Below, piece by piece: positions 1 through 64,000 of a stretch of 64,000 nucleotides of DNA; the first letter of the stretch is position 1, and each line of letters starts with the position of its first letter. The notes beneath the pieces are model-generated. The model was not told the origin of the DNA. It worked only from the letters and a program-made list of their open reading frames with translations, and made no database searches. Made by a program: the position numbers and the translations under genes. Source of the stretch: Chondrosia reniformis (lineage: Eukaryota; Porifera; Demospongiae; Chondrillida; Chondrillidae); NCBI GenBank assembly GCA_947172415.1, contig OX359199.1, positions 7,269,884-7,333,883 of the forward strand. The letters run 5' to 3'.

Positions 1-250
1 TTCCAGCTGTACACACATCCCTTTCCAACTGTACACACATCCCTTTCCAGCTGTACACACACCCCTTTCCAGCTGTACACACACCCCTTTCCAGCTGTAC
101 ACACACCCCTTTCCAGCTGTACACACACCCCTTTCCAGCTGTACACACACCCCTTTCCAGCTGCACACACACCCCTTTCCAGCTGCACACACACCCCTTT
201 CCAACTGTACACACACCCCTTTCCAACTGTACACACACCCCTTTCCAAAC
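1..250. repeat. 22-bp minisatellite in a NOP56 intron
   Basis: About eleven copies of a 22-bp unit (ttccagctgtacacacaccc plus ct) run from the window edge. Copies differ mainly by single bases (gctgt/gctgc/actgt). They lie upstream of the first visible NOP56 exon, so they are intronic. Confidence 0.9.
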
Positions 251-327
251 AGTGCACATACCCCTACCCCTATCAGAATGTTTGCTTGCCAACCTAAACT
301 GTCTAGTCTTTTTACCTGTTATTGAAG

Positions 328-3300
328 GTCTTATGCATGAAGACTTAAAGGTGTTCCTGGAAGCCAATATCGGCAAAAAAAAGAAAAGAAAGGGTGTGGT
401 ATTGGGCGTGGCAGACAGCAAACTGGGTGTGTCTATACAGGAAGGCCTGGATGTAAATTGTGAAATGGGGGGAGCAGTAACTGAAATTCTGAGAGGTATT
501 CGACTCTACTTCACCAAATTAGTACAAGGTGGGTGCACGTAATTGCCATAGTAACTGTTAGTAACTGTTTTGATAAAGCTTAAAACATGTACTCGTTGTT
601 CTTGTCATTCATTTGTGCATTGTGTTTGTACAATTCTCTTGTGTGTAGGGTTAACAACAGAGTCGGCTGCCAGGGCCCAACTGGGACTGGGTCACAGCTA
701 TTCCAGGAGCAAGGTCAAGTTCAATGTGCACCGTGCTGACAACATGATTATCCAGTCCATCAGTCTACTGGACCAGGTGGATAAGGACATCAACACCTTC
801 TCCATGAGGATCAGGTAGCTTGTATAGACACATCTAAAACAGCTTCTCCTCTAACATTCTCTGTAGTGATCTAGTACATGGTGAAAATTAGTCTGTTAAT
901 GTGACCAAGTTGATTATTATGAAAATGTCTACTTTCTTAGCTTTCAATTCAAAAGAATTATACAAAAAGACGCATTTGACTAAGACACTTATCTTGGAAA
1001 ACATTATTGAGGCCTTCACATATTCCCTCTCCCTCCCCCTCTCCCTCTCCCTCTCCCTCTCCCTCTCCCTCTCCCTCTCCCTCTCCCTCTCCCTCTCCCT
1101 CTCCCTCTCCCTCTCCCTCTCCCTCTCCCTCTCCCTCTCCTTCTCCCTCTCCCTCTCCTCTCCTCTCCTTCTCCTTCTCCTTCTTCTTCTCCCTCTCCCT
1201 CTCTCTTTTCCCAGAGAATGGTATTCCTATCACTTTCCAGAGCTCATCAAAATCACTCCTGACAACTACATGTATGCCAGAGTGGCCAAGTTCATTGGAT
1301 CAAGGAAGGACCTCACAGAAGATAAATTTGAGGAACTTGAGGAGATAGTCCAAGATTCAGCAAAAGCAGCTGCAATAATTGAAGCAGCAAGAGTTTCAAT
1401 GGGTAAGAGAGAGGTTATACTGAGAGAGTTTCAATGGGTAAGAGAGAGGTTATATTGAGAGAGTTTCAATGGGTAAGAGAGAGGTTATATTGAGAGAGTT
1501 TCAATGGGTAAGAGAGAGGTTATACTGAGAGAGTTTCAATGGGTAAGAGAGAGGTAAGACTGAGAGTTATACTGTTATAGAATATGGTAGGAAGGTAAGT
1601 TTTAAGTGTGAGGGGATTTTAGTACAGTTAGGAAGTTGTATTAGGAGTCATGTTGTTGATGTAGCTGACCATTAGGTGAATATAGATCAGGAGACTGAAG
1701 GGCTGAAGGGGAGTTTCTAACCTTTTTTTAAACTTGATTAACCTCAAATATTCAGATACCAGGAGGTAATGATGGTGTAATGATATTCATAGATGTACAG
1801 TGTCAACAGGGGAGTTTTCTGAGATATATTTTGTGTCATGTGAACAGTAAATAGAAACCAGCTGACCTCAAGTTATCTTTAGGCACCCACGCATCATATT
1901 TAAAATACTTTCAGTTATTATTCAAGTTGTGACTGTCAGAGAATAATATACCTAATAAGAAATTCTGTGATTGTATAGTCCAGTCCCTATAGAATTACTC
2001 CTGTCAATACTCTAGTTTATCAAAAGCTATTGTATTGAATAGTGTTAGACACTGCTGTGTGGTAGTCTAGCTATCTCATAAGACCTCAACTTGGGATGAA
2101 GACCACAGAAGTCCAGACCAACCTCATCCAGTCTAGCCTGCCAAGTCCACAAAGGAGAAGTAGCTGAGTACAAGTGAATGGCTATAGGACCAGCAACTCT
2201 CACCTTTGTACTCTGACCTCTGAAGCTCACTCAGTCTCAGGTCCTCCCTAAGATCCACTGATTGTGGTCATTGTCTCTTAGGATACAGTTCAGTAACTGA
2301 GAAGAACCTGCTACCAATGCCGCACATATTGCAAGTCTTTTGAGCAATCCAAATGGTTTACTACTTCTGCACATTGTCATGGCAACCAACAGCTTTTCAA
2401 GTATCAGTTTGTATCTAGTTAGGTGTTGCTTTTACAAACTTATTCTTTGGTGTGTACAGCTCCCAGTAAATATTAAGTGTTTAATTTGTCTTACTTTTGG
2501 GATTAGAAAGCAATTGATAAACTTTAAAAGTTATAACTTCATTCTCCCACACATGGAAAGTAGCCCAGTGAGTATTGCATAACACTGATGGTGTATTGTG
2601 CAACATGTGCTGGATGTACCTACCAATTGAAATACTATAAGTCACCATTTTGGGTGCTATCATTACAAGTCCTTTAACATTTGTGTTTGTACAGCTGTTT
2701 GACATTGGTACCTCTCCTGTGTACAGTTGACCATTTCTTGTTTCTGCTACTGATAAATGTGTGTTTGGGGTCAGTGAAGTGCTTGTGGTTGTACAGCTTG
2801 CTAGTAGATAAGATTATCGGGACAGGCCCATCTGTCTTGTGCTGTACATACATGTGTATTGGTTAATGATCTAATAACCAATCCCGAGGGGGTGGAGCTT
2901 AGGATGATTGGATTGAGCAACCTTTGGGGTGGACCTGAATGGTCGGAGTGATCAATGGTTCTGTTATTATGTGCTGTATTGCCTTAACATTGTAGGGATG
3001 GATATTTCTGATATAGATCTCATCAATATTGAACGCTTCACCACAAGAATTATTGCGTTGGCTGATTATAGAGCACAACTTTCAGAGTATCTCACAAATA
3101 AAATGATGAATGTAGCACCAAATCTGACATCACTTATTGGAGAACAGGTACACTTCTATCAACAGATCAGATCAAATATCCTCTGTAACGTTGTCTGTTG
3201 TCTGTTGTGTGTATCGTTGTCTGTTGTCTGTTGTGTGTATCGTTGTCTGTTGACTGTTGTCTATATCTGTATGTCTTAACTGGATGTAACTTGTCATTCA

Positions 3301-4259
3301 GCTGGTTCAGAGTTGTTGAGTGATATATAGTTATATTTCTGTACTGCAATATTAGTAACAAATTAGGTTATTGTAGAAACAACTATATTGAATTGACAAT
3401 TGTAAGCCACCATTATTTATAGTATGGTTACAAAGTGAAATATATGTATGGTTATTTTATGCTACTGGCTGAATGCGATTTCTGAATCAATGAATAATAA
3501 GTGTAGTACTTTAACCTCCAGTCATGTTGCATGTTCATGTACGTAGGTTGGTGCCAGATTGATATCTCACGCGGGCAGCCTGACCAACCTAGCAAAGTAC
3601 CCCGCCTCCACGGTACAGATACTCGGAGCTGAGAAGGCTCTGTTCAGGTATGCAGATAGTCCAATCACATTGCTTGAAGTATCAGCAAGTGCACTTCATG
3701 TGACCTCTTCATAGGGCCCTCAAGACCAAGGGGAATACCCCAAAATATGGCCTAATCTTTCACTCATCATTTATTGGGCGTGCTGGATCAAAGAACAAGG
3801 GAAGAATATCTCGTTACCTAGCCAATAAGTGTTCAATTGCCTCAAGAATTGATTGCTTTACTGGTGAGTAACCTACTTCTCTTTGTGAGTTTCCTCCTTA
3901 TAACATCCCTTCCAACCAACCCTACAGAACAGCCAACAACTACCTTTGGAGAGAAGCTAAAGGGACAGGTCGAAGAGAGATTGACTTTCTATGAAACTGG
4001 TGCTGCTCCCAGAAAAAATGTTGATGTTATGAAGGAGGCCATAGCAGAAGCTAAGAGTGTTCTTGGGCAATTGAATCAGGAGCCTTCCTCAGAAAAGAAG
4101 AAGAAGAAGAAAAAGAGGAAGTCCGAGGCAGAAGTGTCCACTGAGGCTGTGTTCACAGAGGCACAGCAGGAGGAAGAAGAAGAACAAATGGATACTGAAG
4201 TAATGATAAAGAAAGCCAAAAAGAAGAAGAAGCAAAAAGCAGAAGTTGAAGAAGATTGA
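328..4259 (+). CDS. NOP56: NOP56, box C/D snoRNP core protein (5' exons outside window)
   Basis: Core scaffold protein of box C/D snoRNPs, which with NOP58, fibrillarin and the 15.5K protein guides rRNA 2'-O-methylation in the nucleolus. Visible exons: 328-528, 649-814, 1215-1402, 2996-3147, 3547-3647, 3715-3863, 3928-4259, giving 429 codons in frame with the stop. Hallmarks: [18 protein letters not shown] and [18 protein letters not shown] (coiled-coil), then [12 protein letters not shown], and the Nop domain [19 protein letters not shown] with [14 protein letters not shown] and [14 protein letters not shown]. The tail is the lysine- and acid-rich repeat typical of the family ([21 protein letters not shown]). 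The N-terminal exons lie upstream of base 1. The intron at 1403-2995 is unusually long (1.6 kb); NOP56 introns host snoRNAs in vertebrates, but I found no convincing C/D pair here. Identity is certain; the first exon boundary (AG at 326-327) is inferred from alignment with remembered family sequence. Confidence 0.97.
1024..1210. repeat. CCCTCT hexanucleotide microsatellite in NOP56 intron
   Basis: About 25 copies of ccctct decay into cttctc repeats and end at the splice acceptor of the next exon (1215). The tract therefore doubles as a greatly extended polypyrimidine tract. Open reading frames across it on both strands are simple-sequence artefacts. Confidence 0.93.
1391..1556 (+). repeat. 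35-bp tandem repeat copying a NOP56 exon end and its splice donor
   Basis: Five copies of gagtttcaatgggtaagaga plus about 15 further bases. The first copy spans the real exon/intron junction (exon ends 1402, intron gtaaga), so each later copy carries the last 12 exon bases and an intact GTAAGA donor. Confidence 0.88.
3192..3265. repeat. Short tandem repeat in NOP56 intron
   Basis: About three copies of a unit of roughly 26 bp built from cgttgtctgttgtctgttgt lie 45 bp after the splice donor at 3148. No function is visible. Confidence 0.7.
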
Positions 4260-4380
4260 CTTGATTCTGTGTACAGACTAGTCAACCAATTATTTTCACT
4301 TGACAGTTTTACACTCTTTTATGTCTGAGTACTGTACGAGATTGCTAGTAAATGATGTTAACGCTACTGGCTCCTCAGTG

Positions 4381-4388
4381 TATATAAA
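4381..4388 (+). promoter_or_regulatory. TATA box candidate for the Kunitz-NTR gene
   Basis: The sequence tatataaa lies 77 bp before the ATG at 4465, in the 205-bp gap after the NOP56 stop. The spacing would place transcription start near 4410. This is a motif match only. Confidence 0.5.
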
Positions 4389-4464
4389 TAAGAGAGAATC
4401 CTGCTCCGTCAGCGTCACCTTATGGCCTTGAAGGCTGAGTTTTACTGCAGTGCAACAAGGAGAA

Positions 4465-7035
4465 ATGACTCAAGTGGTTCTCTTAATAGTGCTAGCAGGA
4501 GGTAGGTGCTGTTTGAGTAGAGATGGCCACTTGTACTGTGACACATTTGAGCTGCCCTCTATTTACTTGTTAAGTGGCTGTGGTTAATAGGTCCTTCTGT
4601 ACATACAGTATGGTCCTCTTGGAAGGTCAATATTATAGCATTTCAGTGAGATTCATCTCAAGCGCTTATATATTATACAGATATGCATGTGTGACTTGCT
4701 ATATATAGGGACTAGCTATTAGTGTATTGGATGTGTGTATGTGTGTGTGGTTAGGTGTAATATTCAGGGACTGTATATAGTAGATACAAACAAAGTTAAT
4801 AAGTGGCAGTTGTCAGTTCTGGTCCCACAGAGAGATGTATATAACAATGGTTGCCTTTCTACAGGTGCTTGTCTCCCATTTGGCGTTGCTACTAACAATG
4901 ATGCCTACTGCTTCAGGAGCCACGAGCCTGATACCTCATGTGGGGTGCCTGCCAAAGTCAGATGGTATTACAATCAATATACAGGAGTGTGCACTACCTA
5001 TAGGACCTGTTCACCACCTAACAAGGTCTACGTCAATGACTTCAGTTCACGGGAGAGATGTGAGAGGACATGTGTGCAGAGAGGTAATCTACACTCAAAA
5101 AGGTTATCCACTATACCAACTGACTGGGAGTTTACTAACTGCTCTCCACAATTGCTTGTACCAATTCAAATGCAATGTTATTTGATAGTCAAATGAATGA
5201 TAGTATTTAGTACTAAACAATCCGATTACATTACAGATGGTTCTGCAACAGATGAAGTCTTATATGGAAAACATATGTAAACTAAACATGCAACAACAGG
5301 TTTCCCATTTCTCATGTGTAGAGGTTGACTGTAGCACTCCACCCAGTGTTGCCCATGGCAGCATATTGAGAAGAGGCAATGTTGCCTTCTTCACCTGTGA
5401 AATGGGCTACACAATGATAGGATCTCCTCATCGTGTCTGTTTCACCAATGGCAGCTGGTCTAGTAGTCAAACAAAGTGTTACAGTAAGTGTGGTAATCAT
5501 TGGTGTTTGGCTGTTACTGTGAAAGAATACTTTACATATATTCAAATTAGAAATCATCATATTTCATGAAAATAAGGAAATAGACTCAACTGTGACATTT
5601 GGTTTGGGCAAGACAGGCATACACATTGATTGCAAAATGGATCCTAAACTTGACCAAAATGGCACAGCATACTGGTCGTTCAGTAAGGGGGGCAAGATGG
5701 CCGCCCTCCCTTGGGGGACCTCATTCTACAGAACAGACAGCAACACAACACTAAGGTTGAGGATAGACATACTGCACCACACCCAAATTGGCCAGTACAC
5801 GTGCACTCTTGACCAGCTAAAGAAGACCATACTAGTTCAAGCTGGTGAGCCAAGTCTTTAATGGTTAGATCACTATGCAGGCAGCATTAATACATATTAT
5901 TACATATTATTACACATTGATACACATTATTACACATTAATACACATTGATACACATTAATAAAACCTTTAATGGTTATAGCATGCATGATCATGGTAGA
6001 GCAGCTAGTGGAAGAATGATCATTTCCTCTCACTACACAGAGCTGAGAATACAGAAGCCACTCCCACTTCAGCAGCCCCCAGACAGGTACCCACACCCAC
6101 TTAACATTCTCCAGTGCGGATCTATCCTGGAGCTCTCATGTACATTCCGAGGATCTCCCAACATGACTGTGCTTTGGATGAAAAATGGGTCAATTATCAG
6201 TTCATTGGGAAACATGGCAACTGCCCAAACCACCCACTTCCTTGGTAAGGGTGACCAGCTAGTGTACTCTACACTGCGAGTGACAAGGTTGAGTCTAGAG
6301 CACCGAGGAAGCTATAGATGTCGTGTTGCCAACCCGGGAGGAGTAACTGTTAGCAGGGCAGCCACAATATCAGGTATGCAGGCCTAGTCACACCTATATC
6401 TGCATAGTTGATGTCTGCATACCTTGTAAGAACTTGATATAATGTACCATTCTCTTTCACACATTGTACGTTTGCTATCTAGTACCTTGTGGAGCACAGG
6501 TGGATAGAGTATCCAATCATTATGCTACCTGTAAAAGTGTTGATTATGGTAAGTACGTGCCAGCAAACAATAACCTAGGCCTGTAAAGTAAAGGAACACT
6601 GACCCATTGATGGTGTGAACTGACTTGTTATATGATGCACGCACATACGTATAACCATTATTGTCTCACATAAGGTATATATACAGCCCAAATAAGGTGT
6701 TTAACCTAAATAAGGTGCATGACCCAAATAAAATGTGATCCATCTCTCTGTTTCAAGTGTTTAGAGGTCAAATTGTTAGTATTCAACAGAACATTACAGA
6801 AGTACAGGTTTTAGAAGTATTAAAGGCTTTCACAGTCTTTACTCAGACAGTTGTCAATGTAGAGGTCAAGAGGGATCCTTGTCAGTGTCAATTTTTGGAA
6901 GTTGAGCAGAATTACTATATATTTGCAAACAGAACACTAAATGAAGATGTCCCATTAAGAACACTCTATTCAAAGTCCACCTTTATTGTAGCAGTCAACA
7001 CAACCACAACAGAACAGCTCTGTAGGAATATCTAG
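4465..7035 (+). CDS. Secreted Kunitz-sushi-Ig-Ig-NTR multidomain protein
   Basis: Exons 4465-4501, 4865-5083, 5322-5483, 5584-5844, 6041-6373, 6483-6548, 6758-7035 give 451 aa. Every intron is phase 1, the classic pattern for shuffled extracellular modules. A signal peptide (MTQVVLLIVLAGG) leads into a Kunitz/BPTI domain (ACLPFG..., VRWYYNQYTGVCTTYRTC, ...RERCERTCVQR). Next is one sushi/CCP domain (VDCSTPPSVAHGSI ... FTCEMGYTMIGSPHRVC ... CY). Two Ig-like domains follow, ending GQYTCTLDQ and HRGSYRCRVANPGG. Last is a C-terminal netrin/TIMP-like NTR domain (VPCGAQ ... ATCKSVDYVFRGQIVSIQ ... DPCQCQFLEV). No membrane segment is seen. Family knowledge: Kunitz domains inhibit serine proteases, NTR domains bind growth factors or metalloproteases, and WFIKKN proteins combine Kunitz, Ig and NTR. 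A role as extracellular protease or ligand regulator is inference. The Kunitz P1 region is atypical, so inhibitory activity is uncertain. Confidence 0.85.
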
Positions 7036-7481
7036 TCCTCTGAAAACCACAATATTGTGGTAGACACTTTCCCCTTTTTAATTGGTAATATGTAGTCATT
7101 TCAAATTCTGTAGTTTGCAATCTGACTGAAGCTCAATTTTTTCATTACCACTTAGTTAGCTTGTTAGATATAACCATTTGTGCAAGATATCACATACTAT
7201 ACTGTAAAATATATTATCATTTGCTAATAGGCTTAAAATCACTCCTATTTACGTAATATAAGTTGCAGTAATATATAGTAGTGTATGTACGTATGTACTG
7301 TATATATAGCAAACATAAATGGTTTGTGAGTCAATCTTGTTCATAGAAGAATCATGATTTGCTGTGAGTGAATGTCTTCAATGGATCTTTAGTCTAAAAT
7401 GGGAGATGTGTACATACATATATACACTTAGTAGTAAAACTCAGCTTGATAATAGAACAAGTAAGGGTCAAACTTTATAAT
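7036..7481. other. Convergent 3' intergenic gap
   Basis: AT-rich sequence between the stop of the Kunitz-NTR gene and the stop of DDX56, which converge. No coding signal or repeat was recognised; both 3' UTRs must lie here. Confidence 0.7.
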
Positions 7482-10400
7482 TTATTCCAAACAAGGGGCC
7501 ATAAAACTAGGGACTACAAGTGTAACCTTTCTCCTGTTGGTCCTTGATTTCCTTTGAAATATTTTCCTTCTCTTTGCTTTGGACAAGCTGGAAGAAGAAT
7601 CTTCATTGGTCATACTCTTCAAACTTTTGGGAACTAAAGAAAATAAATTATATTCTCCATTATATACCCATAGCTCACTACTAACAAACATACTCATAAA
7701 CCAATAAACTAAACAGGCTCTGCAATTTACTCCATATACTTAGCTAATTTAGCATGTTGACTCTTTATATAGAAGGTATAGTATATAAATAATATAAATG
7801 CACAGAATGTTAGCGTTTATACTACAATACCTAAATAGGATGGAATGTGTTTCAAATGTGACTGAATCTTCTTTGGTTGCAATGCCTTATCATGCCTGAG
7901 CACTTGTAAATCACGAGGGTTATCCTCAAAAAACACCTGACAGAGACATGTAGCAATAGATAGATAGACAGAGACATGTAGCAATAGATAGATAGACAGA
8001 GACATGTAGCAATAGATAGATAGACAGAGACATGTAGCAATAGATAGATAGACAGAGACATGTAGCAATAGATAGATAGACAGAGACATGTAGCAATAGA
8101 TAGATAGACAGAGACATGTAGCAATAGTAAGCAATATCCATATTATACTATACATATGTTGTACATACCTTTAATTTTTCAGAATTTAATATTTCTGTTC
8201 GGATCTCCTTCAGTCTAGCTTCTCTCACTGTAAATAGAACAGTCGCTAGCACACAGAACATAAAGTGTAAACACATAATGTTTGGCCACCTGAGGTTCTG
8301 TTCACAACTTTCAAAGCATCCTACAAAAGGTACGTAGGTCCAAATACTGAAATGGTTCTGGTGGCACTATAACTTATTACATACATATGTACAGTATATA
8401 CGTATATGAGCAGTGCCTCACGTTAATTCTGTATCTGAAACCTTCCACCTCGGCCATCTTGAACTTGTATGGCTTCACAACTACTGGTGTTTCATTTACT
8501 AAACAACACAAGCAATAGCTAAACAATATTAGTGTAGCCAGAGCCACCCGCCTACCCCACCCGCCCACCTACCTGCCCCACCCGTTAACTTAGCCTCTGC
8601 CAGCTGCAACACATGCTCTTCATTTGGAGACACTAACGACAGAGCAATACCCACATCAAACCCTCTAGCAGTCCTATATATAATGAGATAACGATATTCA
8701 TAGCTCAGTGGTAGTCCAGTGGTAATATGCAATAAGTTGTTAGGGCAGAAGATTAATTGGACTTGCCTGCCCACTCTGTGAATATAGGCCTCTGGGGAGG
8801 AAGGAAAGTCATAATTGATGACATTATCAACGTGTTTAAAATCAATCCCTCGGGATACTCCATAAGAGCTGTCCTTCTGGTATCTCTTGGACCTATGGAG
8901 AGAGGAGTTAATCGGACTATCCCAAAACTGTTAAATGGTAGAACTCACTTTTTCTTTGCTTTAGAATCAGATGCTATTAGAAAGTCAAGGACTTAATATG
9001 CGACATGAAACATAGATATATTTACGTGACAAGTGAGAGCCAAATAACTTGTAACCATGACAGTAGACACTACCAGAAATATGTTAGCTTACAAGCTTGA
9101 ATAATAATTTTATGTTTGTTGGTACAGAAACAAATTGTAATTAAAGATTTACTAACTACTTAAAAATAGTGAAAAAATCTGTTAAAAATACTACCAACAC
9201 GTTCCATGTAACATAGTGGGAGAGATGCAACACCACATCACCTTGTTCTACATGAAGCACCTGCAAGTACACTAGTACTCAAAGCAGCTATATGGTAACT
9301 AGCTGACAGACAATCTAATATTTATTTAATTTCAGAATACATAACAGGTCCTTTAATCTAAAGACTATATCCACCATCTCCCATAATATACCACTTGCCC
9401 ATGTCACCAATCTTGTATACAAAGAACTACATATATTATACAGGGTGGATCTAGAAAGGGGCACCAAGTTACATATATAGGAGTGCAACAGGAAAAGAGT
9501 CAGTTAGGCTAGTATTTTACCAAAAGTTTGAAATATGGCTGACACACAAACTCAACTTCAGATAGGGATTACTTCAGCACACAGAGCACCTCCCTAAATC
9601 CACTAGTGTTTATAATATCCCACAAAGTTAGCCACCACATTCAGACTACAATACCATGAATATGCACAACAGTGCAGATGAAGTGGATACAGAGTGGACC
9701 TTCCTCAGTCTCATCTGATGCTATGATATAGTCGTATACTCCTCGATTGAACTCATTCAACAAATGTTGCCTTTAACACATAAGTGGAGGATAAATATAA
9801 GATTAAAAGGTGGTCGCAAGTAATAGCACTGTTACATAACTAATGGATACTGCACCTTGAATTCTGAGGTAGTTCTGAGTTGAGAACACATGATTGGATC
9901 CCAAACTGATCTAAAAATAACTTTACCCGATAACACATATCGATATTGTTTACAAATATCAGGGTTTTCCCCGTCACCAGCCTACAAGAATGTTAAACCA
10001 ACTTTCATCTGAACACATTAAATACACTTTTGTACACCTGTACTTACGTACCTCAACTTTAGTAGTGCATAGATCAATAGAAACTTATCTTCTTGAGAAC
10101 ATCTATCAAATAGTCAATCAAATAAGAACCGATCGTTACTTAATACATAAAGGTGTGACTAGTATGGCCATCACTAACTTAATGTGATATTGTGAAAGTC
10201 TGTCAGCTGAGGGTAGATCTGACTCCTCTAACTTGAGAGTTACCTATTGACAAACTCTCATACATAAAGTACGTACAGATGGAAAATATGAACCTCCCTC
10301 TGGCACTCACCGGGTTGTGAAGAATCAACTTCTTCAGGCTTAACACGTCCTCTGATAATGTTGCCGACATCAGGAAAGCTTGAAATATTTGAGGAAGAAA

Positions 10401-11407
10401 GGGAAGTAACTTCTTCATGTCCTCCTCGAAGCCATAGGAGAAGGTCAAGTCAGCTTCATCCACAACTAGGATCCTCAGAGTGTTCTTCAGCCTCAACACC
10501 TGAAGGCACAGGCCAGGGGAGGAAGAGGTATCCATGGTAACAGACACACATTAGTAGGGTCAGGCAAACCTTAGATTGGAGGCAGTTCAAAGCCTTCCCT
10601 GGTGTCGCTACAACTATGTCGGGATGGTTCATCTGAAGGAACTTCTGGCCAATGTTCTGAAGTACATTAACAGTCATCACCTCCTTTGAACATTTTGAAC
10701 ACAAATTCTGTAGAGGGAGGGTAGAGGGAGGTGGGCAGAGGGTTGTTCATCACATTCAGCTGAGTGTTACTGCTATAGTGTTCACTTGTATGTTTATTGT
10801 AGTCTGTTGACACAGTTCCTTTGATGGAGTCAGTATTAGAGCTTTAACACCTTCTGTACTCTCCTTGGTCTATCAAATAGAATGACAGACCTGAACTAGT
10901 ATACCATATATCTCCATAGTATACAGGATTGGTATATTAGCTAACTGTCAGTATACTAAGTCTAAATATACAAGAACTTACCACTTTATCTTGCAATATC
11001 TTTTGTATTACCGGTATAGCATACCTACATGTATAAAATGACATTTTGTATATTGCTACCATTACAGGGCCACTTTCAAATATAGACGTACGCTCCAGTC
11101 TTCCCCGATCCCGTCTGCGCTCTGGCCAAGATATCTTTACCCTCCAAAGCCAACGGGATCGCCTTCTCCTACAGACACACACAATGCTTCATTAGACAAC
11201 ATATTTCCATGGTAACCCTCCTCGAATTCGCTTAGCAACTCACTTGTATCAACGTCGGTCGCTTCCATCCTAAATCTGCAATGCCCTAATAGGTAGTTAC
11301 GCAAATATATGAAATGAAATCCTACCTCATAAGAGAGATGTATGACTTACTTTAGCGAGTCGATCGTCTAATCTAAAATCTTGAAACGACTTCTCAGCTA
11401 CGGCCAT
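7482..11407 (-). CDS. DDX56: DDX56-type nucleolar DEAD-box RNA helicase
   Basis: Nineteen exons on the minus strand, 534 aa (human DDX56 has 547). In gene order: 11351-11407, 11244-11285, 11092-11168, 10982-11024, 10786-10863, 10570-10707, 10311-10499, 10179-10243, 10052-10102, 9856-9981, 9700-9770, 8949-8973, 8767-8892, 8582-8673, 8498-8422, 8290-8320, 8169-8227, 7831-7936, 7482-7633. Motifs in order: Q-motif region GWKRPTLIQ, motif I AQTGSGKT, Ia TPSKEL, ATPGKAL, motif II as [15 protein letters not shown] (the DEAD box reads DEAD), SAT in [29 protein letters not shown], and YIHRVGRTAR (motif VI). The C-terminal signatures [11 protein letters not shown] and [15 protein letters not shown], then a basic tail, identify DDX56 rather than other DEAD proteins. 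Role: 60S ribosome assembly in the nucleolus. The intron after exon 13 uses a GC donor. The exon 11 donor (GTCCAC) is weak and is supported mainly by frame. Confidence 0.93.
7940..8126. repeat. 28-bp minisatellite in DDX56 intron
   Basis: Nearly seven identical copies of a 28-bp unit (acagagacatgtagcaatag plus atagatag) lie immediately beside the acceptor of the DDX56 exon at 7831-7936. Reading frames across it are periodic artefacts. Confidence 0.93.
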
Positions 11408-11464
11408 TTTGACACGTGTAAGGGGAATACCCTTCCACAGCGGTCCCTCAAAGTTAGAGTTCCT
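11408..11464. promoter_or_regulatory. 57-bp divergent promoter interval, DDX56 / SUPT7L-like
   Basis: Only 57 bp separates the two start codons, which face away from each other. Both 5' UTRs and at least part of a shared bidirectional promoter must lie here or overlap the first exons. No TATA box is seen. Confidence 0.6.
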
Positions 11465-13213
11465 ATGTCAGAACAGGAGACTGTGAGTAACGCTCCTGTA
11501 AGTTCTCTTTGGGGAGCCGTGTCGCCCAGTACTGCCGGCGGCCCGAAGGGGAAGACACCGGTGTTCCATCGTAAGGTTCACTCCATCCCCGTCCCAAAGT
11601 GTGGCGTACGTCAGCCCTGTATTACAGAACCTATACTGTATCGTGAAACTACATCTGCCAATGAAAATAGGTACATCAGGAGTTTTAACTACGTATTTAA
11701 ATTGCTACGAATGAGCTGCAGCGATTACCTCCTTTTGTATGTCTCTGTTCAGGCTGGAAGACCCACAACAAGATGCGTCCTTCCTACCGCGAGACAGGAA
11801 TGGTGCCAATCTAATTTTGCACTGTATCGACCTCCAGAGATACATTGCAGAGGTCCAGTCCATGACTGAAGCGGAAAAGGGAGTGGAGGGCAGGAGTAAG
11901 GGGGAGACTAATGAGAGGGTTGTCCCTGAGATCCCTCAGACCCACTGGCCCTCACCAGATCAGCTGAGGCTCCCACATATACCATCAGATGAACCACAGT
12001 TTCAGTGAGTATCAGCTTTTATTGACTTCAAAGTATCCTTCAACTTATTGGATATCTTTGTTGCCAAGGTTACCATTATCAGATTTCAAAGAAAAGGAAA
12101 TACTAGATTTGTTGAAGAAAGGAGTGGCCACTCAATGTATATTCACTGGATATGAGCGTAAGTCTACCTGATGTCCAGATGAACTATCACTGTAATACAG
12201 AGGTCTTCCATAACTAATTCAGAAGTTGCCCTTTACCTTTTATGGTCATACAGGTGCTCAAAATGGAGCCTTGGATATCTTGGTGGATGTAGCCGGTCAG
12301 TACTTGAGCAAGCTGTGCCAAGTATTTCACCAAAACTTTGAACATAAGCTTTCTAGGAGGCCACTAGGGTTTCAGGTAGATATTTATAACATGATGATAT
12401 AGGACGTTTGTGTCTGTTTATAGTTCCTTTTCTTCACTCTTGTGAGTTGATATAAAGAACATTTTGAATATGTTATTGTACACATGTCTATATATGATTA
12501 CTATATAAATGTGAACTATTACATTTGGTGGGTTGTGTTACTTGCAGGATGCTATGGAACAGACTTTGTATCAGTTCAATGTGAGTGGCCACAATGAGCT
12601 CCATCAATATTGGCAGAGTAGGGTAGCAATGTACGCATCACGATTGGGATCCAAAGCACGTGATGTGCAAGCAGAGTGTCATAGAGTGTTTGAAGTAAAG
12701 TCCATTTCACTCACTGCTATATCCTCTAAACTACCAACTCTTGTTTACAGAAGGTAGCTTTTGATAAAGACAAACAAAATCAGACAAATATAGAGAAAAG
12801 GAAAAGGTTGTTTTTACATGTAAAGGTTGGTGTAGAGTTTTGAATTTTACATTCTGTAATGTTCAGGAGGCCGCTATCAAGTATTTCAGGGGAGCCGTCT
12901 CTATTACTATCAGTTAGTTGTGATTACGTGTTCCTGCGTTTGTTGTTGATAGCAGTCATGTGATGTAGGACACAACAGATACGGAAGTGGAGGAGGAGAT
13001 ACCACTTGAAACTATTCTAGTCCGGCACCAATCACCTGATGTACGTACACATACGCATTACAGCTCTTCATGTCACTAAATATGTCTGTGCATCGCATGT
13101 GCTAGATAAAGTCACCAGACCTCATATCATTCACACCCCTGGCAACAGAGGAACATGAATCATTTGATTTCGCAATGGATGCACCATTGCGCAAGAGGTT
13201 AGTTGCTAATTAA
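11465..13213 (+). CDS. SUPT7L: SUPT7L/STAF65-gamma-like SAGA (STAGA) subunit
   Basis: Exons 11465-11670, 11753-12004, 12069-12157, 12254-12375, 12548-12694, 12751-12825, 12969-13040, 13112-13213 give 354 aa (human about 414). The core spans a bromodomain-associated histone fold (GALDILVDVAGQYLSKLCQVF) followed by FQDAMEQTLYQFNVSGHNEL and the continuation QYWQSRVAMYASRL. These match, segment by segment, the human STAF65-gamma region LTDVAHEYCLKF, then FPDVMEQVFHEVG and FWQHRI. The N-terminal 150 residues are low complexity and unrecognised. The C-terminus carries an acidic stretch (TDTEVEEEIPLE) and FTPLATEEHESFDF. Family role: histone-fold partner in the SAGA/STAGA coactivator acetyltransferase complex in the nucleus. 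It is tandem with SRP54 (278 bp downstream) and divergent from DDX56. The assignment rests on the histone fold and its downstream motif only. Confidence 0.82.
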
Positions 13214-13491
13214 CACTTTATTGGTGTAGTTTGTGAACAGAACACTGTATACTTGTTTCTGTAGAATGAAAAGTGTATCATCCACCCTACCTGACAGAAG
13301 ACTGACTGAATGATTCTGAATGTAATTTATTTGTATAAAAATAAAACCATTTACAAAAGTGAAGTTTGAAGAAGTGATGGTCAAGGCTTGCAATAGTACT
13401 AGTGTGGCTATATAGCACATCTCGAAACTTAAATTACGCGTTTGCTAAATGCGTTTTTGTAGTTTTTGAGGTATTTTGCGTTATAAACAAA

Positions 13492-17060
<3,569 letters not shown>

Positions 17061-18330
17061 TTGACAAACTGATAATGATATTCATTGATTCCAACTGTTG
17101 TTTTATTGGTCAAATTATTGCATTTCCACTTGTGTTGAATTGATAAATTATTGGAATTTGCTTCTTATCAATTTTTATATGTGCTTGTTTGAATTACAGC
17201 AAAAGTAATTTCTAAGCAAAAGTTATACAACTTATAGCTAAACTATATATTCTGTTATTGTGTTATTCATTTTTGATGAACTGGTAGATCAGTTATCCTG
17301 GATTCAACATGCAAAATCATCTCGTGGATGGGACAGCGATGTTATAGGGAAACACTTCATTATTGATAAGAGAGATACAAAAAGTCATAAATCTCTTGGA
17401 TGTACGTATTAGAAAAGAAACTTTAGCAAGAAAGTGATGATAAAATCAAAAGTTTTGTATAAAAATGATGCCTTGCAAATGTATGTACACCTCTAATACT
17501 AGGCTTAGGATGTATGGTTGTCAATAATTGGTTTTCTCCAATGGCAATTACTGTGCTTCTATTCTGGAAAGTTCTTATTAAATTGTGGCTATTGTAACAA
17601 ATGTTATAGGACAGTTACTGAGTTGCTTTGCAATAGACCTGCCATTGTTCTTTGTTATTCCCCATAACTGTTCATAACAACAATCTGGACTAGAACATTC
17701 TAACCAAGTTCTCTAAGTAATAGTCAATCACAAATAATCTGAAATGATTATCACACAAAGAATACAAACTGACATGCCCTACTTTAAACTAAAAGGAACC
17801 AGGCCCCAGGGCTTTACTTCAAAATATAATTGGAACAACACTTTAAACTAATTGTTGATCTATTATCTGTAATCTTGCTCAAAGGGATTGTACAGTTTCC
17901 TATAGCTATATAGCAAGGCAAACTGTTCTATAGCTATAGGATACAGAGAATCTGTTAAGCAGGTACTACACACATCCCTTAACTGAATTACAGTAGCTGG
18001 GAGTTACTAGTTACTAGGGACTGGTAGATATTGTATATAATTTGGTGGTCCCATTGAACAGATGAAATCCAGGACCTTTACAATTGTTGTACTCACTGTA
18101 AATTCCATGCAAATTTTCCCTCGATCCAACGGGGTTAAGCCAATAACTTTAACAATAATTGCACTCAGTCCTCCTTGTTTCTTAATTGGACATGTTGCTA
18201 GGTAACTGGTATTGGACTTCCATAACAATTCTATAAATATACAGAAATCAAGTATAGGCTGCACAATAAGACATACACTTGCCTAATCAAAATTTAATGT
18301 TAGTTTTCATAAACGTTAAGTACAAATAAC
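17061..18330. other. Intergenic AT-rich region after SRP54
   Basis: About 1.3 kb without a recognisable gene. A minus-strand frame at 18007-18264 has no family resemblance and no splice support, so I do not call it. Confidence 0.6.
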
Positions 18331-18334
18331 AGTC

Positions 18335-20095
18335 TCACAAGTAAAAAGCTATAAGATGTGTTAATAAGTATGCTAATCATAACATTAAGAAAAAGAAACA
18401 TTATAGACTTCATCTTTAAAGTAGCTACAGAGTTTGTCTGATTCTCTAAACAAGATGACCTACCAATCAGCGTAGTTTAGGCATGGACAACGCCAAAGTT
18501 CCTCAAACTAGTCAATTGCAATACTCGAGCAACGGCCATTTTGGATTCACAAATTGATTGAGCAATAGCACGAGAAACTTAGCTACGTATACGTACTAAA
18601 GCTAAAGAGCGTAAAAGATGGTGATTCTTGTAAAGTAAATATCATTGTGACATTGTCCTGTGTTGTGCATGAAACATGCGCTTGCAAGAGCTTGTGAAAT
18701 AATAGATTACTGCTGAAATAATCAGAGATTCATTAAGATACTGATAGCTTGTTTATTAATTAAGCACTTCTATTCATGGGGTCACTGGACATTTTATGAT
18801 TTGCTTCCCTGGATAGCCATGATTGATTTCTAGTCGAAACTCAATAACAATAACAACTTGATGAATAGGCCGGGTTATGTTCTGCATGTTGTCTATTGTT
18901 CTTGAACATGACCTCGAAAACAATAAGCAAAATTTTGGTCCACGATTTTCCGCCAAGTTCACGATGCTTCCCGCCGACAATTTCTAATAAATAGGCAAGG
19001 AAATTTTTAGTCTTTGGCCTCCGGGCTATCAACTCTGGAGGTCTACTTTAGTGTGGATCGATGCGCCAACCATTCTTGGAGTACGAGTAATGGTACATGC
19101 CTATCCGAAGGGTCATCGGTGTTCGTATAGTGGGGTGGTCTCTCTACCTATGGGTTAGTGCCTGGAGATGTATCTCACTATTAATCTTGCTTGTGTGTTA
19201 AATTGGCACTTGCGGATTCTTGCTATACGACCCGTACCTGGAGGTTGGTGTGGTCCAGTGCCACTACGTAGTCGGTCAGGGAGCTATTGTAGGCTGCCAC
19301 ATCAGGTTGGTTTGGAAGACATTTGCATTTGCATTTGGAATTTTACATGCGTATGTGCTCAATGTTTGTCCTATGCTGGTAATTATGTATTCTCTAATTC
19401 TTCTCTTGTAGTTCATCGATGGGTCCCTACTCTAAAGCAACCTGGCCGATCCCAATGAGCTAAAGTCTGTGTACAGTGCTCTCAAGCTGCGTTGTGTGCA
19501 CATGATGATTCTCATTGGTGGGAGTTTGTGGTCCGCCAGGGTCGGGCTTGTTCTGTCCGTAGCGTGAGGCAGTGCAAGACTAGTAACTGGTCACAGGTCG
19601 GTCAGGTACGCCGGACCGTTCCCGAGCAACTTCTCTTACGACGCAAGTAGTGGAAGTGTCAAACAGAGTTGAGAAACCGGAGGCCTTTTGGGGCACGAAG
19701 TACTTCTACCTCCACGTGGTGTGCCCTGGGGTCACTTTTACACTCAGTAAAGTGATGCGAAAAGAAGTACTGCAGCACCGTTCCAGAAACACTTAAAAGA
19801 AAAAGGAGAAGAAACAGCATGGACACAACCATGAAGAACTTAACTTGTTTAAGAACTACATTGTTTGAACTGTTTTCTTTTTTATTTTATAATCATGTAC
19901 ATGTAGATAATTTCAGAATTGTCGAGCAAAAATGACCATTGTGCAGTGGCTATTATACAATCTCAATTGGCGATTATAAATATATGAGATTGGTATAATA
20001 AGATATACATTAAAGCATAACCCAGCTTATCACAAATGTAAGCATTCAGTATACTCTTGTAAATTATTGCATAACAAGTATTATAAAAGTACGAA
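18335..20095. mobile_element. Dispersed repeat, copy A (about 1.75 kb)
   Basis: Matches copy B at 41855-43630 along nearly its whole length. Similarity starts near tctcacaagt and continues through ctgattctctaaacaa, the shared ggccattttggattcacaaa, a nearly identical core (about 19108-19760 versus 42648-43340) and the end motif cattcagtatactcttgtaa at 20043. The core holds reading frames conserved in both copies (19386-19650 and 19650-19796) and a gap of about 110 bp between cag|gttggt and tag|ttcatcg that looks like an intron. No terminal inverted repeats, transposase or reverse transcriptase domain could be recognised. A transposon-derived or duplicated-gene origin are both possible. Confidence 0.7.
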
Positions 20096-20137
20096 GGCCA
20101 GCCGCGCCCATGCATGTCCCTAAAGATTGCGGCTATG

Positions 20138-20282
20138 TTTAAGTAAAAAAGGAAAAAAGGCCAAAAACGAAAGTACACGAAAAAGAAAAAAAGAAAAAAC
20201 TTCATAGAAAGTGAAACAAAAAAGAAAAAAGGAAAAAACTTCAAAGAAAGTACGATGGAGAAAAAAGAAAAAAAAGAAGATG
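20138..20282. repeat. A-rich purine tract
   Basis: Imperfect runs of aaaaaggaaaa and aaaaaagaaaaaac follow copy A of the dispersed repeat. It could be a degenerated poly(A)-like tail or simple sequence; reading frames on either strand are low-complexity. Confidence 0.7.
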
Positions 20283-20848
20283 ACGCAATTAAATTGCTGT
20301 GCTATATATATAAGGTACATCCAAGATATCAATTAAGGCTGCCTGGAACACAAATCTTATGCAGATTCCAAGAAATGAGAGATATAAAAAAACAGCTCAC
20401 CAACTGCATTGCCTTGCACTCACTAAGAGAGTGTCCCTAAGTAGTAAGTTTGTATCAATCTTGATCAATGTATTAGAATTAAAAAGTTTATACAACAGAT
20501 CTAGAGTCATGTGTATAAGCCCGTTAGGTAAACATATTCAATCTACATAATGTATTGATCATTGCATTCTTTGAAGTTTGATAGGCTCTTGGAAGGGATG
20601 ATGTATCACTCTTTGTACAGTGATTTACCGATGTATCTCTCTCTGCTGTGTCTGGTCTTGTAAGGTGTGGCTTTGCTCAGTTTGAAGTACATGTGGCTCA
20701 CCCGTATCCACAGGTATGTTATTAACTACTACTTGATGGTTGGGAGGGACAAGAGCTTTGGATTGGTCAGCTTGCAGTCCTGAAGTCCTTTTCATCCTTT
20801 TTTCTAGCTTCTCCTCAACAAGGTCTCAAAGATCTCTTTTCTTTTTTA

Positions 20849-20851
<3 letters not shown>

Positions 20852-20882
<31 letters not shown>
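20852..20882. repeat. (AT)n microsatellite
   Basis: About fifteen AT dinucleotides upstream of the leishmanolysin-like gene. Confidence 0.9.
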
Positions 20883-20884
<2 letters not shown>

Positions 20885-21030
20885 ACATTGTAACTTGCAC
20901 TACATGTATAGATATACTTTCCTACTTGTGGTCAGTCTCAGGCACCATAAATGCATGGCCCCACCCTTTCTAGGAAGGAAATAAATCGAATTCATATGCG
21001 AGTCGGCGTACTATAGGCGCCTTGTATAGG

Positions 21031-24000
21031 ATGTCCTTCTTCCTGATACTAATTGCCTTTGCTAATTTTAATGCACTCTGTGCGGACTCATCCTCAAGAG
21101 AAGACGTCGATTCGCCTGCCTTGCCGGACAACAGCAAGACCTGGACATGTATACATGACCAATTGAAGCAGCCAAAGGTGCGAAATTGAGATATGCTATT
21201 AATCTTTATTGTAGTTGCTGCTGTTTTCTTCCTTAGCGCATTCACTCTGTGAGCTATAGCTAGAGGAACAGTGTTTCCAAGACGACGATAGTATTTGTAT
21301 AAACAGCCGTATTAGCGCTTGGTTAAACGATTTATTTTTTTTCAAGCCAGCGAGATCTTGATTGCGAGCTAGTTTTTTCTGTAGCAATACAAAAATGAAA
21401 ATGAAGGGTTCATGTAAAATTAAAGATACCCTTTATATCTATGTATAGCTTATGTATGTTGTGGAGCCTCCATCTGTTGATAGAGCCGCGAGATCAGCTG
21501 AGGCAGAGTATGGATCCATTAGGATACATGTGGAATATGACCACTCCATGTGAGCTCATCTCTAAAGTCTCGGCACTTTTAACACTGTATAGTCTACTCT
21601 GTTTGATCGTATACATGTGCATATGTAAAGACCAGAGTTACTTCTAGCCAAGGTAAATTGAGAAATATCAATGTCGAGGTATCCAGCATGGTTTGATATT
21701 AGATTTTGTGCTATAGCTCATGATTATAATTAATATAACCTTGCAGTGCTTATATGTACCACTGAATGCTACTATATACTTACACAAGAACCAACAGTCA
21801 TTTAACCTTGCATGGCTGCATGCAGATGTGACCAGTAGTGAGATATATAGCCCAGGACCCTATTACAGCTGCAGCTCTTTTGTTTGTATTTAGGAACAAC
21901 GCACTACTAGGAAGAAGGATAATGGTTGGTATATTTCTAAATTGGACCACACCTCTGCTGCATGGGGACATTATACATTTAAAACTGTGTAATATAATGA
22001 TATTATGTGCTTTATACTTTACTGTATACATATTTTGGGGATATTCAACAGACCAAGATTATGCCAGAAGTCACTGAATTTTTTCAAGGTGCTTTAACAG
22101 TAAAGAGAATGACCTCCCCTATACTCCTTAGCAGGTAAGCAGACATGTACAGCATCTTGCATGTACGTATGATAATGACTTTCACAAGCTGACTACTCAA
22201 AACCTTCTGATGTGTAGACCGTGTTTATTTGATGATGACCTCTATATACAACTGGATCCTTATCCAGTATGTCCATATGGTTGTGACCCTTCAGTTAAAT
22301 GTGGAGAGGTTATTGTTCCAAGCAATCATCTTGCAGTAAGTGATGAAGCTACATCTTAATCATGTAAATATGAAGACTTTCTTAGTTGGTTTAAAAGAGC
22401 AAGTTAGTAATTAAGTTTATTTCCCTTATATAGGCATGTCGTACTAAATGCGACACCAACTATGCTAACTGTGAAATAACTGGGTCTGAGGGATCAGGAG
22501 TACCCAATACTGATTTCTTACTTTATGTCTCAGCAGTTGATAGTGGATACTGTGAAAAATACAAGACAACTTTAGCATATTCTTCATTTTGCGGACTGGA
22601 ACCAACATTGGACAGGTATATACGTATATATTAAGTAACAGAGAAGACAACTATTTATAATCTCTAATTGATCTTTTCATGCAGGCCAGTGGTTGGATAT
22701 GTGAATTTTTGCCCTCTAAGCTCTATAATAGGAGCAGATGATGATATTTTCATAACCCTTGCCAAACATGAAGTGACTCATGCATTGGTAGGGCTTCATA
22801 TTTTATATTTAATATGTATTTTGATATTGTAGAGACAATTAATAATGTATCTTGCATAGTATACCCTATATGTACATATATTCTAATGCATGAGAATTAA
22901 GAATATGTGATTCCAAACTATACAGTATACAGAACACAATTACTGATAACTGTAGGTGTTCAGTAGTACACTGTTTCCATTTTGGAGGTATCCTTCCGGA
23001 TCTCCTCGCACTCAACGAGATGTTAATAGTCTTCCTCCCAGGGATTCTAAAACCAAGTAATGAATTATTTATCAAGTCTGCATTATGTTGTTAAGTCTGT
23101 ATTTCATTCTTACATAACCTACAGAGGGGGTCTCTAATTTTATAATTTAATGTCTAATGATGTATCTCATATAAATAACAGTGACTATTTTTGACTTGAT
23201 AGATTCTAATTTTGATGTTACAGGTTTTTCAATGCAAGTAGTACAACTGTAAGAAAGGACATTAAACATTGGGACACTTACGGTGGAAAACACCCACAAA
23301 GGAAAACCATCTCTTTGGTGACCAGTAAAATAGTAGTAAGTTGATGGATGATCTTTCAATAGTCAATATATCTCCTGCTTCCCTTATATATATGTTACAT
23401 GTTAATCTTTTAGTGCATTAATTTAATAAAGCTTAATACATAATCTTCTTAGTAGTTATATTAACAAAGCAAATAAATATATTTTATGAATCATGCTAAA
23501 AGGTCTTGTTACATAATTATTGACCCAACTGTATTACATGTTGTACGAATGTTTCAATAGGATATATGTATGTACTGTAATACATTTAGGAAGCCACAAA
23601 AGCTCACTATGGCTGCTCTAGTGCTACAGGCCTTGAATTAGACTTTCAAAGAGTTTACAATAATACTGTACCATCACATTGGGATAAAAAGCTTGTAGAG
23701 GTAACCATAGCAACTGTACTGTACTCTTACACATCCATATTGAGTGTCTTGCTTCTCTCCTCAAAGAATGAGGTTATGTCACCTACTCTTTCTAAGAATT
23801 CAGTTTTCTCTTCGTTAACTTTTGCTGCTTTTGAAGATTCAGGGTGAGGTTAAAACTAAATCTTGTTTGGCCATTATCTGACCAGAAGATGCTCTCTTCT
23901 CTTCACTAATAGTTGGTATAAGGTGAACTACAGCTATGCCCAACCTTTCCGTTATGGACAGGAACTTGGCTGTGACTTCATGGAAAAGAGTTGCTACACT

Positions 24001-26133
24001 TGGATGAAGAACCAGAGGATGAATGGGTTGGCTAATAGCTGTATGGTGTAGTTACTGTAGCCACATTAACCCGAATCAATTACTAAATTAGGTATTCTCT
24101 GGCACCATACTGTATTGCTGATGTGGATACGGATAGACCACTAGATTGTACATTTGATCGACAATCTGTAGCAAAATGTGCCATTCGCAGATATGAAAAA
24201 GTCATGCCTGATGTATGGCGGGTAAGTTAGTAGATCAATCTTATGTGTAACATATGTAAGTACATACTTAACATCCTTTGTGACTGTAGTACTTCAGAGA
24301 TCCAAACATAGGTGGACCAGCTTCTACCCAATTTTGTCCTATTCTTTTGGTAAATAAATGTTTATGTTTATGGAGTCTGTGATGAGAATTAAACCCTTGT
24401 AAACACAGGACAGAGGATTGGTTGATCAATTCATAGGGACAGGGTTTTATTCATATTCCTACCATGATGGACAGTGTAAAAAATCTACCAACCAACCCAG
24501 TCAGTGTACATATCTATGTTTATTGGTATGTGAAATAAATGCATCTACGTATATCACACACACATTTACACATATACACACGCACACATACACTTGTAGC
24601 TGATTCTTCAAATGAATTGGCCGAACTGTATGGTCCTAACTCAAAGTGTGTCAACCATGGCACTGAGAAATGGCAAATCAATGGCCAAGAAGTCCAGGAT
24701 TCTGGAGCAGGATGTTATGAGGTACGTAGCTAGTGTATCTGTTATTTATTTTATTATAAAGTCAAATGTTTTCATGCTATCATTTCCCTTGCATACATAT
24801 ATAGTATAAATGTACTCCTCTGGGAATTCTTGTCAGAATACTTGGGATAGAATTTAATTGTTCTTGTGAAGGAATAGAGGTAAGCATATTGTAATACCTA
24901 TTCCCTCCAATGCATGTAGAGATGAATATGGGACAATCTTCTGTTATTTAGTTCAGATTTAATTTGACCTTTCCAAGATCTTCTTACAATATCAAAGGAT
25001 CCATTTTGTGTCCTTCATGTAAGGACCTGTGTTGGGTGAGTGGTAATTATATACATTAATGCACTGAATGTATATAATAATTATGCCAAATATGTACGTA
25101 TGTATATGTACTGTATGTATGTATGTATGTACACATCTTATATATAGGATCAGCCGAACTCAAGTTGTTCACCAGCAGGTAAGTACATAGATTATAGGAT
25201 AAAGTTTTTTTTAGATGTGTGGCTGTAGCCATGGGTTGATCTACTCATAGGAATGCACTTGCAGAGTAATATTATACAACAAATATAATTCAGTAGCAAA
25301 TAGGGTTATGTGTTCGAAAGGGTTCAATTTTTTTCTGTTCAATACTTATTTAAATCTTGTATATATGCATATGTATGTATGTAGGACCTTCCTGTAGAGG
25401 AACATATTCCTATTCAACTGAATGTTCATCTGACATCAACACCTTCTGTAGAAATGCACAAGGTGAGTAGACTTCTATTATATGTCCCTACCTTTTCATA
25501 AGCTACATATGTATGAAGATCTGAGAGATATGGTATTTGTTACATGTCTAGTCACCACACCATGTAACATGTTTCCGTGTGATAATGGGGGAAATTGTGT
25601 GAATGATGATGAAACATATTGGTGCAATTGTCAAGATGGATACAGTGGACAAAACTGCACCGAGAGCCAAGGTTTGTCTGTATATATGTCTTTTTGTATA
25701 TGTACGTTAACTTTTTGAGCATCAACAACACTTATACTGAATTAATAATCATCTCTAGGTCTTTATCAGCAGAAATAATCTTATTTTTGCTAATGAAGAT
25801 CTTCGGTTCAAAACATCAGGTGTCCAGAGATATGTTGATGTTCAATAAGTTATCATAATGAATGCAACTAAAACCCCTTTTCGATAACTGCATATAATTA
25901 TGTCTACTTCAAGAGGTAACTTGATTGTGCACATATTGTTTTTAGGTTCCTTCCAGTTTCCAGCGGCAGCCATCATAACCATTGTAGTAGGTGATGGTTT
26001 AATCATTGCAGCCCTTTCAGTTGCTGTAGCTTACTGTTCCTATAAACTAAAGCGCTCATCCAAGTATTCTGTTAATGGCGATGAAGAAGATGTGGTACCC
26101 ATCAACCCACAGGACACTGACACCGAGGATTAG
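21031..26133 (+). CDS. Leishmanolysin-like (peptidase M8) membrane metallopeptidase with EGF domain
   Basis: Twenty-two exons, 752 aa: 21031-21177, 21449-21549, 21894-21924, 22052-22134, 22218-22335, 22434-22615, 22685-22787, 22956-23056, 23224-23335, 23590-23700, 23767-23843, 23913-24026, 24092-24221, 24290-24349, 24409-24499, 24600-24721, 24805-24879, 24952-25035, 25148-25178, 25385-25462, 25552-25671, 25946-26133. A signal peptide (MSFFLILIAFANFNALCA) precedes the family's CIHDQ motif. The zinc site is HEVTH (exon 7), with a likely third ligand in PSHWDKKLVENEVMSP, and Met in the VMSP turn. DSGWYKVNYSYAQPFRYG and CDFMEKSC are typical of M8. After the cysteine-rich C domain comes one EGF-like domain (CNMFPCDNGGNCVND ... 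GYSGQNC), a transmembrane helix (AAAIITIVVGDGLIIAALSV) and a short acidic cytoplasmic tail. It is a type I surface metalloprotease; animal relatives (LMLN/invadolysin) act in cell migration and adhesion. The added EGF and membrane anchor resemble invertebrate expansions. The 31-nt exon 3 is inferred from frame. Confidence 0.93.
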
Positions 26134-26558
26134 CCAAGCTCCCAGTAGATCCATATTAATTTGATCAAAGATTGTGGATATATGTACTGAAACTCTTAGA
26201 TTAGGTTCATATTGTAGCTGTAGAGTGATAATTTTTGTTGAGGTCAACAACACTTAGTTATAAAGAAAATTTGAACATTTTAACCTTATATCTTCCTCAG
26301 CTCAATTAACAGATCCATGCATGCATATTAGCAGTTTTTTCCATTTCAAATAAATACTAACACTCTGTGGCAGGAGCTGGCATTTCTACATGCACACAAC
26401 CATTGTGTTCAATGGCCATACATCCTGTATGGTATGTCTGTAGTCACTCAATCAAGTATTATGCTATCATGTATATATGTAGACACATATTAGATGGCGG
26501 CATTGCCTTATTTCATTTGCAGAGTTAATGTAATAAGTTGCAGCAATAATAGAAAAGG
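26134..26558. other. Convergent 3' intergenic gap
   Basis: AT-rich 425 bp between the stops of the converging leishmanolysin-like and ZC3H11A-like genes. No repeat or gene is visible. Confidence 0.65.
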
Positions 26559-28656
<2,098 letters not shown>

Positions 28657-28720
28657 TTTATTAAGTGGGTAATCCCCTAATTAATAGCCCCGCCCCCGTC
28701 TATACAGTCAGCCGGAGAAA
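28657..28720. promoter_or_regulatory. 64-bp divergent promoter interval, ZC3H11A-like / PSMC6
   Basis: Start codons of the two divergent genes are 64 bp apart. The gap contains ccccgcccccgtc, a GC-box-like element, in otherwise AT-rich surroundings. A shared bidirectional promoter is inferred. Confidence 0.6.
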
Positions 28721-31110
<2,390 letters not shown>

Positions 31111-31295
31111 GAGAACTTATTTATTGTGACTTTTATTTAGAGTAAATACATTATTGTGGCTATTCACATGATTATCAATTCTGAATTACTTTAATACCTC
31201 ATGAATATAGTTACCTCGGTAAAGTTAATATACGAGTTGTAGGCAATATGTTGGTAAGCAAATGCTATCTGCTCTGCATATAGCTTGACGCGAGT

Positions 31296-34200
31296 ATGGA
31301 CGAGACAGACGACATTATCGACGACTTGGAGGAGCTAAATGGATACATTATCCAGTTGTCGTCGTGGTTGCCTCGCTTCCTCGGCCAGTTGGGGCGGTTC
31401 AACTCCCTTCCCAGCCCAACCGAATTCCCTCTGGTCGTCGCTAGCATCGGAAGGGAATTTAAAACAGTTGTGGGCGATATGAAGTCAAAGGTCCTCATTC
31501 TTAAGAGGATCGAAGAGCTAAAAATTAAACTAGGTCCGCAGTTGTCCAACCCGAAAGAGAGCGATCTGGAGACATTAGCTGTAAACTTACAGTTGTTGGA
31601 ACTGGAGTGGCAGAGAGCTAGTGTGCTAGTGAGTAGTCATGTAGTCAAAGTTAGTTGTAATTTAACATCTCGTTAATCACGAAGGGTTTTTTACTAGCCT
31701 ACGTACGAACTTAGGTTGTCTGCGGTTTCACAATCCTTTCCGCAAGACGAATCGCCATAGCATGAAGTAATGAGCCTTGACGACTCCAAATTGACGACTT
31801 GTTCATGCAGGCAGCTTTTCGAACTATCCTTCCATCACCTTCGGTATGTGCAAAACGGATTATTTAGAAATGTCGCTCAGTAATTGAATTAATCAGGTCC
31901 TAAGTGTCCAACCGCGATTTACCTGTACATCTATGGATCCTATAACGCCTCAGGAAGATATAAGACCTGATTTGAAATATAAGATAAACGCAATCGAGTA
32001 TTATTGGTTTCGACCATTGCTCAATTTCTCCTGTAAGTGACCATTACCCAATTAGTGTTCTGTGTACAAGTTGGTCAAAATGTCATTGCTATAATAGACA
32101 CTCTAGCAGTTGTGAGGATTCCCTAGTGGCTTCTGGTCAAAGGGGTCCTCAGAGTGCTTTGACACAACCCTTTTAAGGGATGGGGGGACCTGTTGTACAA
32201 CTCTAGCCTGTTGCTGTTCGGTGGCTGTACTACCAAACTTGACTATTGTGCAACCACTGGAATGCTACTCACCTGAATTATATTCCAACCTTGTTTAGCT
32301 TGAAGAATAATTAACTATATAAAATGTGTTTGTATATAGTATGTCGCTATGCTAACACTATAACTAGTTGAAAATGTGACCTAATTACACATTTCCTGTG
32401 TCAGGACTACATGTAAAGAGGAACAATCTCTAATAAATAGCATATCATCTCAGTGACTACATATGTAGTCTCTTGATGGTCATACATTGAAAACATTAGA
32501 GCAGTAAAAATTTACAATGAAAGTATATATGTGCTGTGCAACCTGTTTCATATTACAGGTGAAGAATGTCCATGATCATATTGTTGTTGCTGTAAAGAAG
32601 GCCTGTGTTCAAACCTTCCATGACGAGGCTAACAGTAAGAAAGTGAAGCTAGGTCAACTCTACATTATCCAAGAGGAAGATGAGGAAGTGAATTTCAGCA
32701 AAGAAGCAACTCCAGAAGTGTCCAGTCCTGACACATTGAGAAGAAGAAAGTTTCATCTTCCCGTCTCTTCGGACGAATCTATTGAGATACAATTGGCCAA
32801 GATATCAACCCAGCTCTTTGACTCGAGTGTAACTCTGACTGCAATGGAGCCATGTCAGATGTCATCCGTGGCTCTGGAACTGAGGATCGGGGAGGTACAA
32901 GCCTTAAGGACCATCTTGGAGATCCACCATTCGGAGATCACCTATATTCTGGAGACTCTTAGTCCCAGTCAAATGATCCTGTTCACTTTGAATGATTTGT
33001 GGGAGAAATGTGGTGTTCTCATAAAACATTTTGAGGACACAGAGGAACAGTACTCGGAGGTGGAGGAGTTGGTTGCACTATTTGAAGATGACCTGAAGCA
33101 AGCCTTTGGCTTCCTGAAGGACCTAACAAAGTTGCCTAATCAGGCATCCTGGGGAGACTTTGAACAGGTCTGACATGTCAAGTGTGCTTGTATGTATAAG
33201 TGTGTATAGAGAAGAACAGAAGGAGAAAACTCTTGTATCCTCATCCAAAGCCCTCACTAGGTTTCATAGGCCTTTACTCCAAAGTAGATGTAGCATGTAA
33301 GATAAATGGTGTGTTAGATTATTCATGTTGACATGCCAAATTATATTACTTGAATGTGATATACTTGTTATTGAATAATATAATATACTTGTAATTTCAC
33401 TTTCAATTTTTTGTATTGAATCATAGTACTGTATATCAAAGATTCAGTTTTCAGTTGGTTGGTTGTATTGTTTATTTTCCTGTAAAGGCACTCTGCAAGT
33501 TAGAAGACTACCAAGTGAGCATTACCTCCTTGAGTGAGCTCTCCAGCCAGCTCCTCACTCTGGAACCTATCTTCAACGGATGTTGCATAAGAGACTCCAT
33601 GGAATACCTGGCGGGTGAATACAATTCAACCATGACCTTCCTTAAAGAGGATCTACAACGACTAGTTGCTGAAAAATGTGAGTCCTATTCGTTTGATGTG
33701 GCACTGGTCCACTCCTGGGTAGAACAGGCCCTTCTGCTGCTGGTGCACCACAAGAACAAACAGATTATTAGGAGTGATAAGATGCAGAAGGAGTTGGAAG
33801 TCCATGACGAGATGCTCTCCCAAGTGTCTCACCAGGTCTCCCTGATGACCAGAGCCATTCAGACAGCCAGCCTACCCCCTCCACAAGAGCTCATAGACCA
33901 GTTGGACACTGTGCAGGACCACCTCTGCACCATCAGTCTGGCATTGTCTGCCCGAGATTCAGGGTCAGTGGATGACCTAAGCATCAAGCGTATATCTGGA
34001 CACTACTCACTGCACTTGGGAGAGCTGGATAATGTTATTCATCAGCTGACTCAAGAAATCCAGGACCCAATGTTTACAACTAATCTCCAAGCTCAGGTGA
34101 GTGGATGCCCAGTAAGTAACTAGACTCTAATGCTTCTTGGTAGCCTCTTAATAGCTTCATCCTCTTCAGCTGGATCTCCTCTCCTACTGTATGCACTTGG

Positions 34201-37200
34201 TATTGTCAAATCTAATTTGTTGTGTAAATAATGAAACACTAGATGTAAATATTTAACTAAATTTTGTAAATAGAAAGTTGTACAAATAGTCCATATTTTG
34301 TACATACATAGAGTATATATGCAATACATATGCATGAAGTATAAGCACATGGAATATAAGTACCAACATGATATTATGATATTATTATATAATTAATTTT
34401 ACATTATATGTCATTTATGTAGAATGTTGAAGAAGTAGACACTTCTGATGTTCAGTTGCCATTAGAGCTACAAGCAACGGCTAATTCTGTTGAACAAGGA
34501 ATCAAAGAGCTGAATGACAGTATTGCCAAATTAAGTGTTCCCCAAACCTTAGATTTGGATGCTATTCATGCAGTCATTGCTAAATGTAGAGTAAGTAGAT
34601 GTACATAATGTGCAAAATAACAGAACTTAGAAGTTACAGCTCCTTCACATGACTGTGTTTAGACCTACCAAAAGGTGTTGGACATGACCCATCACCAGAT
34701 AACCAGCTTGGTGGAGAAGAAAGCAGCGTTTAGGGGTGACCAGAGATTGGAAATGTATGTCTTTGAACTATCATCGTCATGGCAACTGGCTAGTGTTCAA
34801 CTTGCTGACAAAATCAATTCACTCCATAACCAGGAAGTTGAAGTGGCTCGTTTTAACAAACAGGTATGTTTCCAAGATACTGCCTAGTATGTGGGATGCA
34901 GTGCTCTGTTTGATGTATTAAATACATTAATATTTGCATTTGAATGTCCTTATATGTGGTGCTTCGCTGTTAGGAAAGTTATTTGAAGCTATTTGAAGTA
35001 TATTTTCCTGTTTCCTCAATGACACTATCAGGTTGGTGATTTGATTAATTTAATGGAAGGTGCACAGAGCTTGCTCCTAAACCCTCCACTGAGCCTTAGA
35101 GAGTTTGTCCGTCAGTGTTCTACCATTAAAGAGAAAATGGTTACCCTCGAAAAGGACAGGCAAAGTGTCCTCAAAAGGTATGATTTACCTACCTCCAAGT
35201 CCACACCGGACAAGGAGTCCATTCAGAGGAAGAAGGAGCTTCTTTCTTTAACTTGGACTCAAGTTCTTCAATCTCTTGGTCGAGTCAGCATGACCCAGCA
35301 GACAGTCATTCAGAGGTTTGTCAGGATCTGGGAGGAGTGGTCAAGGAAGGCAGCCGAGGAGGTGGAGACTCTTAGCCCAAGTGGTTTCATGCTGTCAAAG
35401 ATATCTGCAAAATACTTACAATCACAGGTGGGCCTCCATCAGTTCAGGATCTGCTTGCATATGTACTGTATGCATATGGCATAGACATATACCAATTTAT
35501 ACAAATATAGGCTTGTATTGTATTTGTATAAAATTATGGTACTGTACATATACCAATTTATACAAATGGACTTGTATTGTATTTGTATAAATTGTGGTAC
35601 TGTACATATTCTATGTAGCAAATGAAACAGAATGCTTCGGCTATTTATGATTCCCTGCATGAGGCTCTCCCTTCTGATCAAGTCAAGGAGCTACAGGAAG
35701 ATATTAAAGGAATCAAAGAGAAGGCATCAGTGGCTGAGGAGGCGATCCACCGACATTTGCTGAAGTTGAGAGAGTTCTTGGAGGAGTATGGAGATTTGAA
35801 ATCTTGGCTAAATGACATGAACACAGTGGTGCAGGGGGAACAACACAACATCAAGAGACAGGTACTGTACATATGGACATATAGTGGCACAGGACACAGG
35901 ACGATCTGCATGAGTCTACCTTTTACAGGCTTTATATATATAACAGTTTTGGGCAAACCTGGATTCACTGATAATTCCTTTACACTTAAGTGATAATTTT
36001 ATTGATTGTTTTATATTAGCTGAATGTTAAGTTAGCCACTTACGCTATCTCTTTGTTAGTTGTTCCAAGAACAGGTATGTGGTTGTATGTCCTCCCCTTT
36101 GTGGCATTAGCATGTACCTGGCCCACACCCACTTGTAGGCAATCCAGCTCAATTAAATCTTGTTTTGAGTGGGAACATTATTAGTAAATTTATCTACTTT
36201 TCAGAAACCCACATTTATGTCAGTTTCCATGGCAACCTTCCTCCTTAGACTCTATGTCAGCAGATAGCTACAAAAGAGAAGCACATGAAGAGGGTCTGTG
36301 ATCTCACCAAGGAGATGTTCCTCCTGCAGGCCAACAGTGGAGAGAAGACTAGATTGACAGTCAAGGCCAACGACCTCTTTGATAACTGGGACAAGTTGTG
36401 TCAGCAGGCAAGTCTGCTATGGTATCTTTATTAGCCTGGTTTGTCCCTCGTCTGATGGTGTAGCAGTTGTATATGCTTGTCCTCTCTTACTGTTTATGTA
36501 GTGTATTCCAGCTGGTGTGTTGCCATCCAGTCTACAGATTAAGGCTACCTCACGTCATGAGTTTGCTGCTCCAAGTGACATGCTGAAATGGCTCATGGGA
36601 GTGGCCACAAAACTCCGCCCACAGACCCAATGTTTAGGCCAGGAGCAATTGACAGACATGCTCTTAGACATTAAAGTGAGTGGTTTATTAAGCACATGGA
36701 TCTAGTGATGTGTAGCTGCCACAATTACCTCAACTCTCCAGGCCATCGCCCAGGAGATGCTGGCACTGGAGGAGAATTATCACAGACTTACTCAAAAGGA
36801 CAGTGTAAAAAAGGAGAATTCCTGGATGGCCAACCAGCAGAAGCGTTTGCAATCTCTTTGGCAGGAGGTGAGCACTCTGGTCAAGGAGAGACAGGATTCA
36901 CTGGAATCCTTGCAGGATCTGTGGACGCAGTTTGACAGCAAAAAGGATAAGTTTCTTAATTTGCTGAGGATGGCTGAGAGCAGAGTTGAGAAACCTCACA
37001 TTATTGAGGGAAGTCATGACTTGGCAGTAATGGATGCAGAGATCAAACGAGAACGAGTATGCACCTCCCTTAATTACCACTTATTAGATGGAGAGTCACT
37101 TCCAGTGTCTTTTGATTTGTAGGATTGCAGTGCTGAGGTAATGCAATGTGACGAGTACTTGGAGGCGCTAGAGAGCCTAGCAACCAGTCTTTTAAACTAT

Positions 37201-40200
37201 CATTACCATGGTAACCAGTCCAGTGACCTGACAAAAACTGTAGCAACACTCAAAACAAGATGGACCAAGGTTAAACCTCAGTGAGTGGACTTTGACCTTG
37301 CCAGACTGCAATATATTATCCTGGGCTATCCTGCTTATGTGTCATTTGACAGGTTCAATAGTCACTGTCAATCTGTCAGCAAAGTGTACCAGAAATGGGT
37401 TCCTTTCTTTGGGTGCTACTCAAGGTTGCAACAGTGGACCCTTACTATGCAAGTGAAGGCTTCAGAGCTAAAAGGACGTCCAACGTCCATGAAAATGGTG
37501 GCTCATCAGAAGGAGCTCATTAAAGTATGAGATTTTGAGATATTCAAGAAACAAAGGCTTCATTTTTTACTTTTTTCTTAGGTGATCATTTTGGAGAGTG
37601 AGGTGAAGAGAGATCTTGTTGAAGCAGTCCATTCTTCTCTTCATCAACTTCGTGAGGAGATGAACGGGTACTCTTTAAATATTGCAACTGTTTCAGAGAG
37701 AGTAGATGTTTTAATGAAGAAAGTTGAAAACCTACTACAATTAGCAAAGAAAAAGTATGGCACTTTAGTCTACGTACTCATTTAATGGAGTGTCTGTCTA
37801 TGCGACTAAAAGATAGCAATATTGTATTTAACAGTTTCAGTTCTGATACACACAGCACTACCTTGTGTTGAAAATATGTGATTTCCCACTTTTTAGCACC
37901 CATTCAACGGAATGTTTTAAAGGATAATTCATAACTCCAGCCTGTGTTGAATTGGCTTCAAAATGTGTCAATGTTACTCATGTTACCATGGCGACTTACC
38001 TATTGTAAAATGTCTATATATAGGCAGGAGGTCCTTGAAAGTGTGCTACTGGAGCGCCAGCAGGTTTTGGCTCAGTTGGCCTCAAGGATGGCCTGGCTGC
38101 TTCAGGCTCAGACCTTGCTGAAGGAGCTTTATCCCTTGGGACAGGATCTGGTGGAGGTGGACAGACAGTACTGCAAGATGGAGGGATTCTGGAAGGTGTG
38201 TCTGCTGAAGGGAAGTGTGGAGGGGTCTGTCAAAGGGATAGCACTTTATGTATGTATGTAGGAGTATGAAGAACAGGTTGAGAAAATGGAGTACGTACTG
38301 ATGGCCAGTGTCCAGTTGATGAGTTATAGACCTGAAACAGATGAAGAAAAGAGTGTGCTGGATTTGGTGAAGCTGCAGTATGCAAGACTGTCAGAAATTT
38401 GGGAGTCAGTTCAGGAGCAGGCACACGCTGCCAGAGAGACACTGAACACAGTTCACCCAAAACTAGTCCACTTTCAGGAATTATGCTCTGAAGTAGGTTG
38501 GAGTGGTAATGTACAGAATCTGATGATCTGATGGCATGTCATCTCTCCTTTAAGGCTGGCAAGCTCCTGTCTTCGGCTGAAATGATATTGGCCAGTTCCC
38601 AGCCCATTGCAAAGACTTTACCAAAGTTGCGAGAGCAATCTTCCACTCATGCTGATCTTGAGGTTTCTCTGCAGCCCATATCTCAATGTCTACAGGACAT
38701 AGAGACAGCCAAAGGTGATTTGAAGAGCAGTGGTCTACAAATATCCACAGACTTGAAAAATTTACTTGCTCGCTTTGAGAGAAGGTGGTTGGAAGTCTCA
38801 AGATATGCTCAAGCCAGAGGAGTGAGAATCAAGGAGATGCTTGCAAAATTTGGTGGAGCAGCTATGACTGTGAAGGATGGAAGTAAGCTAAAGATGACAA
38901 TTCCTAACTTATTTTTACCTTAACTCTGATATTTACCTGAAGCTTTGCCAAGAGGCTGGTCAAAGATGAGAAACAGAAATAACATTCCCCTGTACACAGT
39001 GTAAGGACAGGTTACCATGCTGTTATGTGAAGGTTCTCATGTGCTACATTTGTCCGCAGCTGTGTTAGAGATGGAGGCACTTTTACTCAGACACAGCATC
39101 CCGAACTGACAGCTCTGTTCAGTGACTTGAACACAAGATACAGCCACGTTCACTTTGGGCTCTACAGAACATCTCTAAAAATCAGAGCATTGCAGAAGAA
39201 ATTACAGTGTTAGCTATTATTAGATAGTCTTATGTTATTTATTCTCTCTGTATATTTCATTATTTGGTTTGTGTTCTAGTGCATTTTCTGTCCAGTCAAA
39301 GAGCCTTACAAATCTTTGCTAGTCACTTGGACAACACTGAGGATGCATTGCCTATTAGCCTCTTAACGGAACCTCTCTCAACTCTCTACCAGCAAGCAGA
39401 GAAGGATCATTCTGGAAAAGTTAAGTGTGGACAGAATATTGACATGACAACCAGTTGGATATTGGACATGCACAATAGGTAATGGGTTATTGAATCACTG
39501 TATTTACATTCTTGAACGGAGCGTTGCGTTGTCGTTTAAGTACTGGCGTAGCATAAATCCGTCAGTCATGTCACTGTAGTGTAGTGGTTATCACGTCTGC
39601 TTTACACGCAGAAGGTCCCTGGTTCGAACCCAGGCAGTGACACTTTTTTGATTTTTTTTTTTCTTCAATTAGCAATGATTCAGTGTTACCAGTAGCCCTC
39701 AAGACATCAATCTTGATTCTAACAGGAGGCAAACTAGAAGACAAACTAAAAAGCAAGTTAACCTAAAGGAATAGAATATTTTACTCATTTCCTACTATCT
39801 ATTTAGACCTCTTTACGGCTTGTGCAAACAGTTCTGGTGAAATAGTCCCTAAAGTCTTCCAGTCAATTCTAAATTGTCTAATAAAGGTAAATGTAACATA
39901 TATTTGGTACAAACGAGCATCTTGTAGACTCCTTCTACAAGATATGATATACATTGAAGTTGAGTTGCTATTTTACATATTTACATATGGCACTCTATAG
40001 ATTCCAGTAAGTGTTGGTGAAGGTGAAGTATTTACTGATAATCTCGTCTATGAAGGCATGCAGGCACTTCCACAGGTCTGTAGTCTTTTGAGTTTCACGT
40101 AACCTATGAATATACTGACTATTGATGTACTTTAGGGTATAAAGTCCATCAAGATGGCCAATTGGTTGTCGTGGATACGGCACAACCCAAAGGTGCTGTC

Positions 40201-41413
40201 CTGGTTACCACTACTGCATCGTTTGGCTCAGACAGAAAGAAAGAGACATTCAGTGAAGTGCTTCATTTGCCAGCTGAATCCTATAGTTGGATTTAGGTGA
40301 GTTATCAGTGTTGTCAGGATACATATATACAACCTGTAGGGATTGTTTCTAACTGGAATGCTGCTAAATATATTCCACATAAGAGGCATCTAATGTACAT
40401 ATTATTAACGTACAGATGGAATTGCTAATGAATACATGTGTGTGTAGATATCGCTGTTTAGAATGTTTCAAAGTTGATTTGTGTCAAGATTGCTTTTGGT
40501 CTGGAAGAAGCTTAGACCATCACAAGTCAAACCATTCTGTCCAGGAATACTGCCTGGAGGTAGTTGCATATGAAATATCTATTGAAATCGAAAGCCTATC
40601 TACCTTTCTTATATTTGTATCTAGGCATCAAAAACAGAAAATGTAAAGGATTTCTTCAAAACACTTGGTAACAAAATGAAGCGTTCGTCACCTGGAGGTT
40701 CAATAAGAAGGCCTCCACCATTCCAGTCACCCTCCCTGGCCCACCATCACAGAGTGAGTACACACTCAGATACATCTGAGAGCAGTGTCTTCAGCTCCAC
40801 TGACCTAGAGGACACCAGCAAGGAGGTGAGGGATGAGGAATTGGATACTTTGATTGTACAGCTTGAAGAAGAGAATAGGTAAGTATAGTAAGAAGGTACC
40901 AGTGATAGGATCACATGTGCCCCACCCCTTTACCATGTGCCCCACCCTCTCTACCACATGCCCCACCCTCTCTACCACATGCCCCACCCCCTCTGTCACA
41001 TGCCCCACCCCCTCTGTCACATGCCCCACCCTCTCTACCACATGCCCCACCCCCTCTGTCACATGCCCCACCCCCTCTGTCACATGCCCACCCTCTCTAC
41101 CACATGCCCCACCCCCTCTACCACATGCCCCACCCCCTCTACAGGGACCTGTTGGAGCAGCTAAATAGTTTACAAATAGAGCTAAGAAGTGCACCACCTT
41201 CCCAAGTCTCCTCAGACCTTGTCTGCCTGCAGGAGAGTCGACAAGCTTTAGAATCCAGGATATGCTATCTGCAAACCCACAACAATAAATTGATAACTCA
41301 AATTGGAAAGTTGAGAAGCATAATTCAACAGGTATATACTGTAGTAATACAGTGTACAATATTAAAATGTTATACTCCATATTCTGTAGGGACAAGAACT
41401 TATGGGGGTCTGA
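31296..41413 (+). CDS. Dystrophin-family protein lacking N-terminal CH domains
   Basis: Thirty exons, 1990 aa: 31296-31628, 31811-31843, 31897-32032, 32098-32111, 32559-33167, 33488-34096, 34423-34590, 34663-34863, 35032-35427, 35619-35861, 36261-36407, 36502-36675, 36742-37056, 37123-37280, 37353-37524, 37582-37754, 38024-38195, 38262-38492, 38555-38882, 38943-39000, 39060-39206, 39296-39478, 39673-39752, 39807-39886, 40001-40075, 40136-40296, 40448-40559, 40625-40878, 41145-41331, 41390-41413. Residues 1-1535 are spectrin-like helical repeats. Then come a WW domain (LPRGWSKMRNRNNIPLYT ... TFTQTQHPEL), dystrophin EF-hand regions (HFGLYRTSLKIRALQKKL; LFTACANSSGEIV), a ZZ finger (CFICQLNPIVGFRYRCLECF ... 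CQDCFWSGRS ... EYC) and a C-terminal coiled coil (LIVQLEEENRDLLEQLNSLQ). This WW-EF-ZZ-coil order is dystrophin/utrophin, the link to dystroglycan, dystrobrevin and syntrophin. No CH actin-binding pair precedes the repeats; PSMC6 ends 185 bp upstream. The 14-nt exon at 32098 is inferred only to restore frame. Two introns use GC donors. Confidence 0.88.
39570..39642 (+). tRNA. tRNA-Val (anticodon UAC)
   Basis: A full cloverleaf lies in a dystrophin-family intron (39479-39672), same strand. Acceptor stem gtcactg pairs with cagtgac, discriminator A. The D arm is gtgtagtggttatcac. The anticodon stem tctgc/gcaga encloses loop tttacac with anticodon TAC, and the T arm is ccctggttcgaacccaggg-like (cctggttcgaacccagg). 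The A box (tagtgtagtgg) and B box (ggttcgaacc) are intact and a Pol III terminator of six T follows at 39644. No intron and no encoded CCA. Confidence 0.97.
40912..41144. repeat. 21-bp minisatellite forming the acceptor tract of a dystrophin-family exon
   Basis: About eleven copies of cacatgccccaccccctctac/gtca (21-bp period). The array ends exactly at the acceptor ctctacag|ggac (41144), so the polypyrimidine tract is made of repeat units. Frames across it are artefacts. Confidence 0.92.
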
Positions 41414-41626
41414 TAACTCTTATGTTTCAAAGTTTTATTTTTTATATATCTGGTCCACCCTACCACAGGAATTGTTTTTGTAATATATGTATCTATGTCA
41501 TTAGCTAATAACCACAGCTCATATACCATTTTGTATAGTTTGAAAAATTTAAACCACAAATGGAACTATATATGTCCATGTATATACGTATATATATATT
41601 CATTTTAACTGATTAAGGTAAAACAT

Positions 41627-41775
41627 TATTATGATCATTAAGTACCCATAGTCAGGTTGTTATCCCCTTGCGTGGGCAGCTTATTATAAATTTTTATTCA
41701 TAAACAATTAAGCTTAATATCACAAATGCAGTCATCTCTAAATCATTCAGTATACTCTTGTAAATTATTATTTAT
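41627..41775. repeat. Direct repeat, 5' side of dispersed repeat copy B
   Basis: About 150 bp matching 43640-43785: both have gatcattaagta(c/t)ccatagtcagg, then gttatccccttgcgtgggc, then cacaaatgcagccatct-like sequence, then cattca(g/a)tatactcttgtaa. Confidence 0.8.
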
Positions 41776-41854
41776 AATCTTACAATGGGTGACTGTAAAA
41801 TGTATAATTAAATGCTGGTTTGTATAAGTTGTACCTACAGTGACAAATTACATT

Positions 41855-43630
41855 TTGAGCAATCTCACAAGTTACATGAGTTAAAGATGCTGATTAATAT
41901 GCTAATCATGTAACTTAAAAGAAAACAAACATCATTATAATTTGTCTGATTCTCTAAACAAAATAACCTACCAATCAGTGAAGTTTAGGGCATGTACAAT
42001 AATTATATAATTAGGCTTCAGCACGTAGCAACGGCCATTTTGGATTCACAAATTGATTGAGCAATAGCGCACAAAGATTAGCTATACGTACGCGTACACA
42101 TCTTTCATAAAAAGATGCATGAAGTAAAGACATTCTTCGTTAAATAAAGAAACCGCGATTCTGGTTAACAAATACATCAGTATCCCTGATTTTCAATGTC
42201 CATGGAACATCTATGTATTATGTCAATTCATGCGCTCGCAAGAGTATTATGTTAAGATAAATGATTTCTGCTGAACAATTAAGGTTCATTGAAATATTAA
42301 TAGCTTGTGTATGCACTTCCATTCATGGGGTCACTGCGATTGTTATATGATTCAATTATAACTTCCATGCATACATGTTTTCGAGTTTGAACTCAATAGA
42401 AATAACAACTTGCTGAATAATCCGGGGCATGTATTACATGTTGTCTATTGTTCTCGAACATGACCTCGAAAACAATTTGGTTCCACGATTTTCCGCCAAG
42501 TTCACGATGCTTCCCGCCGACAATTTCTAATAAATAGGCAAGGAAATTTTCAGTCTTTGGCCTCCGGGCTATCAACTCTGGAGGTCTGCTTTGGTGCGGA
42601 TCGATGCGAAAACCGTGGTAGGAGCACGACCATGGTACCATGCGACAAAGGGTCATCGGTGTTCGTATAGTGGGGTGGTCTCTCTACCTATGGGTTAGTG
42701 CCTGGAGATGTATCTCACTATTAATCCTGCTTGTGTGTTAAATTGGCACTTGCGGATTCTTGCTATACGACCCGTACCTGGAGGAGCGTGGGTCCAGTGC
42801 CACTACGTAGTCGGCCAGGAAGCTATTGTAGGCTGCCACATCAGGTTGGTTTGGAAGACATTTGCATTTGCATTTGCAATTTTTTATGCGCATGCATGTG
42901 CTGTTCGTATGTACAAGTATGCCGTTTGTTATGTAATTCTCTAATTCTTTCTTGTATAGTTCATCGATGGGTCCCTACTCTAAAGCAACCTGGCCGATCC
43001 CAATGAGCTAAAGTCTGTGTACAGTGCTCTCAAGCTGCGTTGTGTGCACATGATGATTCTCATTGGTGGGAGTTTGTGGTCCGCCAGGGTCGGGCTTGTT
43101 CTGTCCGTAGCGTGAGGCAGTGCAGGACTAGTAACTGGTCATAGGACGGTCAGGTACGCCGGATCGCTCCCGTGCAACTTCTCTTACGACGCAAGTAGTG
43201 GAAGTGTCAAACAGAGTTGAGAAACCGGAGGCCTTTTGGGGCACGAAGTACTTCTACCTCCACGTGGTGTGCCCTGGGATCACCTTTACACTCAGTAAAG
43301 TGATGCGAAAGGAAGTACTACAGCAAACCAATCCAAGCCATTCAAAAGAAGAAAACAAAGCATGGTCTCTTTACAACCGTGAAGAACTATATTTATATAT
43401 TGTTTGAACAGTTTTTTTCTTTTTTAATTTGAAATTCGAAGTATCATGTATATTGTCAAAATGATCATTGATTATAAATACAATCCCAATTGGTGATAGT
43501 GATAAATATAAAATTCGAAAAATCTAGCTATATCCTTGACTATAACTTATAACAAATGCATCTATTCTGTAAGCATTCAGTATACTCTGGTAAATTCTTG
43601 CATAACACAAAGAGTATTGAACTAAAAATA
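41855..43630. mobile_element. Dispersed repeat, copy B (about 1.8 kb)
   Basis: Second copy of the repeat at 18335-20095, same orientation. The core (about 42648-43340) is nearly identical to copy A, the flanks more diverged. A 69-codon frame (43198-43407) beginning VEVSNRVEKPEAFWGTKYF is shared with copy A up to SKVMRKEVLQ and then differs. The upstream frame that contains AKVCVQCSQAALCAHDDSHW is interrupted in this copy by an extra stop (tggtcatag, 43136-43144) that copy A lacks. On the minus strand both copies encode ARRPKTKNFLAYLLEIVGGK or a one-residue variant. Short direct repeats flank this copy. I cannot assign it to a known transposon class. Confidence 0.7.
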
Positions 43631-43639
43631 CATATGTTC

Positions 43640-43800
43640 ACAGTTATGATCATTAAGTATCCATAGTCAGGCTGTTATCCCCTTGCGTGGGCGGCTTATT
43701 AATTACCCAGCTGCAGCATGTCACAAATGCAGCCATCTAGCTCTAAATCTCTCAATTCATTCAATATACTCTTGTAAATTATTACATAACAAGTATATAA
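43640..43800. repeat. Direct repeat, 3' side of dispersed repeat copy B
   Basis: Partner of 41627-41775, same orientation, separated by about 1.9 kb that contains copy B. A small indel distinguishes the two (this copy has extra ttacccagctgcagcatg). Confidence 0.8.
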
Positions 43801-43860
43801 CTAAATATAATTTTAAAATGGGGGACTGTAAAATGTGCATATATATACAAACTGTTAAAT

Positions 43861-46800
43861 TTAATTCAAAGCATAATTATAATTGTTTCCAAATTTGTCA
43901 TCAAATCTTTTGTCATCCAGTCGGCTCATGGCATCAGCCACTCGATCCATACTTCTCCTTTAAAAAGATAGGTAGTTGCATTATTTGTTAAGTGGCTTAA
44001 CTACAACATTTCACTAACTTGTTAAAAACAATCTTTTCCAAACGTCTTCTAGAAGTGTTTTTCAACTTTCTGAGGTCTGTTAATCCTTGATTCTTTCCTT
44101 CTGTATAAATATCACAGCCACAATCAGACACAGTTACAAGACTATATATTCCATAAGAGCAGTCTCGATAAAATCACTTAATAGTTGTGACCATGTGACT
44201 TAATAGTTGTGACCATGTGACTTAATAGCTGTGACCATGTGACTTAATAGTTGTGACCATGTGACTTAATAGTTGTGACCATGTGACTTAATAGCTGTGA
44301 TCATGTGACTTAATAGGTGTGATCATGCTTAATAGCTGTGATCATGTGACTTAACAGCTGTGATCATGTGACTCTCAACCAAACCTTTCCTTTTTCTCTT
44401 CATTTTCCCTTTCCCCTTCTGACTGACTCCTAATGTCACACCAGTTGCCCTTTCTATGTCTTGCTGAATGTCTTGCCAAAGCTCCGCCTCTTTAGAACTT
44501 GTAGTGGGAGTGTCATCCTCAGATTGTAATGACAGGGGTCTACCCACATCATCCCGTGGTATAATGGCTCCATGAAATGGACACTTCATACAAAGATAAC
44601 TTACTTGTAACACAAACCAATCAATAAAATGCAGCTCACAGACTAACTAACTTTCAACCTATCTTTTCGAGGGCATAGTCTTCCATTCGGCAGAGGAGCT
44701 CGACAAGTGTGTTCAATTGGTTCAAACTTGCCAGCAAATTGAATCACTCTCCGCTGGTCCTCCTAATAAGGAAATGTTATGTTATACACAGCAACATTCT
44801 AACAGAAGTGATCACTCACTGGAGCCATGGTGACCTCATGGTCTGTGGAAGACCAAAATCGGTGGAGAGATTCAAATCTGAAGTGGAACACAACCCTACA
44901 TAACTACTAACACCTAAACAAAGCTGGCAAAACTCACTGATGAACTGTAGGGACCTTGACGCTATCACTTGTGTGGTCCTCCCAGTTGATGAGGTCCTTG
45001 TCGTAGGGCACAACTGGCACTTTTGAGGACGCTGGTCCACTTTGACACTTCACCTTTTGGGAGGGCCCTGCAGCGAGCTGATTGGCTGGTTCAAGGCACT
45101 GTCGCTTCTTCAAGACTTTCAATTGAGCTGCTAAGGAGGTGGGGTCAGCAGACTCCTCCTCATCCCTCAGATGGGAAGCACTGGGAGTCCACTCACTACT
45201 TGTCGACACTTTTGAGGCAGTCCTAGGGCGTACAGGAGGAGCTTTAACAGAACTGCTGGGTTTACTGGTGACTAGAATATCGTCCTTCAGCTCTAGTCCA
45301 TTACTGTCAACTATACACAATTCTCTATACTTCTCTACAGCCAATAGTAGTTTGGTTTTCATTTGTAAAATTTGATGAAGTTCACCATCCAAATTCAACT
45401 TGGGGCACATCTACACATTTAAATATTACCATGACAACACAACATGAAAATTCATATCCTATATACGTACTTGCATGCACATGCTGCAGTGGGGCAGAAA
45501 GGTGCTCCAGACCTGTCTAACACAGTCCCTCATATTGCTGATGATACTGGTGTTGTTCTCACTGAGCTGGATAGTAACCCTACCACTAAGGGGCATCTCA
45601 ACTGACACTGCATAAGACTTGTGTGGGATACCATGAATCTGAAGATCCGAGGCTGAGGGATGTGATTCCTCCTCCTTTAGATGATCCACATCAACAGGCT
45701 CCTCCCCCTTCTGATAGTCCACATCAACAGGCTCCTCCCCCTTCTGATGGTCCACATCAACAGGCTCCTCCTCCTTCTGATTATCCACAGTAACAGGCTC
45801 TTCCCCCTTCTGATGGTCCACGTCAACAGGCTCCTCCCCCTTCTGATGGTCCACATCAACAGACTCCCCCCCCTTCTGATGGTCCACGTCAACAGGCTCC
45901 TCCCCCTTCTGATGGTCCATGTCAACAGGCTCCTCCCCCTTCTGATGGTCCACGTCAACAGGCTCCTCCCCCTTCTGATGGTCCACGTCAACAGGCTCCT
46001 CCCCCTTCTGATGGTCCACATCAACAGGCTCCTCCCCCTTTTGATGGTCCACAGTAACAGGCTCCTCCCCCTTCAGATGGTCCACATCAACAGGCTCCTT
46101 CCCCTTCAGATGGTCCACATCAATAGGCTCCTCCCCCTCAGGGACATCGACCCATTCTGTATCCTCATCACTTGATTCCTCAGAGTCAGTGATGTAACCT
46201 TGCCAACCTCTAAGAGGGGAACCCCCTTGTCTAGGAGAGGTCCGATAGAAGTCTGTGCCATCAAACTTGGGAAGCAGCAGCTGAAAGCAGTTTTCCAATT
46301 GTGTCAACACATTCTGTATTTCAAGGTTCTTCTCTGCATGGCAACACACACATGTACTGAATGGTAAACAGGTCACAGGTCTATAGCTAGCATGATATAG
46401 AACATACTGTCCACACCTAAATGGGTTGAGAGAGCTGACCTTGCATCTTAACTTTGAGGGATGCTGCTCTCTGTTCACTGACCAGTCGCAGTCTCCTCTC
46501 CCTATCTTCTCTTGCTCGTCGTGTTGCCTCATTCTCAGCCTCCAACTCATCAAAATTGACCTAACAACACCAAATATGGAAGACTCAATTCATTTTATTG
46601 CCATGGCAACTGTGTTGTGACAGGCACCTTTATCTGGTTCTTAAGGTACATGTACCCGAGCTTCAGTTTTGGGTAGCCACTGCCATATGCCTCAAACCAC
46701 TGCTTCACTGACAGGAGGGACTGTTTCTTCAATGACCTTGCCGCCGGGAGAGGGAGGGGGAGTGGCTCCTCTGGGTCCATACCCACTGTGAGCTGTAGAA

Positions 46801-47215
46801 AATCTTGAAAATTGTCTATAAGTCGCTCCCTAAAGATGTGCGACCTCTGGAAGAGTTCTCTGATGGTTTGGAAGGCAGAGAGGCGGACTTCAGAGTGTTT
46901 CTCATGAAGGTGGTGGAACAGTAGTTCAAAACTTCTTGTAACATTACTATCACTTCTCCTATAAATGTACGACACGTAGTTCATTTATAAATGAGCTAAA
47001 GTCAACAAACTTCACTCATCCACATACACTATATACTGTATACGTATGATTATAGCTGAGAATGATAAAATGAAGATTATGACATATTAAAGATGACTTG
47101 ATTCTCACTTGCAAATACTCTTAAGTTTTTTAAGATGGTTCTCGTTCACTGTAGGTAGGCCGGAGTGAGTCACAACTTCAATTGACTCCTTTAATTCCTC
47201 TTCACTACCGTCCAT
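43861..47215 (-). CDS. UVSSA: UVSSA, UV-stimulated scaffold protein A (transcription-coupled repair)
   Basis: Ten exons (47109-47215, 46628-46958, 46440-46560, 45471-46333, 44938-45410, 44820-44895, 44659-44762, 44385-44599, 44019-44100, 43861-43957) give 822 aa; human 709. The N-terminal VHS-like domain carries [20 protein letters not shown] and [20 protein letters not shown] (human: HAEIRLSAFQIVEELFVRSH, then NFQEFLELTLGTDP). The C-terminal DUF2043 region has [40 protein letters not shown] and the ending [20 protein letters not shown]. Role: recruits TFIIH and USP7 to stalled RNA polymerase II. Exon 4 is enlarged by a run of about 14 acidic 11-residue repeats absent from the human protein. 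It is divergent from LMAN2. Confidence 0.93.
44185..44372. repeat. 22-bp minisatellite in UVSSA intron
   Basis: About eight copies of a 22-bp unit (cttaatagttgtgaccatgt plus ga) start within 15 bp of the splice donor of the exon at 44385-44599 (minus strand). Confidence 0.9.
45675..46145 (-). repeat. 33-bp coding repeat in UVSSA ([11 protein letters not shown])
   Basis: About 14 in-frame copies of a 33-bp unit encode an 11-residue acidic repeat, [11 protein letters not shown], with variants (PVTVDHQ, PVDMDHQ, IDVDHLK). The period is a multiple of three and there are no stops in the gene frame. Reading frames on the plus strand are shadows. Confidence 0.95.
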
Positions 47216-47279
47216 CGTAAGACGGGACTTTCCCTAGTAGACCTCAAAAAAGGGCACGTTACGCAAACTGTTGGTGAAA
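47216..47279. promoter_or_regulatory. 64-bp divergent promoter interval, UVSSA / LMAN2
   Basis: The two start codons face away from each other with 64 bp between. No TATA box is visible. Shared bidirectional control is inferred. Confidence 0.6.
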
Positions 47280-48993
47280 ATGGACGTTAGGCTGTGGCTT
47301 TGTTTAGTCTTCCTCTTCCAGGCTCTGCCAGTGTGGACTAGCGAACCGATTGACGAAGAAGACGGATACTATGTTAGGGAATACTCACTTTTAAAACCCT
47401 TTTCAAGTGCGTTATACCATCTATCTCTAGGAATGGCTTAGTTGACTGTCTCCTTTTTTCTATCGTAGCCGTTGGGCAGTCTTGGGACATTGTCGGGTCG
47501 ACTGTAGTGACTTCTACCTTCATCCGACTCACTGCGGACAGGCAGAGCCAAACTGGGGGCATTTGGAGTAACATGGTTAGTGACGCATGCAGTCGGTCCG
47601 TCAAGCGAGTATTGTGTATTGTATCATAGAGTATCTATGATTGTATGCTGTGTAGCCCGTTCGAATGCACAATTGGGAAGCTGTACTTCACTTTAATGTT
47701 CACGGAAGCGGCGACCTCCTGTTCGGAGATGGGATGGCCTTCTGGTATACAAGGGACCGACTGAGACGTGGTGAGTCTTCCATTGACCGTAAGCAGCTCC
47801 TCCTCCCGAGAGTAGTGAACTGTAGAGTGTTGTGTTTCTGCTTGTTAGGCAATGTGTTTGGAAGTACAGACTACTTTACTGGATTGGGAATCTTCTTGGA
47901 CACATACAGCAACCACAACGGTCCTCATGAGGTTAGCTGCTGGGTCATGTGACTGCCTGCTGGGTCATGTGACTGCCTGCTGGGTCATGTGACTGCCTGC
48001 TGGGTCATGTGACTGCCGGCTGGGTCATGTGACTGCCTGCTGGGTCATATGACTGCATGCTGGGTCATGTGACTGCCTGCTGGGTCATGTGACTGCTGGC
48101 TGGGTCATGTGACTGCCTGCTGGGTCATATGACTGCATGCTGGGTCATGTGACTGCTGGGTCATGTGACTTTTGTCTGTTACAGCACGAGCACCCATACA
48201 TTTCTGCTATGATAAACAATGGGACACTGTCTTATGATCATGACAGAGATGGAACACACAGTCAAGTTGCTGGTTGTCATTCAAAGTTTAGGAAGCGTAA
48301 ACACGACACTTACGTCATCATTTCCTACATTGACCAAGTTCTCTCGGTAAGAATGATCACATTTAGTGGTACACACTTGCATGTATCCAATATGTGGTCA
48401 TTTTAAGAATGTCCTGCCTTTGGTTAAGGTGCACACAAATGTGGATGGGACAGATGACTGGATCGAGTGCTTTACTGCAGAGAACATTGACCTTCCTACT
48501 GGCTACTACTTTGGGCTGACAGCTGCGACTGGTGAACTGGCTGATAATCATGATGTCGTAGCTTTGCGTACCTTTGATGTTGACAGTGAAGTGCAGGAAG
48601 CAATGAAGGTAATATTAGCTTGGTGCAGTAGCACTTTTGGTAGGAGACAATGAAGACCACTTTTGGTATCTTGTTGCTCCTCCTCTCTCTCACTGAGTGT
48701 GTAACGATCTCTTCTTCCTGTTTTCAGGATTGGGACAATGTTGTGCCACAGGCTCCCGGAGCTGAGGCTCCACGGCGTAAGTAGTCTGTCAGTTCCTAGC
48801 TCCAAATGTGATTCATCTACTCCCCCTCCTCCCCACAGGTCACATCGATGATCCAAAGCAGGTGGTTGGGACGAGAGGGTGGTTTATATTGAAGGTGCTG
48901 ACCGTAATACTGGTTCTGGTGGCTGTGGTGGGCGGAGTTATTTATATAGTATACAGCAGGAAGCAGCAGCAAGCAAAGAAGAGGTTTTATTAG
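47280..48993 (+). CDS. LMAN2: LMAN2/VIP36-type L-type lectin cargo receptor
   Basis: Eight exons (47280-47406, 47469-47575, 47656-47770, 47849-47931, 48185-48346, 48429-48608, 48728-48776, 48839-48993) give 325 aa; human VIP36 has 356. Signal peptide MDVRLWLCLVFLFQALPVWT, then the legume-lectin fold: STFIRLTADRQSQTGGIWS, HGSGDLLFGDGMAFWYTRDR, GLGIFLDTYSNHNG (carbohydrate and Ca2+ loop), YISAMINNGTLSYDHDRDG, and GYYFGLTAATGELADNHDVV. A single transmembrane helix (VLTVILVLVAVVGGVIYIVY) leads to the cytoplasmic tail SRKQQQAKKRFY, whose final KRFY matches the VIP36 trafficking signal. Role: binds high-mannose glycoproteins in the early secretory pathway. Two introns use GTTAGT/GTTAGC donors. It is divergent from UVSSA. 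Confidence 0.95.
47936..48172. repeat. 20-bp minisatellite in LMAN2 intron
   Basis: About eleven copies of the 20-bp unit ctgctgggtcatgtgactgc begin 4 bp after the donor at 47932. Some copies share the cat/cata variants, suggesting higher-order duplication (a block of about 100 bp repeated). Confidence 0.93.
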
Positions 48994-49162
48994 AGTGCAC
49001 ATGGCATGACACTAGGCGGACAATTTAAGAGGAATAACATGGCAGTGGCTACTTTTTCTGTTTTTGTGAATCATTTATTAAATCATTCTATATATTATTA
49101 CAATGTTATGCTGAACAATTGTATGAAGTGTCAAAAACTACGACTTCTTGGCTAATCTTCTG

Positions 49163-51605
49163 TTATCTTTTCCTTTTCATTCTCTTTTGTAAAACCTACA
49201 CAATCAACCAAAGTAGTCACACGAGGGCACATCCAACTGTAGTGTGGACACACTATAGGTACCTTGCTGTAACACTTGATTCTACTCCAGTAAGCAGCCG
49301 CTTCTAATTTCTTTAGTAAAACAGCATCTCTTTGTTTGACTTCAGGTAGTCCAGAATATATCCTATGTATATCATACTAACAACATTACAACTACTACAC
49401 ACATGACTAGTACTGTAAGTGTCACAGAAAAGAGAGATGCCAGCACATACATGTGTCACTTCAGCCCAAACAACAGTCTACAATTGGACTGTCCTGGAAA
49501 GATCTACGTACTTACTTCCTACTTTTAATCTTCATTTCTCTGATAAGTGTTTTGCCGGCAGATCTCTGTGGAAAGGGGATCCATATTGGTCCCAGTGGGG
49601 CCTCGACAGGTCTGTGTTGTGAGGGCACCTCGACAGGTCTGTGTTGTGAGGGCACCTCGACAGGTCTGTGTTGTGAGGGCACCTCGACAGGTCTGTGTTG
49701 TGAGGGCACCTCGACAGGTCTGTGTTGTGAGGGCACCTCGACAGGTCTGTGTTGTGAGGGCACCTCGACAGGTCTGTGTTGTGAGGGCACCTCGACAGGT
49801 CTGTGTTGTGAGGGCACCTCGACAGGTCTGCCCTGCACAGTGGAGAGACCTGAGGTGAGCCGGACGGATTGAGGTTGCTTCTGAGGTCTGCTAGCAGTGT
49901 GCAGTGGGAGGTCTGTCCTCTTGCTCCTCCTATACCTAGTGCTTCCTGGTACAGATAGACCTTGCTGACGAGAGCAGCCATTTTTAAGGGTACATTGCTG
50001 TTTGACAAGCTGCTGTCTCATTCTGCTTCGAGTGATAAAGTCCTTTTTAAAATTGCTGAATGCTTCTTGTAGTGAGAGCGGTTCAAGTGCAACATTATTT
50101 GTTAAGCGGCTATTACTGGGATCAGTGGCACTTCCGTTGAGTGATGAGTTAGATTGTGAAGTTGTGTAACTGGATGGAGGAGTGGAGTGGGACACTGTGA
50201 AGGATTCACCTTTCTTCTGCTGCCTTGTGTAGCTGGATGGAGGAGTGGAGTGGGATACTGTGAAGGATTCACCTTTCTTCTGCTGCCTTGTGTAGCTGGA
50301 TGGAGGAGTGGAGTGGGATACTGTGAAGGATTCATCTTTCTTCTGCTGCCTTGTGTAGCTGGATGGAGGAGTGGAGTGGGATACTGTGAAGGATTCACCT
50401 TTTTTCTGCTGCCTCATGTAGTAGTGATGCTGAAGGGAAATATTCTCTTGATCTTCCAGGCTACTTAAAAGAAGACGAGGACTGGTCTGTACTGCTCTGT
50501 TCCTGTGTTTCTTACTGACACTGTCAAGTGGTTCCATCTGACCCTCTTGGTTCACCTGGCTAAGAGGCTTTGCCACAGTTGGAGGAGCCATCTTTGAATT
50601 ACCCTTTGTCTGAAGAGTCTTGCTTACCTCCTTGACTTGCCATCTGATGCTAGGCTTGCTGTAGGGTTTCCCCCCACTGGAGGGTAATCCCCCACATGTA
50701 CACTTAATGCTATGCAGCTCTGGCTGCAGTCTATCCAAGGAGAGATTCCTTAGCCGAGCAAGAATGGCATCGCTCTCCACAGACCCATGACCTCCTCTGC
50801 AGTAGGGACAGTGAAGGAAGGCATCCCAGAGCTGGTCCAACGAACTGAGATAGCCGGACCCTTTCACATCTGCTCCTCTGGTCAGAGAGGCTGAGCTGGT
50901 TCTGGCTTGAGGAGGTGGCACAGCCATCTCACCCAGTCCCTCTGTGTCCGTACTGGACTGTGTGGGAGGGATGGATGTGTAGGACATTGTAGACGGACCA
51001 CCACAAGAGAGGAGAGCAGAGTCATGCTCGCCACTGGAGGCAATGTCTGTCAGCTCCAAGTATCTTCCTGTCTCTCCTCCGAGTTTGGTGTGTCCAAGAA
51101 GGATGGCCTTTGAGTTGCCAGGTTTTCTGTCTCCTGTTGGTCTGAGAGCAGCAGATGAGCCTACGGTCCCTCTGAGGGAGTGCTGGGCTGTAGGTACATT
51201 CACCTGGTCAACAGGAGGGGTCGTATCTACTGTCGTGTGGAGACTCCTGCGAGAGGAGATAGAGTGTTAGTAAAGACTGTTCAAATGCACAGACAAGAAG
51301 TTGAAGCAGGTTACATATACCACAAACAGGGAATATTAAACATACTCGATTGATAAAGGAGCAGACATCTCACGAGTCTTCCTCATGTCTGGCGTGACTT
51401 GTGTGTCATTTTGCTGAGACGCTGGAACAGCAAAGTCACTCGTACATTCTCCGCTACTGCTAATGCTTATAGAAGATAGCTTGCTATGAGAATCAGCTTT
51501 AAAGTGCTCTCGTAACTGGAACGTACTCTCAGAAGAAAGTGTCTCATCTTCTACCAAAGGCAAAAGCTCCCAATCTACCTTTAAAATTTGCCGCGCATCC
51601 GCCAT
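49163..51605 (-). CDS. ALMS-motif protein (Alstrom/CEP295/C10orf90 family)
   Basis: Four exons (51346-51605, 49516-51246, 49263-49362, 49163-49195) give 707 aa. The C-terminal ALMS motif is split over exons 2-4: LSLQEAFSNFKKDFITRSRM, RQQLVKQQ, then after a repeat array the second half LIREMKIKSRK|IYSGLPEVKQRDAV, a helical stretch AAAYWSRIKCYSK|VLQKRMKRKR and the stop. These correspond to the family landmarks DFI-RS-R, EMK-RSKRIY-LPEV and the basic helix. Members locate to centrosomes and basal bodies. The rest is Ser/Pro-rich and unrecognised, except for a cysteine cluster HCPYCRGG ... IKCTCGG that might bind zinc. Two coding tandem repeats lie inside the protein, one of them between the two halves of the motif. 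Which family member it is cannot be decided. Confidence 0.82.
49603..49838 (-). repeat. 27-bp coding repeat (RPVEVPSQH) within the ALMS motif region
   Basis: Eight near-identical in-frame copies of a 27-bp unit encode RPVEVPSQH. Very low divergence between copies points to recent expansion. Periodic open frames on both strands are shadows. Confidence 0.95.
50165..50420 (-). repeat. 63-bp coding repeat in the ALMS-motif gene
   Basis: Four in-frame copies of a 21-residue unit, from RQQKKGESFTVSHSTPPSSY plus T. One copy has Asp for Gly. Confidence 0.94.
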
Positions 51606-51806
51606 CTTGAAATAGTCTGTCCATGTAATTCATAGCCTTACATGTGTAGCGTAATATCAATACAATTACCAAACGTTTTTGCACTCATCAATTTGCAAAA
51701 TAAGTAGCATTGTACTGTAGAGATTAGTTAATGTTATTTTTATGTATCTAGATTAATTTTGGAAAAAAAATGGAATATTGTATGTAACTATAGAAACCGT
51801 TTACAA
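51606..51806. promoter_or_regulatory. Divergent promoter interval, ALMS-motif gene / coiled-coil gene
   Basis: 201 bp between divergent start codons, AT-rich, no TATA box recognised. If the ALMS-type and coiled-coil proteins both serve cilia or centrosomes, co-regulation would be plausible, but that is inference. Confidence 0.5.
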
Positions 51807-53896
51807 ATGGCTACCGACAGGCCTCACATGATAGGATCACCAGGATTCTCTCCGTGTAGGTTCAGTAATCAGTAGAGTTAAATGTAGAACATGACACGAC
51901 ACGACTGTATATTCTGATTTTATTAGCTTTAAAATACGAGATCAAATTGATTGAGAGTATCACCCAATCTGGAACAGACAATGATGCTCCAACTGTCAAA
52001 AGAGTCAAGTCTTGTTTTGAAGTGTTGGATGACCTACTTCCCTCGTTGGGAGTGTTCCAGCACGTGATGAAGATGGTGAGAGATGAAATGTACACTGCCA
52101 TCTTCTCCAAGGAGCTGACATCGGGACACAAGGAAAGTGGAAAGTACCTCTCCAGGGTTCCTTACTTTACTGTAGCACTCAAGTGGCTCAACAAGAGGTG
52201 AGAATATGCACTGGTTTTCTCAAATTAACTTAGGTTGATGAAGGCAGGTTGAATAGCTGTGCAAGTTGTTTATGAAAAGGGAGTTAATATAAGCAATTAC
52301 AAATGTGATAGAAATAATCATTTGGATATATTCTATCACAAATGTTTATGTTGATTTATATTATAAATTATTCCATTTAGGTAATCTTTCATTGATGTGC
52401 AGTTTTGTCAACTTTTGTTTATTATTCTGCTTTAATCATGAGTGTCGATAGATAGTACTTAGACCACTAATGTTCTAAAGTACACTTTTTTAATTTCCCT
52501 ATGGTACATTCACATACTTATTACTTTCACTGTATCCAAATAGAGATGGTCAAGTGGCTTCTTTGGAATCAGAGTTGACTAACCTGAAGGAGGAGTACGT
52601 GAAGGAGCTGACATTGAAGGAGAAACACCAGACTGAACTGCTGAGCTGTCAAGAGGCGCTTGAGGCCAGTGAGAAGGAGAGAGCCACTCTACATGGTCAA
52701 GTGGAGGACCTGAGGAGAGCCCTGAAGGACAAGGAACAAGAAATGTCTGATAAATTGAGGGAGCAAGAGCAGAAGATGTTTGATCAAGAGTTTCAGCTCT
52801 GCAAACAGGAAGTGAGCACCTCACTGTACGAGAGCTGTTCCCATATGTATCTCCTTACATCAATCTACACTCCTTCATGTAGAGTGAATCAAAACGTGCC
52901 AAAGATGTTATTGAGAATCTGGCTCCATTTAAGAAGACTTATGACAATCTGCAACTGAGTAGGTTATGACTTGTTGGACCTACAGACTCTTTGTGACTCT
53001 GAAATGATTGTTCAGAGTTCTCTGAACCGCGAAGCAAGCCGTCACAAAACAAGGCGAGTACTGTGAATGTTGCCCTTTCCAAGAAGATTCAGTTACAGTC
53101 AAGTCTGAGGAATGCACTGAACACACAGAAACAACTTCAGCAGATGCAAAACTCACTCATAAATGGTACCCATCTTGACATACGTAGAGTAGCTGATCTT
53201 TGACTAGATAACCTTTAACCCTTACAGACTATGAGGCCTTGTTATTGAAGCATGCAAGTGGACTAGCCAGTACATCAGCTGTGGACGTTCACATGATGGT
53301 AGGCTGCAGCATCAAGTGGTGACATTGCATAATGTACTTACTTATAAGGAGCCCTCTTTTCCATATTAGGTCATTGCAAAACAGAAGGACTTCAAACAGA
53401 GCATTGGAGAACTGTCCAATGAAGTGAGAGCTCACAACGAAACGAGCAATTATATCAGTTCAGATGTGCTCTAATAATATTTGTAGACTACACTGTACAA
53501 ATATTGTATTGTATTGTATTGTATTGTATTGTATCGTATCGTATCGTATCGTATTGTATTGTATTGTATTGTAATGTATCGTATTGTATTGTATTGTATT
53601 GTATCGTATTGTATTGTATTGTATCGTATTGTATCGTATTGTATCGTATCGTATCGTATTTGTATGTATATCCCTTGTGATACTAGAGTGATATGTGTGT
53701 ATGTATCTCTATTCAGTTGGGACTCCTGAAGACTCATATTCTGCAACTTCAAGACCATCTCGAGGTGCTTAAGGGTGTGAATGAGAAAGACGACCCTCTG
53801 ATTGCTATGGGCAACCCTAATCACCCTAACAATCCACTCCACTCACAAGAACAGATAATGAATAAATATGCAGCTGTAGTAAGTGTGTTAAAATGA
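51807..53896 (+). CDS. Coiled-coil protein, function unknown (possibly TSNAXIP1-like)
   Basis: Nine exons (51807-51855, 51927-52197, 52544-52811, 52883-52958, 53016-53165, 53228-53298, 53370-53423, 53717-53896) plus read-through of the last donor-like gtaagt to a stop give 372 aa. The N-terminal 100 residues form a helical domain (FEVLDDLLPSLGVFQHVMKM, ...YFTVALKWLNKRDGQ). A long coiled coil follows (SLESELTNLKEEYVKELTLK; EKERATLHGQVEDLRRALKD), then further helices, ending HSQEQIMNKYAAVVSVLK. The N-terminal block loosely recalls the TSNAXIP1 N-terminal domain, but the match is weak and I leave the gene unnamed. The gene could continue if the gtaagt at 53879 is a real donor, although no downstream exon was found before the next gene. 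It is divergent from the ALMS-motif gene. Confidence 0.72.
53502..53660. repeat. GTATT/GTATC pentanucleotide microsatellite
   Basis: About 31 pentamers that alternate between gtatt and gtatc in blocks, in an intron of the coiled-coil gene between exons ending 53423 and starting 53717. Confidence 0.93.
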
Positions 53897-54171
53897 ATGT
53901 TACTGAACAACCAAGGGAGCTCTAGTATTAGAGCCATTATGGGCAATTGTTCTGATGTGAAGGATTTGGTAGACTACTCCTATCTGAATAATTGTATGTG
54001 ATAGTTCATTAAAAGTTGAAAGATGACCCTTTCTAAAGATAAGTTCGATGCAGTTAGAAGGAATCCTTACTCTATTAATTCATTATACCATCACATACAT
54101 AACTTTCAATAGCCACTCATTTATAACAATACAAAGATTATAAGAGATGTTTCTGGAGTGGTACATAGTAA

Positions 54172-55784
54172 TTAATCACTGTGGTAGTCAACCTCTCCGA
54201 TACTGAGGTCCTCAAACTGGTCCACAATAGTGTCGTCGTCCTCCTCATCAAACTCTCCATAGGCAGCTCGTCTCCTGTCGCTGGCATGAGGATCATCGTC
54301 ATCACCAGACACAACAGAGGAGATGGTGGATCCTGTACTGATGTGTGGTTCACTGACATGCACCAGTGGCTTCTTGTTTGGGCAGTCACCCACTCCATTG
54401 CAAGCCTCACACTTGTGACGGCGATGTGTCTTCTTCTTTATTGTGTTCTTATTCGGTTGAATCTCCGGCAGTACCTCAGCACCACACTTGTAACACGGGC
54501 TCTTGGTACCATATGAGGTCCAACCTGTGAAGCTGTGACCACACGCACACTTGTGGACACCAATTCCAAACTCCTTCTCCCTCGGGAGAGCATCATACTT
54601 CTGGTAACACCTATTGGATACAGTGTGGGAGGGGCACAGTGTGGGGAAGGGCACGGTGTGGGAGGGGCACAGTGTGGGGAAGGGCACGGTGTGGGAGGGG
54701 CACAGTGTGGGGAGGGGCACGGTGTGGGGAGGGGCACGGTGTGGGGAGGGGCACGGTGTGGGGAGGGGCACAGTGTGGGGAGGGGCACAGTGTGGGGAGG
54801 GGCACAGTGTGGGGAGGGGCACAGTGTGGGGAGGGGCACAGTGTGGGGAGGGGCACAGTGTGGGGAGGGGCACAGTGTGGGGAGGGGCACAGTGTGGGGA
54901 GGGGCACAGTGTGGGGAGGGGCACAGTGTGGGAGGGGCACAGTTTGGGGAGGGGCACAGTGTGGGAGGGGCACAGTGTGGGGAGGGGCACAGTGTGGGAG
55001 GGGCACAGTGTGGGGAGGGGCACAGTGTGGGAGGGGCACAGTGTGGGGAGGGACACAGTGTGGGGAGGGGCACAGTGTGGGGAGGGGCACAGTGTGGGAG
55101 GGGCACAGTTTGGGGAGGGGCACAGTGTGAGGAGGGGCACAGTGTGGGGAGGGGCACAGTGTGGGGAGGGGCACAGTGTGGGAGGGGCACAGTTTGGGGA
55201 GGGGCACAGTGTGGGGAGGGGCACAGTGTGGGGAGGGGCACAGTGTGGGAGGGGCACAGTTTGGGGAGGGGCACAGTGTGGGGAGAGGCACAGTGTGAGG
55301 AGGGGCACAGTGTGGGAGGGGCACAGTGTGAGGAGGGGCACAGTGTGGGGAGGGGCACAGTGTGGGAGGGGCACAGTGTGGGGAGGGGCACAGTGTGGGA
55401 GGGGCACAGTGTGGGAGGGGCACAGTGTGGGGAGGGGCACAGTTTGGTAAATGGACATACTACACTACAGGTGTCCAATGAAAGGCAGGACAGCATACAA
55501 TAAGAGAACAGAAAGATGTTTAAAACTTCCATCCCGACTTCCTTATATGTCTCTCTAGCTGTTCAGTGAGAGATAATATATAGCCACATGACATACCTTT
55601 TACATATTGAAACTGGTTTCTTTGCTGGTACCTCCCTCCACCAGTTTTTTTGACATTTTCCACACGCAAACTGTCTCATTGCCATCACCTCATGTTTGGA
55701 CTCGTGTTTCTCAAGGTTTTCCACAGTCAGTTTTGTGGGTTTGGGAAGAGGAGTGTCTCCTTCATTAGGTAACTTACCTGCCAT
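54172..55784 (-). CDS. Shiftless (SHFL/C19orf66)-like zinc-ribbon protein, copy 1
   Basis: Two exons (55597-55784, 54172-54610) give 208 aa; human SHFL is 291. Core motifs: MRQFACGKCQKNWWREVPAK, KPVSICKRCYQKYDAL, FGIGVHKCACGHSFTGW, SPCYKCGAEV and EPHISTGSTISSV, then an acidic C-terminus (EFDEEDDDTIVDQFEDL). These align with human RQFACSSCDHVWWRRVP, KEVSRCRKCRKRY, GLAEFHCPKCRHNF, SPCYGCG and NPHISSGST. The Cys pairs form a zinc ribbon; a further HKCEACNGVGDCPN cluster lies in the position of the human HSCSAADC region. Known role of the human protein: interferon-induced RNA-binding factor that inhibits -1 ribosomal frameshifting and restricts several RNA viruses. Whether this homolog does the same is inference. 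The human N-terminal extension is missing. Its single intron (54611-55596) is filled by a GC-rich minisatellite of about 820 bp. Confidence 0.88.
54622..55446. repeat. 18/17-bp G-rich minisatellite in the Shiftless-like intron
   Basis: About 46 copies of ggggaggggcacagtgtg, with 17-bp variants that drop one G, plus tgg/ttt variants. It fills about 84% of the intron. It has no stops on either strand, which produces large spurious frames (up to 428 codons) rich in repeated Pro/Ser/His/Cys or Gly/His. The G-runs could form G-quadruplexes on the plus strand, which is the template strand for this minus-strand gene. Confidence 0.95.
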
Positions 55785-56320
55785 GCCTCTCAGCTAAAGG
55801 TTTACAAATCAAAGAGTTTCAAACAAGACCCCAAGATGGTATCTCTAGATATTGATATCTCTTTGCTTCTGTGTCTCACGTAACTAATAACAACAAAATG
55901 TGGTTTTCATTTATACTTGTGTTTTGGGCATGACTCAACAGGAATGTGATTGCTAATTCTTAAGAAGGGTTTTCCTAGAACTGTATTGCGTGATTGGATT
56001 GTTTGGATGTGGCTGAAGATGGCACCCTCAAGGACTTACCCTAGACCCGCCTCCTTGGACCTCCCTCACGCCCAACACACACAACTGTTGGAACAACCCA
56101 CCCACATTGTGTGTGTGTGGTCTGTGTGAAACAGCTGGCCTCAGTGGAAAGAGATCTGTCCTGGTTTTATAATGATATTCATGGTTGCATAATTGTATTC
56201 ATGATGCTTCCTTCCTGGAACTGAAGGTAAAAGTAGAATGTATCTTCACTTCCTGGAATTACTTTTACAATCAAATCAATAGCTCTACTACTGAATGTAG
56301 TGTATTTTCGTTTGAATAAA
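55785..56320. promoter_or_regulatory. Divergent interval between the two Shiftless-like genes
   Basis: 536 bp between the head-to-head start codons. It contains a short gt tract (tgtgtgtgtgg) and no coding signal. A shared promoter or enhancer is plausible. Confidence 0.5.
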
Positions 56321-57007
56321 ATGGCTGAAGGAGAGCCGTTAAGACTTTCTGAGGAAAACCTGGCAAGGCATAATGAACTGTTGGGTGATATTGAGTTTAG
56401 ACAGTTTACCTGTAAGAGGTGTTGGAGGTCTTGGTGGAAAAGGGTTGCCATGAGAAAGCCAGTTTCCAAGTGTAAGAAATGTTATAAAAAGTATGACGCA
56501 CTACATCCCAATGACGAGTTTGGAGTGGCAGAGTTTGTGTGTCAATGTGGCCACACCTTCACTAGCAGAGGCAGGGCCACCTCTGCCTGCTCGTGCTACA
56601 AGTGTGGGGCGCTGTGTAAGGTCAGTCGCATCATCCCTGGCCGCAAGGAAATGAGAGGTGGTGGGTCTGGTAATAGACACAGCTGCGACTCGTGCAATGG
56701 GAAAGGAAACTGCCCCAACTTCAAACCAGTCATCAACTTTAGTTCTCTGCACATCAGCACTGGATCTACAGGCTCCTCTGTGACAGCTCATGAGTATGAA
56801 GTTGAGTTGCCTGCGTTTCCTCATTTGGATGGAATAGAAGAGACTGAATATTCCAATGACAGTGGATCTGAATGTGTGGGCGTGGCTGATGAGGGGGAGG
56901 AGGGCGTGGCTGATGAAGGGGAGGAGGAGGGGGAGGGGTCTGATGATAGTGACGAGGGAGCTGGCAGGAGGAGGAGAAGAGGAAGTGATGACAGAAGTAG
57001 CTCGTAG
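56321..57007 (+). CDS. Shiftless (SHFL/C19orf66)-like zinc-ribbon protein, copy 2, intronless
   Basis: Single exon, 228 aa. Core motifs: FRQFTCKRCWRSWWKRVAMR, KPVSKCKKCYKKYDAL, FGVAEFVCQCGHTFTS, CSCYKCGALCKVSRIIPGRK, HSCDSCNGKGNCPNFKP and LHISTGSTGSSV, ending in an acidic Glu/Asp/Ser tail with two GVADEGEE repeats. Order and spacing of cysteines match copy 1 and human SHFL; GLAEFHC in human corresponds to GVAEFVC here, closer than copy 1 (GIGVHKC). The intron of copy 1, which falls inside the codon before CYQKYDA, is absent here. That suggests intron loss or an RNA-mediated copy. The upstream ATG at 56321 is chosen because it aligns with the family start (LSEENLARH like LTVENLEKH of copy 1). 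Antiviral activity is inferred from family only. Confidence 0.9.
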   Translation: MAEGEPLRLSEENLARHNELLGDIEFRQFTCKRCWRSWWKRVAMRKPVSKCKKCYKKYDALHPNDEFGVAEFVCQCGHTFTSRGRATSACSCYKCGALCKVSRIIPGRKEMRGGGSGNRHSCDSCNGKGNCPNFKPVINFSSLHISTGSTGSSVTAHEYEVELPAFPHLDGIEETEYSNDSGSECVGVADEGEEGVADEGEEEGEGSDDSDEGAGRRRRRGSDDRSSS

Positions 57008-57205
57008 ATAGACATGTGAAAACAGATTATACAAGTGACAGACTCTTTCAAATATTTTGTATGTAAATTTTATTGTTATTCATAAAAAATATTGTATCTT
57101 TTAGTTTCAGTTGATATTATGTACATATTAATAGCACATGTACCTGTTTTAATGATTTTATCTCATCTGCTCTCTTGTGTGTACAGTATAGCGCTTCTAT
57201 CAGTC

Positions 57206-57211
57206 AATAAA
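57206..57211 (+). terminator. Poly(A) signal candidate for Shiftless-like copy 2
   Basis: aataaa, 199 bp after the stop of the intronless copy. Motif match only. Confidence 0.45.
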
Positions 57212-57340
57212 CTGATTACCCGTCACATTCTAACCTAAAATTATACTCCTTTGCCCACAAAGATGGCTCTCCCCCACGTGTCCTACTGTATGTAGGTTTC
57301 ATGCTCAATTGACAGTGCAAAGACCTTTCTTCCCCTGCAG

Positions 57341-58854
57341 AACATTGAGTGGTGCAAGAGTTGCGGTGCCCAGGTCAGGTTACAACTCCAACAGCCCTCA
57401 AGTATTAACAGTTCTGTGTATTCTCTATCCTTCCTGTAGACGCTTTACTGCCCTCACAAGCAGTTCCAAGAAGCACTCATTGTCTCTATACCTCAGAGTA
57501 CTACACACATCAAGCTTGCTCGACCTCACCTCACAACTTACAAGAAGAACATCGAACAGTCAGTACACACCCCTCTCATACCACATCTCCTCTCACGCCC
57601 CTCTCATACCACATCTCCTCTCACACCCCTCTCATACCACATCTCCTCTCACACCCCTCTCATACCACATCTCCTCTCACACCACTCTCATACCACATCT
57701 CCTCTCACACCCCTCTCATACCACATCTCCTCTCACACCACTCTCATACCACATCTCCTCTCATACCACCCCTCTTGTGCCACGCCTCCTCTCACACCCC
57801 TCTTGTTCCACACCTCCTCTCACACCCCTCTCATACCACCCCTCTTGTGCCACGCCTCCTCTCACACCCTTTTTCTCCTGCCTTAGACCTCTTATTCTGC
57901 CAGAGGCCACTTCTGCTCTGCAGACTGTACCAGGTTACGATGTCAGTACTTTGTATAACCCCATACATTCAATTAAGATGCTACTCTTGTTACCATAGCA
58001 ACCAAACTTTACAGCAATGTGGGATATATTTTGGAAAGAATTTCCTCTTATGAATGGTCTCCCACGGCAACTGACTCTGGTACTCTTTGGTCTTGTGCAT
58101 GCAGTTACCATGGAAACTACACTGTGGTACTTGTCTACTCTGGTAGGACCATCTTCTCTCTCTTATTGAGTTATTTTATGCAAGTCTTCTAGCAAAGGAC
58201 AAATATGTGTGTACAGAGGACACAGCACTGGATACTCCAAATAGTACACTAATGGTAGGTGTACATACAATAATAATATAGTCCCTATACTATGGTATAT
58301 AGAATATAGTCACTGTACTATGTATATGGACATACATACAATAATAATACAGTCCCTATACTCTGGAATATAGACATAAAATATATTATTGTCCTTTTAC
58401 CAGTAGACAATGCAGTGTGCATTATATGCATATTCTCTGAACTATGTAGAACCTCTTTATTGACTTCCTCCATCAAAGATACGCTGGTGTGACTCAGGTT
58501 GTTGGATGTGCTTTGTATGACATACTGAGAGCTCTGGAGCAGAACTACTCAAACCACAAAGTGAGCATCGCAACATTGTTCACATACAGTAAGTGTGATC
58601 TCTCACTAGAAGCATGACCTCGTAACTGGTTCACATACAATAAGCGTGATCTCTCGCTAGAAGCATGACCTCTAACTGGTTCACATACAATAAGTGTGAT
58701 CTCTCACTAGCATCATGACCTCGTAACAATGTGTACATAGTTTATAAAGTTTTGTCATGCTACTCTCTGAAGCTTGTCTGAAAGGACACATGTGTAAAGG
58801 TGTTTGTCTTAACAGACATTCTCCCACTCCCTCTCTTACCCTTCTCTCTCTTCC

Positions 58855-58894
<40 letters not shown>

Positions 58895-61800
58895 AGCACA
58901 TTTTGCTGTTTGCTCAACAGCTGTGTGGCTATATTGATAGCTCCTCCTTCAGGTACATGTTATTACTCTCAGAGCTCTGCTACGAGTGTCTCCCCTGGAA
59001 CAGTTACAGAGACTTTGAGATACTGGCACAAGTCTTGTACCCTCATCTAGAAGTGAGCTTGTCCTAAATGTTACAAACAACGACACACACAGTCTCTTCT
59101 CTGATGTAAGTAGGAGACACTTTAAATATCACGATCTGTGTATTTAGAGTATTGTATACCTTGTGTATGTTGATGTACCCATATTTCAGTTGTACACACT
59201 TCCAGTCTACATAATATGTGTACGTACGTATACCTGATATGTGTATTTGGATACATGCTGAACAGACTGTGAATGACTTGTGTACATGTGTTACCCTATT
59301 AGGATGAATATATTGAGGATTTGGTTGTGGAAGTGAACTCATTTTCAGAAAGCTCAATTTCTCCAAAATCAGTTGTAGACTATTTGGTGACATTGTTGCT
59401 AAGAGACCAGGATCCAAAAGTCTTAAAGGTACTAGACTATAGTGCTGTCTGGTAAATGGGATAACAGTTGGGACGTGTAATAGATACTGATTCTGTGAAA
59501 GCAATTTGATAAAAGGTCTACTAATAATGTTATGAAAGTGAAGCAGTGAACTGGGGTATACACAAGAGATGCACACATAAATGTTGTAAAAGTTTTATTT
59601 AAACAAAGTTTGTGTGTCTGTTCTTGAGGTCAGAAAGTTTCCATCTTGCACTCTCCCAATTTCAATTGTTACCACAAACTGTAATTGAATTTTAATAGTG
59701 TCTTTTTAGGTAAACTGGTCACTGGTTCTTCTTCACTGCAGATGAATCAGAAGCTGTTGGAGGGTCCCGTGAGAGAAGTGGGATACATGTCAGAGACAGA
59801 GTATTTGATGGCCCTTGACAAGCTAGCCCCAGGAACACCTGATAGATTGCGTCATCACCTCTTCGTGCAGGCACTGAATGGTCATCAACATGACCATATG
59901 GTCTCAGAGCAAGGGGGTGTGACTGAAGATCAAGTGGGCGTGGCTAGACACCAAGGCTCTGCCAGGGATAGTATGTCCATAGAAAGTCTGTCCTGTATCC
60001 TTCCTTCCATTGTACACTTAATTATATCCTGACTGAAATTGGGTACATCTGCCAAAAATGATCCTTCTTTCAAAGTTCAGTAACTCTTATAACCAATGAC
60101 ATGTGTCATGTGTTCATGTTAAAATCTTTGTCCAGAAAATAGGACAACAGCACTGGAGTCCCTTTGCCTAGTGACCCGAGTTGATTGGCAGCTATGTCAG
60201 CACTTTATCAGCTTACTTAATAGTGCAGTCCAGAGGTTGTATCACAACTCTTTGTTTCCTGGCTATTGTCTATTGTATTGAGTTCTCCAATTGCCAGCCA
60301 GCCTTTCTCACCTCACCACTGCTGACAACAAAATAGTCACACTTATTCACTTGGTCTACTCAGCTATCCAAGTCACCTCATTAGAATGGCATTCATTAGA
60401 AACTCATTTTCATGCTTAGGAAAGTGGACACATGTTGCATGTGTAGACCGGATGCATTCAAAAGAAAAGACTCTTTCCTGTCGATAAGGGTGCTTAGGAA
60501 GGTAACATTGTACAGTAGTGCTAAAGTGTCTCATGCAATTACATGTTTATTGGCTTCTAATACTACATGTAATAGAACTGTAATGTTGTCAATGTTAGGA
60601 GGGGTGTGGTCAGGAGGTGTGTCTTGGTACATATCCCATTTTCTTGTTTCATTTAAGGTAAAGCAACTTGTCCAACAGCGTCAGACTTGTTTATGTGACA
60701 CAGAACATTGTCTCGTTTGTGTCCTTTGAGCTCTGTGTTAAATGCTTTACAGTGAATTTGATTGTTGCCGTATCACTTTGCACGGTATAGTGGGATTTGT
60801 AATTAAATAAGAGATGGATAAGCTGGTATTCCATTACAGGGGGTTCTGCTTACATGTTATTTAATGTAATTGAGAGATTGCTTGAATTGTATAACCTTAC
60901 TGTATTGCAGCCTTAAGTTGTCACAGTTGAGAGAAGGGAGGCTAATGTGATATGGAGAGAGAGACACTTTAATTTAATAGATATTTCATACAATCAACTG
61001 AAGAGCTAGTAAAGAAGAAGTGTCTGCACCTAAGATCAATTCATTGTAGCCTTCCATCCTTTTTAGTCATTTTATTGTTCATCAAAAAAATTGATGCAAA
61101 TTTACACAATAGAGTTGAAAATGGTTTTTAAGTGGAAACTCTATATGCCTCTATATAGTCAATGAAGTCACTGGACTTTTTGTAGATGTCAGCTTAGTTC
61201 CTCTCTTGTGTTGGCCTAACACTTGTGTGATCTCAAGACATCTTTTTCCTTCATTTCATGTGTCTCATTATGATAAGCACGTTCCCATGGCAATTAAGTG
61301 TTTGGTTTGTGATATATTAGTACAAGGTACACAATATCCTAGCTTCGAGGTGTAAAGTTAATTTGAATGAAGAAGAACTTATTACAATGTATGTGTACAA
61401 TATATGTGTATAGTTCTGTGTTTATTAGTAGTTTTATAATTTCAGACTATATCAGTTGAAAGTGATAATTTGTCTTAAAGTCCTTAACAGATCCAATTAG
61501 ATGTAACTGCCTATCTCTCAGTTCTCCAAGATCTTCCAGTCTTGAGGGAAAAGTGCAGTCAGCTGGTTGATGTCACTATTGCCAGTGGGAGGATTCCTAA
61601 GAGAGGTATGTAGTCTTCCTTGGCCCTTGTGGCGGATCATCTCATGGATGGAACCAGCAAAGTGTTGTGTTAGTAGAATTGGTTCAGAGTTAGGTCATTT
61701 GAACCACTTTGAACCTTTTCCTGACTCTTTGATGTTGTTTGTTTAGGATGAAATATAATTAGCTGTGACATCATTTAACTCAGGTAAAAGTTAAAAAACA

Positions 61801-63915
61801 TTTTTTTCAGAGTGTGACTATTTTGTCTATAATGAGTTTGAAGTTTCTTCAAAGTGAATGTTTTGCCTGGCCCCACTTCCTTTAGTGAAGCAGTTAGGAC
61901 AGTTAAATTACTGTCTAATGTAAAGCTTACATGTTAGGATAATGGATTTATAAATAAATTTTCAGCCAATACAAACAATATATTTATACAGTCACCAATC
62001 ATGTATGTTGTATATAATTGCCTACATTAGTAGCTAATACTATTAACATATGTAAATATATGTGTACGCATGTTAATATGCGGATGTAGAATGTGATATT
62101 GTATGTATGAATGAATGTCTATTATACTGAGTGTATATAGGAAACAGACACTTTCATTACCTTATTAACGGTGCATTTCATAATTCAGTCTTTCCTGTCA
62201 TACAAGATCCAATGATCTCATTAACAAATGCTTATTGGTCCCTTGTGTCACACCAGTTTCACCAGTAGTGGATTGAGAGTTCCATTTGTACATCTATCTG
62301 TCTATAAAATGCATTTTAGTTTTAATTAAAAATGCTGCATTCATGTGATTTATTCTTTAACCAGTAATTGTCTTTACATTAGTCTGGTAGTAATATGTAG
62401 ACATTTTTGTATTTGATAACTTCTTTGTCTTGTAATTTCATTGTCAGTCAATGAACAGCTCAATTTAGGTGCTAATCTGGTATCTCATTCCGCCTTCCTC
62501 CTCTCTGTTCACAGTAGTTCCGTTCTTCTCCTCATCTGTCTACTTCTGCATAACTCTGCAACATGATTCCTTTTAAATCAAGCCTAGTCTTATGTAATTA
62601 GTGAGTTGATAGTTGCTAATAGATTGATAACTCAATTATTAATAAGAGAGGGGATTGACCTGATTCTTATGAATAGATTGATATATGGCTTAAGCCTAAT
62701 AGAGAGGTCAGGAGACTCTGTCCAGACTATCTTCCTCTCTGATCTTCCTTCAGGCATATCAACATCTATCCACAATATATCTGTCTCCGTATACCTATAC
62801 CTCATATACCTCATATACGTCATATACCTCATATACCTCATATACCTCATATACCTCATATACCTCATATATCTCATATACCTCATATACCTCATATACC
62901 TCATATACCTCATATACCTCATATACCTCATATACCTCATATACCTACGTAAGTAATACAGCCCTCACAACATGAAAAATCTAAGATACCATTTTCCTAC
63001 ATGCTATATGCCTATTCTGTAAAAAGAGCCTATAGGGGAACTAAACCTAAAGAGAGCTTTAGATGAAGATACAGGAGTCTTTTCTTCCTTCTTTTCCCTT
63101 CTTTCATCTTCTTCTCCACTGGGTCAGACAGCCGTTTCTGGGAATTCCACCCTTCATCAGTGATCCTGGGAGTCTTTATCTTTTTCTTTATCTTGATCTT
63201 CTGTGAAGCCCTCACAACATGTACGTACAATTGACATGCATCAGTATACATGTGCATCTTAGAATATTTTAATTAGAAATAAGCCACTCTTCTTGCATCA
63301 TTTATTCTGCAGAACAGTGCTACGTGATCTGAAATTTTATTAAATTCTGACTACATTCACTTTTGACTTTCCTAAACTTTGAAATACTCTCTCGTGAATG
63401 GTTCCACTGATGAACTGTTCAATAGAATTCCCAGTTTACCTTTCAGATATATTAGCCCTATCCCATTACTATGCTTCAATACCAGTAACTGTATACACCA
63501 GTATCTACAGTGGGTTTACAAATCAGTACTATTCAACCAGTGTTCCCTTGATCAAGATATAAAGTGACAAAAGCTTATCTCAGCATTGGTGAATCATATC
63601 ATCATCACATGTGGCCAGTCACCCCTTTAATAGAATTGCCTAATTACTGGGCTGGTGTGGAAGGGAAATGACAATGCATGGTTCAGAGGGGGGGGGTTAT
63701 TGCCTGGTTACAGACTTGTTGAAGTAGCTCAATTTTTAGTTGCTACTGTACATTTCATTGCTAGTCACACAATTCAATGTTACATCCTACTTGTACTCTA
63801 GATCTCATTGTGACATCGTGTCATGACTGTCTCCATCGTACTTGGCAGTTTGTTGGAGCGCTAGAGACAAATCTATATGGCATAAGTCTCTGTGACTATT
63901 TGGCTATTAACCATG
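57341..63915 (+). CDS. Unrecognised large multi-exon gene, runs past the window end
   Basis: Exons supported by splice sites and continuous frame: 57341-57373, 57440-57558, 57887-57952, 58015-58142, 58193-58254, 58450-58560, 58897-59052, 59303-59428, 59742-59970, 60136-60235, 60420-60501, 61491-61605; less certain 62754-62788; then 63802-63915. The start is unresolved; a candidate ATG is at 57263. The protein begins near NIEWCKSCGAQTLYCPHKQF, a CxxC...C pattern, then SIPQSTTHIKLARPHLTTY. A long helical region follows (NLFIDFLHQRYAGVTQVVGC; RYMLLLSELCYECLPWNSYR; DEYIEDLVVEVNSFSE; SETEYLMALDKLAPGTPDRL), then KVDTCCMCRPDAFKRKD and ITL-type helices to CHDCLHRTWQFVGALETNLY. I recognise no named domain; the alpha-helical periodicity suggests an armadillo/HEAT-like scaffold. 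The last exon ends in phase 1 with a donor, so the gene continues beyond the window. Confidence 0.68.
57560..57880. repeat. 28-bp minisatellite in an intron of the 3' gene
   Basis: About eleven copies of a 28-bp pyrimidine-rich unit (acacccctctcataccacat plus ctcctctc) begin at the donor at 57559 and run to the acceptor at 57886. It fills nearly the entire intron. Confidence 0.92.
58566..58735. repeat. About 51-bp tandem repeat, three copies
   Basis: gttcacatacaataagtgtg followed by atctctcactagaagcatgacctcgtaactg, three diverged copies, starting just after the donor at 58561. Confidence 0.85.
58859..58891. repeat. (CT)n microsatellite at a splice acceptor
   Basis: About sixteen CT dinucleotides form the polypyrimidine tract before ttccag|cac at 58896. 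Confidence 0.9.
62795..62945. repeat. 9-bp tand repeat (ATACCTCAT)n
   Basis: Around seventeen copies of cctcatata with two variants (cgtcatata, tctcatata). A period of nine gives endless LIY or RYM reading frames, which are not genes. It follows the candidate donor at 62789. Confidence 0.93.
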
Positions 63916-64000
63916 GTACAGGAGTCAGTGTTGCATAAAGTGTTTAATTTTGTTTTATAATAAAAATGAATTTATCATCCGTCTACCTTTAGGTGTCTGT

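Follow-up and report, generated by a model that had tools for sequence, protein, structure and literature searches.

The head-to-head pair and its family

The kidney sponge, Chondrosia reniformis, carries two adjacent and divergent genes, here called A and B, which both belong to the SHFL family, and we consider this assignment practically certain. The pair adds further members to a known family; the PF15135 tag already stands on its database relatives. PF15135 is named as the SHFL family in a figure legend of PMC8310280. With a cut-off of 29.8 bits, this profile scores 99.8 bits against the protein of gene A (E-value = 2.3e-28) and 85.1 bits against that of gene B (E-value = 7.1e-24). An earlier note on this DNA had claimed SHFL homology for both genes, and profile search, sequence search of the PDB and fold comparison all bear it out. 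Specifically, no other family outscored PF15135 in a Pfam scan of A and B, which thus fall into it with no better-scoring rival, and an NCBIfam scan of B and of P0001, a public protein of 208 aa close to A, returned nothing. The top PDB match by sequence is human SHFL (9kbo) for both A (E-value = 1.1e-22) and B (E-value = 3.6e-16), the next matches being far weaker (E-values of 0.59 and 0.17, respectively). Human SHFL is also the closest solved structure to both predicted proteins according to Foldseek, with modest TM-scores for the best chains (0.46–0.48 by query, 0.36–0.38 by target), because the alignment leaves out the tails and the human N-terminus.

The window analyzed here is the whole stretch of 64,000 nucleotides at G000:C11:7269884-7333883, within a 7.63-Mb chromosome-scale contig of the sponge (C11, 7,633,987 bases), so that the description of an invertebrate-type genome was correct. 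The whole assembly searched comprises 117,379,552 bases in 15 contigs. The published genome note (PMC12181767) gives 117.37 Mb and 14 chromosomes, 117,390,217 bp in a plot, and a mitochondrial genome of 17.45 kb. The reported head-to-head order and the position of the pair were confirmed, with gene A on the minus strand, gene B on the plus strand and 536 bp separating their two ATGs. Searches of the whole assembly with the gene A protein and with PF15135 retrieved only the exons of A and B (three matches each), while a PF15135 search of 14 control genomes gave no match. The pair is flanked by a 28-bp minisatellite (57566-57839) and a TATTG pentanucleotide array (53502-53669). To one side, at 44332-48650, the minus strand has a UVSSA N-terminal domain and a match to DUF2043, and the plus strand has exons of a legume-like lectin.

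Two readings that would take the pair out of the family or out of the sponge have very little left to them. A convergent likeness of some other zinc-ribbon family could be imagined, since small CxxC ribbons are common and weak secondary matches to other ribbons do occur; however, PF15135 matches every one of the 24 proteins in alignment A2, including B, the second PDB match to the family profile is more than 46 orders of magnitude weaker in E-value, and the family also has its disordered phospho-motif in common. We find convergence hardly credible, and an unrelated zinc-ribbon family was dropped as a candidate, as none beats PF15135 for A or B in Pfam. Contamination of the assembly by DNA of another animal has an even more negligible probability: no points in its favor were found, and against it the pair sits inside the chromosome-scale contig with ordinary animal neighbors (UVSSA and the legume-like lectin) 5.5–12 kb away, and gene A contains an intron.

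Concerning gene A, exon 1 (55784..55597, minus strand) begins with the ATG at 55784 and encodes an N-terminal helix and the start of zinc site 1 (RQFACGKC); on its own it reaches 28.7 bits in the genome profile search, slightly below the PF15135 cut-off. A GT..AG intron (55596..54611, minus strand) divides zinc site 1 between CKR and CYQK, and exon 2 (54610..54172, minus strand) encodes the remainder of this site, zinc site 2, the third cysteine cluster, the phospho-switch motif, the acidic tail and the stop. When four donors were tried with one acceptor, two kept the frame open to the natural stop, giving the 208-aa model and one that is three residues longer. P0001 differs from A at three residues (K46T, I60K, N116K). 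Its longest contig, of 756 bp, is too short for the 1.6-kb genomic gene, so that P0001 comes either from spliced cDNA or from an allele lacking the intron, and as it matches the 208-aa variant it supports the splice junction. It also suggests that gene A is expressed. Residue I60 (55605-55607, minus strand), which corresponds to the RNA-binding R131 of human SHFL, is Lys in P0001, a difference that is possibly a polymorphism. Most of the intron is filled by a 17-bp minisatellite of about 49.5 copies (ACAGTGTGGGGAGGGGC, 54620..55447), to which all 19 exact genome matches of a 26-base probe belong, and which stops close to the 3' splice site. A-type relatives on long contigs appear in the database as complete proteins, so this intron may have been acquired in one lineage only. 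Gene B (56321..57007, plus strand) is a single exon encoding a 228-aa protein of the SHFL family with the zinc sites, the phospho-switch motif and the acidic tail; an AATAAA at 57206..57211 (plus strand) is its possible polyadenylation signal.

Zinc sites and phospho-switch compared with human SHFL

Human SHFL (Shiftless, C19orf66, RyDEN, IRAV; PDB 9kbo; PF15135 UPF0515) is an antiviral protein of 291 aa that is induced by interferon, while the sponge has two shorter ones of 208 and 228 aa from genes set head to head. Zinc site 1 is formed by C112, C115, C132 and C135 in human, C41, C44, C61 and C64 in A, and C31, C34, C51 and C54 in B. Its 2-16-2 spacing and the 19-residue linker to site 2 are identical in the three proteins. 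Zinc site 2 (human C155, C158, C174 and C177; A C84, C86, C102 and C105; B C74, C76, C92 and C95) opens with CxC in both sponge proteins instead of the human CxxC, and B has an additional Cys90 inside it. The third cysteine cluster is spaced 24-2-5 in A and 22-2-5 in B, compared with 27-4-12 in human. The assertion that the sponge proteins have the same cysteine spacing as human SHFL is thus correct for site 1 with the linker, but not for site 2, for Cys90 of B or for the third cluster. By analogy with the family, these cysteines would bind zinc.

The -1PRF domain (164-199) and the PABPC-binding domain (102-150) of human SHFL, as delimited in PMC9230503, both have counterparts in A and B, and zinc site 2 overlaps the former. 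Replacement of R131, R133 and R136 in human SHFL weakened RNA binding together with PRF inhibition (PMC8310280). At the equivalent positions A has I/K/Y and B has K/K/Y, P0001 having Lys at the first, and these positions vary over the 26 family rows compared; the change of the RNA-binding R136 to Tyr is shared by both sponge proteins. This argues against RNA contacts identical to those of human. The human N-terminal region (about 1-82) is absent from A and B, whose Pfam stretches begin at 88 and 91 of 271. Among 16 rows inspected, human excluded and secondary stretches set aside, the best PF15135 stretch begins between 60 and 126, so that membership in the wider family does not appear to depend on the N-terminal region. 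After the motif, both proteins end in an acidic tail, as had been noted, with D and E making up 41% of 44 residues in A and 35% of 72 in B.

The HIS(T/S)GST motif of human SHFL is a CK1 phospho-switch required for anti-frameshifting, acting through T250 and T253 (PMC12724340), and the title of PDB entry 9kbo names Ser249, Thr250, Thr253 and Ser256 as phosphorylation sites. Its claimed presence in both sponge proteins is confirmed, with T and S at the positions of human T250 and T253. The human segment 244-256 (HISSGSTVATCLS) corresponds to HISTGSTISSVVS in gene A (54307..54345, minus strand), where S249, T250, T253 and S256 are represented by S, T, S and S, and to HISTGSTGSSVTA in gene B (56750..56788, plus strand), where S249 and T250 are kept, 253 is Ser and 256 is Ala. 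The 26 family rows consist of the human segment, A, B and 23 other proteins, P0001 being nearly identical to A. T250 is a T in all 25 rows that have the column, the 26th (P0007) being without this stretch. A Ser or Thr three residues past T250 is found in 20 of the 26 rows, A and B included, and is absent from P0007, P0010, P0012, P0021, P0023 and P0024. The mean majority fraction is 0.77 for 244-253, 0.55 for the zinc core (105-199) and 0.30 for the rest of 200-280. T250, T253 and their neighbors were already reported as highly conserved by ConSurf (PMC12724340), so that finding them conserved is no novelty in itself. Conserved amid an otherwise variable stretch, the motif points to a switch already present in the common ancestor of the 26 rows. 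Following the human protein, the motif would also be phosphorylated in sponges.

Relatives, a likely deeper kinship and a possible link to PABP

Three protein searches listed 12, 6 and 15 proteins, of which 24 were different; the third scored the best 7,992 candidates by shared words. In the tree, one branch sets off eight rows, A among them (A-type, support 96/88). Another sets off six, with B among them (B-type), and its support of 90/92 falls short of what the program counts as firm. The two SHFL homologues A and B parted long ago. A single clade of the sponge A and B was neither supported nor rejected (p-AU 0.287) in this unrooted tree, where the human row of 198 residues is a long branch. 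P0006 and P0007 (A-type) and P0016 (B-type) each lie on a contig of 455,195 bp; the equal lengths indicate one and the same contig, and the A and B sublineages therefore seem to be linked in another genome as well. P0024, from a 29.8-kb contig, groups with P0010 and P0021 on a long branch. By eye, the B-type P0014 (269 aa) has the zinc-site-2 ribbon three times in tandem. Viral or prokaryotic relatives were also considered, and none was confirmed in single-protein scans, the reach of which is close relatives: in viral_contigs P0013 gave 76 pattern matches and P0024 gave two, and in genome_contigs P0001 gave 566. P0013 is the database entry for protein B; its contig there measures 7,880,420 bp, unlike C11, and perhaps comes from another assembly of the species.

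Beyond the family, the zinc site 2 ribbon likely shares its origin with the 3CxxC_2 ribbon (PF17180), judging from profile comparisons. The SHFL family profile aligned with three sponge PF17180 domains (L015-L017) at a probability of 89.8% in hhalign (E-value = 1.8e-6, a single comparison), over 41 columns covering zinc site 2 only. A PDB search with the three-row PF17180 profile placed human SHFL first (E-value = 0.024), followed by a match at 0.11. P0024 scored 26.3 bits against PF17180 (cut-off 27), two of the 24 family members matched it at an E-value of 0.1, and a Pfam scan of A and B found no match to PF17180 or PF13695 at an E-value of 1. The RNA-binding domain of ZAR1 (PDB 9jko) is counted among the closest known systems. 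In hhalign, the SHFL profile was negative against the sponge PF13695 pair (1.3%). The two PF13695 (Zn_ribbon_3CxxC) matches found in the genome, at G000:C11:6862689-6863006 and 7435880-7436200, share the chromosome of the gene pair and lie about 460 and 110 kb from it. Linkage to PF13695 was dropped as evidence, given the negative hhalign result and the location of the PF17180 matches on three other chromosomes.

PAM2 is a ligand of the MLLE domain of PABPC. A PAM2-like motif (LNPxAxxF) was found in P0009, P0011, P0019 and P0022, that is in four of the 25 sequences scanned (the human segment left out), and these carriers are four of the five rows of one tree branch. The same motif arose in 9 of 50,000 shuffled proteins. 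The Pfam PAM2 profile matched P0022 (E-value = 0.009) and P0011 (E-value = 0.21), both under the cut-off, and gave no match in P0009 and P0019; the motif scan found none in A and B. In its carriers the motif is possibly a direct PABPC dock, lying outside the region that matches the human binding site.

Proposed function and the shared intergenic region

A and B can be described as compact proteins that would bind RNA, built of two well-conserved zinc ribbons, a third cysteine cluster, a flexible CK1-type switch (HISTGSTxSS) and an acidic tail. Zinc site 1, equivalent to human 112-135 and lying within the PABPC-binding and RNA-binding stretch, would contact RNA and the poly(A)-binding protein, while zinc site 2, placed over the human -1PRF domain, would act on stalled or frameshifting ribosomes. 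Phosphorylation by CK1 at HISTGST would license the association with translating ribosomes, and the job of the proteins would be the restraint of aberrant, viral or retroelement translation before interferon existed. We lean toward A and B being a CK1-switched, RNA- and ribosome-associated translation regulator, and hold this somewhat probable; RNA binding, CK1 control and ribosome association would each follow the work on the human protein. The narrower proposal of a specific antiviral inhibition of frameshifting in the sponge is put forward tentatively, and we would not expect it to prevail. The changed R131, R133 and R136 and the missing N-terminal region speak against a simple transfer of the human function. 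An antiviral use and a division of labor between A and B are guesses.

In a different reading, the sponge SHFL proteins would regulate the translation or stability of mRNA in general and play no antiviral part, much as the RNA-binding protein ZAR1 and 3CxxC_2 proteins do, and antiviral use would have been added in vertebrates along with interferon control; we rate it as rather unlikely. Far less probable is that B (or A) is a degenerating duplicate, leaving one functional gene only. This would agree with the 24-bp repeat in the tail of gene B, with Ile60 of A at a position that contacts RNA in human SHFL, and with the protein search for B, in which B alone exceeded 60% identity and no cDNA-like copy appeared. 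However, the frame of B is open, its motif and core cysteines are retained, and among the matches listed it has five relatives at 54–60% identity (spanning 47–75% of its length) and falls in a B sublineage of 90/92 support; A is near-identical to P0001.

The same zinc core and switch threonine in the sponge pair suggest that the working part of SHFL is about as old as animals. The core of human SHFL is probably far older than interferon, and the suggestion that the locus predates interferon was a fair inference for the protein core. The core cysteines and the T250 switch look essential, while the N-terminal region and the exact arginines look later or variable. The literature found presents SHFL as an interferon-stimulated gene of mammals or vertebrates. 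Among the matches listed, in a collection mostly outside subscription journals, neither titles nor abstract openings dealt with an invertebrate SHFL, and a paper on LARP1 evolution mentions C19orf66 once (PMC11349179). With the pair, the role of SHFL before interferon becomes an experimental question, and the state of this interferon-stimulated gene from before interferon can be put to the test.

The 536 bp between the start codons (55785..56320) are a candidate bidirectional promoter. They contain three STAT-like palindromes of the form TTCYNRGAA, at 55972..55980, 56212..56220 and 56250..56258, the latter two being TTCCTGGAA, and all are taken as leads only. One could picture the pair as a pre-interferon inducible antiviral module, with a shared promoter of STAT palindromes and two SHFL proteins that, controlled by CK1, block frameshifting on the RNA of viruses or retroelements; we regard this as improbable. 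If true, vertebrate interferon would have taken over an existing STAT–Shiftless circuit rather than made one. Three palindromes compare with 0.12 expected from the window, and 0.4% of all segments of 536 bp reach three, those of this cluster counted; with the looser TTCN3GAA another segment reaches four. As ten motifs were scanned, the STAT-like cluster was chosen after the fact. The two copies of TTCCNGGAA in the intergenic region are 38 bp apart and lie, by eye, inside a short imperfect inverted repeat, so that they may not be independent. In the 117.4 Mb of the genome TTCCNGGAA occurs 1,711 times, compared with 1,547 for its reversed control. The scan of the 536 bp found no full ISRE, no GGGRNNYYCC and no CRE. 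It also gave one looser kB motif (0.12 expected), two copies of AANNGAAA (0.62 expected) and one AP-1 palindrome, counted on both strands (0.27 expected). Elsewhere in the genome, 14 STAT_bind exon matches at G000:C2:2828186-3543426 apparently represent some seven STAT-like copies in a stretch of about 0.7 Mb, and two IRF DNA-binding domains are found at G000:C3:7975747-7976043 and 9347868-9348161.
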